Made by a program: the position numbers and the translations under genes. From the NCBI RefSeq assembly GCF_007833355.1, contig NZ_CP020914.1, forward strand, positions 1,102,047 to 1,166,046: DNA of 64,000 bases, given 5' to 3'. Below, piece by piece: positions 1 to 64,000 of the stretch; the first letter of the stretch is position 1, and every line of letters starts with the position of its first letter. The DNA is from Denitratisoma sp. DHT3. Lineage in GTDB: Bacteria; Pseudomonadota; Gammaproteobacteria; Burkholderiales; Rhodocyclaceae. Below the pieces are notes generated by a model. The model was not told the origin of the DNA, ran no database searches, and was given only the letters and a program-made list of their open reading frames with translations.

Positions 1-278
1 CGCTGCGTATCCATCAGGAAGACTGCATGGGTCCCCTCTACCCGCAGGCCAAGGACGCCGATGCGGGGATGGAGCATGGCACTGAACTCCGCCGCGCAAT
101 GGATCGCACTCTCAAGATTGGGACAACTCAGCAGGCTGCGGCAAAGCATGGCCAAGTCTCTGGCAGCAGCAGCCCCTTTGCCGTCCATCGCAGCGGCTCG
201 CGCGCAAAGCCGGTCGATGGCGGCCCGATAAAGCCGGACAAAACCCTCGTTGTCGAGATTCTCGTCCGGTATCGACAT
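1..278 (-). CDS. N-terminal part of a possible AraC-family regulator, cut by the window edge
   Basis: This is an open minus-strand frame that enters from 278 and runs off the left edge, so only about 92 residues are visible. The chosen ATG (276-278) has an excellent Shine-Dalgarno, AGGAGG, five bases upstream. An in-frame ATG at 329 has a poorly spaced GGAG. The visible protein is a helical segment (residues 9-60) followed by an LRVEG-type strand. This is reminiscent of the N-terminal effector domain (Arabinose_bd type) found before an AraC HTH; that link is weak and rests on pattern only. It lies downstream of glmM in the same direction, 122 bases away. No DNA-binding domain is visible. Confidence 0.45.
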   Translation of the reverse strand, partial: MSIPDENLDNEGFVRLYRAAIDRLCARAAAMDGKGAAAARDLAMLCRSLLSCPNLESAIHCAAEFSAMLHPRIGVLGLRVEGTHAVFLMDTQ

Positions 279-400
279 TCCGGCCTCCTGCAACAGGATA
301 TCTGCCAGATTGTTGATGCCCTGTCCCATGGCTCCTACCGGGATATATCGAAGGCCATTGGCCTCATGACAGTCGCTGTAAAGGAGCGGCCGAGGATCGG

Positions 401-1762
401 CTAGGCCACCGCCGTCCGCACCGCGGCGGCGATCGCTTCCGCCTGGGTGGATACCATGCCGGTATCCCTTCCTTCCACCATCACCCTGAGCAGCGGCTCG
501 GTCCCCGAGGGCCGCAGCAGCACCCGGCCCTGGCCGTCGAGGGCGCGTTCCGCCGCGCCCTTGGCGGCCTGGATGCCGGGGTCGGCCTGCCAGTCGAAAC
601 CGGCCGGCAGTCGCACATTGATCAGTTTCTGCGGGTACATGGCCAGGTCGGCGCAAGCCTGATCCAGCGTCTCGCCTGCGCCGCGCAGGGCGGCCAGCAC
701 CTGCAGGGCGGAGATGATGCCGTCGCCGGTGCTGTGCTTGTCGAGGCAGATGATGTGGCCGGAATTCTCGCCGCCCAGCAGCCAGTTGCGCTCCCGCATC
801 AGTTCCAGCACGTAGCGGTCGCCCACCTTGGCCCGGGCGAAGGGAACGCCGAGGCGCCCCAGGGCGTGCTCGAAGCCGAGGTTGCTCATCAGCGTGCCGA
901 CCAGGCCGGACACGCCGACCATGCCGCCCTGCGTTGCGCGGTACCGGGCGATCACGTAGAGCAGTTGGTCGCCATCGTAGAGCCGGCCCTGGGCGTCGGC
1001 CATCACCAGCCGGTCGCCGTCGCCGTCCAGCGAGATGCCGAGGTCGGCGCCGGATTCGAGCACGGCCCGGCGCAGCGACTCGGGCGCGGTGGCGCCGACG
1101 CCGTCGTTGATGTTGAGGCCGTTGGGCGACACGCCGACCCTGACCACTTCGGCGCCCAACTCATGGAACACGCTGGGAGCGATCTGATACGCGGCGCCGT
1201 GGGCGCTGTCGACGGCGATCTTCAGGCCGCGCAGATCCAGTTCGGTGGGGAAGGTGCTCTTGCAGAATTCGATGTAGCGCCCGGCGGCGTCGTCGATGCG
1301 GCGCGCCTTGCCCAGTTGCGCCGAAGCCATGCAGCCCATCGGCTGCTCCAGCCGCTTCTCGATCTCCAGTTCCACGGCATCGGGCAGCTTGGTGCCCTGG
1401 GCCGAGAAGAACTTGATGCCGTTGTCGTGATAGGGATTGTGGGAAGCGGAGATGACGACGCCGGCCTGGAGCCGCAGCGCCCGCGTCAGGTAGGCCACCG
1501 CCGGCGTCGGCATCGGCCCCACCAGGCAGACGTCCACGCCGGCGGCGGCGAAACCCGCCTCCAGCGCGGCTTCCAGCATGTAGCCGGAGATTCGGGTGTC
1601 CTTGCCGATCAGCACGGCGGGATGTTCGCCCGGCGGCAGGTGCTCCCGCGCCACCAGGGTGGTGCCGGCGGCGTAACCCAGTCGCATCACGAAATCGGGC
1701 GTGATGGGCGCCTGCCCCACTTCGCCGCGCACACCATCGGTGCCGAAATATTTCCGACTCAT
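401..1762 (-). CDS. glmM: Phosphoglucosamine mutase
   Basis: GlmM interconverts glucosamine-6-phosphate and glucosamine-1-phosphate, the cytoplasmic step leading to UDP-GlcNAc for peptidoglycan and LPS. The 453-residue length is normal for the family. The phosphoserine loop SASHNP lies at 105-110 (catalytic Ser about 107), the Mg-binding DGDGDR at 246-251, the sugar-binding GENSG at 331-335 and the phosphate-binding RPSGTEP at 417-423, so all four alpha-phosphohexomutase signatures are intact. The start overlaps the stop of folP by four bases, indicating translational coupling. The folP-glmM pair downstream of ftsH is a classic proteobacterial arrangement. Identification is secure. Confidence 0.97.
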
Positions 1763-2595
1763 TCGCTTGTTTCCTCCAATGCGGTCAATACAGTCAGGGC
1801 GTCGCGGGTCGCCGCCACGTCATGGACCCGCAGGATGGCGGCGCCGCGCTCGGCCGCCAGCAGGGCCGCCGCGACGCTGGCGAAGACCCGTTCCGGCGCC
1901 GGCCGGCCGGTGAGCAGGCCGAGCATGGATTTGCGCGACAGGCCGGCCAAGAGCGGCAGGCCGGAAACCCGCAACGCGTCCAGGTGGCGCAGCAGGGCCA
2001 GATTGTGGTCCAGGGTCTTGCCGAAGCCGAAGCCCGGGTCCACCACGATGCGCTCGCGCGCAATGCCCGCGGCTTCGGCGGCGGCCACCCGGCCGGCCAG
2101 GTATGCCGCCACCTCCGCCACCACGTCGCCATAGCGGGGCGACTGCTGCATGGTGCGGGGCTCGCCCTGCATGTGCATCAGGCAGACGCCGGCCGGACTG
2201 GCGGCCACCGCCTCCAGCGCTCCCGGCGCGGTGAGGGCGCCGATGTCGTTGACCATGTCGGCGCCCGCCGCCAGGGCGGCCCGCATCACTTCGGTCTTGG
2301 CGGTATCCACCGAAAGCGGCGCGCCGCACGCCAGCAGGCCCTCCAGCACGGGCAGGACCCGGTCCATCTCCTGTTGCGCCGAGACCGGCATGGCGCCCGG
2401 CCGGGTGGATTCGCCGCCGATGTCGAGCAGATCGGCCCCCTCCTCCAGCAAGCGGTGGCCATGGGCGATGGCGCGCGCCGCATCGTCGCCGCAGCCGTCG
2501 CCGGAAAAGGAATCGTCGGTGAGATTGACGATGCCCATCACCAGCGGGCGTTTCAGGCTGAGCCGATAGCGGCCGCAATGCAGAATGTCGTCCAT
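1759..2595 (-). CDS. folP: Dihydropteroate synthase
   Basis: FolP condenses p-aminobenzoate with 6-hydroxymethyl-dihydropterin pyrophosphate in folate synthesis and is the sulfonamide target. The 278-residue TIM-barrel protein has the family blocks in order: [14 protein letters not shown] at 21-34 (pyrophosphate loop, with the less usual DDSFSGDG in place of PDSFSDGG), [11 protein letters not shown] at 58-68, DPGFGFGKT near 186-194, LSRKSMLG near 219-226 and RVHDV near 256-260. It sits 140 bases beyond the ftsH stop, past a terminator-like hairpin, and overlaps glmM by ATGA. The overlap indicates a folP-glmM transcription unit. Confidence 0.96.
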
Positions 2596-2696
2596 GGGTC
2601 CGGGCCGGCCAAGCCGAGGTCGAGAAGAAGAGGCTTCAATGAAGACTCGTATGTTTGACTTGCCGTTTCAATGAGATATCTCGCGTTGAAACAAGA

Positions 2697-2716
2697 AGGG
2701 CCGCGCTGGCGGCCCT
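2697..2716 (-). terminator. Rho-independent terminator after ftsH
   Basis: On the minus strand an AGGGCCGC / GCGGCCCT stem (8 bp, 4-base loop) is followed by a T-rich TCTTGTTT run, 20 bases past the ftsH stop. It would separate rlmE-ftsH from folP-glmM, though read-through may supply the latter because no strong promoter is obvious before folP. Confidence 0.7.
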
Positions 2717-2735
2717 GGGGAAGGTATGTTCCGGT

Positions 2736-4616
<1,881 letters not shown>

Positions 4617-4664
4617 GGGATTGCCTCACTTTTCGGCCCATATGGACACAATTCTAGGCTCTAT

Positions 4665-5306
4665 TCACGGGGCCTGCAAACGCCTGGAGCGCGCCAGCAG
4701 ATAGGTTTCCGTACTCCGGTCGCGGGATGCCGCGGGCTTGCGCACCAGGATGCGTTCGAACGTTCTGGCGACGCTGTCCCGCAGTTCGATGTAGCCGCTA
4801 CCTTGAAATACTTTGACCAGCATGTCACCACCGGGTTTCAGGTGTTGCTGACAGAATTCCAGGGTCAGTTCCACCAGATGCAGCGCCCGGGCCTGATCGG
4901 ACACCGCAATGCCCGACAGGTTGGGGGCCATGTCGGATAAAACAAGATCCACCGTTCGCCCTTCGAGCGCATCGGTGAGCCGATGGAAGACCTCTTCCTC
5001 GCGGAAATCCCCCTGGATGAAGGTGACGCCGGCAATCGGCTCCATCGGCAACAGATCCAGCGCGATCAGGCGCCCGCCCGGCTGGATTCGGCGCACCGCG
5101 TATTCGCTCCAGCTGCCGGGCGTCGAACCCAGGTCGACCACGGTCATGCCGGGCTTCAGCAAGCGGTCCTTTTCGTCGATTTCCATCAGCTTGAACACCG
5201 CGCGGGAACGCCAGCCTTCCTGCTTGGACCTGAGCACATAGGGGTCATGAACGTGCTGGTTCATGTAGTGGCTGCTCTTTTTCGACCGTTTGCTTCTGAT
5301 TGTCAC
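4665..5306 (-). CDS. rlmE: 23S rRNA (uridine-2552) 2'-O-methyltransferase
   Basis: RlmE (FtsJ/RrmJ) methylates U2552 of the A loop during late 50S assembly. The 213 residues carry the K-D-K-E catalytic tetrad, read as K39, D125 in SDMAP, K165 and E200. The SAM-binding loop reads DLGSTPGSWS (58-67), where most relatives have GAAPGGWS. The two Ser replacements are conservative for the loop shape but worth noting. Its start lies only 36 bases from the divergent yhbY, and ftsH follows downstream, as in many proteobacteria. Confidence 0.95.
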   Translation of the reverse strand: MTIRSKRSKKSSHYMNQHVHDPYVLRSKQEGWRSRAVFKLMEIDEKDRLLKPGMTVVDLGSTPGSWSEYAVRRIQPGGRLIALDLLPMEPIAGVTFIQGDFREEEVFHRLTDALEGRTVDLVLSDMAPNLSGIAVSDQARALHLVELTLEFCQQHLKPGGDMLVKVFQGSGYIELRDSVARTFERILVRKPAASRDRSTETYLLARSRRLQAP

Positions 5307-5342
5307 TGACTTGGGCCCTGCTTACATGCGAAAATACGCGCC

Positions 5343-5720
5343 ATGATCGAACTGACTACCGAACAGCGCAAGGCACTCCGTGCCGCCGCCCATCATCTGA
5401 ATCCCGTCGCCAGCGTTGGACAGCACGGTCTGACGCCGGCCGTTCTGAACGAGATCAATGCCGCCCTGAAGGCCCATGAACTGATCAAGGTCAAGCTCCA
5501 CGGCATCGAACGCGAAGACCGGGAAGCCCTCTTCGCCGAAATCTGTGCCGCCCTGGAGTGCGCACCGGTGCAGCACATCGGCAACATCCTCGTGCTCTGG
5601 CGGGAAAAACCGGCCGAGGACAAGGCCGCGGCCAGGCCGGCCGGTCGCAAGGCTCCGCAGCCTCGCACCAAGAAGCAGGCCGCCGCCGCCCTCGAACGCC
5701 GCCGCCGCTCCGTCCGCTGA
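5343..5720 (+). CDS. yhbY: CRM-domain ribosome assembly RNA-binding protein
   Basis: The first ~95 residues form a single CRM domain (YhbY family), a KH-like RNA-binding fold that associates with pre-50S particles. The GQHG turn near residues 27-30 corresponds to the GxxG RNA-contact loop. The protein is longer than the E. coli homologue (about 97 residues) through a 30-residue Ala/Lys/Arg tail, probably a disordered RNA-binding extension. It is divergent from rlmE, another large-subunit maturation gene; the shared 36-base spacer must hold both promoters. Confidence 0.9.
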   Translation: MIELTTEQRKALRAAAHHLNPVASVGQHGLTPAVLNEINAALKAHELIKVKLHGIEREDREALFAEICAALECAPVQHIGNILVLWREKPAEDKAAARPAGRKAPQPRTKKQAAAALERRRRSVR

Positions 5721-5754
5721 CCGGGGCGCGCCACGCGCTCCCACGCTACCCACT

Positions 5755-6216
5755 CTACCGTTTGCCCCGCTCCTGCCAGATCACCAGCCACAGCCCCAGC
5801 AGGGTCTGCACCAGATAGAGTCCGCTGGAAACGCCGTGCCAGGTGGCGAAGCGGTCGCGCAGGGCGCTTTCCATCACGGCGCGCGGCAAGGCGTCCGCCT
5901 TCAACTGCGCCAGGATGGGCTGGATGCCGAAATGGCCGGCCACCGTCAGCGCCGCCATGGCCAGCACGATCCAGAGCACGCTGGACTTGAAGGCCCGCCA
6001 GCCGCGCCGCACCAGAAGATAGAGCAGCAGATAGGCGCCGGCGCCGAGGCCGACCCAGGCGACGGCGGAAAACATCGTCCCGGCGAGGTTGCCCGCCAGG
6101 GTGCGATCCGACAGCTGGGCGAACAATACCGGCGCGGCGAGATAGCCGATCGCGACGAGGCCGCCGACCCAAACGGCGATCGCCAGAGCGTAGAGGCTTT
6201 CGGCAAGCTTGTTCAC
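5755..6216 (-). CDS. DUF4149-type small membrane protein
   Basis: About 153 residues, with four hydrophobic segments (near 7-30, 47-70, 77-100 and 125-147). The GGLVAIGYLAAPVLF stretch in the first is typical of the DUF4149 family, whose function is unknown. I prefer the GTG at 6214-6216, which has AGGAG ten bases upstream, over a more upstream in-frame start that would add a charged, Pro-rich leader before the first membrane helix. It follows greA on the same strand by 84 bases, a linkage common in Betaproteobacteria, but no functional link to transcription is known. Confidence 0.75.
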   Translation of the reverse strand: MNKLAESLYALAIAVWVGGLVAIGYLAAPVLFAQLSDRTLAGNLAGTMFSAVAWVGLGAGAYLLLYLLVRRGWRAFKSSVLWIVLAMAALTVAGHFGIQPILAQLKADALPRAVMESALRDRFATWHGVSSGLYLVQTLLGLWLVIWQERGKR

Positions 6217-6300
6217 AGTGCGGAATCTCCTGACCGGGTGGGGGTCAAGCGGCGGCGCTTCTCGCCACTTCAATCGCCCCGTTCATTGCGTTCGCGACGG

Positions 6301-6773
6301 CTACTCGTAGCGGACATCGAGGATCTCGTATTCGCGGATGCCGCCGGGCGCCTGGACCTCCGCCACGTCGCCGGCGAACTTGCCGATCAGGGCGCGGGCG
6401 ACCGGGGAGTTGAGGGAAATCTTGCCGATCTTCAGATCGGCCTCGTCGTCACCGACGATCTGGTAAGTGACGGTCTTGCCGGCATCGACGTCCTCCAGTT
6501 CCACCGTCGCGCCGAACACCACGCGACCGTCGGCGTCCAGGGAGGCGGGATCGATGATCTGGGCGTTGGACAGCTTGCCCTCGACCTCGGCGATGCGGCC
6601 CTCGATGAATCCCTGGCGCTCCTTGGCGGCCTCGTACTCGGCGTTCTCCGACAGATCGCCATGGGAGCGGGCCTCGGCGATGGCGGCGATCACGCTGGGG
6701 CGATCCACCGTCTTCAGACGATGGAGTTCCTCCCTCAGCAGTTCGGCGCCACGCAGGGTGATGGGAAACTTGC

Positions 6774-6777
<4 letters not shown>
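6301..6777 (-). CDS. greA: Transcription elongation factor GreA
   Basis: GreA enters the RNA polymerase secondary channel and stimulates cleavage of backtracked RNA. The 158 residues match the family: an N-terminal coiled coil (1-75) whose tip carries D41 and E44 in [13 protein letters not shown], then an FKBP-like globular domain. The start overlaps the carB stop by four bases (ATGA), so greA is translationally coupled to carAB, a linkage seen in many Betaproteobacteria. Confidence 0.97.
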
Positions 6778-9992
<3,215 letters not shown>

Positions 9993-10028
9993 TCGATGTC
10001 TCCGCGGGACCGCTCCAAGGAGACGTAC

Positions 10029-10043
10029 GCCCCCCTGTGGGGG
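10029..10043. repeat. C6/G6 hairpin in the carA-carB spacer
   Basis: CCCCCC-TGT-GGGGGG lies in the 84-base spacer between carA and carB and is followed by another G-run near 10070. It resembles the C-run/G-run hairpins at 17064-17086 and 33135-33165, so it may belong to the same loose family of intergenic elements. It could slow translation or protect mRNA ends. Confidence 0.45.
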
Positions 10044-10076
10044 GCAGCGAGCCGGGTTTGCGAGCGTGGGGGGCCA

Positions 10077-11207
10077 TTATTGTTTTTCCATCATCCCGAT
10101 AAAGCGGTCGAACAGGTAGGACACGTCGTGGGGACCGGGGCTGGCTTCGGGGTGGCCCTGGAAGCAGAAGGCGGGCCGGTCGCTCCAGGCCATGCCCTGC
10201 AGGCTGCCGTCGAACAGGGAGACGTGGGTCGTCCGCACATTGGCCGGCAACGTGGCCGGATCGACGGCGAAGCCATGGTTCTGGCTGGTGATCAGCACCT
10301 GGCCGCTATCGAGGTCCTTGACCGGATGGTTGGCGCCGTGGTGGCCGAACTTCATTTTCAGGGTCTTGCCGCCCGCCGCCAGGCCCATCAACTGGTGACC
10401 GAGGCAGATGCCGAAGGTGGGCAGCTTCTTATCGAGGAAGGTGCGGATTGCATCGATCGCGTAATCGCAAGGCTCCGGATCGCCCGGGCCGTTGGAGAGG
10501 AAAACGCCATCGGGATCGAGCGCCAGCACCTCGGTGGCGGACGTCTGCGCCGGGACCACTGTCAGCTTGCAGCCCCGTTCCGCGAGCATCCGCAGGATGT
10601 TGCGCTTGACGCCGAAATCGTAGGCGACGACGTGAAGGCGGGGCTCGCCCTGGGTGCGATATCCCTGCCCCAGGCGCCACTCGGCCTCGGTCCAGGGATA
10701 GGCGGTCTTGGCGCTGACCACCTTGGCCAGATCCATACCGGCCAGGCCGGGAAAGGCGCGCGCCTGGGCCAGGGCCGCGTCGACATCGGGGGCGTCACCT
10801 GTCACCAGACAGCCAGCCTGGGCGCCCTTCTCGCGCAGGATGCGGGTCAGCTTGCGGGTGTCGATGTCGGCGATGGCCACCACCCCTTCGGCCTTCAGAT
10901 AGGCGTCGAGGGACTGCTCGCTGCGGAAGTTGGAGACCAAGAGGGGCAGGTCGCGAATCACCAGGCCGGCGGCGTGGATTCGGGACGCCTCGCAATCCTC
11001 GCGATTGATGCCGTAATTGCCGATATGGGGATAGGTCAGGGTGACGATCTGACGGCAGTAGGAGGGATCGGTCAGAATCTCCTGGTAGCCGGTCAAGGAA
11101 GTGTTGAACACCACCTCGCCGACGCTGGAGCCTGCCGCTCCGATGCCCTTCCCCCTGAAAACCGTCCCGTCGGCAAGCACAAGAATGGCAGGCGGAAACT
11201 GTGGCAC
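10077..11207 (-). CDS. carA: Carbamoyl-phosphate synthase small (glutaminase) subunit
   Basis: CarA hydrolyses glutamine and passes ammonia to CarB. The 376 residues have the N-terminal CPSase domain (1-~150) and a class I glutamine amidotransferase domain with nucleophile C268 in FGICLGHQ and the H352/E354 pair in [17 protein letters not shown] at 238-244 is also present. It is the first gene of carA-carB-greA. A near-consensus promoter lies 82 bases upstream and a leader hairpin lies in between. Confidence 0.98.
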
Positions 11208-11244
11208 GGTCGGGCTCCTGAGAATAGCGTCGGCAATCGAAATC

Positions 11245-11276
11245 GGAAACGGCGCAGGTATTCAGGGACCGTTTCC
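11245..11276 (-). promoter_or_regulatory. Leader hairpin upstream of carA
   Basis: A perfect 8-bp inverted repeat (GGAAACGG / CCGTTTCC, 16-base loop) lies in the predicted ~75-base 5' leader of carAB, about 38 bases before the carA ATG. It could act in attenuation or as an operator. There is no terminator-like U-run directly behind it. Confidence 0.4.
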
Positions 11277-11288
11277 GCAAACCCGCCG

Positions 11289-11317
11289 ATTATACGCTGA
11301 GGCAGGCCCGGTTTCCA
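11289..11317 (-). promoter_or_regulatory. Sigma-70 promoter for carA-carB-greA
   Basis: On the minus strand TGGAAA (11312-11317) and a perfect TATAAT (11289-11294) are separated by 17 bases. Transcription would start near 11282, giving a leader of about 75 bases before carA. The -35 matches consensus at four of six positions. Confidence 0.65.
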
Positions 11318-11410
11318 GCCCGGCGGCAATCGCCGGGGCCGCCTCCGCCTTGCCCGCGCGCCCTCCCGTTCGACATCAAACAAGCGGCAAGACGCCGCTC
11401 CCGCACCGGA

Positions 11411-12235
<825 letters not shown>

Positions 12236-12718
12236 TCAGAAAGGCCAATACCAACGCTTGGAGGACTTGGCATCCTCCTTCGCGGCATCCTTCACCGCAT
12301 TGGGGTCGGCCGCGATATCGATGACCCGCGCAGCCGGACTCGCCGGTTGCGCCTCGACCTGCCCCGGCTCCTGGCCCGCCACGTCGCCGCCGACGCGCAG
12401 CAGCTTGCCTTCCTGGAAGAAGACGCTCAACTGGCGCTGCTGGAAATCCTCGCCCTTGCCAGTCTGGAAACGATATACGTAATCCCAGCGATCGGCATGA
12501 AAGGGGTCCGCGATCAGCGGCGTGCCGAGCAGGTAGCGCACCTGTTCCTTGGTGATTCCGGGCTTGAGCTGGGCCGCCATTTCCTGGCTGACGAAATTGC
12601 CCTGCCGGATGTCGATGCGGTAGGGCGTCAGATAGTCGGTCACCTTGACCTCGGACGTACTTGAACAAGCCGCCAACAGCAGCGGCAGCAACAATACGGC
12701 TTGCCTGGGGAAGGACAT
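12236..12718 (-). CDS. bamE: Outer-membrane assembly lipoprotein BamE
   Basis: BamE is a small lipoprotein of the beta-barrel assembly complex. From the ATG at 12718 the 160-residue product has a lipoprotein signal peptide ending in the lipobox LLAAC, so Cys20 would be lipidated. A SmpA/OmlA domain (about 35-115) with [14 protein letters not shown] follows. The roughly 45-residue C-terminal extension is Ala/Pro/Lys-rich and ends in aromatics (WYWPF); it is longer than in E. coli BamE. It is divergent from fur, as in most proteobacteria. Confidence 0.92.
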
Positions 12719-12734
12719 GGAAATGGTTTGGGGA

Positions 12735-12758
12735 AGTTTTCCGGAGAGTCGGAAAACT
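12735..12758. promoter_or_regulatory. Inverted repeat between bamE and fur
   Basis: A perfect 9-bp inverted repeat (AGTTTTCCG / CGGAAAACT, 6-base centre) lies in the 74-base divergent spacer, just upstream of a TATCAT -10-like box (12760-12765) for fur. Its placement over the promoter region makes it an operator candidate. It does not resemble a Fur box. Confidence 0.4.
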
Positions 12759-12792
12759 ATATCATAGGCCTGTCGATTCCCTCTCTCCGCCC

Positions 12793-13299
12793 ATGTCCAA
12801 CTCTGAAAATCTGAAGAACATCGGCCTGAAGGCCACGTTCCCCCGGCTGCGGATTCTGGAGCTGTTCCAGAAGTCCGACGCACGCCATCTGACCGCGGAC
12901 GAGGTGTACCGGTATCTGCTGGCGGAAAACATCGACGTGGGCCTGGCCACGGTTTATCGGGTGCTCACCCAGTTCGAGCAGGCGGGCCTGATCCAGCGCC
13001 ACTTCTTCGAGTCGGGCAAGGCGGTTTTCGAGCTCAACGAGGGCAAGCACCACGATCACCTGGTCTGCATGCAATGCGGCAAAGTCGAGGAGTTCTTCGA
13101 TGCCGAAATCGAACGGCGCCAGAACAAGATCGCCGAGCAACGCGGCTTCAAGGTCCGCGAACACGCCCTCTACCTCTACGTGGATTGCCTGCGACCCGAT
13201 TGCGAGCACCGCCGGCAGTGCCCGATCAAGGACGAGTGCAGCCATCTGGACGCCCAGGGCAACTGTCCGCCTTCCTGTCCCGAGGTTACGGCCAAATAG
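12793..13299 (+). CDS. fur: Ferric uptake regulator
   Basis: Fur is a dimeric metal-sensing repressor of iron uptake. The 168 residues comprise a winged helix (about 1-85) with the recognition segment [13 protein letters not shown], then a dimer/metal domain containing [16 protein letters not shown] and a second Cys pair. The protein is about 20 residues longer than E. coli Fur. The tail is strikingly Cys-rich: five or six Cys between residues ~136 and 163, in CLRPDC, CPIKDEC and CPPSC. The start with [18 protein letters not shown] is canonical. It is divergent from bamE and convergent with recN. Confidence 0.93.
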
Positions 13300-13312
13300 C
13301 GGTACGGCTGGA

Positions 13313-14968
13313 TCAGAGACCCAGCAATTCCCTGGCGTGCTGGCGCGTAGTGCCGGTGATCGTGACCCCGCCCAGCATCCGCGCGATCTCCTCGACGCGC
13401 CCCTCCCCGTCCAGGGGCGTCACGCGGCTCAAGGTCTGGTCCGCCCGCGTCTCCTTGGCGATCGACCATTGCCAGTGGGCCTGGGCCGCCACCTGGGGCA
13501 GGTGCGTCACGCACAGGACCTGGCGATGGCTGCCGAGCTGCTTCAGCAATCGCCCGACGATTTCGGCGACGCCGCCGCCGATGCCCACATCCACCTCGTC
13601 GAAAATCAGCGTCGGCACCTCGCCGGCCTGACTGGCGATCACCTGGATCGCCAGGCCGATGCGCGACAATTCACCGCCCGAAGCCACCTTCGCCAGCGGC
13701 CGCGGCGGCTGGCCGCCGTTGGCGGCAACGCGGAACTCCACGTTCTCCAGGCCGTAACCAGCCCCTTCGGCCACCGCCGGCAAGGCGATCTCGAAGCGTC
13801 CGCCCGCCATGGCCAGTTCCTGCATGGCGTCCGTCACCTGACGCGATAGCCGCTCAGCCGCCGCCTTGCGCCCCTGGCTCAAGCGCTCGGCGAGGACCAT
13901 GAAGGCCTGCCGGGCCACGGCTTCATGCTCTGCCAGCGCCGCCGGGTCCGCCGTCAGGCGCAGTTCCTCCAGGCGGACGGAGAGCCGCTCCAGTAATTCC
14001 GACAACTCGTCGGGACTCACCCGATGCTTGCGGGCCAGGCCGGTCACGGCCTGGATGCGCTGCTCCAGCTCGGCCAGCCGCCCCGGGTCCAGCTCCAGAC
14101 GCTGACGATAGCGGGACAGCGTATGGGCCGCCTCGGACAGCTGGATGCGGGCGCCCTCGATCAGTTCCAGGGGTTCCTGCAAGGCCCGATCCACTTCCGC
14201 CAGATCCCGCAAACGCGCCAGGACCTGATCGACCAGCATGGTCGCCGCCACCTCCCCCGCGTCCAGGATCTCCACCGCGCTGTCGGCCGCCTCCATCAGG
14301 CTGGCGGCATGGGTCAGGCGGCTGTGCTCCTGATTGTCGTCCTGCCATTGCGAGGACTCGAAGCCCAGATTCTCCAGCTCCCTGACCTGCCATTCCAGGG
14401 TTTCCCGCTCCCGGTTGCCGGCCGCGGCGTCCTGCTCGGCCCGTTCCCGGGCCTCCCGCAAACGCTGCCAGGCGCGCCAGGACTCGGCCACCTCCTTGGT
14501 CAGTCCTTCCAGCCCCGCATGGGCATCGAGCAGTTGCCGCTGGGCATCCGCACGCAACAGAGACTGATGGGCATGTTGGCCGTGAATGTCGGCCAGCAGG
14601 TCGGCGGCGGCCTTCAACTGCGCCAGGGTCGTCGGCGTGCCGTTGATGTAGGCGCGGGAACGACCGCCCGCATCCACCACCCGCCGCATCAGGCAGATGC
14701 CGTCTGCGCCTTCGAAGTCGTTCGCAGCCAGCCATTGGGCCAGGGGACTATCCGGCGCGACGTCGAACTCGGCGACCACCTCCGCCTTGTCCCGCCCCAT
14801 CCGCACCGCCGTGCCGTCGGCCCGTTCGCCCAGCGCCAGGGACAGGGCATCGATCAGGATCGACTTGCCGGCGCCGGTTTCCCCGGTGAGCGCGCCAAAA
14901 CCCTCCTGAAATTCGAGTTCGAGGCCATCGACAATGACGAAATCGCGAATCGACAATCGCCGCAACAT
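13313..14968 (-). CDS. recN: DNA repair protein RecN
   Basis: RecN is an SMC-like ATPase acting in double-strand-break repair. The 551 residues show an N-terminal Walker A (GETGAGKS, about 29-36), long coiled-coil-forming helices (about 165-370), and a C-terminal ABC signature region with LIFDEVDVGIGGG (Walker B). Length and architecture fit the family. It lies downstream of nadK on the same strand with a 57-base gap, a frequently conserved pair. Only 13 bases separate its stop from the fur stop. Confidence 0.96.
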   Translation of the reverse strand: MLRRLSIRDFVIVDGLELEFQEGFGALTGETGAGKSILIDALSLALGERADGTAVRMGRDKAEVVAEFDVAPDSPLAQWLAANDFEGADGICLMRRVVDAGGRSRAYINGTPTTLAQLKAAADLLADIHGQHAHQSLLRADAQRQLLDAHAGLEGLTKEVAESWRAWQRLREARERAEQDAAAGNRERETLEWQVRELENLGFESSQWQDDNQEHSRLTHAASLMEAADSAVEILDAGEVAATMLVDQVLARLRDLAEVDRALQEPLELIEGARIQLSEAAHTLSRYRQRLELDPGRLAELEQRIQAVTGLARKHRVSPDELSELLERLSVRLEELRLTADPAALAEHEAVARQAFMVLAERLSQGRKAAAERLSRQVTDAMQELAMAGGRFEIALPAVAEGAGYGLENVEFRVAANGGQPPRPLAKVASGGELSRIGLAIQVIASQAGEVPTLIFDEVDVGIGGGVAEIVGRLLKQLGSHRQVLCVTHLPQVAAQAHWQWSIAKETRADQTLSRVTPLDGEGRVEEIARMLGGVTITGTTRQHARELLGL

Positions 14969-15025
14969 GGTTTGATGTCCTTTATCGGCTATCCAGGCAG
15001 CCCGTCCGGCAGCAATTCCCGGATG

Positions 15026-15919
15026 CTAGGCGTGTTTGGGCGCGGCGCTCCAATGCAGCTTTTCGCGCAGCATGGCGAAGTAGCTGTACGTCGGAGGATG
15101 CAGCAGGCTCACGCAATGCGTGGAGCGGCCAATGCGCACGCAATCCCCGGCGAGGGCATCGAACCGGGCCTGCCCGTCGAAATGCACCCTGGCCTCGTGG
15201 GGCGGCACCAGCACCAGTTCCACCACGCTGCGGTCCGGAATGGTGATGGGGCGATAGGACAAGGCGTGGGGACACAGCGGCACCACCGCGATGCCCGCCA
15301 CCGCCGGATGCAGGATCGGGCCGTTGGCGGAAAGGGCATAGGCGGTGGAACCGGTGGGCGTGGCGACGATCATGCCGTCGGCGCGCAGGACGTAGAGAAA
15401 CTCTCCATCCACCTTCACTTCCAGTTCGATCATGCGGCCGATGTCGCCCTTGTTGACCACCACGTCGTTGAGAGCCAGGGCGTTGCACTGGGAAACGCCG
15501 TCGCGCACCACCGCCACGTCGAGCAGAAAGCGCCGCTCCACGGCGAATTTCCCGGCCAGCAACTGCCCGATGCCGACCCGCAGGTCCTGGCGCGCCAGAT
15601 CGGTCATGAAACCCAGGCGCCCCTGATTGACCCCCACCAGGGGCACGTCGTATTCCGCCAGGCGGCGGGCGGCGTTGAGCATGGTGCCGTCGCCGCCGAT
15701 CACCACGGCGACGTCGGCCCGCATTCCCATCGTTTCATAATCCACCACCGCATAACCGTGGGAATCCACGGCCATCGCGGTGCCATCCTCGATCAGCACC
15801 TCGACGCCGGCATCCCTCAGGCCATCGGCCAGATCCTGTACCGATCCGGCGACCTCGGGGCTGCGGTATTTGCCGATCAGGGCGACGGTACGGACCGGTT
15901 TGGTAAAAAACTCGCTCAT
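15026..15919 (-). CDS. nadK: NAD kinase
   Basis: NadK phosphorylates NAD to NADP. The 297-residue protein has the GGDGTML loop (about 73-79), [10 protein letters not shown] (about 98-107) and the Gly-rich [17 protein letters not shown] segment (about 190-206), the three diagnostic NAD kinase motifs. It is transcribed with recN and divergent from hrcA across 44 bases. The gene order hrcA / nadK-recN is common in Beta- and Gammaproteobacteria. Confidence 0.96.
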
Positions 15920-15926
15920 GTAGCCG

Positions 15927-15956
15927 ATTTAACCATATTTTCCCGGGCCCCCATTT
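15927..15956 (+). promoter_or_regulatory. Possible sigma-32-like promoter for hrcA
   Basis: CCCCATTT (15949-15956) matches the sigma-32 -10 element exactly. The upstream ATTTAA (15927-15932, spacer 16) is a poor -35. Transcription would begin almost at the hrcA start codon, favouring the ATG at 15973 or a nearly leaderless mRNA. The call is tentative. Confidence 0.35.
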
Positions 15957-15963
15957 CGCTAGA

Positions 15964-16995
15964 ATGGGAGCCATGCTCGATGCCCGCGCCAAAACCCTGC
16001 TGAAAACCCTGGTCGAACGCTATATCGCGGAAGGCCAGCCGATCGGTTCGCGCGCACTGTCCAAGTATTCCGGTCTGGAGCTGTCTCCGGCCACCATCCG
16101 CAACGTGATGTCGGACCTGGAAGAACTGGGGCTGATCGCCAGTCCCCACACTTCCGCCGGCCGCGTTCCGACCGCGCTGGGCTATCGCCTGTTCGTCGAC
16201 ACCCTGCTCACGGTGCAGCCCCTGGCCCGGCAGGAGCTGTCCGAATTGCAGGGCGCGATCCAGCCCAGCCAGCCGCAGCGGGTCATCAGCCAGGCTTCCC
16301 AGCTGCTGTCCAACCTGACCCACTTCGCCGGCGTGGTGGTGGCCCCGCGCCGGCAGCAGCCCCACATCCGCCAGATCGAGTTCCTCAAGCTGTCGGAGAC
16401 CCGGATCCTCCTGATCATCGTCACCGCCAACGGCGAGGTGCAGAACCGCATCCTGTTCACCCAGCGCAATTACACGCCGGAAGAACTGGTGGAGGCCGCC
16501 AACTACCTGAACCAGAATTGCATCGGCCTCGACTTCGATCAGATCCGCACCCGGCTGCGCGAGGAATTGCGGGTGCTGCGCAGCGACATGACCGAATTGA
16601 TGAGCGCCGCGCTGGACGCCAGCACCGAGGTGGCGGCCGACACCTCGGCCCCGCAGTATGTGATCTCGGGCGAACGCAACCTGCTGGACGTGGAGGATTT
16701 CTCCTCCAACATGGCCCGCCTGCGCCAGCTCTTCGATCTGCTGGAGCAGCGGACCTCCCTGTTCCAGTTGCTCGAGCTCTCCAACCGCGCCGAGGGCGTG
16801 CAGGTCTTCATCGGCGGCGAGTCGGGACTGGCGCCCCTGGACGAGTGCAGCGTGGTGGCGGCACCCTACGAAGTGGAAGGCCAGGTGGTGGGCACCATCG
16901 GCGTCATCGGCCCGACCCGGATGGCCTACGAACGGGTGATTCCGATCGTGGACATCACCGCCAGGCTGCTTTCCTCCGCCCTATCTGCGCCCTAA
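15964..16995 (+). CDS. hrcA: Heat-inducible transcription repressor HrcA
   Basis: HrcA represses chaperone genes by binding CIRCE elements and is refolded by GroEL. The 343-residue product (340 from the second ATG at 15973, [10 protein letters not shown], which is the canonical start) has an N-terminal winged helix with [18 protein letters not shown] and a C-terminal GAF-like/dimerisation region. GGGAG just upstream could serve as ribosome site for the second ATG. No CIRCE element was seen before grpE, dnaK or hrcA itself, so its target (probably groESL) lies outside the window. Confidence 0.95.
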
Positions 16996-17063
16996 CGCCC
17001 ATGGTGCAGACCCCACCCACGGAGGATGAAACGGGCGCCGGCATAAAGGCCCGCCCCCTCCCA

Positions 17064-17086
17064 ACCTCCCCCTCTCCGGGGGAGGT
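17064..17086. repeat. ACCTCCCCC/GGGGGAGGT intergenic hairpin element
   Basis: A perfect 9-bp stem with a 5-base loop lies between hrcA and hemH. It is followed at 17097-17111 by GCTCGCTGCGCTCGG-ATGT, a motif that recurs after a similar C-run/G-run at 33135-33195. It may terminate hrcA transcription although no U-run follows. It is one copy of a dispersed intergenic element. Confidence 0.5.
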
Positions 17087-17162
17087 GATTACGTTTGCTC
17101 GCTGCGCTCGGATGTCTGACTTACCGTTCCAATTTGCTGTTTCACGCTAAAACACACCATCG

Positions 17163-18251
17163 ATGCCCCGCTTCCTTCCCGAACCGCCCCACCGGCACGG
17201 CGGCCCGGCCCGCACCGCGGTGTTGCTGGTCAACCTGGGTACCCCCGAGGCGCCGACCGCGCCGGCGCTGCGGCGCTACCTCAAGGAGTTCCTGGCGGAC
17301 CCGCGCGTGGTGGAGATCCCGCGCTGGGCCTGGTGGCCCATTCTCCACGGCATCATCCTCAACACCCGTCCGTCCGGGTCGGCGCGGAAATACGCCCAGA
17401 TCTGGCTCAAGGAAGGGTCGCCGCTCCAGGTCCATACCGAACGGCAGGCCAAACTGTTGCAGGGTCTGCTCGGCCAGCAGGGCCACGCCGGACTGAAGGT
17501 GGCCTGGGCCATGCGCTACGGCCAGCCGTCCGTTCCGGCGGCCCTGAGCCGCCTCAAGGCCGAGGGCGCTCGGCGCATCCTGATCGTCCCGCTCTACCCC
17601 CAGTACGCCGCTTCCACCACCGCCAGCGTGATGGACTGTGCGGCGCAATGGATGCAAGCCAGCCGCAATCTGCCGGAACTGCGCTGGGTACGCCATTTCC
17701 ACGACCACCCGGGCTACATCGCCGCCCTGGCCGGCGCAGTACGGGAACACTGGCAAGGCAACGGACGCGCGGAGAAACTGGTCATCAGCTTCCACGGCAC
17801 GCCCCGGCGCAGCCTGGACCTGGGCGACCCTTATCACTGCGAATGCCAGAAGACCGGCCGTCTGCTGGCCCAGGCGCTGGGACTGAACGCCGAGCAATAC
17901 GCCGTCACGTTCCAGTCGCGCTTCGGCCGCGCCCGCTGGCTGCAGCCCTACACTCAGCCGACGCTGGAGCGCCTGGCCCGGGAAGGCGTAAAGCGGGTGG
18001 ATGTGATCTGTCCCGGCTTCGTCGCGGACTGCCTGGAAACCCTCGAAGAAGTCGCCATGGAATGCAAAGCCGCCTTTCTGGCGGCCGGCGGCCGGGATTT
18101 CCACTACATCCCCTGCCTCAACGAGCGTCCCGACTGGATCGCCGCCCTTTCCAGCCTGGTCCGCCAGCACCTGGGACACTGGCAGGACCTGCCCGAGCAG
18201 GAGGACGGCGCCACCCACGCCCTCGCCCAGGCGTTGGGCGCCCAGGACTAA
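17163..18251 (+). CDS. hemH: Ferrochelatase
   Basis: HemH inserts Fe2+ into protoporphyrin IX, the last step of haem synthesis, at the membrane surface. The 362-residue sequence has the N-terminal [14 protein letters not shown] block, the catalytic His in [10 protein letters not shown] (about 216-225), and the metal-site Glu in CLETLEEV near 285-292. It stands alone on the plus strand after hrcA and an intergenic hairpin. It is complete. Confidence 0.96.
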
Positions 18252-18424
18252 GAGCCCGGAGCCAACAGGCGAAGCCTTTTAAGAATTCCGATTCAGACCT
18301 TTCCGTAAGGTGCTGATTAAAAGAAATTAGCCTAAACAAGGCGCAAGATCACTGCGAATTAGCCCCTCAAGCTTGGCCGCTGCAGGTCGTTGACCCTACA
18401 AAGTCCTTCCGTGAGGGTATTCCC

Positions 18425-19462
18425 ATGAAAATCGCCAGCGGGACAGTATCCCTGTCCGCCCAACACCATTACCAACGGACCGAATCGGTCCGCACATCCC
18501 TGGAAATCACCTCCGGCGCTTCACGGCCGGTTGCCGATGCGAGCGGGAGCCGAGCCCATATTTCCAGCAATGGCCGCGTCATGGCGACCCAGACCGCGGA
18601 AACCCAGGAGACCCGGAATGACCAGACGGACAGCGACCCCACGCTCAGCCTGATCAGGCTGATGGTCGAATTCATCACCGGCAAGCCGGTCCGCATCTTC
18701 TCCATGGCGGAGCCGGCCGCCGATGCCGGAAGCCAGGCGGCAACGGCCGACCAGTCGACACAGGCCTCCGCGGCGCCGTTCCCCACCGCGACCGGCCCGG
18801 GACTGGCCTTCGAACACCATGTCCGCAGGGAGGAAACGGAACAGCTCGATCTGAGCACCGAAGGCGTCATCAATACCGCAGATGGCCGCTCCATCAGTTT
18901 TCGGCTGGACCTGACCATGAGCCGCCATTACGCCGAGCAACTGGACATCAGCCTGCGTACCGGCAGTGCCCGCCGCACCGACCCCCTGGTCCTGAATTTT
19001 TCCGGTACGGGTGCCCAGCTCAGCAACCAGCGCGTGCGGTTCGATCTCAACGGCGATGGCCAACAGGAGAACGTCGCCCTGTTGGCGGAAGGAAACGCCT
19101 ATCTGGCATTGGACCGGAACAACAATGGCCAGATCGACAACGGCCTGGAACTGTTCGGCCCCGCCAGCAACTCCGGCTTTGCCGAACTGGCCCGCTACGA
19201 TGACGATGGCAATGGCTGGATCGACGAAAATGATGCGGTCTTCAAGCAGCTCAGTCTCTGGACGCCCGATCGCAACGGCGGCGGCACGCTGGAATCCCTG
19301 GCGCAAAAGGGCGTCGGGGCGCTCTACCTGGGGCAGACGCGGAGCCCCTTCGAGTTGCGCGGCGCAGGCAATCAGGACCTGGGCGCCGTGACAGCCAGCG
19401 GCCTCTATCTCAGCGAAACCGGCAAGGCGGGGTTCATGCAGGAAATCGACCTGACCGTGTGA
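18425..19462 (+). CDS. Unknown protein with EF-hand-like Asp/Asn loops
   Basis: 345 residues with no signal peptide. The N-terminus (MKIASGTVSLSAQHHYQRTE) looks like that of a recurring proteobacterial family of unknown function. The first ~150 residues are low-complexity and polar. The C-terminal half contains four calcium-loop-like segments: DLNGDGQQ, DRNNNGQIDN, DDDGNGWIDEND and DRNGGG. They are spaced like a dockerin/EF-hand or FG-GAP array and followed by LFGPASNSGFAEL. A GAGGG seven bases upstream supports the ATG. It is monocistronic, with a strong terminator hairpin behind it. A Ca-binding cytoplasmic or non-classically secreted protein is a guess from the loops. Confidence 0.75.
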   Translation: MKIASGTVSLSAQHHYQRTESVRTSLEITSGASRPVADASGSRAHISSNGRVMATQTAETQETRNDQTDSDPTLSLIRLMVEFITGKPVRIFSMAEPAADAGSQAATADQSTQASAAPFPTATGPGLAFEHHVRREETEQLDLSTEGVINTADGRSISFRLDLTMSRHYAEQLDISLRTGSARRTDPLVLNFSGTGAQLSNQRVRFDLNGDGQQENVALLAEGNAYLALDRNNNGQIDNGLELFGPASNSGFAELARYDDDGNGWIDENDAVFKQLSLWTPDRNGGGTLESLAQKGVGALYLGQTRSPFELRGAGNQDLGAVTASGLYLSETGKAGFMQEIDLTV

Positions 19463-19480
19463 GGCGCCACGCCGCCAAAG

Positions 19481-19520
19481 CGGAGGCGGATGCAATCTTT
19501 GAAAGATTTCCACGCCTCCG
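19481..19520. repeat. Nested palindrome downstream of the 18425 gene
   Basis: An outer CGGAGGCG / CGCCTCCG pair (8 bp) encloses an inner AATCTTT-G-AAAGATT palindrome. Both arms are perfect. It lies 18 bases past the stop and just before a second hairpin at 19527-19549. Confidence 0.5.
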
Positions 19521-19526
19521 GCGCGC

Positions 19527-19549
19527 AACGGACCCAGCATGGGTCCGTT
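19527..19549 (+). terminator. Terminator hairpin before grpE
   Basis: A perfect 9-bp stem AACGGACCC / GGGTCCGTT with loop AGCAT is followed by GTCGTTT. It likely ends the transcript of the upstream gene, so grpE depends on its own promoter 39 bases further on. Confidence 0.65.
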
Positions 19550-19587
19550 GTCGTTTCCGGCAGCCTCAAAAGAATTGCCACCAACCC

Positions 19588-19615
19588 CTTGAATTCGGAT
19601 TCACCACCCCCAGTT
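19588..19615 (+). promoter_or_regulatory. Sigma-32-type heat-shock promoter of grpE
   Basis: CTTGAA (19588-19593) and CCCCAGTT (about 19608-19615) with a spacer of about 14 bases fit the sigma-32 pattern CTTGAAA...CCCCATNT well. The start site would fall at about 19622, on top of the first grpE ATG, which argues for the second ATG (19653) as the true start. Confidence 0.6.
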
Positions 19616-19652
19616 AGCTTCGATGTCTGAATCGTCAATCTCGTTGAACATC

Positions 19653-20186
19653 ATGTCCGATACTCCCGACTCCCCCTCGCCCCTGCCCGAAGAACCATCC
19701 GCGGAAGGCCTGCAGCCCGATACGACGCCCAGCCTGGAAGACATGCTCAAGGCGGCTGAACTGAAGGCGGCGGAACATCACGACGCCTGGCTGCGCGCCA
19801 AGGCGGAAACCGAGAACATGCGGCGGCGCGCCCAGGAGGACGTCGCCAAGGCCAGCAAGTTTGCGGCGGAAAAATTCGCCGGAGAGCTGCTGGCGGTGAA
19901 GGACAGCCTGGAAGCGGCCCTGGCCAACGAAAACCAGAGCGTCGAATCGCTGCGCTCAGGCGTCGAATTGACCTTGCGCCAACTGGCAGCGGCTTTCGAG
20001 AAATCCAACCTGGCGGAAATCAACCCGCTGGAGCAGAAGTTCGATCCGCACAAGCACCAGGCCATCAGCCAGGTCGAGGCCGAAGGCGAGCCCAATCGGG
20101 TCATCAACGTGCTGCAAAAAGGCTACCAACTCCACGAGCGGGTGATTCGTCCCGCCCTGGTGGTGGTTTCCAAGGCCATGGGTTGA
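19653..20186 (+). CDS. grpE: Nucleotide exchange factor GrpE
   Basis: GrpE releases ADP from DnaK. From the ATG at 19653 the protein has 177 residues. An in-frame ATG at 19623 would add ten residues but coincides with the predicted transcription start. It has an acidic, Pro-rich N-terminus, a long helix with [20 protein letters not shown], and a C-terminal beta domain ending [12 protein letters not shown], as expected. It is the first gene of grpE-dnaK-dnaJ. Confidence 0.95.
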
Positions 20187-20208
20187 AATCCGGCCCCCCA
20201 CCCCTATT
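20183..20208 (+). promoter_or_regulatory. Sigma-32-type promoter of dnaK
   Basis: TTGAAA (20183-20188) overlaps the end of grpE and CCCCTATT (20201-20208) follows after 12 bases. This is a good heat-shock promoter match, giving a leader of about 90 bases before dnaK. Confidence 0.55.
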
Positions 20209-20303
20209 TACGAAACAGTCAATCGTCACAACAGGATGCAGGGCACCCGGCAGGCGTCGCCTGTCTTCCGCGCTCCTCATTTAAAGCTTGAAAGGAATCT
20301 GAA

Positions 20304-22238
<1,935 letters not shown>

Positions 22239-22264
22239 GGCGGGCCTTCCGTGCCGCTTTGACT

Positions 22265-22306
22265 GGCCGAGTCGCAGCGGGCGCCCTGCGCCCACTCGAC
22301 TCGGCC
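22265..22306 (+). terminator. Large hairpin between dnaK and dnaJ
   Basis: GGCCGAGTCG (22265-22274) pairs perfectly with CGACTCGGCC (22297-22306), and an inner GGGCGC/GCGCCC pair lies between them. TTTG follows. The very stable stem could be a partial terminator that lowers dnaJ expression relative to dnaK, or an mRNA-stabilising end for dnaK. Confidence 0.6.
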
Positions 22307-22335
22307 TTTGCACTCCAACGCAGAACTGAACAACC

Positions 22336-23463
<1,128 letters not shown>

Positions 23464-23515
23464 AAAGAACGCCGATGCGCTTGGGATTGCTCCGTGGCGG
23501 TACCGGGAACCGGAA

Positions 23516-24289
23516 TTATGCCGGCCGGGTCGGTGCCGTGTCCTCGGTCGCGCCGGCGATCCGCTCCAGCGCGGCGATGTCGGCCTGGTAATAGCGGCGC
23601 GCCAAGCCGACAGCGCGCTTGATCAGCACGCCCTGGCGGGTGAAGTCGGAAAGAATCCGGCTCGCGGTCTCGATCGAGATGCCCAGCATCGCACCGATGT
23701 CCTCCAGGCCGAAACGGTGGATGCGGTCGGTATTGCCGTCGCGCAATTGCAGCAGCAGCCGGGCCATGCGCTCCTTGGCCACGGCGCTGCCGCCGGCCAG
23801 TTCGGAGAGCCAGGTCTCCGCCTCGCGCAGCGCCTGCTGCGACATTCCCAGCAAGCGGCGTTGCAGTGCCGGATTCTGCTCCACCATGCGGCGAAAGTTT
23901 TCCACCGGGATGCGGCATACCGCCACCTCGCTCACCGCCACCGCCGTATTCTCAAAGACCGGGGAGAACACCGACTCCATGCCCGCCACGTCCCAGCGCT
24001 TGACGATGCGCACGATGCGGGGGGTGCCGGTGCTGGAGAACTTGATCAACTTGACGGTCCCGGAGCGGATGCAATAAATCCCGTCGGCCGGCGTCCCCGC
24101 CTGGAACAGCGCGCCTCCGGGCGGCACGATGAAATCGTCGATCCAGGTATGGAAATCGGCCAGTTGTTCCACCGTCACGTCGGAACAGACCATGACGCCC
24201 CGCAGGTCGCAGGACTGGCAATCGCTGCGCCCCTTGCGCTGCGGGGTGACCGCCTGCTTGATGATGACTTTCTCGCGGGGCGTGATCAT
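23516..24289 (-). CDS. Crp/Fnr-family regulator with FNR-type cysteines
   Basis: 257 residues: an N-terminal Cys cluster C24-x2-C27-x7-C35, a cyclic-nucleotide-binding-like beta roll (about 45-150) with another Cys near 134, a dimer helix, and an HTH (about 195-225) whose recognition helix reads SIETASRIL. The E-x2-S-R triad is the FNR type, expected to read TTGAT-N4-ATCAA. The C-x2-C-x7-C spacing is that of FnrN-type oxygen sensors rather than E. coli FNR (x2, x5). With the central Cys it is likely to hold an oxygen-labile 4Fe-4S cluster; that part is inferred from known FNR proteins. It lies 12 bases behind cysS. Confidence 0.85.
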   Translation of the reverse strand: MITPREKVIIKQAVTPQRKGRSDCQSCDLRGVMVCSDVTVEQLADFHTWIDDFIVPPGGALFQAGTPADGIYCIRSGTVKLIKFSSTGTPRIVRIVKRWDVAGMESVFSPVFENTAVAVSEVAVCRIPVENFRRMVEQNPALQRRLLGMSQQALREAETWLSELAGGSAVAKERMARLLLQLRDGNTDRIHRFGLEDIGAMLGISIETASRILSDFTRQGVLIKRAVGLARRYYQADIAALERIAGATEDTAPTRPA

Positions 24290-24301
24290 GTCGCTTCCCC
24301 T

Positions 24302-25678
24302 TCAGGACCGGCGCCAGACCGTCCCCCCGGGGGAGTCCTCCAGGACGACGCCGGCCGCCTTCAGTTCGTCGCGGATGCGGTCCGACAAGGCGAAGTCCCG
24401 CGCCTGCTTGGCCGCCGCGCGGTCAGCGATGCGCTGTTCGATCTGTTCGTTGGACAAGCCGTCATGGGCCGGCGTCGCCTGCAGAAATTCCACCGCATCC
24501 CGCTGCAACAGCCCCAGCACCGCGCCCAGGCCCTTCAGTTGGCGCGCGAATGCCGGGTCGCCGCTTCGATTCGACTCGGCCGCCAGGTCGAACAACACCG
24601 CGACCGCCTCGGGCGTGCCGAAATCATCGTCCATCGCCTCGCGGAAACGGCGAGCGTGAACCTCGTCCCAATCCACCGCGGCCGGACCGTCATGGCCTCT
24701 CAGCGCGGTATAGAGGCGCGTCAGGGCGCTGCGAGCATCGTCCAGATGGACGTCGGAGTAATTCAAGGGGCTGCGGTAGTGGGCGCGCAGGACGAAAAAC
24801 CGCACCACCTCGGCATCGTACCGCTTCAACACGTCGCGGATGGTGAAAAAGTTGCCCAGCGACTTGGACATCTTCTCGTCGTCGACGCGCACGAAGCCGT
24901 TGTGCATCCAGTAGTTCACGAAGGTATGGCCATGCGCCCCTTCCGACTGGGCGATCTCGTTCTCATGGTGCGGAAACTGGAGATCCTGGCCGCCGCCGTG
25001 AATGTCGAAATGCGATCCCAGAAGGTCGGAACTCATCGCCGAGCATTCGATGTGCCAGCCGGGACGCCCCTCCCCCCAGGGCGAGACCCACTTGGCCTCG
25101 GCCGGCTCCCCGGCTTTGGCATGTTTCCAGAGCACGAAGTCGAGCGGGTCGCGCTTGCAGTCGGCCACTTCGACGCGTTCGCCGGCCCGCAGGTCGTCCA
25201 GGGACTTGCCCGAGAGCTTGCCGTAGCCGTCGAACCCGCGCACGTGATAGCAGACGTCGTCATTCTCGGAACGGTAGGCCAGGCCGTTCTGTTCCAGTCG
25301 GCCGATCATCCGCAGCATCTGCGGCACGTATTCCGTGGCGCGGGGCTCATGATCGGGCCGCAACACGCCGAGGGCGGCCGCATCCTCGTTCATGCAGGCG
25401 ATGAAGCGATCGGTCAGGGTCCGGATGCTCTCGCCGTTCTCGCCCGCCCGCCGGATGATCTTGTCATCGATGTCGGTGATGTTGCGGACGTAGGTCACCT
25501 GATAGCCGCTGGCGCGCAGCCAGCGCGCCACCATGTCGAACACGACCATTACCCGCGCATGGCCCAGGTGGCAGTAATCGTAGACCGTCATGCCGCACAC
25601 GTACATGCGGACCTTGCCGGACTCGATGGGCACGAAATCCTGCTTATCGCGAGCAAGCGTGTTGTAAAGCTTCAACAT
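24302..25678 (-). CDS. cysS: Cysteinyl-tRNA synthetase
   Basis: CysS charges tRNA-Cys. The 458-residue class I synthetase has the HIGH-type motif CHLGHAR (about 36-42) with the zinc ligand Cys in YVCGMTVYD, and KMSKS in [12 protein letters not shown] (about 266-277). The C-terminal anticodon-binding part is normal. It is divergent from the TPR gene at 25817 and leads the regulator gene downstream on the same strand. Confidence 0.97.
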
Positions 25679-25743
25679 GAGAAAAACAGAGATAAACGCC
25701 GAACAAAGCCGTATTTCCCGGATTGGAAAACGACCCGCTTTGA

Positions 25744-25772
25744 TGGAATGAGTACTTGCTTCTTGTTAGAAT
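25744..25772 (+). promoter_or_regulatory. Possible sigma-70 promoter of the TPR/L,D-transpeptidase operon
   Basis: TGGAAT (25744-25749) and TAGAAT (25767-25772), 17 bases apart, lie 45 bases before the TPR gene start. The -10 is good and the -35 is weak. Confidence 0.35.
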
Positions 25773-25816
25773 CACGAGTCGATTCCACCCTCTCGCAGTA
25801 CGGCAAAAAGTATAAC

Positions 25817-26917
25817 ATGACCGCTCGCAGCCCCTTCTCGCCCATCTCGCTCGCCGCTGGCCTTTTTGCCCTTACGCTGCTCAGTCTTCCCGTCCGCGCG
25901 GACCCCCTGCAGGATGCGTCGAAACTGCTGAAGCAGAATCAACATGCCCAGGCGCTGGAGCAGGTGGACAAGTTCCTGGCCGCGAAGCCGAAGGATCCCC
26001 AGGGCCGCTTTCTGCGCGGGGTGATCCTCACCGAGATGGGGCGCAGCAATGATGCGATCGCCATCTTCTCGCGGCTGACCGAGGACTACCCGCAACTGCC
26101 GGAGCCCTACAACAACCTGGCCGTCATCTACGCCCAGCAGAAACAGTACGACAAGGCGAAGCAGGCCCTGGAAACCGCGATCCGGACCCACCCCTCCTAC
26201 GCCACGGCGCACGAGAACCTGGGCGACATCTACGCCCGGATGGCGAGCCAGGCCTACGACAAGGCCCTGCAGCTGGACTCGTCCAATTCGACGGCGCAGA
26301 CCAAGCTGGCGATGATCCGCGACCTGATGGGCGGAAGCATCAGGACCGGCGTGCCCCCGGCGGTCGCTGCGCCCCCGGCTCTGGCGGCGGCGCCCAAAAC
26401 ACCGGCGGCCCCCGCGGCGCCCGCCCCCAAAGCCGTCGAACCGGCCAAGGCGGTGGTGCCGCCCAAGCCGGTCGTGGTGGCGGCGGCCACGGCGCCGCAT
26501 CCCGGCCAGCCCGCTCCGGCGGCCCCTGCGCCTGCGCCGGCCAAGGCGGTTGAACCGAAGGCGAACGCCGGCGATCCCTCGGGCGAGGTCGGACGGCTCG
26601 TCAATGGCTGGGCCAAGGCCTGGTCGAAGAAGGACGTGAAGGCCTATCTGGCCGTCTACGCCAAAGACTTCGCGGTGCCGGGCGGCGCCACCCGCGCCGC
26701 GTGGGAGAAGGAGCGCAATCTGCGCATCAAGAAACCCGGCAACATCGAGGTCGCCGTCGACGACCTGAAGATCACCGCCAACGGCCCGGACCAGGCGGTC
26801 GCCAAGTTCCGCCAGCACTACAAGTCCGCCACGCTCAAGAGCTCCAGCAACAAGGTGCTGCATCTGGTCAAGCGGGATGGCAGGTGGCAGATCCAGCAAG
26901 AGCGCATAGGCAACTGA
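25817..26917 (+). CDS. Secreted TPR protein with NTF2-like C-terminal domain
   Basis: 366 residues: a Sec signal peptide (1-~28, cleavage near VRA-DP), three or four tetratricopeptide repeats (about 30-175), a 100-residue Pro/Ala-rich linker, and a C-terminal SnoaL/NTF2-like domain (about 255-366). The last resembles the C-terminal domain of the L,D-transpeptidase encoded next: W-x-W/DW, AxYAxDF/SxHYSxRF, then FRQHYKS/FEQDYKS and a W-x-I ending. The downstream start overlaps by one base (TGATG), so the two are coupled and probably act together on the cell wall. The earlier open reading frame in this phase is antisense to cysS and is not coding. Confidence 0.85.
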   Translation: MTARSPFSPISLAAGLFALTLLSLPVRADPLQDASKLLKQNQHAQALEQVDKFLAAKPKDPQGRFLRGVILTEMGRSNDAIAIFSRLTEDYPQLPEPYNNLAVIYAQQKQYDKAKQALETAIRTHPSYATAHENLGDIYARMASQAYDKALQLDSSNSTAQTKLAMIRDLMGGSIRTGVPPAVAAPPALAAAPKTPAAPAAPAPKAVEPAKAVVPPKPVVVAAATAPHPGQPAPAAPAPAPAKAVEPKANAGDPSGEVGRLVNGWAKAWSKKDVKAYLAVYAKDFAVPGGATRAAWEKERNLRIKKPGNIEVAVDDLKITANGPDQAVAKFRQHYKSATLKSSSNKVLHLVKRDGRWQIQQERIGN

Positions 26918-28110
26918 TGCGTTCCATGATTCTTCTCCGGCGGATTCTCGCCGCGCTGGCGCTGACGGCGGCCGGCGCCGCCCTCGCTTCCACGCCGGCG
27001 CGCTACTCCGACTCGGGCCCCGAGCCGATGCTGGCGAGCATTTTCGACTCCATCGAAGCGGGCAATTTCGAGCACGCCGCGCAGAACGTGAACGCTCTGA
27101 TCAAGGCCTACCCCAATTTCCGGCTCGCGCATCTGATCAAGGGCGACCTGTTGCTGGCGCGCACGCGCACCCTGACCCGGTTCGGCGAAGGCGGGCGCTC
27201 GGCGCAGGACAAGGTCGAGGACTTGCGCGCGGAAGCCATCGCCCGGCTCAAGGCCTACAAGACCAAGCCGCCGGCCAACTACGTGCCGCGCTATCTGTTG
27301 CAGATGGAGGCGGACCAGAAGTTCGCAGTGGTGGTGGATACGCAGAAGTCGCGGCTCTATCTCTACCAGAACGAGAAAGGCACGCCCCGCTTCGTCGCCG
27401 ACTACTACATCACCCATGGCAAGCTGGGCAGCGAAAAACTCAAGGAAGGCGACAAGCGCACGCCGATCGGCGTCTATCACGTCACCTCCAGCCTGCCCAC
27501 GGCGCGGCTGGGAGACTTTTACGGCAGCGGCGCCTATCCGATCAATTACCCCAATGAGTGGGATCGTCGGATGGGCCGCAACGGCCACGGCATCTGGCTG
27601 CACGGCACCCCCTCCAACACCTTCTCCCGCCCGCCCAAGGCCTCGGACGGCTGCGTGGTGCTGGCCAACCAGGATCTCGACGCCCTCGCCAAGAAGCTGC
27701 AGATCGGCCTCACCCCGGTCATCATCAGCAACAGCATCGAATGGCTGTCGCTCGACGACTGGCAGGCCGAACGCAGCTCGCTGCTGTCGATGATCGACAC
27801 CTGGCGACAGGACTGGGAAAGCCGCAACATCGACCGCTACGCCAGCCACTATTCCAGGCGTTTCGCGGCCGACAGCCAGAACCTCGCCCAGTGGGTGGAG
27901 CAGAAGCGCAAGGTCAATGCCGGCAAGGAGTGGATCAAGGTCGCCACCCAGAACATCAGCATGTTCCGCAATCCGGGCAAGGAAGAATACGTCGTGGTCA
28001 CTTTCGAACAGGACTACAAGAGCAGCAACCTGTCGAACGTGATGAAGAAGCGCCAGTACTGGATCAAGGAAGACGGCACCTGGAAAATCCTCTACGAAGG
28101 CGCGGCCTGA
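26917..28110 (+). CDS. Periplasmic L,D-transpeptidase (YkuD family)
   Basis: The 397-residue protein has a signal peptide (1-~24), a helical TPR-like N-terminal part (35-120), a YkuD catalytic domain (about 135-275) with HG at 229-230 and SDGC at 243-246 (nucleophile C246), and an NTF2-like C-terminal domain (about 285-397). L,D-transpeptidases form 3-3 cross-links or attach proteins to peptidoglycan. The extra C-terminal domain matches the Cds6-type architecture. The ATG overlaps the previous stop. Confidence 0.9.
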
Positions 28111-28140
28111 TCCCACCCGCCACATCCGCCAAGGAATGCC

Positions 28141-28755
28141 ATGAGAAAACTGTTTGCCCGGCTGTCCGCCCAACTCTTCACCCTCTGCGCCGGTCTGCTG
28201 CTCGGCCTCGCCGCCCAGGCCGCCCAGACCACCGCCACCCAGGTGGAAATCAAGACCAGCCAGGGCACCGTCGTCGCCGAACTCTACGGCGACAAGGCGC
28301 CCAGGACCGTGGAGAATTTCCTGAAGTACAGCAAGGACGGCTTCTACAACGGCACGATCTTCCACCGGGTGATCAACGGCTTCATGATCCAGGGCGGCGG
28401 CTTTGTGCCCGGCATGAAGGAGAAAAAGACCCGGGCGCCGATCAGGAACGAGGCCCAGCGTGCGATGAGTGCCGGGCTCAGGAACGAGGCCGGCACGCTG
28501 GCCATGGCCCGCACCCAGGACCCGCACTCCGCCGCCGCGCAGTTTTTCATCAATCTGGCCGACAACCGCAACCTCGACTACCCCTCCTTCGACGGCTGGG
28601 GCTATGCGGTGTTCGGCAAGGTCGTGAGCGGCATGGACGTCATCCAGAAAATCGCCCAGGTACCCACCGGAAACGCCGGCATGCATCAGAACGTGCCGCT
28701 CACACCGGTCGTCATCGAATCCATCACCGTCTTGTCCGCAAAGGAATCCAAATGA
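28141..28755 (+). CDS. ppiA: Periplasmic peptidyl-prolyl cis-trans isomerase (cyclophilin)
   Basis: 204 residues. A signal peptide (1-~29, AAQA) is followed by a cyclophilin domain with [14 protein letters not shown], the catalytic Arg in FHR, and [10 protein letters not shown]. It catalyses proline isomerisation in exported proteins. AAGGA seven bases upstream supports the ATG. The next gene, a cytoplasmic cyclophilin, overlaps its stop by four bases, so the pair forms one unit. Confidence 0.92.
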
Positions 28756-29243
28756 TCAAGCTCCACACCAACCACGGCGTCATCACCATCGAACTCGACA
28801 CCGAGAACGCCCCCAAGACCGCCCAGAACTTCCTCGACTACGTGGGGGCCGGCCATTACGACGGCACCCTGTTCCATCGCGTGATCGACGGCTTCATGAT
28901 CCAGGGCGGCGGCTATGGCCCGGGCCTGAAGGAAAAGCCCACCCGCGATCCGATCGAGAACGAAGCCGCCAACGGTCTCAAGAACAAGCGCGGCACCCTG
29001 GCCATGGCGCGGACCTCCGACCCCCACTCCGCCACCGCCCAGTTCTTCATCAACGTGGTGGACAACGAATTCCTCGACTTCAAGGCCCCCAACGGCAACG
29101 GCTGGGGCTACTGCGTGTTCGCCAAGGTGGTGGATGGCATGGACGTGGTGGACGCGATCAAGTCGGTGAATACCGGCAATGCCGGCTTCCACCAGGACGT
29201 TCCGAAGGAGGACGTGGTGATCGAGCGGACCGAGGTGGTCTGA
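28752..29243 (+). CDS. ppiB: Cytoplasmic peptidyl-prolyl cis-trans isomerase B
   Basis: 163 residues without a signal peptide: [29 protein letters not shown] and [11 protein letters not shown] are the cyclophilin signatures. The ATG overlaps the ppiA stop (ATGA). The two proteins are clearly paralogous across the whole domain, suggesting tandem duplication of cytoplasmic and exported forms. lpxH follows after 52 bases, as in several Betaproteobacteria. Confidence 0.95.
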
Positions 29244-29295
29244 CCGGACCCGCCGGATTTCCTCGGCCCCTCGGCGCTCCTCCCTCGACGTTCCA

Positions 29296-30017
29296 TTGGA
29301 CCTCTTCATCTCCGACCTGCACCTCTGTCCATCGCGGCCCGCGGCGACGGAGCGCTTTCTCGACTTTCTCGCCGGCCCGGCCACCCGGGCCGGCGCCGTC
29401 TACATCCTGGGTGATCTGTTCGAGTACTGGGCCGGCGACGACGATATCGCCGACCCCTTCAACGCTTCCATCTGCGCCGCCCTGAATCGCCTTTCGCGGC
29501 ACGGCACCTTCCTCGGCTTCATTCCCGGCAACCGCGACTTCCTGGTGGGGCCGGCGTTTGCCGCCGCCGCCGGCCTGGCCCTGCTGGCGGACGGCAGCGT
29601 GCGCGACATCGGCGGCACGCCGACCCTGCTGATGCACGGCGACACCCTGTGCACCGACGACCATGGCTATCTGGAGTTCCGCGCCACGATCCGCAGCGAC
29701 GCCTGGCGCCGGGAGTTCCTGGCGCGGCCGCTGGCCGCTCGCAAGGCCGAGATCGAAGCCCTGCGCCGCCACAGCGAAGCCGAAAAGCAGCGCAAGCCGA
29801 TGGCCCTGATGGACGCCCATCCGGCGGCCGTGGCCCAGGCGCTGCGCGAATCCGGCTGCCGGCGCCTGATCCACGGCCACACCCACCGCCCCGCGCGCCA
29901 CGAACACATCGTCGATGGCCGGACCTGCGAGCGCTGGGTGCTGGGCGACTGGTATGACAGCGGCGACTATCTGGCGTGCGATGCGTCGGGTTGCCGACTT
30001 CACCCCCTTCCCGCCGG

Positions 30018-30021
<4 letters not shown>
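29296..30021 (+). CDS. lpxH: UDP-2,3-diacylglucosamine hydrolase
   Basis: LpxH cleaves UDP-2,3-diacylglucosamine to lipid X in lipid A synthesis. The 241-residue calcineurin-like phosphoesterase has the metal-binding blocks DLH (7-9), GDLFEYW, GNRDFL (about 78-83), HGD and HGHTHRPA. Translation probably starts at TTG (29296), since [10 protein letters not shown] is the canonical N-terminus and no nearby ATG fits. The ribosome site is not obvious. It overlaps recQ by four bases. Confidence 0.94.
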
Positions 30022-31826
<1,805 letters not shown>

Positions 31827-31847
31827 TCACCCTCCCCCCGACGGAGG

Positions 31848-31876
31848 TTGATTGTATCCAAAATAGATACAATCAA
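31848..31876. promoter_or_regulatory. Perfect 11-bp palindrome between recQ and the 32059 gene
   Basis: TTGATTGTATC (31848-31858) and GATACAATCAA (31866-31876) flank a 7-base A/T-rich centre. It lies 21 bases after the recQ stop in an AT-rich spacer and has no U-run. It could be an operator for the downstream secreted-protein gene (180 bases away) or a weak terminator. The ATTGTATC half-site resembles GntR-type operators only loosely. Confidence 0.45.
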
Positions 31877-32058
31877 TTAAGCCAAAATAAACGCCGAAAT
31901 GAAACATCAGATGCCGACTGAGTCTTCATTCCGGCCGCAAAAATTAAACAAAATATTGTTGCCTCTGCATCAACAATAAAATCAATCCATCCGGGTACGC
32001 ATACGGTACCCTTGCAGGTGAGAGGCGATATCCCCCCCCGACCCCGGAGACAAACACG

Positions 32059-33132
32059 ATGAAAACTGCTGCCCTTGCGGTTCTGGCCGCTGGCTTCATG
32101 GCCCCTACCGCCGCCCTGGCAACGCCCTCCTGCGAAGCGCAAGGAGAGGTGCGCCCCTACTGTGGATTCCGCCAACCCGAGGATCTGGAGCCCCTGGCGG
32201 ACGGACGCCACCTGCTGGTGAGCCAGATGAATCTGACGCCCACTCCCCAGGGCTTCCTCTTCAAGTCGGGCAAGCTCTCCCTGCTCGACACCCGGACCGG
32301 CAAGGTGCGCGACCTCTACCCCGGCAAATCCGCCGGTCAGGCCAAGGCAAAGCCGACGCCCGGCTGGGGCGACCCGGCCTGCCCCGGGGAAATCGGCGAC
32401 GCCCTCTCCCCCCATGGCATCCACCTGTCCCGCCGCGGCGACGGCCGCCTGCAACTCCTGGTCGTCAACCACGGCGGCCGCGAAGCCGTGGAATTCTTCG
32501 AGCTCGACGGCCAGCGCCTGACCTGGCGCGGCTGCGCCGTCGCCCCCCGGGGCAGCACCATGAACGACGTGGCGGCCCGCCCCGGAGGCGGCTTCATCGC
32601 CAGCAACATGATCGACGCCAGCACGCCTGAACAGGCGGCCCAGGCCATGGACAATGTGGCCAGGGGCGAGAACACCGGCTTCGTCTGGACGTGGTCCGCA
32701 AGTTTCGGCTACCAGAAGCTCCCCGGCTCCGATGGGCCGCTGCCCAACGGCGTCCAGGTGGATGCGGCGGGGCGGTACGCCTACTACAACGTGGTGGGCC
32801 CCCAGGGCGCCGTCCGCAAGGTGGATCTGCAAAACTATCGGCTCGTCGGTTCGGCCCCCACCCCGAACCCCGACAATCTCTCCTGGGACGGCAAGCGCCT
32901 GCTCACCGCGGGCGTCCTCGACCACCGCACCCTCAGCCAATGCGACAGCGCGGCCCCGTGCCGCTCGGCCTCCCACGCCAGCGCCATCGACCCCGAAACC
33001 ATGCAAGCGACCCGCCTCTTCGAGCAGGACGGCAGCTTGCAGCGGGGCGTTTCCGTCGCCGTGGCCATGGGCAAGCGCCTCTACATCGGCGCCTTCGCCG
33101 GCGACCGGGTGCTCTCCGTGCCCCTGAAATAG
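32059..33132 (+). CDS. Secreted SMP-30/paraoxonase-like beta-propeller protein
   Basis: 357 residues with a Sec signal peptide (1-~22, ALA-TP). The rest is built of beta-rich repeats such as DLEPLADGRHLLVSQ, SPHGIHLSRRGDGRLQLLVVNH, MNDVAARPGGGFIASN, NGVQVDAAGRYAYYNV and PDNLSWDGKRLLTAG. These are the spacing and HGI/ND/N-type metal-ligand positions of six-bladed SMP-30/paraoxonase propellers. Six Cys could form disulphides. No close named family is recognised; a periplasmic lactonase or esterase is possible but not shown. It is monocistronic with a 5' spacer of 232 bases. Confidence 0.7.
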   Translation: MKTAALAVLAAGFMAPTAALATPSCEAQGEVRPYCGFRQPEDLEPLADGRHLLVSQMNLTPTPQGFLFKSGKLSLLDTRTGKVRDLYPGKSAGQAKAKPTPGWGDPACPGEIGDALSPHGIHLSRRGDGRLQLLVVNHGGREAVEFFELDGQRLTWRGCAVAPRGSTMNDVAARPGGGFIASNMIDASTPEQAAQAMDNVARGENTGFVWTWSASFGYQKLPGSDGPLPNGVQVDAAGRYAYYNVVGPQGAVRKVDLQNYRLVGSAPTPNPDNLSWDGKRLLTAGVLDHRTLSQCDSAAPCRSASHASAIDPETMQATRLFEQDGSLQRGVSVAVAMGKRLYIGAFAGDRVLSVPLK

Positions 33133-33134
33133 GC

Positions 33135-33195
33135 TCGCCCCCCTTCGCCCCCCTCCGGGGGGGGTCGATACAGCTCGCTGCGCTCGATGTTACGG
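33135..33195. repeat. C-run/G-run intergenic element with GCTCGCTGCGCTCG-ATGT
   Basis: CCCCCCTCCGGGGGGGG followed by GCTCGCTGCGCTCGATGT, downstream of the secreted propeller gene. The same two-part layout occurs at 17064-17111. These look like copies of a dispersed intergenic repeat. Confidence 0.45.
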
Positions 33196-33299
33196 GGCGC
33201 TTCGTGGGAGGACCGTGCCGTTTGCGCCTCCGGCGCGTGCCGCTTTTCCTTGGGACGGCCCGGCGGAAAAGCTCCATTTTCAGACGAGCCTCAGTTCAA

Positions 33300-33439
33300 A
33301 CCACGGCGAGCACGGCAACACGGCGAAACCACAAAGACTTCTATCGTTCTGATGAATCACCCAATGGATGAAGTAGGGTGTGAAATGAGAAAAGCCAGGA
33401 AATCGAGGGTTTTCGCCGTGCCCGCCGTGTCGCCGTGGT
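33300..33439. repeat. Palindromic CACGGCGA repeat unit (MITE-like)
   Basis: Left arm 33300-33330 and right arm 33408-33439 are imperfect inverted repeats of about 31 bases. Each is itself made of CACGGCGA-type short repeats (ACCACGGCGA ... CACGGCGAAACC). They enclose 77 AT-richer bases without a convincing gene. The rest of the 332-base spacer (33133-33464) holds only the C/G-run element. Similar ACCACGG(C/A)GA arms are known around small mobile or GxxExxY-type genes, but no such gene is here. Confidence 0.55.
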
Positions 33440-33464
33440 CAACTACTTTTTCAAGGTTCAAGAA

Positions 33465-34370
33465 TCACCCCTGCTCCCAATACCCCGGCGCGCGGTAAGT
33501 CTCGCGCAGCAGATCGATGAACAGCCGCAGCCGCAGGGGCATCTGGCGGCGCTGGGGATAGAGGGCGTAGATGCCCAGCGGCGGCGCCGCGTACTCCTCC
33601 AGCACCGCCACCAGCCGCCCGGCCTTCAGGTCCTCCCCCACCTCCCACTGCGAGCGCCAGGCCAGGCCGCGACCGGCCAGCGCCCATTCGTGGAGCACGG
33701 CGCCGTCGTTGCATTCCAGGCGGCCGGCCACCTTGATCGTCCGCACCGAGCCCTTCTGCTTCGGTTCGGCGAAGCTCCAGCCCCGCTGCTGACCGAGGGA
33801 AAGGCATTCGTGGCGGCCCAGCTCGTCGGGCGTGGCCGGCGCGCCGTGGCGGGCCAGATAGGCGGGGCTCGCCACCACCATGCGCCGCATGTCGCCCAGG
33901 CGGACGCTGGTCAGGCTCGAATCCACCAGTTCGCCGACGCGCACCGCGCAATCGATGCCCTCATTCACCAGGTCGACGATGCGGTCCGACAGGTCCAGCC
34001 CCACGGTCACCTCCGGATTGGCGTCGAGATACTCCGCCACCCGCGGCGCCACATGGCGGCGGCCGAAACCGGCGGGCGCCGAAATCCGCAGATGCCCCCG
34101 CGCCCTTACCCCACCCAGGCTCACGGCCGCCTCGGCGTTCGCCAGTTCGTTCAGCAGACGCTGGCATTCCTCCAGATAGGCCGCCCCTTCCTGGGTCAGG
34201 CTCAGGCGCCGGGTGGTGCGGAGCATCAGGCGCACCCCCAGCCGCTGCTCCAGGGCATCGATGCGGCGGCCGATGACGGCGGGCGTCACCCCTTCCGCCT
34301 GGGCGGCGGCGGTCAGGCTGCCACGGCCGGCGGTGGCGACGAAGGCTTCGATCTGGGTCAGGCGATCCAT
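33465..34370 (-). CDS. LysR-family transcriptional regulator
   Basis: 301 residues from the ATG at 34370, which has GAGG six bases upstream. An N-terminal winged HTH (1-60: DRLTQIEAFVATAGRGSLTAAAQ, then RRIDALEQRLGVRLMLR) is followed by a periplasmic-binding-protein-like effector domain (about 90-295) with GHLRISAPAGFGR, typical of the large group with unknown effectors. It is divergent from malate synthase across 112 bases, so it is a plausible regulator of aceB; that is inferred from position only. A TACCTCAGGTA palindrome (34375-34385) abuts its start codon. Confidence 0.9.
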   Translation of the reverse strand: MDRLTQIEAFVATAGRGSLTAAAQAEGVTPAVIGRRIDALEQRLGVRLMLRTTRRLSLTQEGAAYLEECQRLLNELANAEAAVSLGGVRARGHLRISAPAGFGRRHVAPRVAEYLDANPEVTVGLDLSDRIVDLVNEGIDCAVRVGELVDSSLTSVRLGDMRRMVVASPAYLARHGAPATPDELGRHECLSLGQQRGWSFAEPKQKGSVRTIKVAGRLECNDGAVLHEWALAGRGLAWRSQWEVGEDLKAGRLVAVLEEYAAPPLGIYALYPQRRQMPLRLRLFIDLLRETYRAPGYWEQG

Positions 34371-34482
34371 TCCATACCTCAGGTACAAGATGATTTGATA
34401 AATACACCTCTTATCATACCTATTGAGAAGCAATAAACTTCGACCATCATCCCCATTCCTCCTGACATCCAAGGACACCGCC

Positions 34483-36102
34483 ATGACCACCACGCCCACT
34501 CTCGCCCTGCCCGCCGGCATGCAGATCAACGCGCCGCTCCAGCCCGGCTATGAGCGCATCCTCACCACCGAGGCCCTGGCGCTGGTCGTCAAGCTGCACC
34601 GCGCCTGCGAGCCGCGCCGCCAGGAACTGCTGAAGAAGCGCATCGAGCGCCAGGCCCGCATCGACGCCGGCGAGATGCCCGACTTCCTGCCCGAGACCCA
34701 AGCCGTGCGCGATGGCGACTGGAAGGTGGCGCCGCTGCCGAAGGCCCTGGAATGCCGCCGCGTCGAGATCACCGGCCCGGTCGAACGCAAGATGATCATC
34801 AACGCCTTCAACTCCGGCGCCGACAGCTACATGACCGACTTCGAGGATTCCAACAGCCCGAAGTGGGACAACCAGATCCAGGGCCAGATCAACCTCTACG
34901 ACGCCGTGCGGCGCCAGATCAGCCATACCAACGAGGCCGGCAAGACCTACCGGCTCAACGACACCATCGCCACCCTGCAGGTGCGCCCCCGCGGCTGGCA
35001 CCTGGACGAAAAGCACGTCACCGTGGACGGCCAGCGCGTCTCCGGCGGCATCTTCGACTTCGCCCTGTTCTTCTTCCACAACGCCAAAGAGCAGATCGCC
35101 CGGAGTAACGGTAGCGCCGGCCCCTTCTTCTACCTGCCCAAGATGGAAAGCCACCTGGAGGCCCGGCTGTGGAACGACATCTTCTGTCTGGCCCAGGACC
35201 ACATCGGCCTGCCCCGCGGCACCATCAAGGCCACCGTGCTGATCGAGACCATCCTCGCCACCTTCGAGATGGAGGAAATCCTCTATGAGCTGCGCGAGCA
35301 CAGCGCGGGCCTCAACGCCGGCCGCTGGGACTACATCTTCTCCTGCATCAAGAAGTTCAAGAAGAACCAGGATTTCTGCCTCGCCCAACGCAGCGCCATC
35401 ACCATGGAAGTGCCCTTCATGCGCGCCTACGCCCTGGCCCTGGTGAAGGCCTGCCACAAGCGCGGCGCCCCCGCCATGGGCGGCATGAGCGCGCTGATCC
35501 CGATCAAGAACGACCCCGAGGCCAACGAAAAGGCGCTCGCTGGCATCCGCCGCGACAAGACCCGCGACGCCAACGACGGCTTCGACGGCGGCTGGGTGGC
35601 CCACCCCGGGCTGGTCTCCATCGCCATGGAGGAATTCAAGAAGGTGCTGGGCGAGCGCCCCAACCAGTGGGAGAAACAGCGCGACGAGACCTTCGGCGCG
35701 CAGGATTTCCTCAACTTCCAGCCCGAGGCCCCCATCACCGAAACGGGCCTGCGCAACAACATCAACGTCGGCATCCACTACCTGGGCGCCTGGCTCGCCG
35801 GCAACGGCTGCGTGCCCATCCACAACCTGATGGAAGACGCCGCCACCGCCGAGATCAGCCGCTCCCAGGTGTGGCAGTGGGTGGTGAGCCCCAAGGGCGT
35901 GCTCGACGATGGCCGCAAGGTCACCGCCGACATGGTGCGCCCCATGATCGCCGAGGAACTGGCCAAGGTGAAGGCCACCGTCAGCGCCCAGGGCGAGGAT
36001 ACTGCCACCTACGACCAGGCGGCGGTGATCTTCGACAAGATGAGTCTGGCGCCGGAGTATCCGGAGTTCCTGACGCTGCCGTTGTATGAGGCGATGGCGT
36101 AA
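34483..36102 (+). CDS. aceB: Malate synthase A
   Basis: AceB condenses glyoxylate with acetyl-CoA to malate in the glyoxylate shunt. The 539-residue protein has the family motifs VRPRGWHLDEKHV (about 167-179, glyoxylate-site Arg), WDYIFSCIKKFKK (about 285-297) and PMGGMSALIPI. The ATG at 34483 has AAGGA seven bases upstream. No isocitrate lyase gene is in the window. The transcript ends in a strong hairpin at 36132-36159. Confidence 0.97.
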   Translation: MTTTPTLALPAGMQINAPLQPGYERILTTEALALVVKLHRACEPRRQELLKKRIERQARIDAGEMPDFLPETQAVRDGDWKVAPLPKALECRRVEITGPVERKMIINAFNSGADSYMTDFEDSNSPKWDNQIQGQINLYDAVRRQISHTNEAGKTYRLNDTIATLQVRPRGWHLDEKHVTVDGQRVSGGIFDFALFFFHNAKEQIARSNGSAGPFFYLPKMESHLEARLWNDIFCLAQDHIGLPRGTIKATVLIETILATFEMEEILYELREHSAGLNAGRWDYIFSCIKKFKKNQDFCLAQRSAITMEVPFMRAYALALVKACHKRGAPAMGGMSALIPIKNDPEANEKALAGIRRDKTRDANDGFDGGWVAHPGLVSIAMEEFKKVLGERPNQWEKQRDETFGAQDFLNFQPEAPITETGLRNNINVGIHYLGAWLAGNGCVPIHNLMEDAATAEISRSQVWQWVVSPKGVLDDGRKVTADMVRPMIAEELAKVKATVSAQGEDTATYDQAAVIFDKMSLAPEYPEFLTLPLYEAMA

Positions 36103-36131
36103 GACAGTCCGCGAAAGTAAGCACTGACGGG

Positions 36132-36159
36132 ACGGCGTCCGGGGTGACCCGGGCGCCGT
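36132..36159 (+). terminator. Terminator of aceB
   Basis: ACGGCG / CGCCGT outer arms with a G/C-rich inner pairing, followed by TTGTTTCT, 29 bases past the aceB stop. A second perfect hairpin, GTTTCTGG-AAAG-CCAGAAAC (36161-36180), follows immediately and may serve the other strand. Confidence 0.7.
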
Positions 36160-36190
36160 TGTTTCTGGAAAGCCAGAAACAAGAATTAAA

Positions 36191-36206
36191 CACCATATAA
36201 ATGGTG
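36191..36206. promoter_or_regulatory. Operator-like palindrome 1 of the restriction operon
   Basis: CACCATATAAATGGTG, a 16-base palindrome 10 bases upstream of the -35 box. It matches palindrome 2 (centre 60 bases downstream) at 13 of 16 positions, with identical CACCA/AATGGTG ends. Confidence 0.6.
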
Positions 36207-36216
36207 CAAAAATTAA

Positions 36217-36245
36217 TTGACATCGGGAAGCCTGCTAAATAATAT
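36217..36245 (+). promoter_or_regulatory. Near-consensus sigma-70 promoter of the restriction operon
   Basis: A perfect TTGACA (36217-36222) and TAATAT (36240-36245) are separated by exactly 17 bases. Transcription should start near 36252, inside palindrome 2. This strong promoter drives the half-HsdS gene and probably the whole type I system. Confidence 0.8.
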
Positions 36246-36248
36246 CCG

Positions 36249-36268
36249 TGCACCACAATAATGGTGCA
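36249..36268. promoter_or_regulatory. Operator-like palindrome 2 at the transcription start
   Basis: TGCACCA-CAATAA-TGGTGCA, perfect 7-bp arms, covers the predicted start site and ends four bases before the ATG at 36272. It is a partner of palindrome 1. Binding here would block the promoter or initiation. Confidence 0.65.
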
Positions 36269-36271
36269 TTG

Positions 36272-36853
36272 ATGAATACCTATCTCTCAGATTACGTCGA
36301 TATCCAAGGCGGCCATCCGTTCCGCGGCAGCATCCCCGCGGACCCACAGGGAAATGCCTACGCCTTGCAGATCCGCGACGCCAGCCCTGAAGGCATCGCG
36401 GACTGGGCCGCACTCACGCGCACGTCGCTCGACGCCTACAAGAACATCGTCTGGCTGCGGCCGGGCGACATCGTCTTTGCCGCGCGCGGGCAGAACAACT
36501 ACGCCCTGTGCCTCGACGAGGTTCCCGTCCCCGCAGTGTGCTCCCAGTACTTTTTCCTGTTGCGGGTGAAATCGTCCGCATTGCTTCCCGGTTTCCTCGC
36601 CTGGCAGATGAACCGGCAGCCCGCCCAGCGCTATTTCGCGAAGCATGCCGAAGGCTCGGACCAGATCGGCATCCGCCGGGGCGTATTGGAAGCGCTGCCC
36701 ATTGCCGTGCCCTCCATCGAGCAGCAGCAACGCATCGCCGACCTCGACAAAGCCGCCCATGAAGAGCGGAAAACGCTGCAAGCATTGATCCACAACCGCG
36801 AACTCCAGCTCGACGCACTGGCCTTCGCACTGCACAACCACTCTACCCGCTGA
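36272..36853 (+). CDS. Half-length type I restriction specificity (HsdS-like) protein
   Basis: 193 residues: one target-recognition domain (about 1-145, with YVDIQGGHPFRG, IVWLRPGDIVFAARG and PAFLAWQMN-type features) and one C-terminal helical spacer (about 150-193) starting VPSIEQQQRIADL. This is exactly half a normal HsdS. Known half-S proteins dimerise and read palindromic sites. The first residues could also start at GTG 36248, but ATG 36272 sits just behind the promoter palindrome. hsdM follows after 11 bases. Whether it methylates or regulates is open. Confidence 0.8.
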   Translation: MNTYLSDYVDIQGGHPFRGSIPADPQGNAYALQIRDASPEGIADWAALTRTSLDAYKNIVWLRPGDIVFAARGQNNYALCLDEVPVPAVCSQYFFLLRVKSSALLPGFLAWQMNRQPAQRYFAKHAEGSDQIGIRRGVLEALPIAVPSIEQQQRIADLDKAAHEERKTLQALIHNRELQLDALAFALHNHSTR

Positions 36854-36864
36854 CCGAGTCCCTC

Positions 36865-38376
36865 ATGCCCAACGACCAGATCAACCAAGACGCCATCAAC
36901 GCCGCCGTCTGGAACGCCTGCGACACCTTCCGCGGCACCGTGGACCCGAGCATCTACAAGGACTACGTCCTGACCATGCTCTTCCTCAAGTACATCTCCG
37001 ACGTCTGGCAAGACCACTACGAGGGCTACCAGCGGGAGCACGGCGACCACCCCGGACTCATCGAGGAACTGCTCAAGACCGAGCGCTTCGTCCTGCCACC
37101 TTCCGCCAACTTTTACGCCCTCCACGAAGCCCGCCACCAGCCCGGCAACGGCGAACGCATCGACAAGGCCCTGCACGCCATAGAGGAAGCCAACATCGCC
37201 AAGCTGCGCGATGTGTTTCAGGACATCAGCTTCAACGCCAGCAAGCTCGGCGACGAAGCCCAGAAGAACGACATCCTGCGCCACCTACTGGAAGACTTCG
37301 CCAAGCCCGAGCTGGATCTGCGCCCCAGCCGCATCGGCGCCCTCGACGTCATCGGCAACGCCTACGAATTCCTCATCAAGAACTTTGCCTCCACCAGCGG
37401 CAAGAAGGCCGGCGAGTTCTACACCCCGCCCGAAGTCTCGCGCCTCATGGCCCGGCTGATGGCGCCCCAGGAAGGCGACGAAATCTGCGACCCCACCTGC
37501 GGCTCCGGCTCCCTGCTCATGAAATGCGGCCAGCTCATCCGCGCCCAGGGCGGCGGCCGCAAGTACGCCCTCTACGGCCAGGAGGCCATCGGCAGCACCT
37601 GGGCCCTGGCCAAGATGAACATGTTCCTCCACGGCGAGGACAACCACATCATCGAATGGGGCGACACCCTGAGAAACCCCAAGCTGCTCGATAAGTCCGG
37701 CCTGCTCAAGCACTTCGATATCGTCGTCGCCAATCCGCCCTTCTCCCTCGAAAAATGGGGCCAGGAAGGCGCCGAGGCCGACAAGCACAAGCGCTTCCGC
37801 CGCGGCATCCCGCCGCGCACCAAGGGCGACTACGCCTTCATCCTACACATGATCGAAGTCATGAAGCCCGGCAGCGGCCGCATGGCCGTCGTCGTGCCCC
37901 ACGGCGTGCTGTTCCGCGGCGCGGCGGAAGGCAAGATCCGCCAGAAGCTCATCGACGAAAACCTGCTCGACGTCGTCATCGGCTTGCCGGAAAAGCTCTT
38001 CTACGGCACCGGCATCCCCGCCGCCGTCCTCGTCTTCCGCAAGAAGAAGGCCGACGACAAGGTGCTGTTCATCGACGCCAGCCGCGAATACCAGGACGGC
38101 AAAAACCAGAACCTGCTGCGCGAGCAGGACATCGAAAAAATCCTCGCCACCTGCGCCGCCCGCGCCGACGTGGAGAAATACGCCCACCTCGCCAGCCGCG
38201 CGGAAATCGCCGAGAACGACTACAACCTCAACATCCCCCGCTACGTGGACACCTTCGAGGAAGAAGAGGAAATCGACCTCATGGCGGTGCGCGCCGAGCG
38301 CGAAAAGCTCAAGGCCGAGCTGGCCGCGTTGGAAGAAAAGATGTCCGGTTATCTGAAGGAGTTGGGCTATGAATGA
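36865..38376 (+). CDS. hsdM: Type I restriction-modification methyltransferase subunit
   Basis: HsdM transfers methyl groups to adenine N6 with HsdS giving specificity. The 503 residues have the N-terminal helical HsdM domain (1-160: NAAVWNACDTFRGTVDPSIY), SAM motif I DPTCGSGSLL (209-218) and catalytic motif IV NPPF (290-293). A C-terminal helical tail follows, interacting with HsdS. It is complete, and its end overlaps the dinD-like gene by eight bases. Confidence 0.96.
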   Translation: MPNDQINQDAINAAVWNACDTFRGTVDPSIYKDYVLTMLFLKYISDVWQDHYEGYQREHGDHPGLIEELLKTERFVLPPSANFYALHEARHQPGNGERIDKALHAIEEANIAKLRDVFQDISFNASKLGDEAQKNDILRHLLEDFAKPELDLRPSRIGALDVIGNAYEFLIKNFASTSGKKAGEFYTPPEVSRLMARLMAPQEGDEICDPTCGSGSLLMKCGQLIRAQGGGRKYALYGQEAIGSTWALAKMNMFLHGEDNHIIEWGDTLRNPKLLDKSGLLKHFDIVVANPPFSLEKWGQEGAEADKHKRFRRGIPPRTKGDYAFILHMIEVMKPGSGRMAVVVPHGVLFRGAAEGKIRQKLIDENLLDVVIGLPEKLFYGTGIPAAVLVFRKKKADDKVLFIDASREYQDGKNQNLLREQDIEKILATCAARADVEKYAHLASRAEIAENDYNLNIPRYVDTFEEEEEIDLMAVRAEREKLKAELAALEEKMSGYLKELGYE

Positions 38377-39202
38377 CAAGAGCAAAGCCGTGGCCAACAG
38401 CAGCCACCGCACCTTTGAAGGCATGCGCCAGATCGATGCAGAGGGCAACGAATTCTGGTCCGCACGCCAATTGGCGAAGGTGCTCGACTACTCCGAATAC
38501 CGGCATTTCCTCCCCGTCGTCGAGCGTGCGCGAGAGGCTTGCCAGAACAGCGGGCAAGCCATCGGAGACCATTTCGAGGAAGTCCTCGAAATGGTCGAAA
38601 TCGGCTCCGGTGCCATGCGACCGATCAACGACTTCCGGCTCTCCCGATACGCCTGCTACCTGATCGTCCAGAACGGCGACCCCGCCAAACCCGTCATCGC
38701 CGCGGGACAAACCTACTTTGCCACGCAAACCCGGCTGCAGGAACTGGAAGACCAGCGACGCCTGCTGCTGCGCGACGAACTGGCCCAGCACAACAAAGAC
38801 CTGGCCGCCGCGGCAAAACAGGCGGGCGTCGACACCCCGCTCGATTACGCCGTATTCCAGGACCACGGCTACAAAGGCCTGTACGGCGGCCTGGGCGCCA
38901 AGGACATCCACGGCCGAAAGCAGTTGAAGAAGAGTCAGAAGATTCTCGACCACATGGGCAGCACCGAGCTGGCGGCCAACCTGTTCCGCGCCACCCAGGC
39001 CGAAGACAAGCTCCGCCGCGAAGGCATCAAGGGCAAGGCCGCCGCCAACCGCACCCACCTCGAAGTCGGCAAGAAAGTTCGGCAGACCATCGCCGAACTC
39101 GGCGGCACCATGCCCGAAGACCTGCCCACGCCGGAAACCAGCATCAAACAACTGGAGCGCCGGATCGAACAAATTGAAGACAAGAAAGACCGCAAGCAAT
39201 GA
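38369..39202 (+). CDS. dinD: DinD-like DNA-damage-inducible protein
   Basis: 277 residues with an N-terminal BRO-N-like segment (about 12-115: EGNEFWSARQLAKVLDYSEYRHF, then PINDFRLSRYACYLIVQN) and a long charged helical remainder ending in a Lys/Arg-rich tail. DinD-type proteins are LexA-controlled in E. coli, where DinD inhibits RecA strand exchange. Genes of this type are often inserted in type I restriction operons. No LexA box is obvious here, since the gene is internal to the operon. Confidence 0.88.
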   Translation: MNDKSKAVANSSHRTFEGMRQIDAEGNEFWSARQLAKVLDYSEYRHFLPVVERAREACQNSGQAIGDHFEEVLEMVEIGSGAMRPINDFRLSRYACYLIVQNGDPAKPVIAAGQTYFATQTRLQELEDQRRLLLRDELAQHNKDLAAAAKQAGVDTPLDYAVFQDHGYKGLYGGLGAKDIHGRKQLKKSQKILDHMGSTELAANLFRATQAEDKLRREGIKGKAAANRTHLEVGKKVRQTIAELGGTMPEDLPTPETSIKQLERRIEQIEDKKDRKQ

Positions 39203-39333
39203 GTGCCGAGGCAAGCTGTAAGACCTACTTACAAGTTCAAAGCGAGGAGGCACGGCTGGCGGATGCGGAGGACACCAAGGGACTGGAGCGGCAAGCAGGC
39301 AGTGAGCCGGAAGGGGGCAAGGATGCTGCCTGA
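39199..39333 (+). CDS. Possible 44-residue ORF linking dinD and hsdS
   Basis: An ATG overlapping the dinD stop (ATGA) opens a 44-codon frame. The peptide is acidic and begins MSAEASCKTY. It ends at 39333, just past the preferred hsdS ATG at 39323 in another frame. It might couple translation of hsdS to dinD, or be a chance frame. Nothing is recognised in it. Confidence 0.3.
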   Translation: MSAEASCKTYLQVQSEEARLADAEDTKGLERQAGSEPEGGKDAA

Positions 39334-40555
39334 AGGCTGGAAGCGACAAACAGTCGCCGATATTTGCGAAATGCAGAATGGACATGGATTCGGTCCTGAC
39401 GACTGGGGTACAGAAGGACTCCCAATCATTCGGATTCAGAACCTCAACGGCGGCCAGAACTTCGACTTCTACGCTGGTCCGACAGAACCTCGATGGATAG
39501 TTGAACCGGGGCAACTACTCTTCGCCTGGGCTGGTAGCAAAGGCGTGTCCTTTGGCCCGACAATCTGGCGGGGAACGCGTGGTGTGCTGAACCAGCACAT
39601 TTTCAGGGTCCATGCCAAAGAAGGTATAGACAATGCATGGCTCTATTGGGCGCTGAGGCATGTAACGGATCGAATCGAGGCAAACGCGCACGGATTCAAA
39701 GCGACCTTAGTCCACGTCAAGAAGTCCGACATTGACCAGCAGAGCGTAATCGTTCCCGACCAAGGGACTCAAACACGAATTGCTGAGGTCATGCAGACGT
39801 GGGACGAAGCCATCGCCGCAACCGAAAAGCTGCTCGCCAACAGCCGCAAGCAGAAGCAGACTCTTGCCCAACAGGTCCTGCGAGGTATCAAGCGTCTCGG
39901 CAAATTCAAGACCAGTGCCGATTGGAAGAACACGCCTCATGGCCCAATCCCTGCCGACTGGTCATATCCCCGCATAGGCACAGTAGCCAAGGAAGTCAGC
40001 GGCAAACATAGCTCAGGCGCAGACTATCCAGTCCTTTCTTGCACGAAACACGGAGGACTCGTCGACTCCCTTCAGTATTTCAAGAAGCGTGTCTTCAGCG
40101 AAGACTTGTCGACCTACAAGGTCGTACCGTGCGAAAGCTTCGTTTATGCGACCAACCATATCGAGGAAGGGTCCATCGGTTACCAGAACCTGTACGACTT
40201 CGGTTTGGTCAGTCCTATGTATACCGTCTTCAGCACCAACGACGAGGTCGACGATGGCTATCTGTATCGACTGCTGAAGACTGAGCATTACCGGCAGATA
40301 TTCGCGGCCAATACCAACTCGTCGGTGGATCGTCGCGGCAGCTTGCGCTGGAAGGACTTCAAGCAGATTCACATCCCGTTGCCATCGCTCCCCGAACAGC
40401 GGGCCATCGCGGAGCTTATTGATCTGGCAGATCGGGAAATCGAACTGATCGAGAAGAAACTCGAAATGCTGAGGGAGGAAAAGCGAGCCCTCATGCAACA
40501 ACTCCTCACCGGCAAACGCCGCGTACGCGTTCCCGCCAGCGAGGCCACGCCATGA
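39323..40555 (+). CDS. hsdS: Type I restriction specificity subunit
   Basis: 410 residues from the ATG at 39323 (G-rich ribosome site about five bases upstream; the normal N-terminus is MLPEGWKRQTVADI). It has two target-recognition domains (about 5-160 and 215-365), each followed by a conserved helical region (EVMQTWDEAIAATEKLLANS and LIDLADREIELIEKKLE). It would recognise an asymmetric bipartite site. Its base composition is visibly lower in GC than hsdM and hsdR, as usual for rapidly exchanged hsdS genes. It overlaps hsdR by four bases. Confidence 0.94.
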   Translation: MLPEGWKRQTVADICEMQNGHGFGPDDWGTEGLPIIRIQNLNGGQNFDFYAGPTEPRWIVEPGQLLFAWAGSKGVSFGPTIWRGTRGVLNQHIFRVHAKEGIDNAWLYWALRHVTDRIEANAHGFKATLVHVKKSDIDQQSVIVPDQGTQTRIAEVMQTWDEAIAATEKLLANSRKQKQTLAQQVLRGIKRLGKFKTSADWKNTPHGPIPADWSYPRIGTVAKEVSGKHSSGADYPVLSCTKHGGLVDSLQYFKKRVFSEDLSTYKVVPCESFVYATNHIEEGSIGYQNLYDFGLVSPMYTVFSTNDEVDDGYLYRLLKTEHYRQIFAANTNSSVDRRGSLRWKDFKQIHIPLPSLPEQRAIAELIDLADREIELIEKKLEMLREEKRALMQQLLTGKRRVRVPASEATP

Positions 40556-43500
40556 GCCCCGTCCCCCAAACCCGCGAGCACTACAGCGCCCACATTCCGG
40601 CGCTGCATCTGCTCTGCAACCTGGGCTGGTCCTTCCTCTCCGCCGCAGACTGCCTGGCCCTGCGCGGCTCGACGCGGGAGGTGATGCTCAAGCCGCGCCT
40701 GATCGAGGTGTTGCAGACGCGCCGCTTCGAGTACAAGAGGGCGTGGTATCCGCTCTCGCCTTCGGGCATCGACCAGATCGTACGCGAGCTGTCGGCCGTC
40801 AATTTCGCCGAGGGCCTGCTCGCGGCCAACGAGCGGCTTTACGGCAAGCTGGCACTGGGCATCACCGTCACCGAGTTCATGCCGGACGGCAAGAAGCACC
40901 AGCCGACCATCCATGTCATCGACTGGGCCGACCCGACGGCCAACCACTGGGAGGTGACCGAGGAACTGGAGGTGCTTTCCAGCCAGGGCACCCACCACCG
41001 GATTCCCGACGTGGTGGGCTATGTGAATGGCCTGCCGCTGGTGCTGATCGAGGCCAAGCGGCCCGAATCCGGCCATGACGGCAAGGCCATGGTCGAGGAA
41101 GGCGTCAGCCAGCACCTGCGCAACCAGCGGCCGGACGAGATTCCCACCCTGTTCGCCTACGCCCAGTTGCTGCTGGCGGTAAGCCACGTGGACGGTCGCT
41201 ACGGCACCACCCACACGGCGGCCAAATTCTGGGCGCGCTGGCGCGAGGAGGAGTTCGACGAGGCCCATTTCAGCCGCGTCAAGAACAAGCCCCTGCCCTT
41301 CGCCACCCGCGTCGCCCTGTTCGCCGGCAAGCCGCAGAAGGTGCGCGGCTATTTCGAATCGCTCTGGGCGCAGCCCATGCTGCCCACGGACCAGGACCGG
41401 CTGCTGACGAGTCTGCTGACGCCGGCGCGGCTGCTGGAGTTCCTGCGCGGCTTCGTGCTCTTCGACAGGCGGGTGGGAAAGATCGTTGCCCGCTACCAGC
41501 AGTTCTTCGGCATCCGCGCGCTGCTGGACCGTATCCACCGCCTACGGCCGGACGGCGGGCGGGAGGGCGGCGTGGTCTGGCACACCACGGGCTCGGGCAA
41601 GAGCTTCACCATGGTCTTCCTCAGCAAGGCCCTGCTGCTCGACTCGGCCCTGGCCGAATGCCGGGTGGTGCTGGTCACCGACCGCATCGACCTGGAAGAC
41701 CAGTTGGCGAAGAACTTCATTGCCAGCGGCGCCTTCGGCTCGGCGATCGCCACCAAGAAGGAAGGCGAAAAGAGCAAGGCCACGTCGGGCCGCGACCTCG
41801 CCCGACGCATCGGCCAAGGCACGGAACGCATCACTTTCACCCTGGTACACAAGTTCAACACGGCCTCGAAGCTGCCCGAGTGCCGCAACGATTCGGCCAA
41901 CCTGATCGTGCTGGTGGATGAAGGCCACCGCAGCCACGGCGGCGAAACCCACGAGCGCATGAAGCAGGCCCTGCCGCGCGCCGCCTACATCGCCTTCACC
42001 GGCACGCCGCTGCTCAAGGCGGACAAGACGGCCAACAAGTTCGGCCCCATCGTTCATGCCTACACCATGCAGCGGGCGGTGGAGGACGAGACCGTGGCGC
42101 CGCTGCTCTACGAGGAGCGGGTGCCCGAGCTGACCATCGACGAGGCGGCGGTGAACCGCTGGTTCGACAAGATCACCGCCGGACTGGCGGAAACCCAGAA
42201 GGCCGACCTGAAGAAGAAATACGCCCGCAAGGGCGCCATCTACGGCGCGGCCAACCGCATCGAGCTGATCGCCTGGGACATCGCCGTCCATTTCAACGAG
42301 AACATCAAGAAGCTGGGCCTGAGCCTCAAGGGCCAGATCGCCACCGACAGCAAGCGCGACGCGATCCGCTACCAGCAGGCGCTGGAGCAGACCGGGCTGG
42401 TGAGCAGCGCCATCATCATCTCGGCACCGGACACTCGGGAAGGCAGCAGCGAGGTGGATGAGGACAAACTTCCCGAGGTGCAGAAGTGGTGGAAGGCCCA
42501 TGTCGGCCACGACCAGGAGGGCTACGAAAAAGCCGTACTGGCGGGCTTTGCCGACGAGGGCGACCCGGACCTGCTGATCGTTGTGGACCGGCTGCTGACC
42601 GGCTTCGACGAACCGCGCAACACGGTGCTCTACATCGACAAGCCGCTCCAGGGCCACAACCTGATCCAGGCCGTGGCGCGGGTGAACCGCCTGCACGATG
42701 CCAAACGCTACGGTGTGCTGGTGGACTACCGGGGCATCCTCAAGGAGCTGGACACCGCCATCCGCGCCTATCAGGACCTGGCGACCCAGACCCAGGGCGG
42801 TTTCGACGTGGCGGACCTGGAGGGCCTCTACCGCCAGTTCAGCACCGAGTACAAGCGTCTGCCGGCCCTGCACGAGGCGCTCTGGGCCTTCTTCAAGGAG
42901 GTGAAGAACCGCCAGGATCTGGAGCAGTATCGCCAGGTGCTGATGCCCCGCTATGCGCCCGAGCCCAATGCTGAAATGGGCGAGGTCGGCGGGACCTACG
43001 ACACACGACAGAAGCTGCGCGAGGATTTCTACGAAGCGCTGACGCGCTTCGGCCTCTGCCTGCAGACGGCCTTGTCTTCGCGCAGCTTCTTCGAGGACAA
43101 CAACTTCTCCGAACAGGACGTGCGCACCTACAAGGAAGACCTGCGTTTCTTCACCGGCCTGCGCAAGATCGCCCGCCAGGACGCGCTGGAGACCGTGGAC
43201 TACGGCATCTACGAGGAACAGATCCGCCGCATGGTGGACAAGCAGGTGATCGGCCAGGAGGTGCGCGAGCCGGAGGGCGTCTATCTGGTGCACAAGCTCG
43301 GACAGCCGGAAGACCCCGAAACCTGGAGCACGGAAAAGACCCGCAACGAGACGGACAAGATCCAGACCCGGCTGAAGAAGACCATCGAGCAGGACTTGGC
43401 TGACGATCCCTACGCCCAGAAGGTGTTCGCCGAGCTGCTGAAGCAGGCCATCGCCGAGGCCGAAGCGATGTTCGACCATCCGCTCAAGCAATACGCACTG

Positions 43501-43848
43501 TTCCGAAAATTCGAGGAACAGGTGGAACAGCGGGCGGTGATCGGCATCCCCGACGCCTTCGGCGACAACCATCATGCCCGGGCCTACTTCGGCGCTTTCC
43601 GTCTTGCCTTGGGAGATGCCTTCGAAGGCGCGGCTTCCGGAGCCTGGGAGGACGAGGCCCTGGCTATCGACGCTGCCGTGCGCGTGGCGGTGGCGGAAAA
43701 CTCCCTCAACCCGCAGAACATCGAGGCGGCAATTCGCAAGGCGCTGCTGCCGCGCCTGTTCGAACGCATGGGGCTGGAGAAGGCGAAGGAAGTCATCGAG
43801 CTGGTGATCCACATCGTCCGCATCGGCCTCGCCCGCGGGAAGCTTTAG
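40552..43848 (+). CDS. hsdR: Type I restriction endonuclease subunit R
   Basis: HsdR is the motor-nuclease of the complex. The 1098-residue protein has an N-terminal PD-(D/E)xK nuclease (D153 ... E167-A-K169 in PLVLIEAKRPES), an SF2 translocase with Walker A TGSGKS (346-351), a DEGH box in VDEGHRSHGG, SAT-like AFTGTP, and motif VI in QAVARVNR. A long helical C-terminus binds the methyltransferase. It appears intact. The ATG overlaps the hsdS stop. Confidence 0.97.
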   Translation: MSPVPQTREHYSAHIPALHLLCNLGWSFLSAADCLALRGSTREVMLKPRLIEVLQTRRFEYKRAWYPLSPSGIDQIVRELSAVNFAEGLLAANERLYGKLALGITVTEFMPDGKKHQPTIHVIDWADPTANHWEVTEELEVLSSQGTHHRIPDVVGYVNGLPLVLIEAKRPESGHDGKAMVEEGVSQHLRNQRPDEIPTLFAYAQLLLAVSHVDGRYGTTHTAAKFWARWREEEFDEAHFSRVKNKPLPFATRVALFAGKPQKVRGYFESLWAQPMLPTDQDRLLTSLLTPARLLEFLRGFVLFDRRVGKIVARYQQFFGIRALLDRIHRLRPDGGREGGVVWHTTGSGKSFTMVFLSKALLLDSALAECRVVLVTDRIDLEDQLAKNFIASGAFGSAIATKKEGEKSKATSGRDLARRIGQGTERITFTLVHKFNTASKLPECRNDSANLIVLVDEGHRSHGGETHERMKQALPRAAYIAFTGTPLLKADKTANKFGPIVHAYTMQRAVEDETVAPLLYEERVPELTIDEAAVNRWFDKITAGLAETQKADLKKKYARKGAIYGAANRIELIAWDIAVHFNENIKKLGLSLKGQIATDSKRDAIRYQQALEQTGLVSSAIIISAPDTREGSSEVDEDKLPEVQKWWKAHVGHDQEGYEKAVLAGFADEGDPDLLIVVDRLLTGFDEPRNTVLYIDKPLQGHNLIQAVARVNRLHDAKRYGVLVDYRGILKELDTAIRAYQDLATQTQGGFDVADLEGLYRQFSTEYKRLPALHEALWAFFKEVKNRQDLEQYRQVLMPRYAPEPNAEMGEVGGTYDTRQKLREDFYEALTRFGLCLQTALSSRSFFEDNNFSEQDVRTYKEDLRFFTGLRKIARQDALETVDYGIYEEQIRRMVDKQVIGQEVREPEGVYLVHKLGQPEDPETWSTEKTRNETDKIQTRLKKTIEQDLADDPYAQKVFAELLKQAIAEAEAMFDHPLKQYALFRKFEEQVEQRAVIGIPDAFGDNHHARAYFGAFRLALGDAFEGAASGAWEDEALAIDAAVRVAVAENSLNPQNIEAAIRKALLPRLFERMGLEKAKEVIELVIHIVRIGLARGKL

Positions 43849-43850
43849 GC

Positions 43851-44576
43851 GTGCGCCGGCACATCAGCTACGGCGAGGAGCGCATCGGTTTCTCGATTCG
43901 TTTCGTGCCGCGCCCGGCCAAGCGAATCTCTATCCATATCGCACCCGATGGCGTGGTCTCGGTGGACGCGCCGGAAGGCACGGCGGTCGCGGAGGTCATG
44001 GCGGCCGTGCGCCGCCGCGTGCGCTGGGTCTGGCTGCGCCTGCGCGCCGGCCGCGAGCGTGTCCGCCACGTGCTGCCGCGGGAGTACGTCAGCGGCGAAA
44101 GCCACTTCTACCTCGGGCGGCGCCATGTGCTGAAAGTGATCGTCGCGGCCAAGGACGAACCGGGTGTCAAGCTGCTGCGCGGCAGGCTGGAAATCCGCGT
44201 GCCGGCACGAAAACCGGCACAGGTACGCACGCTGCTCGATGCCTGGTATCGGCGGCGAGCCGATGAGGTGTTTGCCCGGCGCATTGCCACATGCGCGGTG
44301 CAGGCTCCCTGGATCAAGCAGGCGCCGGCATTTCGCCTGCTGACGATGCGCACCCAGTGGGGCAGTTGTTCGCCCAAGGGGGGACTCTTGCTGAACCCCA
44401 TGCTGGTCAAGGCGCCCACCCCCTGCATCGACTACGTGATCCTCCACGAGCTGTGCCACCTCAAGGAACACAACCACAGCCCCCACTTCTACGAACTGCT
44501 CGCGGGCCTGATGGAGGATTGGCAGGGAAGGAAAGCAGAACTGGATGCTCTGGCCGACCATTTGCTCAATCGCTGA
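43851..44576 (+). CDS. YgjP-type zinc metallopeptidase domain protein
   Basis: 241 residues. The core carries H199-E200-x2-H203 in ILHELCHLKEHNHSPHF, with a third His at 212. This is the HExxH...H zinc site of the YgjP/WLM family (formerly DUF45), together with the diagnostic WGSCSPKG (170-177). It starts with GTG two bases after the hsdR stop and so belongs to the operon. Such genes are repeatedly found beside hsdR; their role in restriction is unknown, and proteolytic control of HsdR is a possible idea. Confidence 0.85.
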   Translation: MRRHISYGEERIGFSIRFVPRPAKRISIHIAPDGVVSVDAPEGTAVAEVMAAVRRRVRWVWLRLRAGRERVRHVLPREYVSGESHFYLGRRHVLKVIVAAKDEPGVKLLRGRLEIRVPARKPAQVRTLLDAWYRRRADEVFARRIATCAVQAPWIKQAPAFRLLTMRTQWGSCSPKGGLLLNPMLVKAPTPCIDYVILHELCHLKEHNHSPHFYELLAGLMEDWQGRKAELDALADHLLNR

Positions 44577-44643
44577 GCCAGTCCGCAAAAGTCGGCGTTG
44601 GCAGGAGGACACCATGGTATTTTTCTAACTTCTACGACATTCG

Positions 44644-44694
44644 CTTATTGCAATAAGCCCCCACTCTTGAAATAAGTCGGCTCGTTATTGCAAC
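44644..44694. promoter_or_regulatory. Repeated TTATTGCAA palindromes before the HrgA-like gene
   Basis: CTTATTGCAATAAG (44644-44657) is a perfect 14-base palindrome. CTTGAAATAAG (44666-44676) and GTTATTGCAAC (44684-44694) are variants within the next 40 bases, ending 18 bases before the ATG at 44713. They look like a multi-site operator for this gene. Confidence 0.5.
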
Positions 44695-44712
44695 CTGGAA
44701 CGGAACACGCCC

Positions 44713-45651
44713 ATGAAACTCAATCTCCGCCAGACCGTCATCGACTTCCTCAAGGCCCGCCCCGGCCAGCCTCATACGGCAAGGCAGATCGCACTGTGGA
44801 TGTTCGAGAACCTGCGCGATGCCTGCGAGGAAAAGCGCCGCAACAGCCAGCAGGACTTGAGCGACGATGCGGCGTTGATACAGCAGCTCGTCGCCGAGAT
44901 CGGCGCCAACCGGCCGGAAATCCAGAAGAAGGAGCCGCATATCCGTACGACGGAGGGACGGCCGCGCCGCTACTACTACGCGGCCGAGGATGGCGAAGCG
45001 CCGTCCGCCGCAACGCGCACAGAAGGCAAGGCCAAGCCGGCCAGGATAGGACCGTCGGAGCACAACCTCTATCCCCTGCTCTGCCGCTACCTGCACGCGG
45101 AATTCGGCCTCTACCCGAAGCGCATCGACGAGAAGCGCGCCTCGAACCGCAACGGCCCCAAGGGCAATATCTGGCTGTTTCCCGACCTGGTGGCCATGGA
45201 AGACCTGGGCGCCGAATGGCACAAGGACATCCGCGACTGTGTGCGCCACTACGGCGATCCGCGCTGCCGCCTGTGGTCCTTCGAGGTGAAGCTCAAACTC
45301 ACCCGTGCCAACGTGCGCGAGGCCTGGTTCCAGACCGTCTCAAACTCTTCCTGGGCCAATCAGGGCTATCTGGTGGCGGCCGAGGTGGAGGGGGCGGACA
45401 CGATGAAGGAACTGCGCCTGTTGGCGGCGGCCCACGGTATCGGCCTCATCGTGTTGGACGTGGAAGACCCGACGGAAGGCAGTGAGATTCGTATCCCCGC
45501 CCGCGAACGCACCGATGTGGATTGGGACGCTTGCAACCGTTTAGCTGAAGAAAATGCGGATTTCCGCGATTTCATCCGCAGCGTGCGCCAGTTCCACCAG
45601 ACCGACGACGTCAAGCGCGGCGACTGGGATTTGCCGAGGGACGAAAGCTAA
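44713..45651 (+). CDS. HrgA-like restriction-associated protein with PD-(D/E)xK core
   Basis: 312 residues. The N-terminal 85 residues form a winged-helix-like domain (MKLNLRQTVIDFLKARPG). The C-terminal part has FPD (D158) and FEVK (E191, K193), a PD-(D/E)xK nuclease pattern, then SNSSWANQGYLVA and an HGIGLIVLD block. This matches my memory of HrgA/COG2958 proteins, first seen in a Helicobacter restriction locus. It lies between a type I system and a NERD-helicase and has its own operator-like repeats. A nuclease role is inferred, not shown. Confidence 0.7.
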   Translation: MKLNLRQTVIDFLKARPGQPHTARQIALWMFENLRDACEEKRRNSQQDLSDDAALIQQLVAEIGANRPEIQKKEPHIRTTEGRPRRYYYAAEDGEAPSAATRTEGKAKPARIGPSEHNLYPLLCRYLHAEFGLYPKRIDEKRASNRNGPKGNIWLFPDLVAMEDLGAEWHKDIRDCVRHYGDPRCRLWSFEVKLKLTRANVREAWFQTVSNSSWANQGYLVAAEVEGADTMKELRLLAAAHGIGLIVLDVEDPTEGSEIRIPARERTDVDWDACNRLAEENADFRDFIRSVRQFHQTDDVKRGDWDLPRDES

Positions 45652-45682
45652 AAGTCGGCGATGGTAAGACGGCGCCTATTCG

Positions 45683-47455
45683 CTATTCGCCCACTCCACA
45701 CAACACCAGCTCCTTCGTCGCCCGCGTCATCGCCACATAGAGCAGTTTGGCCTCCTGGGGCGCCAGCTCGCCGGTACCTTTGAGCTTGTCGGCGCCGGGG
45801 ATCACCACTAGCGGAAACTCCAAGCCCTTGCAGGAGTGCATGGTGATGAGGGTCACCTTGTCCTCGGTGTTGGCGTAGGTGGCGTCCCTGAAATAGATGA
45901 GGGGCACGCCGTGGGCGGGCAGCAGCTTGCGAATGAGTTTGGCGTCGCGTTCGTATTCGCGGTAGATCACGGCCATGTCGCGCCAGGGAATGCCGGAGCG
46001 ATGGGCGTCCTTCATGCGTTGAATGACAAATTCGGCCTCGGCCTTCTGCGTCGGCAGGTTGATGATCTGCGGTTCCATCCCGGCCCGACCGGCGGATTGA
46101 GGCATCAGCAGGGGCACGCCGTCGTCGTCGGCCTCGCTCGGTTCGAGAATGCTTTGCGCCACATCGCGGGCAAAGCGCAGGATGGCGTCGGTGTTGCGGT
46201 AGTTGATCTTGAGGATGGTGGTACGGCCGGCGGCCTGGATGCCCACGCTCTTGAAACTGAATTTCTTGCGCTTCTCATCGCCGTAGATCGATTGGGCGTC
46301 GTCGTAGAGCACCAGGAGGCTGTTGGTCTTCGGGTCCACCATCTGCACCACCAGCTTGAACCACTCGGGCCGGAAGTCGTGCCCTTCATCGATGAGGATG
46401 GCGTCGTATTGGGCGGCGGGTATCTGGCCCCGGTCCACGGCGCGGATCACCCGTTCCACCATTTCGGCGAAATAGGCTTGCAGGTCATCGTTCGATTCCG
46501 GCAGGCCGGCGTGGTAGGCCACCAGTTGGGCGCGACACCATTGGTGGAAGTGATGGGTGTGCACCTTCTGCCGTAGGCCCTTGGCGCGCATGGTCGCGTC
46601 GATGCGGCGGGCGAGGGACTCGTTGTAGCAGAGGATCAGGACGGGCTTGGTCGCTCCCTGGGCCAGATGTTCGGCGCGATAACCGAGGATCAGGGTCTTG
46701 CCGGAACCCGCCACGCCATGGATGACGCGATGGCCTTCGCCCAGGCTGCGGGCCAGTTGCTCCTGCTGCAAGTCCATGACCTGGAGCAGATCCATGGGCG
46801 CCGCGTCGGCGAACAGCTCGGCCTGCCGGGCCGGAATGCGCACCTCGGGAAACAGATGCCAGCGTACCCGGTCGATCTGAGGCAGGGACAGGGCGCCCTT
46901 GAAACGCACCGGAAACATGTCCCACAGCCGTTGCTGGAAAGCCTCGGGTTCCACGGTTTCGAGCATTTCATCCTGGCAGATCACCCGGTGCGGCGGGATC
47001 ACTTCGCCCAAACCGCCGTCCTCGAACTGGCGGCGCGTGAAATTGGGCAGCACGACGCCATAGCTCCAGGGAAAGGCCAGCTTGCCGGCCTCGCGCCCGC
47101 TGGAGAACACCAGTTGCGGGTCCCGCTGCAGCACGTCCACGGCGGCATGGGCATAGTGGCGGGCTTGTTCGAGCGGGTTTTCCACTCCCAGTGGGCCGCG
47201 ATCGGTGTGGATGGTGAATTGGCCGCGGTCGGCGGCAAGAATGGTCCGGGCTCGCCAGTCCTTCACCTCCAGGATCAACAGCCCGCGCCGGGGATGGAAG
47301 ACGATGAAGTCGGGGTGCAGCGCCGCCGGGCCGAGGGCGACGTTGTACCAGCACAGGTAGTCGCCCTCCAGCTTCTGCTCCAGGCGCTCGGCCAGGCGGC
47401 GTTCGCCGCCGCTGTCGAAGGTGCAACTGCCAATGGAAGGGATAAGCACAGCCAT
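45683..47455 (-). CDS. NERD-domain SF1 helicase
   Basis: 590 residues: an N-terminal NERD nuclease-related domain (D49, E63-V-K65 in LLILEVKDW), then a UvrD/Rep-type helicase with Walker A GVAGSGKT (249-256) and IDEGHD (357-362). It continues with the YDDAQSIY and NYRNT motifs, TMHSCKGLEF and YVAMTRA (motif VI). NERD-helicases are frequent in defence islands; some act in anti-plasmid or anti-phage systems. It is convergent with the HrgA-like gene and divergent from the beta-CASP hydrolase. Confidence 0.9.
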   Translation of the reverse strand: MAVLIPSIGSCTFDSGGERRLAERLEQKLEGDYLCWYNVALGPAALHPDFIVFHPRRGLLILEVKDWRARTILAADRGQFTIHTDRGPLGVENPLEQARHYAHAAVDVLQRDPQLVFSSGREAGKLAFPWSYGVVLPNFTRRQFEDGGLGEVIPPHRVICQDEMLETVEPEAFQQRLWDMFPVRFKGALSLPQIDRVRWHLFPEVRIPARQAELFADAAPMDLLQVMDLQQEQLARSLGEGHRVIHGVAGSGKTLILGYRAEHLAQGATKPVLILCYNESLARRIDATMRAKGLRQKVHTHHFHQWCRAQLVAYHAGLPESNDDLQAYFAEMVERVIRAVDRGQIPAAQYDAILIDEGHDFRPEWFKLVVQMVDPKTNSLLVLYDDAQSIYGDEKRKKFSFKSVGIQAAGRTTILKINYRNTDAILRFARDVAQSILEPSEADDDGVPLLMPQSAGRAGMEPQIINLPTQKAEAEFVIQRMKDAHRSGIPWRDMAVIYREYERDAKLIRKLLPAHGVPLIYFRDATYANTEDKVTLITMHSCKGLEFPLVVIPGADKLKGTGELAPQEAKLLYVAMTRATKELVLCGVGE

Positions 47456-47650
47456 GGGGCTACTCTACCCGATCGACATAGCCACGACCACCCCTCGCTT
47501 TCCTGCGGCACGAGGCGCTGACTTTCCGGGGATTCGATCTGGTAGCCGACCATCCCCTGCCGTGTCGGAACCACGACAGCTTCTGATTGTCCGTATGTCC
47601 GTACAATCCCCCAACCGGGCGAAGACCGCCCCCTTGTCGAGGAAACGGAA

Positions 47651-49066
47651 TTGCGTATCGGATTTTTTGGCGCGGCCGGCGAGGTCACCGGCTCATGCAC
47701 CCTGGTGGATACCGGCGAGTGCCGGTTCCTGGTGGATTGCGGCATGTTCCAGGGCGGCCGCGAGGCGCGCACCAGGAACATCAATGCCTTGCGCTTCGGT
47801 TTCGATGTGCGCGCCATCGACTTCGTGCTGCTGACGCACGCGCACATCGACCACTCGGGTCTGTTGCCGCTGCTCTCGGTGCTCGGTTATCGCGGGCCGG
47901 TGTATGCGACGCCGGCGAGCATCGATCTTTTGCATGTGCTGTTGCGCGACAGCGCGCACATCCAGGAAAAGGAATCGGAGTGGCAACTGCGCCATCGGCA
48001 TCGGCGCGACAGCCAGAGCAGGCTGCAAGTGCAATCGCCGCTATACACGGTGGCGCAGGCGGAGACCGCGCTCAAGCTGCTGAAGGCGGCGCCGTACCGG
48101 CAGGCGTTCCATCCGGTCGCCGGCGTCAGCGTCAGCTTCCACGACGCCGGCCACATTCTCGGCTCCGCATGGCTGGACGTGAAGGTGGACCATGACGGCA
48201 AGCCGCGCCATCTGGTGTTCTCGGGCGACCTGGGCATGCGCGACCGACCGGTGCTGCACGATCCCGAAGCGGCGCCGGCCGAGGCCGACCTGCTGCTGAT
48301 CGAATCGACCTATGGCGACCGCCTGCACCGCCCGCTGGCCGAGACGGAAGACGAAATCGTCGCCGCCATCGAACGCACCCATCAAACCCGCGGCAACCTG
48401 ATCGTTCCCGCCTTCGCCGTCGGCCGCAGCCAGGAGATCATCTTCATCCTCGCCGATCTGGTGCGCCGCGAACGCATCGCGCCGCTCAAGATCTTCGTCG
48501 ACTCGCCGATGGCGACCTCGGCGACCAACATCACGCTGCGCCACCCTGAACTCATCGACCAGCCGACGCACGAACTGATCGACTGGATGCAGGGCCATCG
48601 GGGCAAGATCAGGGTCGACTTCATCGCCGACGTCGAGCAGTCGCGCGCCCTCAACTCGGTGCGCAGCGGCGCGGTGATCATCTCGGCCAGCGGCATGTGC
48701 GATGCCGGCCGCATCAAGTACCACTTGCGCGAGAACCTGCCGCGCAGCGAGTGCAGCGTGCTGATCACCGGCTTTCAGGCCGCCGGCACGCTGGGGCGGC
48801 GACTGGTCGACGGCGCCCGCACGGTCAACATCTTCGGCGAGCCGGTGCCGGTGCGGGCAAAGATCCACACCGTCGGCGGGCTCTCCGCCCATGCCGACCA
48901 GAACGGCCTGATCGAGTGGCTGAGCGGCTTCCACACGCCACCGAAACAGATCGCCGTGGTGCATGGCGAAACCGGCGCCTCGACCGCGTTCGCCCAGGCC
49001 ATCGAGACGCGTCTGGGCTGGCCCCGGCCGCTACTGCCGCGGCACGGCGAACACATCGAACTGTAG
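47651..49066 (+). CDS. Beta-CASP metallo-beta-lactamase-fold RNA hydrolase
   Basis: 471 residues with the HAHIDH metal motif (H63, H65, D67, H68 within LTHAHIDHSG), the beta-CASP domain (about 210-340), and the C-terminal GGLSAHADQ plus VHGE zinc-ligand blocks. These define CPSF-like RNA-processing nucleases of the YSH1/MBL RNA-specificity group. It starts at TTG with GAGGAAAC upstream; MRIGFFGAAGEVTGSC is the canonical start. Its 195-base upstream region is shared with the NERD-helicase. Function in Betaproteobacteria is uncharacterised. Confidence 0.88.
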   Translation: MRIGFFGAAGEVTGSCTLVDTGECRFLVDCGMFQGGREARTRNINALRFGFDVRAIDFVLLTHAHIDHSGLLPLLSVLGYRGPVYATPASIDLLHVLLRDSAHIQEKESEWQLRHRHRRDSQSRLQVQSPLYTVAQAETALKLLKAAPYRQAFHPVAGVSVSFHDAGHILGSAWLDVKVDHDGKPRHLVFSGDLGMRDRPVLHDPEAAPAEADLLLIESTYGDRLHRPLAETEDEIVAAIERTHQTRGNLIVPAFAVGRSQEIIFILADLVRRERIAPLKIFVDSPMATSATNITLRHPELIDQPTHELIDWMQGHRGKIRVDFIADVEQSRALNSVRSGAVIISASGMCDAGRIKYHLRENLPRSECSVLITGFQAAGTLGRRLVDGARTVNIFGEPVPVRAKIHTVGGLSAHADQNGLIEWLSGFHTPPKQIAVVHGETGASTAFAQAIETRLGWPRPLLPRHGEHIEL

Positions 49067-49112
49067 GCGGGGCATTGCGACGGCCATGGGCGCGGCCCGG
49101 CAGCATGCCGGG

Positions 49113-50507
49113 TCATCCCCCGGGCGCCAGCATCCGCTCCGGCCTGACCCAGCGGTCGAACTCCTCGGCCGTCAGGTAGCCCAGGGCCAGCGCCGCCTCG
49201 CGCAGCGTGGTGCCCTCGGCATGGGCCTTCTTGGCGATGGCCGCGGCGCGATCGTAGCCGATATGGGGCACCAGCGCCGTCACCAGCATGAGGGAGCGTT
49301 CGAGCAACTCGCGGATGCGCTCCGCATTGACGCGGATGCCGCGCACGCAGTGCGTCTCGAAGCTGCGGCAGCCGTCGGCCAGCAGCCGCGCGCTTTGCAG
49401 GAAATTGTGGATCAGCAGCGGCTTGAACACGTTCAGTTCGAAATTGCCGCTGGCCGCGCCGACGCCGATCGCCACGTCGTTGCCCAGCACCTGGGCGCAC
49501 AGCATGGTCAGCGCCTCGGCCTGGGTCGGGTTGACCTTGCCCGGCATGATCGAACTGCCGGGCTCGTTTTCCGGCAGCGCGAGTTCCCCCAGTCCGGAAC
49601 GCGGTCCGGACGCCAGCCAGCGGATGTCGTTGGCGATCTTCATCAGCGCCACCGCCAGCGTCTTGAGCGCGCCGTGGGCCACCACCATGGCCTCGTGGCC
49701 GGCCAGCGCGGCGAATTTGTTGTCCGCCGCCAGGAACGGCAGGCCGGTCGTCCCGGCCACCGCCGCGGCGACGCGCGCGCCGAACTCGGGATGGGTATTG
49801 AGACCGGTGCCGACCGCCGTGCCGCCGATCGCCAGACGGTAGAGCCCCGGCAAGGCCGCCTCCAGCGCCGCTTGCGCAAGCTCCAGTTGCGCGACGTAGC
49901 CGGAGAACTCCTGGCCCAGGGTCAGCGGCGTGGCGTCCTGCAGATGCGTCCGCCCGATCTTGACGATCGCGGCGAACGCTTCGGCCTTCGCCGCCAGAGC
50001 CGATCGCAACTGCTCCAGCGCGGGCAGCACGTCCTGGCGGATGGCGCGGGCGCCGGCGACGTGCATCGCGCTGGGGAACGCGTCGTTCGACGACTGCCCC
50101 ATATTCACGTCGTCGTTGGGATGCACCAGGCGACCCGGCCCCCGCGTCCCGCCCAGCAATTCGGAAGCACGGTTGGCGATCACCTCATTGACGTTCATGT
50201 TCGATTGGGTTCCCGAACCCGTCTGCCAGACCGAGAGGGGGAACTCCACCGCGTGCCGGCCGGCGACGATCTCCTCGGCGACCTGCCGGATGGCCCGCGC
50301 CTTGCCCGCGTCGAGCAGCCCCAGCGCGGTATTGGTCCCCGCGGCGGCGGCCTTCAGCAGGGCCAGGGCCTGAATCAGGGCCAGCGGCATCGACTCGCTG
50401 GAAATCCGGAAATGCGCCAGGCTGCGCTGGGTCTGCGCTCCCCAGAGCCGTTCCTCCGGCACCTCGATGGGACCGAAGGTGTCGGTCTCGATACGGACGG
50501 CGACCAT
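49113..50507 (-). CDS. fumC: Fumarate hydratase class II
   Basis: FumC is the oxygen-stable, iron-free fumarase. The 464 residues contain [13 protein letters not shown] (about 97-109) and the superfamily signature [13 protein letters not shown] (about 316-328). Length and order are standard. It ends a minus-strand run that begins with sodC, and its start is nine bases behind the DUF2789 gene. Pairing an oxidant-resistant fumarase with superoxide dismutase is biologically sensible. Confidence 0.96.
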
Positions 50508-50516
50508 GCCCGCGCC

Positions 50517-50753
50517 CTAGCGGGAACGAAGTTCGAGGTTCAGCGCGTCGATGACCTCGGCCCAATCGGCGTCCCCGAGAATCTCGTCACGCAGGAAGTC
50601 CGCCTGGGCCGACGACCAGAACGGCGCCTCATGGAGCCGCATCGCGGCGTCGAGGGGCTTGTGCGTCTCGATGAAACCCAGGATGAGCACCGGGTCCGAC
50701 GGCAGACCGAGCTGCGCGAACAGTTGCTCCATGTTGTGGTTTGGTTCATTCAT
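50517..50753 (-). CDS. DUF2789 family protein
   Basis: A 78-residue helical protein. MEQLFAQLGLPSDP, RLHEAPFWSSAQADFL and ADWAEVIDALN are the recognisable DUF2789 features. Function unknown. It sits between the DsrE-like gene (79-base gap) and fumC (nine-base gap), in the same direction. Confidence 0.85.
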   Translation of the reverse strand: MNEPNHNMEQLFAQLGLPSDPVLILGFIETHKPLDAAMRLHEAPFWSSAQADFLRDEILGDADWAEVIDALNLELRSR

Positions 50754-50832
50754 CTCTCACCTCGCGAAAACTGCCATGAATCCGATCCCTGCCCGTCTGC
50801 CCAGCATAGCAGCCACCCTGATGCGCGACTGC

Positions 50833-51201
50833 TCAGAACACCAGGGTACGCCACTCCGGGTCCAGCGTCCGCGCCACGAAGGCCGTCGCGCCGGCGTGGC
50901 CGGTGAATTCCGGGACGAGGGCGGCATCCGGGGGCAGATGCTGGCGCGCCGCCATCGAACAGGCATAGAAGCGCACCCCCAGCGCCGCCGCTTCCTGCAT
51001 GAAGGCATACAGCGGCTTGCCGGCCGCGGTATGCGCCTCGGCCGCGGCGCCGGCGATCAGCAGCGCCACCGCCGCGCCGGAGAAATGGATTTCCACCTCG
51101 CAGTCCAGCGCCGCCGCCGCCATCGCATGGACGAAGGGCGCCGCGCATCGGTCCGGCCGCTCCGGCGTGGCCGACCAGAGCAGGATGGCCAGGCCTTTCA
51201 C
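50833..51201 (-). CDS. DsrE/DsrF-like family protein
   Basis: 122 residues with a DsrE-like alpha/beta pattern: GLAILLWSATPERPDRCAAPF at the start, then ALDCEVEIHFSGAAV, and a single Cys in FYACSMA near residue 81. DsrE-like proteins often take part in sulfur transfer or act as small accessory subunits. The start overlaps the GcvH-like stop by four bases (ATGA), so the two are coupled. No DsrF/H partners are present, so a dissimilatory sulfur role is not supported by context. Confidence 0.7.
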   Translation of the reverse strand: MKGLAILLWSATPERPDRCAAPFVHAMAAAALDCEVEIHFSGAAVALLIAGAAAEAHTAAGKPLYAFMQEAAALGVRFYACSMAARQHLPPDAALVPEFTGHAGATAFVARTLDPEWRTLVF

Positions 51202-51638
51202 GGTTCGATCACCGCTTCTGGCTCCTGGGCCCGGATATGGGCGATGTAGGCGGACCCATCCACCAGGAACGCCCGTTCCGCGTCCCAGTCCAGGGGCAGG
51301 CCGGACAACAGCCAGCCAGCGCCGTAGGGCTCGCGGTTCACCAGGCCCGGACGCTCCTCCGCGATCTCGTTGATGTCCAGCACGTCCAGGGAAAGCGGCG
51401 CATGCACCGCCAGCACCGTCTTCGAGCTTTCCACCGTGCCCAGGCCCCGCCCCCGCTCCACCCGGGCGCCGCGCGGCTTCGCGGTGAAGGCGACCAGTTC
51501 GCCGGAAAGGAACAGGCCGAAGGCGGTGATGCCCACCACCACCGTCCCATTGTCGCCATCCCGCCGCACCCAGAGATCATGGCGGGGATCGTAGAGGCGG
51601 TCTCCCGGAACGCTGCCGCGAAACGGAGAACGGGGCAT
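51198..51638 (-). CDS. GcvH-like lipoyl-carrier protein
   Basis: 146 residues with the H-protein hammerhead fold. A lipoylation site ESSKTVLAVHAP (K73) sits in the usual turn, and a C-terminal helix contains GWLLSG. No gcvT or gcvP is nearby, so this is probably not the glycine-cleavage subunit. Stand-alone GcvH-like proteins next to DsrE-type genes are known in sulfur (sHdr/LbpA) contexts, but none of the hdr genes is here. The ATG overlaps the sodC stop (TGATG). Confidence 0.8.
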   Translation of the reverse strand: MPRSPFRGSVPGDRLYDPRHDLWVRRDGDNGTVVVGITAFGLFLSGELVAFTAKPRGARVERGRGLGTVESSKTVLAVHAPLSLDVLDINEIAEERPGLVNREPYGAGWLLSGLPLDWDAERAFLVDGSAYIAHIRAQEPEAVIEP

Positions 51639-52144
51639 CAGCGCGGGACGATGGTGCCGCAGGCGATGCGCTTGCCCGAGTTGCCGGCGGGCTGCGACTG
51701 GTAGTCGTCCGGATCGGCATGCACCACGACGCTGCGGCCGAGAATGCCGTTCGGGCCGTTGTCCAGGGAGAAGCGGGACAACTCCACCATCAGCAGGGCC
51801 TCGCCGGCCGCGTCGGTGATCAGGTTGGGCATGTCGCCGGCGTGCTCGCCGTGGGGCTTGCCGCCGGGATTGAAGTGGCCCTTGGCGCTGCTGGCGTCGG
51901 CGGCGCTGCAATCGCCGGACTCATGCACGTGGAAGCCGTGCTCGCCAGGGCCCAGGCCCCTCACCACGGCTTCCACGCGCACCTTCTCGCCCATCTGGAC
52001 GAAGGTCACGATGCCGCTGACGTTGCTGCCGGAGCGCGGCTCCAGCCTGGCCTCGGCGCGGGGGCCGCCGGCGGACATCGAAGCGCAGCCCGCCAGCAGG
52101 AAAGCGGCACCGAGGGCGAGACTGATGGAATGGTTCCGGGTCAT
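51638..52144 (-). CDS. sodC: Cu/Zn superoxide dismutase, lipoprotein form
   Basis: 168 residues. A lipoprotein signal ends LLAGC (Cys20). The dismutase domain has HGFHVHESGDC (copper His pair and disulphide Cys), GHFNPGGKPHGEH (zinc ligands), DMPNL and VVHADPDDY, ending IACGTIVPR. It detoxifies periplasmic superoxide, anchored to a membrane. GGAGGAG lies six to seven bases before the ATG. It leads the operon ending in fumC. Confidence 0.93.
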   Translation of the reverse strand: MTRNHSISLALGAAFLLAGCASMSAGGPRAEARLEPRSGSNVSGIVTFVQMGEKVRVEAVVRGLGPGEHGFHVHESGDCSAADASSAKGHFNPGGKPHGEHAGDMPNLITDAAGEALLMVELSRFSLDNGPNGILGRSVVVHADPDDYQSQPAGNSGKRIACGTIVPR

Positions 52145-52180
52145 GGCAAGCTCCTCCCGAAGACAACGAGACAACGTTAA

Positions 52181-52276
52181 TGGCGGAAGAGAGTGGGAGT
52201 CGAACCCACCAGGGACTGCCTGGCAGCCCCCGCCGGTTTTGAAGACCGGCCGCCCCACCGGGGGACGACCTCTTCC
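52181..52276 (-). tRNA. selC: tRNA-Sec (selC), anticodon TCA
   Basis: A 96-base minus-strand gene beginning GGAAGAGG and ending TCTTCCGCCA, so CCA is encoded. The anticodon TCA (52240-52242) is in a CCGGT/ACCGG stem. The extended acceptor stem, very long variable arm and T-arm GGGTTCGACTCCC are those of selenocysteine tRNA. It begins one base after the selB stop codon, so it is probably cut from the selB transcript. Confidence 0.97.
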
Positions 52277-52277
52277 T

Positions 52278-54179
52278 TCATGACAACACCCACTGCCGAG
52301 CGGCTTCCGAGTCTTTGGCGCCGCGGCGGACGTGGGCATCCTTGACACGTCGAGTGTAGCCGACGCGATCGAAGAATTCGAGAATGTGGATGGCCACCTT
52401 GCGCCCGCCGCCGATGCAATCGCGCAGGGCGGCGGCGCGGACGGCGCCGTCCCGGATGCACAGGGCATCCACCTGGGCGGCCAGTTGGGCCACCGCGCCG
52501 GCGCTGAAGTAATGATCGTGGGCCACCGGATAAGCCAGCCCCAGCCGGGCGACGCGCCGCATCAGTCCGCGCACGGCTTCCTCGGCCATGCCGGTGGCGC
52601 GGGCCAGGTCACGCACCCGGGGCGGCTGGAAAGGCGCGGCCTCCAGTTGGGGACGCAGGCGACGCCACGACTCGGCGTCGGCGGCGGCGAGGGTCGCGCG
52701 GTGCTCGGGCCGATGCAGCCAGCCGCCGCTCTGCGCGAGACGGCCGGTAGCCAGCAGCTCGGCCACCAGACGGACGAAGGCGGCCCGCCCCAGGGTCGGC
52801 AGGGTCAGGCGGCGCAGGCGCTCCCGCTCCACGCCGATCATGTCCGGCGCCCGCTGGTGTTCCTCGGCCAGGGCCGCTTCCAGCCTGGCGCCGAGGGCCT
52901 GCCAGGCGATGGTGGTGAAACCCGTGGTCTGGCCGCCCTCCTCCACCACGGTGAGGCCCAGACGACGCCACAGGGCCTGGGGATCGTCGAGATTGCGGTT
53001 GGCGGCGTAGCGCCCCAGGTCGACGCCCGCCGGCGCCCGCTCCAGGGCCGCGCGCAGGGCCGGCAACGGGTCTTCCTCGGCCAGCAGGCGCAGCATCGCC
53101 AGACGCTCCGGCGTCCGCTTGCAGCGGGTCGGCGGAAACACGTCCAGCACCAGCCCGCCGGCGATGGTGCGGGTGGCGGACTGGTCACGCAGCACCAGGC
53201 GGTCGTGGGCGAGCACACCCACCGCCTTGTCGAGGACGATCTCGGCCAGTGCCGGTTGTTCCGGCAGCAGGGTGTCGTCTTCGAGCAGGGCCAGGCGCCC
53301 GGTCACGTCGGCGGCCCCCAGATGCACATGCACCGGCAGCCAGTGGCGCAGCGGCTCCAGCGCCCTCAGTCGGCACTGGAAACGCTGCACCGGCCGATGC
53401 AGCGCGGGCGCGACCACCCACATGCCGCGCGCCAGATCGCGTTTCTCCAGATCGCCGGCCAGATTGAGCGCGATGCGCTGCCCCGCCTGGCCCGTCTGCG
53501 CCGCCCGGTTGTGCACATGGAGCCCGCGCACCCGGGCCGTCAACCCCGGCGGCGTCAGCGTCACCGTGTCGCCCACGCCGACCCGCCCGGAGAAGGCGGT
53601 GCCGGTCACCACCAGACCGATGCCGGAAAGCGTGAACACGCGGTCGATGGCCAGACGGAAGCCGCCCCGCGCCTGTGTTTCCCCCAGGCCGCGGGCGACT
53701 TCCAGCAGATGGCGGCGCAATGCCGCCACGCCCTCCCCCGTCCGCGCCGCGACCGGAAACACCGGCGCCGAAGCCAGCGGCGTGCCCGCCAGCAGGGCGG
53801 CCACTTCCTCGTGGGCCGCGGCGAGCCGTTCGGGGCTGGCCGCATCGATCTTGGTCAGAGCCACGGCGCCGCGCGTCAGGCCGAGCAAGGAGGCGATCGC
53901 CAGATGCTCGCGGGTCTGCGGCATCGGGCCGTCGTCGGCCGCCACCGCCAGCAGCAGGAAGTCGATGCCGGTGGCGCCGGCCAGCATGGTGTGCACCAGC
54001 TTTTCATGGCCCGGCGCATCGACATAGCCGAGCAGGCCGTCGTCCGTGTAGGCGTAGCCCAGATCCAGGGTGATGCCGCGCGCCTTCTCCTCCGGCAGGC
54101 GGTCCGTATCGATCCCGGAGAGCGCCTTCACCAGGGTGGTCTTGCCGTGATCGATGTGGCCGGCGGTGCCGACGATCAT
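52278..54179 (-). CDS. selB: Selenocysteine-specific elongation factor
   Basis: SelB brings Sec-tRNA to the ribosome at SECIS-marked UGA codons. The 633 residues have an EF-Tu-like GTPase domain starting MIVGTAGHIDHGKTTLVKAL (G1 at 7-14; G3 DAPGHE; G4 TKID), two beta-barrels, and four C-terminal winged helices that bind the SECIS hairpin (about 370-633). It is full length. It lies between the selA-like remnant upstream (ATGA overlap) and selC downstream. Confidence 0.96.
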   Translation of the reverse strand: MIVGTAGHIDHGKTTLVKALSGIDTDRLPEEKARGITLDLGYAYTDDGLLGYVDAPGHEKLVHTMLAGATGIDFLLLAVAADDGPMPQTREHLAIASLLGLTRGAVALTKIDAASPERLAAAHEEVAALLAGTPLASAPVFPVAARTGEGVAALRRHLLEVARGLGETQARGGFRLAIDRVFTLSGIGLVVTGTAFSGRVGVGDTVTLTPPGLTARVRGLHVHNRAAQTGQAGQRIALNLAGDLEKRDLARGMWVVAPALHRPVQRFQCRLRALEPLRHWLPVHVHLGAADVTGRLALLEDDTLLPEQPALAEIVLDKAVGVLAHDRLVLRDQSATRTIAGGLVLDVFPPTRCKRTPERLAMLRLLAEEDPLPALRAALERAPAGVDLGRYAANRNLDDPQALWRRLGLTVVEEGGQTTGFTTIAWQALGARLEAALAEEHQRAPDMIGVERERLRRLTLPTLGRAAFVRLVAELLATGRLAQSGGWLHRPEHRATLAAADAESWRRLRPQLEAAPFQPPRVRDLARATGMAEEAVRGLMRRVARLGLAYPVAHDHYFSAGAVAQLAAQVDALCIRDGAVRAAALRDCIGGGRKVAIHILEFFDRVGYTRRVKDAHVRRGAKDSEAARQWVLS

Positions 54180-54253
54180 GGCCCGAGCCCACAGAGTAGT
54201 GCCGGAGGGGCCCGTAGACGGCCGATGGCAGGCAGTTGTGCAAGTGGATTCAT
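54176..54253 (-). pseudogene. selA: 25-codon remnant of selA
   Basis: A 25-residue ORF (ATG at 54251-54253) whose N-terminus contains QLPAIGRL, very like the conserved LPAIDRLL start of L-seryl-tRNA(Sec) selenium transferase. It ends in a TGA that overlaps the selB start (ATGA), the way an intact selA normally joins selB. About 440 codons would be missing. It has a recognisable ribosome site (GGTGAAAGC). I read it as an internally deleted selA; a chance or a leader peptide is the alternative. It sits in the 151-base gap between fdhE and selB. Confidence 0.5.
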
Positions 54254-54330
54254 GCTTTCACCCGGACCGGGCAGAAAGGGTTGCGGGAAGGATGCCGCGC
54301 TTGAGTCTGGTTGCGTCTGGTTGCATCCAG

Positions 54331-55269
54331 TCAGGTCGCGCCCGGCACGAAAAGAAGGTTGGGGCCGGCCCTGGCATAGCCGGCCTCGTCCAGCAGCAGA
54401 TCCAGCGCCAGGGTCGCCAGGTCGTCCGCCACCGGATCGCCGTCCGGCGCATCGTGCCGATAGAGGATCTTCAGATAACTCATGCAGTCGTCGCAGGTTT
54501 CCGCCCGCATGGCGCCGGCATTGGTCAGGCGCGAACCCTCGATCCGGCGATAGGCGATGCGGGCATTGGCATCGCAGGCAGCGCATTTCACGCGCACCAG
54601 GTGCCATTCCGTGCCGCACAGGGAACAGTGCAGGTAGCGCAGCCTGTCCACCTCCGCCGTGGCGCGCACCACGCTGGCGACCGGCAGGCTGCCGCAGCAG
54701 GGACACACGCCCGGCACGTCGAGAACCGGCAGCGCGGCGGTCCCCAGGTCCGCCGCCATAGCGGTCCAATAGACCTGCAGGGCGGCCGCCACATAGGGCA
54801 GCAGCGGCGCTTCGGAGCCATCCAGTTCGTTCGCCAGCACCTGGTCGGCGAACGCTTCCAGCGTCTCCGGTGCGGCCTCGGCCAAGCGGCGGCAGGCGGC
54901 CCGTGCCGGCTCAGGGGCGTCGCTTTGCAGAGCCTCCGTCAATTGCGCCAGAACGCCGCGCCAGGCCGGGTGCCGGGGCCACTGCCGGGCCGGTAGCGGC
55001 GGCATGTGATGGCTGCGGGCGCGGGCCAGGGCTGCTTCGTCCGGCAGCGGCAGACTTTCCAGTCGGCCCAGCGCCTGGTGCTGGGCCTGGGCCAGACGCC
55101 CCAGGAAACGCAGCCAACCGCCCAGCGCATGACCCTCGGCCAGTTGCCGGAAGCGCCGCGCCCGCTCGGCGAAGATGGAGGCGCTCATGGAAGCGCGGGA
55201 GGGCGCAATGACCCGGGGCGGATCGCTGAAGGCTCGGGATGCGGGATCGAACTGCACGACGTGGTTCAT
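54331..55269 (-). CDS. fdhE: Formate dehydrogenase accessory protein FdhE
   Basis: FdhE is a cytoplasmic rubredoxin-like iron protein needed for activity of respiratory formate dehydrogenases. The 312 residues carry the four expected Cys pairs: C189/C192, C215/C218, C229/C232 and C259/C262. A helical N-terminal half precedes them. It starts 53 bases after fdnI in the same operon and has GGAG before the ATG. Confidence 0.93.
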   Translation of the reverse strand: MNHVVQFDPASRAFSDPPRVIAPSRASMSASIFAERARRFRQLAEGHALGGWLRFLGRLAQAQHQALGRLESLPLPDEAALARARSHHMPPLPARQWPRHPAWRGVLAQLTEALQSDAPEPARAACRRLAEAAPETLEAFADQVLANELDGSEAPLLPYVAAALQVYWTAMAADLGTAALPVLDVPGVCPCCGSLPVASVVRATAEVDRLRYLHCSLCGTEWHLVRVKCAACDANARIAYRRIEGSRLTNAGAMRAETCDDCMSYLKILYRHDAPDGDPVADDLATLALDLLLDEAGYARAGPNLLFVPGAT

Positions 55270-55322
55270 GGAGGCTCCCTCGGCCCGGAATACCTTTCCC
55301 GGGCTCGTCCGGTTGAGAGGCG

Positions 55323-55958
55323 CTATTTGCCGGTGATCTCGCGATACCAGCCACGATGGTGCTGGCGTGCCCAGGCGCGGGTGACCGTGCCGTACCACAT
55401 CGCCCGGTTGCTGCCCTTGACCCAGATGGAGGCATAGACGTGGCCGATGATCAGGCCAATCGCCAGCGCGCCGACGGCGGCATGCACCACCGCCGCCACG
55501 CGCACCAGCGCCACCGGCAACTGGAAATAGGTCCGCCACAGCGGCAGCCCGGAGAGGAACAGCAGCAGGATGCAGGCCGCCAGGGCCCAGAACAGCAGCT
55601 TCTGGCCGGCGTTGTTCCGGCCCTGCTCCGGCATGTCGCGGTCGTTCCCCGTCGCCACCATGCTGCGGACCTGGTGGATCCACTCCCAGTCCGTTGGCGT
55701 CATCGCGTTGTGGGCCCGGAAGCGCAGAAACAGCGCCAGAAAAGACAGGGCCAGCAAGACGCCGAGGAGAGGGTGCAGGATGCGCGCCCAGACGCCGCCC
55801 CCGAACAATGCGGCGAGCGGAAAGAAGGCCGGATGGAAAAAGGCCAGGCCCGACAGGGCGAGAAGGATGAAGCAGATGCCGACCAGCCAGTGGTTGGCCC
55901 GCTCGGCGGCCGTATAGCGTGGCAGGTATCGGGTCGGGTGTTGCGGATCGCGAGTCAT
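55323..55958 (-). CDS. fdnI: Formate dehydrogenase cytochrome b556 (gamma) subunit
   Basis: 211 residues with four membrane helices (about 25-48, 58-80, 115-135, 150-172) and His residues suited to two b haems. It anchors the complex and passes electrons to quinone. The ATG at 55958 overlaps the fdnH stop (ATGA). [15 protein letters not shown] and [12 protein letters not shown] are typical for the family. Confidence 0.93.
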
Positions 55959-56842
55959 GATGCGTCCTCCTCTTCGACCGCCGCCTCGGTCTCCTTGGTG
56001 ATCTCGTTGGGGCCCTTGATGACGTAATGGAACAGGCTGCCCAGTACCGCCAGGCCCAGGACGGCGCTCGCCAAAGGCTTGGCGAAGCCCTTCCACAGAT
56101 ACACCAGGGGGCTGATGCGCGGGTCGTCCGGCAGGTCGGCGTAGAGCCGGGGCTGGTCCGCGTGGTGCAGCACGTACATGACGTGGGTGCCGCCCACGCC
56201 CTGCGGGTCGTACAGGCCGGCCTTGGCGAAACCCCGCTCCTTGAGGTCGGCGACGCGCTCCTCGGCGTAGTCGCGCATGTCCTCCTTGCTGCCGAACTGG
56301 ATGGCGCCGGTGGGGCAGACCTTGGCGCAGGCCGGCGCCTGGTTCACCGCCACGCGGTCGGAGCAGAGGGTGCATTTGTAGGCTTTGCCGTCCCGCTTGG
56401 AGATGCGCGGAATGTTGAAGGGACAGCCGGTGATGCAGTAGCCGCAGCCGATGCAGTTCTCCTCGTGGAAATCGACGATCCCGTTGGCGTACTGGATGAT
56501 CGCGCCCGGCGCCGGACAGGCCCGCAGGCAGCCCGGGTCGGCGCAGTGCATGCAGCCGTCCTTGCGGATCAGCCACTCCAGCTTGCCGTCCCGCTCCACC
56601 TCCGAAAAGCGCATCACCGTCCAGGAGTCCGCGGACAGGTCGGTCGGGTTGTCATAGACGCCGGCGCAGTGGCCGATCTGGTCGCGCACGTCGTTCCATT
56701 CCATGCACGCCACCTGGCAGGCCTTGCAGCCGATGCAGGCGGTGACGTCGATGAGCTTGGCCACTTCCACCGTCTTGCGCGCCTGCGGCGGCGGCGTGGT
56801 GGTGGCGGAGCGCTGCTTGATGTCGAGCGATTGCAATGCCAT
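55955..56842 (-). CDS. fdnH: Formate dehydrogenase iron-sulfur (beta) subunit
   Basis: 295 residues from the ATG at 56842 (AGGAG seven bases upstream). Four ferredoxin-type Cys clusters are visible: [11 protein letters not shown] (36-46), [24 protein letters not shown] and CTLC...CAKVC. A C-terminal membrane helix ([16 protein letters not shown]) docks onto FdnI. It carries electrons from FdnG to the cytochrome subunit. The much longer open frame around it upstream is antisense-free shadow of fdnG and not coding. Confidence 0.95.
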
Positions 56843-56862
56843 GGCGTTCTCCTGAATCCAGG

Positions 56863-59800
56863 CTAGAGCTTCTCGATGTTGACCAGGAAGGACTTGAACT
56901 CCGGCGTCTGGGTGTTGGCGTCGCCGACGAAGGGCGTCAGGGTGTTGGACAGGAAGCCCATCCGCGCCACGCCCGTGAAGCCCCAGTGGATGGGAATGCC
57001 CACATGGTGCACCGGCATGCCGTTCACCTGGAGCGCCTTGAGGCGCTTGGTGACCACCGCCACGGCCTTGATCTGGCCGCGGTTGGAGCGCACCCGCACC
57101 TTGTCGCCGTTCTCGATGCCCTTCTCCGCCGCCAGTTCCGCGCCGATTTCGACGAACTGTTCCGGCTGCAGGATGGCGTTGAGTTCCACGTGCTTGGTCC
57201 AGTAGTGGAAATGTTCGGTCAGGCGATAGGAGGTCGCCGCGTAGGGGAAGTCCTTGGCCTTGCCGAACACTTCCATGTCGCCCTTGAACACCCGCGCCGC
57301 CGGATTGCTCACCGCCTGCGGATTGGTGTTCAGCGGGTTGGTGCCGATCGGCGTCTCGAACGGTTCGTAATGCTCGGGGAATGGGCCTTCCGCCATCTTG
57401 TCCACGGCGAAGAAACGGGCCACGCCTTCCGGATTCATGATGAACGGACCCATGCCCTCGGCCGGGTTGGAATCCGGTTTGAAGTCGGGCACGTCCGAGC
57501 CCGTCCAGGCCGAGCCGTTCCACCAGATCTGCTTCCGCTTCGGGTTCCAGGGCTTGCCGGCGGGATCGGCCGAGGCGCGGTTGTACATGATGCGGCGGTT
57601 GGCCGGCCACGCCCATGCCCAGTTGAGCGTCTGGCCGTTGTTCCAGGGATCGGCGTTGTCGCGGCGGGCCATCTGGTTGCCGGCCTGGGTCCAGGAGCCG
57701 GCGAAAAGCCAGCAGCCGGAGGCGGTGGTGCCATCGTCGCGCAACTGGGCGAAGCCGTCCAGCTGCTCGCCGGCCTTGCGCAGCACCTTGGTCGGGTCTT
57801 TCGGATCGGTCAGATCGGCCAGGGCCTTGCCGTTGAATTCCCGGGCCAGTTCGTCCGCCGCCGGCTCGCCGGGATTCCGGTAGGGCCAGGAAAGGTGGAG
57901 GACGGGATCGGGAAAAGCGCCGCCCTCGGTCTGGTAGAGGGCCTTGATGCGCTGGAACAGGCCGCCCATGATGGCCGCGTCGCTCCGCGCCTCGCCGGGC
58001 GGCTCGGCCGCCTTCCAGTGCCATTGCAGCCAGCGTCCGGAGTTGATCAGGGAGCCGTCCTCCTCGGCGAAACACGTCGAGGGCAGGCGGAATACCGTGG
58101 TCTGGATCTTGGCCGGGTCCACGTCGTTGTACTCGCCGAAATTGCGCCAGAACTCGGAGGTCTCCGTGGCCAGGGGGTCGATCACCACCAGGTACTTGAG
58201 CCTGGCCAGCGCGGCGCCGAGCTTGGCCTTGTTGGGAAAGGCGGCCAGCGGGTTGAAGCCCTGGCAGAGATAGCCGTTCATCTTGCCGTGGTACATGTCC
58301 TCGAACACCTGGAGCACGTCGTACATCTTGTCCAGCTTGGGCAGCCAGTCGAAGCACCACTGGTTTTCCTTGGTCGCGGCATCGCCGAACCAGGCCTTCA
58401 TCAGGCTGACGTGGAACTTCTCGTAGTTCTGCCAGTAGGACATCTGATTGGGACGCAGCGGCTTGGAGGCGCGTTTGTCGATGTAGGCGCGGTAATCCGT
58501 CTCCTTCTCACCGGCCAGGGTCAGGTAGCCCGGCAGCAGATTGGAGAGCAGCCCGAGATCGGTGAGGCCCTGGATGTTGGAATGCCCGCGCAGGGCGTTC
58601 ATGCCGCCGCCGGCCATGCCGATGTTGCCCAGCAGCAACTGAACCATCGCCCCCGTGCGGATCATCTGCGAGCCCTGCGAGTGCTGGGTCCAGCCCAGCG
58701 CGTACATGATGCTCATGGTCCGCTCGGGCACGGCGGTCGACGCCATCATCTCGGCCACCTTGAGGAACTGCTCCCTGGGCGTGCCGCAGATCCTTTCCAC
58801 CATTTCCGGGGTGTAGCGGCTGTAGTGCCGCTTCATCAACTGGAAGACGCAGCGAGGATCCTGCAGGGTGGGATCGGTCTTGACGTAGCCGTCCGCACCG
58901 AGCTGATAGGACCACGACGACTTCTCGTAGCCGCGCTTTTCCGGGCTGTAGCCCGAGAAGAGGCCGTTGTCGAAGCCGAAGCCCGGATTCACCAGGAAGG
59001 TGAAATCGGTGTACGCCTTGACGTACTCGTGCTGGATCTTGTCGTTCGTCAGCAGGTAATTGATGATCCCGCCCAGGAAGGCGATGTCGGTACCGGTGCG
59101 GATCGGCGCGTAGTAGTCGGCCACCGAGGCCGAACGGGTGAAGCGCGGGTCGACGACGACCAGCTTTGCCTTGTTGTGCTTCTTTGCCTCGACCACCCAC
59201 TTGAAGCCGCAGGGGTGCGCCTCGGCGGCGTTGCCGCCCATGATCAGAACCAGGTCGGCATTCTTGATGTCGACCCAGTGATTGGTCATCGCGCCACGGC
59301 CAAACGTCGGAGCCAGACTGGCCACCGTCGGGCCGTGTCAGACACGGGCCTGGTTGTCGAATGCGAGCGCGCCGAGGGAACGCACCACCTTGTGGGTGAT
59401 GTAGCCGGATTCATTGCTGGAGGCGGAGGCGGCCAGGAAACCGGAGGACAGCCAGCGATTCACCGTGGCGCCGGCGGCATTCCTGGTGACGAAATTGGCG
59501 TCCCGGTCGGCCTTCATCAGCTTGGCGACGCGATTCATGGCCTCGTCCCAGGAAATGCGCTTCCACGCGTTGCTGCCGGGCTCGCGCACCTCCGGATACC
59601 GCAGGCGGTTGGGGCTATGGATGAAATCCAGCAACCCCGCGCCCTTGGGACACAAGGTGCCCCGACTGACCGGGTGGTCCGGATCGCCCTCGATGTGAAC
59701 GATCTCGGCTTGTGCGTTCTTGGACTTGTCGCCCAGGGAGTAGATGAGAAGCCCGCAGGCCACCGAGCAGTAGGGACAGGTATTGCGGGTCTCGGTAGCG

Positions 59801-59925
59801 CGGGCGAGCTTGAAGCTGCGCACTTCCGCCAGGGCGGGGGCCGGCGAAAAGCCCATCATGGCGACGGACGATCCCCCCATCCCGGCGGCGCAGATTCTGA
59901 AGAACTGGCGTCGGTTGAGTTGCAT
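56863..59925 (-). CDS. fdnG: Formate dehydrogenase major subunit, selenocysteine-containing
   Basis: FdnG oxidises formate to CO2 at a Mo/W-bis-MGD-Sec centre. The full product is 1020 residues with TGA at 59338-59340 read as Sec196 in [14 protein letters not shown], the exact active-site context of FdnG. The N-terminus has a twin-arginine signal (NRRQFFR at 4-10), so the enzyme faces the periplasm. The 4Fe-4S ligands are C50, C53, C57 and C92. AAGGAGGAG lies seven bases before the ATG. A SECIS hairpin follows the TGA. Automated annotation would split this into two genes of 195 and about 820 codons. Confidence 0.95.
59308..59327 (-). promoter_or_regulatory. Bacterial SECIS element in fdnG
   Basis: Eleven bases after the Sec TGA (minus strand) lies GGTGGCC-AGTCT-GGCTCC. 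It can form GG/CC, a bulged U, a G-U pair, and a GCC/GGC upper stem with apical loop AGUCU. Bulge and GU-containing loop are the SelB-binding features known from E. coli fdnG/fdhF. An extra C-G pair closes the base. Confidence 0.85.
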
Positions 59926-60001
59926 TTGACCGCTCCTCCTTTATGGCCTCGCGATCGAGGCTTTCCCAACATAGCCCCGTTCCCGCCGGCAAGCAATGAA
60001 A

Positions 60002-60034
60002 GCGTCTTTTTGATGCAGCACATCAAAAAGACGC
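60002..60034. terminator. Perfect 14-bp hairpin upstream of fdnG
   Basis: GCGTCTTTTTGATG (60002-60015) and CATCAAAAAGACGC (60021-60034) with a 5-base loop. It may terminate the beta-helix gene that ends at 60115 on the same strand, but there is no trailing U-run and the T5 is inside the stem. It may instead be a regulatory site about 80 bases before fdnG. TTGAT-N7-ATCAA inside it has the wrong spacing for an FNR box. Confidence 0.5.
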
Positions 60035-60114
60035 ATCGAGCACGGGAGGCCGCAATGCCCGCATCCGGCCCCGGCTTCCACTGGATCATGACAAGGGCGC
60101 GGGAGTCGTGCGCG

Positions 60115-60987
60115 TCAAACCAGCGAGGGCCCGCTCCAGCAGCCGCTCATCAAGCCTTCTGGCTTGGTGCTGGCGGATACCATCGCGCTGGTTTCCCAGG
60201 CATCGGTATGGACGTTCAACCCGGCAAAGACGCCATATCCCCTGCCTGCATGGATCGTCTCCTGCGCGTGAAGACTCTCACCGGCCCGGATGGCGCCTTC
60301 CGCCGCCATCGTCCCGCCCGCCTTGATTCCCCAGCCGGCCTCAAGATGCCCGGCGCACCGGATCGAACCCCCCGCGACGATTCCATTGCGAACGTCGATG
60401 TTGTCCGAGCCGACGATATCGCCGCCTGCATGAAGACTTTTTCCGCACCGGATCGGCCCTTCGGAAAACAAATCCCGCCCGACGAAGGCGTTTCCGGCGA
60501 GGTTCAACCTGCCGCCGCACAGCAGTTCCCAGGCCGTCCGGATATCGCCGCCGCTTGAAATATCGCCCGCCGCCTCGATGCCCCAGCCTGCCTTGATGTC
60601 GCCGCCGGCTTCGAGCGCGCCCTTGCTGCGGATGCCGCCGGCAGCACGAATGTCTTCGCCGGCGACGACGGGTCCATCGACACGGATACTGCCGCCGGCA
60701 TGGATGGTGCGGCCGGCCCGAACGATCGAGTCGGTCTCGATATTGCCGCGCACCTCCAATGAACCGGCGAATACGATCGCGGCGGCGTCAATCGAGTCGA
60801 CCGCCAGCACGGCATCCGTCGGACCGAACTGCGTGAGCAGCCAGCAGGCGTCATTGGCGCGACCATCGGCGACCAGTGCGTCGAGAAGGTCTTGGTAGTC
60901 GCCCCCCTCGTGATAATGGCGCAGGAACCAGCGAAACCCATCGGCACAGGGGCGCTTGGCTTTGAGAAAATTCTTCGTGAGATCCAT
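60115..60987 (-). CDS. Polymer-forming beta-helix repeat protein (bactofilin-like)
   Basis: 290 residues from MDLTKNFLKAKRP (an earlier start at 61017 would add ten). A helical N-terminal segment (about 1-60: FRWFLRHYHEGGDYQDLLDALVADGR and WLLTQFGP) is followed by some 15 short beta repeats with GGDI/AGxxI rhythm (about 70-265), such as VAGEDIRAAGGI, EAGGDIKAGWGI and HAGGDIVGSDNI. This pattern forms a right-handed beta-helix as in bactofilins and FapA-like proteins. The function is unknown; it may be a scaffold. It lies upstream of fdnG, separated by a hairpin. Confidence 0.75.
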   Translation of the reverse strand: MDLTKNFLKAKRPCADGFRWFLRHYHEGGDYQDLLDALVADGRANDACWLLTQFGPTDAVLAVDSIDAAAIVFAGSLEVRGNIETDSIVRAGRTIHAGGSIRVDGPVVAGEDIRAAGGIRSKGALEAGGDIKAGWGIEAAGDISSGGDIRTAWELLCGGRLNLAGNAFVGRDLFSEGPIRCGKSLHAGGDIVGSDNIDVRNGIVAGGSIRCAGHLEAGWGIKAGGTMAAEGAIRAGESLHAQETIHAGRGYGVFAGLNVHTDAWETSAMVSASTKPEGLMSGCWSGPSLV

Positions 60988-61017
60988 GGCAATAGAGATG
61001 TGCAATATTGACGCCAC

Positions 61018-61777
61018 GAACGCATCGCGGCGAAAGAAGCACAGCCTTGGCAGTGGATCGTCCAGCTACCGTCCTGACGATCGACGGAGAGCGGAAATGG
61101 AGGGACGTGGCTCTGGCTTGGCGACCCACACGTGGATCGGCGGCATTGGAGGACTCACCCTGGCTGCACATTGATCAAGGCGCGAAAACGCATCCTTGGA
61201 CAAAGCGCCGTGCGGGGGAGATAAGGCTGGTTAGCCCTGTTGGTCGCCCCGCACGGCCATGGAAAGCACGGCGGGAGACCCTTGGATGTTGCATGGAAGG
61301 GCCAACGGGTTGGTCCATGCGCGCGTTCGGCGCCGGAGCATGCACACACCGGCAACTCCACCCGTGCGCGCATGGCGCAAGGCGTCGTCGGCATGGCGAG
61401 CGATGGACCGGACAATGGACATCAGCGTCAGCAACCTCGTTGGACGGACTAAGCCGCTACCGGGAGCACACCGCAAGACCGGCTCGTGCGCTCCCATCTG
61501 AAGAGAAAAGCCCTCGATGACAAGGGCTTTCTGTTTCTGGCGGGCCAGAAGATACATCAATACAAACTGTCCAGCCCTCGAAGACGGGATTCTATCTGCA
61601 CCAGTCTTCATCGGCAATCACCGCTGTGCTATGTGTTGCGGCAAAGTTACCTGTTCACGGCACGTGAGGCCCAATGTTTGAATCAGGGACGTTGCACGGC
61701 GCTTTATCGCGCAGGTCCGGTGGAATGGCGAGTTGCACGTCTGGCCGCCAACTGTAGTAGACAGATGGCCGACAGGA
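61018..61777. other. About 760 bases without a supported gene
   Basis: No frame here shows recognisable protein features; the open frames are short, low-quality and overlap each other on both strands. The only clear signals are a terminator-like hairpin at 61507-61530 and a stretch around 61690-61740 resembling part of an integron attC site (GCTTTATCGCGCAG is shared with the site at 63582-63651). It may be decayed cassette DNA. Confidence 0.4.
61507..61530 (+). terminator. Terminator-like hairpin in the gene-poor stretch
   Basis: AAAGCCCT / AGGGCTTT with an 8-base loop, then CTGTTTCT. It works in both orientations because AAA precedes the stem. No confident gene lies directly upstream. Confidence 0.55.
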
Positions 61778-61797
61778 ATGTACAGTAATACGTACAT
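61778..61797. promoter_or_regulatory. YefM-YoeB operator palindrome
   Basis: ATGTAC (61778-61783) and GTACAT (61792-61797) flank eight bases, 16 bases before the antitoxin ATG. TGTACA cores are known targets of YefM, so autoregulation is expected. Confidence 0.6.
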
Positions 61798-61812
61798 ATA
61801 AGGAGCCCCGAA

Positions 61813-62064
61813 ATGGATACGATTACCTACACGACGGTACGCGCAAATTTGGCGAGTGCGATGGACAGGGTTTGCAACGATCACGAGGCGCTGATCATCA
61901 CCCGCAATGGAGAACAGTCGGTGGTGATGCTCTCGCTCGAAGACTACAAGGCACTGGAAGAAACCGCCTACCTGTTGCGCACACCGGCCAACGCGAAACG
62001 CCTTCTGTCGGCGGCGGCGCAACTGAACGCCGGCAAAGGCGTTGAGCGGAAACTTGCCAAGTGA
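61813..62064 (+). CDS. yefM: Antitoxin of the YefM/Phd family
   Basis: 83 residues: MDTITYTTVRANLASAMDRV is the YefM DNA-binding start, and SVVMLSLEDYKALEETAYLL the dimer/neutralising part. It binds and blocks YoeB and represses the operon. GGAG lies eight bases before the ATG. Its stop overlaps the toxin start (ATGA-type coupling). Confidence 0.93.
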   Translation: MDTITYTTVRANLASAMDRVCNDHEALIITRNGEQSVVMLSLEDYKALEETAYLLRTPANAKRLLSAAAQLNAGKGVERKLAK

Positions 62065-62315
62065 AGCTGGTATTCGCAGACGAGGCATGGGAAGACTACC
62101 TGTACTGGCAGAAACAAGACAGAAAGATGGTGGAGCGGATCAATACGCTGATTCGCGAAATCCAGCGAGAACCCTTCAGCGGCGTAGGCAAGCCAGAGCC
62201 GCTGAAACATGCCCTCTCTGGATTTTGGTCACGCCGGATCACGGATGAGCACCGTATGGTGTATCGGGTCGAAGGCAATCAACTCCAAATAGCTCAGTTG
62301 CGTTTTCACTACTGA
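62061..62315 (+). CDS. yoeB: YoeB toxin, ribosome-dependent mRNA interferase
   Basis: 84 residues, very close to E. coli YoeB in layout: MKLVFADEAWEDYLYWQ, PFSGVGKPEPLKHALSGFWSRRI and the C-terminal catalytic FHY. The expected E46/R65/H83/Y84-type residues are in place, so the toxin should be active. Three bases after its stop is GCCCAAC (62319-62325), the first element of an attC-like site, before insertion-sequence DNA begins. Toxin-antitoxin pairs are common in integron cassettes. Confidence 0.95.
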   Translation: MKLVFADEAWEDYLYWQKQDRKMVERINTLIREIQREPFSGVGKPEPLKHALSGFWSRRITDEHRMVYRVEGNQLQIAQLRFHY

Positions 62316-62418
62316 GACGCCCAACGAAGCTGTAGAAAAAGTAGTTTCATGGACGCATTCTGCTGTGAACCAATTGGAATAACAAGGCTCCAACCAGAAG
62401 TTCATCTTGGAGTCGCTC

Positions 62419-63258
62419 ATGGCACGCTACAAACCCATCGATACCAGCCCACGCTTCATTGCCGTCGATCTTGAGCGGCAGTTGCTGCCCGGCACATTCG
62501 AGCATGCACTGAACCACCTGATCGACCACGAACTGGACTTGTCAGGCTTCGATGCCCGCTACAAGAATGATCGCACCGGTGCTGCCGCCTACCCGCCGGC
62601 CATGCTGCTCAAGGTGGTTCTGTTCGCCTACAGCCAGGGCATCGTCAGTAGCCGAGGGATAGAGCGGGCCTGCCGCGAACACATCACCTTCATGGCCTTG
62701 TCGGGGGATTCCGCTTTTCACTGCACCACCATTGCCGCCTTTATCTCTGGTCTGGGCGAGGACATCGCCACACTCTTTGCTCAGATCCTCTACTTGTGTG
62801 ACCGCCAGGGCTTGATCGGTCGGGAAATGTTCGCCATTGATGGCGTCAAACTGCCCAGTAACGCCAGCAAGGCCAAGAGCGGCACCCGTGCCGACTTTGC
62901 ACGGCAGGCCGCCAAGCTCGAAGCTGCCGCCCAGGCCATGCTGGCCCGGCACCGGGAGAACGATGCCTTGCCGACCGAACTCGGCCTCGACGCCAAGGCA
63001 CAGAAACGCATGGTCCGTCTGCACAATGACGCGACACAACTGCGCGACTGGCTTGCGGCCAACCCCGAAGACCGCAAGGGGAGTCGTGGCAGTATCCGCA
63101 AGAGCAACCGCACCGATAACCAATCGGCCAAGATGGCCACCAGCAAGGGCGTCATTCAAGGCTATACCGGTTTACCCTTCGAGGGCAGAAGAAGGTGAAT
63201 GGGCAGTGGAAGCTCTTCTGCCTAGTGCATAACATCGAGAAGCTGGCCCATCATGGAT
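62419..63258 (+). pseudogene. IS1182-family transposase with internal deletion
   Basis: It starts MARYKPIDTSPRF and runs through YPPAMLLKVVLFAYSQG, AIDGVKLPSNASKAKSGTR and KSNRTDNQSAKMATSKGVI as in intact IS1182-type transposases. It then breaks at residue ~254 (GYTG). The sequence continues in another frame with FTLRGQKKVNGQWKLFC and VHNIEKLAHHGY, the normal C-terminus, so roughly 200 codons are missing and the frame is shifted. The catalytic core is incomplete; it should be inactive. Confidence 0.85.
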
Positions 63259-63573
63259 ACCCGCCGGCCATGCTGCTCAAGGTGGTTCTGTTCGCCTACA
63301 GCCAGGGCATCGTCAGTAGCCGGGGGATAGAGCGGGCCTGCCGCGAACACATCACCTTCATGGCCTTGTCGGGGGATTCCGCTTTTCACTTCACCACCAT
63401 TGCCGCCTTTATCTCTGGTCTGGGCGAGGACATCGCCACACTCTTTGCTCAGATCCTCTGCTTGTGTGACCGCCAGGGCTTGATCGGTCGGGAAATGTTC
63501 GCCATTGATGGCGTCAACTGCCCAGTAACGCCAGCAAGGCCAAGAGCGGCACCCGTGCCGATTTTGCACGGCA
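63258..63573 (+). pseudogene. Second, internal transposase fragment
   Basis: It repeats residues ~58-163 of copy 1 with a few substitutions. A one-base deletion in the run after GCCATTGATGGCGTCAA shifts the frame. It has neither start nor end. It is fused seamlessly to the C-terminal codons of copy 1 at HHGY/YPPAM, indicating recombination between neighbouring copies. Confidence 0.8.
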
Positions 63574-63581
63574 CTCACCAT

Positions 63582-63651
63582 GCCCAACGTAGAAGTCACC
63601 GGCGCTGCGCAGCTTTATCGCGCAGCGTCCGTGTGGACTGCCGGGTTGGGC
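63582..63651. repeat. Integron attC-like recombination site
   Basis: Seventy bases bounded by GCCCAAC (63582-63588, RYYYAAC) and GTTGGGC (63645-63651, GTTRRRY), which are exact complements. Inside, CGCTGCGC (63603-63610) pairs with GCGCAGCG (63620-63627) around a 9-base loop, and GTC/GAC arms with unpaired bases lie between, as in folded attC sites. It lies seven bases after the stop of a minus-strand ORF. Confidence 0.65.
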
Positions 63652-63658
63652 GTCGACC

Positions 63659-64000
63659 TCACAGAGTTGTACAGCGCCCGATAGCCATACCGGGCGTGTC
63701 GTCGCCCTCGCTTCGTGCCGGAACGATAGCCCGGAGAGCGTCTTCGTTCCAATAACCAACCGTATATGTTGTGAGGAAGCGCATGGACTTCCGGTTAAAT
63801 AAAAAGTCTTTGCCAATGCCTATGCATCGAAGTTTTCCATTGTCATCGAAGTCCTTCTCGCAAATGGCAACGGGGAAGGAAGAACCTGTTTCCTTAACCT
63901 CCCATTTTCGCGAAGGCTCTGTTGAACGAGTAACTATGTACTTCGCTTCTGCCTTAAATTCCGCTCGCTTCCATTGGCGCGCACCCCGATCGAAGGAGAA
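63659..64000 (-). CDS. Cassette-borne ORF of unknown function, cut by the window edge
   Basis: An open minus-strand frame enters from the right edge and ends at TGA 63659-63661, giving 113 visible residues. The composition is protein-like (VAICEKDFDDNGKLRCIG, FNRKSMRFLTTYTVGYW) and lower in GC than the core genes. No family is recognised. The stop abuts the attC-like site, the usual layout of an integron gene cassette. Confidence 0.6.
   Translation of the reverse strand, partial: FSFDRGARQWKRAEFKAEAKYIVTRSTEPSRKWEVKETGSSFPVAICEKDFDDNGKLRCIGIGKDFLFNRKSMRFLTTYTVGYWNEDALRAIVPARSEGDDTPGMAIGRCTTL

Follow-up and report, generated by a model that had tools for sequence, protein, structure and literature searches.

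Paired palindromes at the promoter of a half-length HsdS gene suggest an autoregulated Type I restriction-modification operon

Which gene product reads two matching palindromes that flank the promoter of a Type I restriction-modification operon, and what might it do there? The question arises in the window analysed here, a stretch of 64,000 nt from Denitratisoma sp. DHT3 (NZ_CP020914.1 positions 1,102,047-1,166,046; coordinates below are window-based), which holds such an operon in the order half-S, hsdM, dinD, full-length hsdS, hsdR, half-S being an HsdS-like protein of half length. The features on which the argument depends are these:

36189..36208, no strand: O1, putative upstream operator, AACACCA-TATAAA-TGGTGCA (sequence; paired sites in 61/81 loci)
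36217..36245, plus strand: sigma-70-type promoter TTGACA-N17-TAATAT (sequence and pattern scan)
36217-36222, plus strand: -35 hexamer TTGACA (sequence)
36240-36245, plus strand: -10 hexamer TAATAT, at a 17-bp spacer from the -35 (sequence)
36249..36268, no strand: O2, putative downstream operator, perfect TGCACCA-CAATAA-TGGTGCA (sequence)
36272..36853, plus strand: half-S, 193-aa HsdS-like protein, proposed operator-binding autoregulator (PF01420, AlphaFold2 model, fold matches)
36865..38376, plus strand: hsdM, adenine methyltransferase subunit and probable partner of half-S (TIGR00497 above cut-off)
38369..39202, plus strand: dinD (Bro-N domain), accessory, inconstant among relatives (NF008573 above cut-off)
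39203..40555, plus strand: full-length hsdS, two recognition domains (PF01420; mechanical ORF start, true start possibly later)
40552..43848, plus strand: hsdR, restriction and translocation subunit (TIGR00348 above cut-off, HSDR_N)

The operon is followed by a gene for a YgjP-like metallopeptidase (43851-44576), which also comes after R in L035, L055 and L056; the Type I island controlled by RptR likewise ends with a metallopeptidase gene, of the M48 family (PMC12255303). A 312-aa protein adjoining the operon (44713-45651) had no Pfam match at E 0.01, and a gene with a NERD domain and a UvrD-type helicase lies beside it on the minus strand (45683-47455).

Direct reading of the sequence confirmed the original prediction of a TTGACA-N17-TAATAT promoter between two CACCA-N6-TGGTG palindromes whose centres are exactly 60 bp apart, and the placing predicted for them, one upstream of the -35 and the other over the start site, agrees with the coordinates of O1 and O2. 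O1 ends 8 bp upstream of the -35 hexamer and differs from the TGCACCA-N6-TGGTGCA form at two outer bases; O2 spans the predicted transcription start, and the half-S ATG (36272) is three bases further on. A pattern scan of 36100-36400 returned this as the single promoter-like site, with 10/12 matches (shuffles, mean 0.2). O1 and O2 are the only exact matches to CACCA-N6-TGGTG within the window, and the 3.66-Mb genome has 37 such places; the stricter GCAYCA-N6-TGRTGC occurs at six genome places, O2 among them and O1 one outer base short, and a genome-wide scan for the N7 form of the GCAYCA/TGRTGC site gave no match. Local rarity is only moderate evidence against chance, which is excluded by the comparative result (61/81 loci).

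For that comparison, half-S served as a protein query (the best 120 of 253 homologues were listed and 50 aligned), and a scan of genome contigs for half-S loci gave at least 80 relatives and, with the window, 81 scored loci. The region scored comprised 200 bp before half-S and its first 20 bp, and a pair was counted when TGCAYCA-type palindromes with equal spacers had centres 45-85 bp apart and scored at least 22 of 28. Such a pair precedes half-S at 61 of 81 loci (55 at a score of 24, 35 at 26), spanning half-S identities of 36-88%; the same threshold was reached by 2 of 810 dinucleotide shuffles and by none of 76 real control stretches taken ~1.1-1.3 kb upstream. Conservation of the palindromes before homologous genes was a test named beforehand, and the prediction came through it unrefuted. 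The two-site arrangement of the proposed looping or double-operator layout likewise held up. Looping itself is possible but gained no support: centre distances range from 52 to 76 bp over the paired loci, with clusters near 58-60 and 70-74, and so have no fixed helical phase.

The comparison also amended the form of the site. The palindromes are real, but their half-sites are longer than first described (TGCAYCA), and relatives mostly have a spacer of 7 rather than 6. The commonest half-site among relatives is TGCATCA with N7, and the TGCACCA-N6 of the window is a rarer form; among the 61 paired loci the spacer is 7 in 58 and 6 in three (the window, L013 and L041). In the counted sites the third base of the half-site, C, is invariant, and the second (G), sixth (C) and seventh (A) each reach 95%. 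Helix length was considered as a cause of the N6/N7 difference and set aside, the alignment showing no helix indel that separates the window, L013 and L041. On the half-S tree L041 is not close to the window, which means that N6 either arose or persisted on at least two occasions. The 20 loci with no scored pair (L015, L026, L044, L052, L061, L063, L064, L067, L071, L075, L077-L080, L082, L086, L087, L089-L091) are of several kinds. L015 and L061 have one good site each, L071 has a variant of the TGCRTCT type, L087 and L091 have another palindrome of the AGTATG type, and L052, L063, L067, L075, L080 and L089, among others, have no clear palindrome before half-S. Between the relatives' sites the best promoter hexamer score averages 8.5/12, against 7.7 in shuffles, a weak enrichment that makes the promoter claim for relatives softer than the site claim.

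In many relatives, L025, L030, L034, L043, L047, L055, L059 and L073 among them, an in-frame ATG falls inside the downstream operator, whose DNA thus doubles as coding sequence for the start of half-S; in such relatives O2 covers both start site and start codon. This placing could suggest that O2 is an RNA hairpin over the start codon, exerting translational control, with O1 a by-product. O2 does fold as a 7-bp hairpin (segment -12 kcal/mol, z -2.15), yet O1, which lies upstream of the promoter, is conserved too, and mismatches in O2 are not G-U-biased on the transcript strand (21 sense versus 19 antisense). We regard control through such a hairpin as highly improbable.

The palindromes are placed near-exclusively at the half-S promoter. 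In 29 genomes from the set of 80 loci, picked mostly from named isolates, GCATCA-N7-TGATGC occurs exactly 47 times, and 31 of the 47 sites, spread over 21 genomes, are in the half-S promoter. A second sample of 369 genomes across the class, drawn without regard to half-S, has 11 copies of the exact 21-bp site in 8 genomes; two of these adjoin a half-S/hsdM pair (L107, L108) and nine are not near half-S. These counts bear on whether a host regulator encoded elsewhere, NtrC-like or other, binds the palindromes. The half-site letters of TGCACCA-N6-TGGTGCA resemble those of nitrogen-regulator enhancer sites, whereas the spacer of the palindrome differs from that of the nitrogen-regulator site. A host factor is also hard to reconcile with 31 of 47 exact sites lying at one kind of promoter, with a site that varies with half-S lineage, and with a system that occurs in alpha-, beta- and gammaproteobacteria and on plasmids; we consider it very unlikely.

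Variation of the site with half-S lineage emerged from a consensus-free search for palindrome pairs over 98 loci. At a threshold score of 25, 65 of 98 loci had a pair, against 1 of 294 shuffles and 1 of 76 control stretches; the scores of L077, L086 and L089, which come from A+T-rich or odd repeats, were not counted as evidence. From 58 plasmid records that matched half-S we examined 12. Eleven of these were annotated, and in every one of the eleven hsdM comes after half-S; 9 of the 12 reach a score of at least 25, with Acetobacter oryzoeni, Bartonella sp. and Vibrio penaeicida below 25 in this search. Plasmid sites of the TGCATCA type are found in Proteus sp. and Acinetobacter junii (also Methylobacter). 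Gluconobacter oxydans has a GCATGAA-type site and Komagataeibacter a GCACCAA-like pair; CTCTGTA-N7-TACAGAG is found in Paracoccus and Mameliella, whose half-S proteins are near-identical, and CTGTAG-type sites in Mesorhizobium and Neotabrizicola. Diverged half-S lineages, which also include those with AGTATG-type sites in Roseovarius and Actibacterium, have new palindromes in an unchanged two-site layout, and it is these other palindromes, in equal layout before distant half-S genes, that indicate that the site follows half-S. In L099 and L100 a non-palindromic element apparently occurs twice, inverted, around the promoter region of a diverged half-S (by eye, unscored).

On the half-S tree the four CTGTAG-type proteins form one well-supported group, and the two AGTATG proteins are grouped with good support, as are the two GCAGCA proteins. 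TGCATCA-N7 is clustered on the tree without forming a single clade, the label needing 17 changes (shuffled mean 27.6) on a tree with long branches that meet. Operator labels were partly set by hand (L070, L083, L071, L074, L077, L078, L087, L091, L131, L133, L134, L136-L138, L140 and L141; L070, L074 and L083 are also among the 61 paired loci). At matched HsdM identity, below 85%, same-type pairs exceed different-type pairs in half-S identity by only 0.03-0.07, the HsdM identities in this comparison being those of the longest tblastn stretch only and for some loci lower than other values.

Which product of the operon do the sites follow? In 78 of 80 relatives hsdM lies downstream of half-S in the same orientation, in 76 of them within 200 bp, and in the other two the contigs end first; S is present in 55/80 and R in 59/80 within the DNA examined. 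Two loci have unusual gaps between half-S and hsdM, 1.1 kb in L023 and 0.8 kb in L052. Where all the proteins were available, at 28 loci, pairs share on average 53% identity in the half-S recognition domain, 82% in HsdM and 32% in full S. Across loci, operator distance follows half-S rather than HsdM or full S: it correlates with the distance between half-S recognition domains given HsdM (r 0.29, p 0.001, 55 loci) and not with HsdM given half-S (r -0.05, p 0.65) or full S given half-S (r 0.07, p 0.20), Mantel p-values that are generous because the correlations are modest and the loci related. Full-length HsdS was also weighed as reader of the sites and set lower, since full S varies freely and the site does not. 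In the enzymes described so far HsdM is not known to favour any sequence by itself, so half-S would be the part able to give specificity. That half-S is the specificity-giving, operator-reading part is, as far as comparison of sequences can tell, well supported. At L123 an HsdM 63% identical has neither a half-S ORF in the 1.5 kb before it nor a site pair. A diverged half-S (~197 aa) precedes hsdM in L126, L127, L128 and L130, genomes of one genus, so the pairing of half-S with hsdM is wider than the operator family; in L127 and L128 (half-S up to 28% identical) these pairs have no clear site pair. The interpretation originally offered is in part supported, half-S as the specificity part having gained from comparison, including the changed sites in diverged lineages.

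The statement that no separate repressor gene is seen nearby needs qualifying, as a DinD/Bro-N gene does lie in the operon of the window, and DinD or another accessory product might be the regulator. However, just 6 of the 80 relatives queried have DinD, and it was found at 4 of the 61 paired-site loci (a count that leaves the window aside), far from the constant association with the sites expected of their binder. Moreover, the sites persist where S directly follows M: at seven loci no gene lies between the two, and six of the seven keep paired sites. We find a regulatory role for DinD or its like barely credible.

The half-S protein itself consists of one target-recognition domain (about residues 1-145) and one 44-residue helix (149-192) in an AlphaFold2 model with a pLDDT of 91. 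Its only Pfam match is Methylase_S (PF01420), just above cut-off, and its fold matches include HsdS and the solitary half-S Esub1. With a Methylase_S domain, an HsdS fold and a gene encoded with hsdM, half-S has the marks of an HsdS of the half-length form, which would be expected to direct methylation of a bipartite target. The Foldseek matches listed, a list that excludes nothing, include no helix-turn-helix regulator, and Methylase_S and the HsdS fold alone place half-S apart from C proteins and helix-turn-helix methyltransferase repressors. Operator repeats at its own promoter, kept in relatives (61/81 loci), are what is expected of an autorepressor. In L035, L055, L056, L065 and L081 the operon is half-S-hsdM-hsdR with paired operators kept (scores 24-28), and a search of the 6.5 kb downstream gave no second S-like ORF, so that half-S may do the work of specificity subunit at these loci. 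In four of the five genomes S genes exist elsewhere and could serve in trans instead; PF01420 is a blunt tool for such searches, since half-S genes themselves were missed in five genomes searched.

We consider it likely that half-S binds O1 and O2 as a dimer, probably together with HsdM, and represses its own operon. Half-S would homodimerise by way of its one long helix, and the two identical recognition domains could then read an interrupted palindrome. S and M of EcoKI each fail to bind DNA by themselves (PMC3874165), which is why the bound form is probably (half-S)2-HsdM2; in that case the operon would answer to free HsdM. The complex at O2 would cover the start site and block RNA polymerase at a near-consensus promoter, and the position of O2 over the predicted start of a strong-looking promoter makes repression the likely output. 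O1, just upstream of the -35, may add occupancy or cooperativity. It is possible that O1 mediates activation instead, although O2 sits where a repressor would act. Negative feedback would then act jointly on half-S, HsdM, HsdS and HsdR. Just after its arrival the operon might be strongly expressed, settling once half-S, and free HsdM, had accumulated; more speculatively, full-length S competing for HsdM could set the balance. Dimerisation, binding, repression and the part of HsdM are steps that we infer.

Half-S might instead act alone, as a dedicated repressor that has lost both its partnership with HsdM and its role in DNA methylation. Its long site has just 6 degenerate matches in its own genome, a rarity befitting a dedicated operator, and in L074 some half-sites (TGCGTCT, TGCGCCT) are without any adenine, so that binding is conserved where methylation inside the half-site is impossible. 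Against this, the linkage of half-S to hsdM is tight (within 200 bp at 76 of 78 loci), S of EcoKI fails to bind DNA without M (PMC3874165), and at the five loci without full S in 6.5 kb half-S may serve HsdM. We judge independence from HsdM possible but rather unlikely, and continue to favour a half-S dimer that represses, probably with HsdM.

Whether the operators could also be methylation sites can be asked of their form. The intervals between methylated positions listed for Type I enzymes are 6 to 9 bp, and half-sites ending in CA at the spacer are common there, for example TCA N7 RTTC and CCA N7 RTGC (PMC3874165). An operator half-site ending in CA with a spacer of 6-7 would fit Type I methylation if the enzyme modified the A next to the spacer. 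The 14-bp specified site exceeds the 5-9 specified bases listed for Type I enzymes in the same source (PMC3874165), and the adenine-free half-sites of L074 point to binding as the more widely conserved function. That half-S and HsdM are at once a methyltransferase and the operon's thermostat, repressing at their own operators and methylating them (spacer-edge A, interval 6-7 bp), is an idea we advance with considerable doubt. Were it true, promoter state would report free HsdM, half-S and methylation; half-S would be the sole specificity subunit in the five operons named above, and recognition for defence and for control would be one act.

Linked regulators of restriction-modification are known, namely the Type I repressor RptR and, in Type II systems, C proteins and methyltransferase repressors. 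In enteropathogenic E. coli, RptR is the repressor of a Type I system and defence island (PMC12255303). As we propose for half-S, the first gene of a Type I operon there represses its own promoter through repeated palindromes; at least two sites are needed and are kept in relatives, and the half-S sites are also paired and conserved. RptR, however, is a dedicated regulator of 79 aa (9 kDa) with a 6-bp TAGCTA palindrome (PMC12255303), whereas the HsdS fold of half-S has a single recognition domain, and the palindromes here are long, interrupted and set 52-76 bp apart. With a 193-aa HsdS-like protein as its first gene product, the present operon falls outside the RptR family, and reading the promoter sequence 36100-36300 by eye revealed no TAGCTA. 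Among Type II systems, the methyltransferases of Ecl18kI, SsoII and EcoRII are comparable in that a component of the modification enzyme represses its own system; they do so through a helix-turn-helix fused to the methyltransferase (PMC12707154), whereas here the specificity-subunit fold itself would bind the operator, and in a Type I operon. C proteins are also small linked autoregulators with repeated operators at their own promoters, but in the accounts of PMC12707154 and PMC12255303 they are helix-turn-helix proteins whose effect turns from activation to repression as their level rises, and the half-S fold is unrelated.

In architecture, the nearest likeness is to other half-length HsdS proteins, whose targets include GCA N8 TGC for NgoAV, with a truncated S, and TCA N8 TGA for EcoDXXI derivatives (PMC3874165). 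In these and in the CC398 half-S a single recognition domain dimerises and reads an interrupted palindrome with a similar spacer; the passages concerned describe them as specificity subunits of methyltransferases or restriction enzymes, not as regulators (PMC3874165, PMC6158711), and PMC6158711 likens half-HsdS dimers in passing to homodimeric transcription factors. Esub1 (PDB 8vsq, 8vsr), a solitary half-S with 16-17% identity to half-S, is, by the entry title, in complex with Prx. Open-access PubMed Central yielded no relevant paper on Esub1. We know of no regulatory role for it. The same collection, in which absence is weak evidence, yielded no report of a specificity subunit repressing its own operon and no paper with any of six exact motif spellings.

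If the proposal is correct, it would add a widespread proteobacterial solution to the control of restriction-modification, in which a DNA-recognition subunit doubles as regulator of its operon, and a regulator with an HsdS fold rather than a helix-turn-helix. The operator would then display the DNA target of the protein encoded behind it, a natural read-out for many half-S proteins that could help to decipher the recognition codes of HsdS domains.
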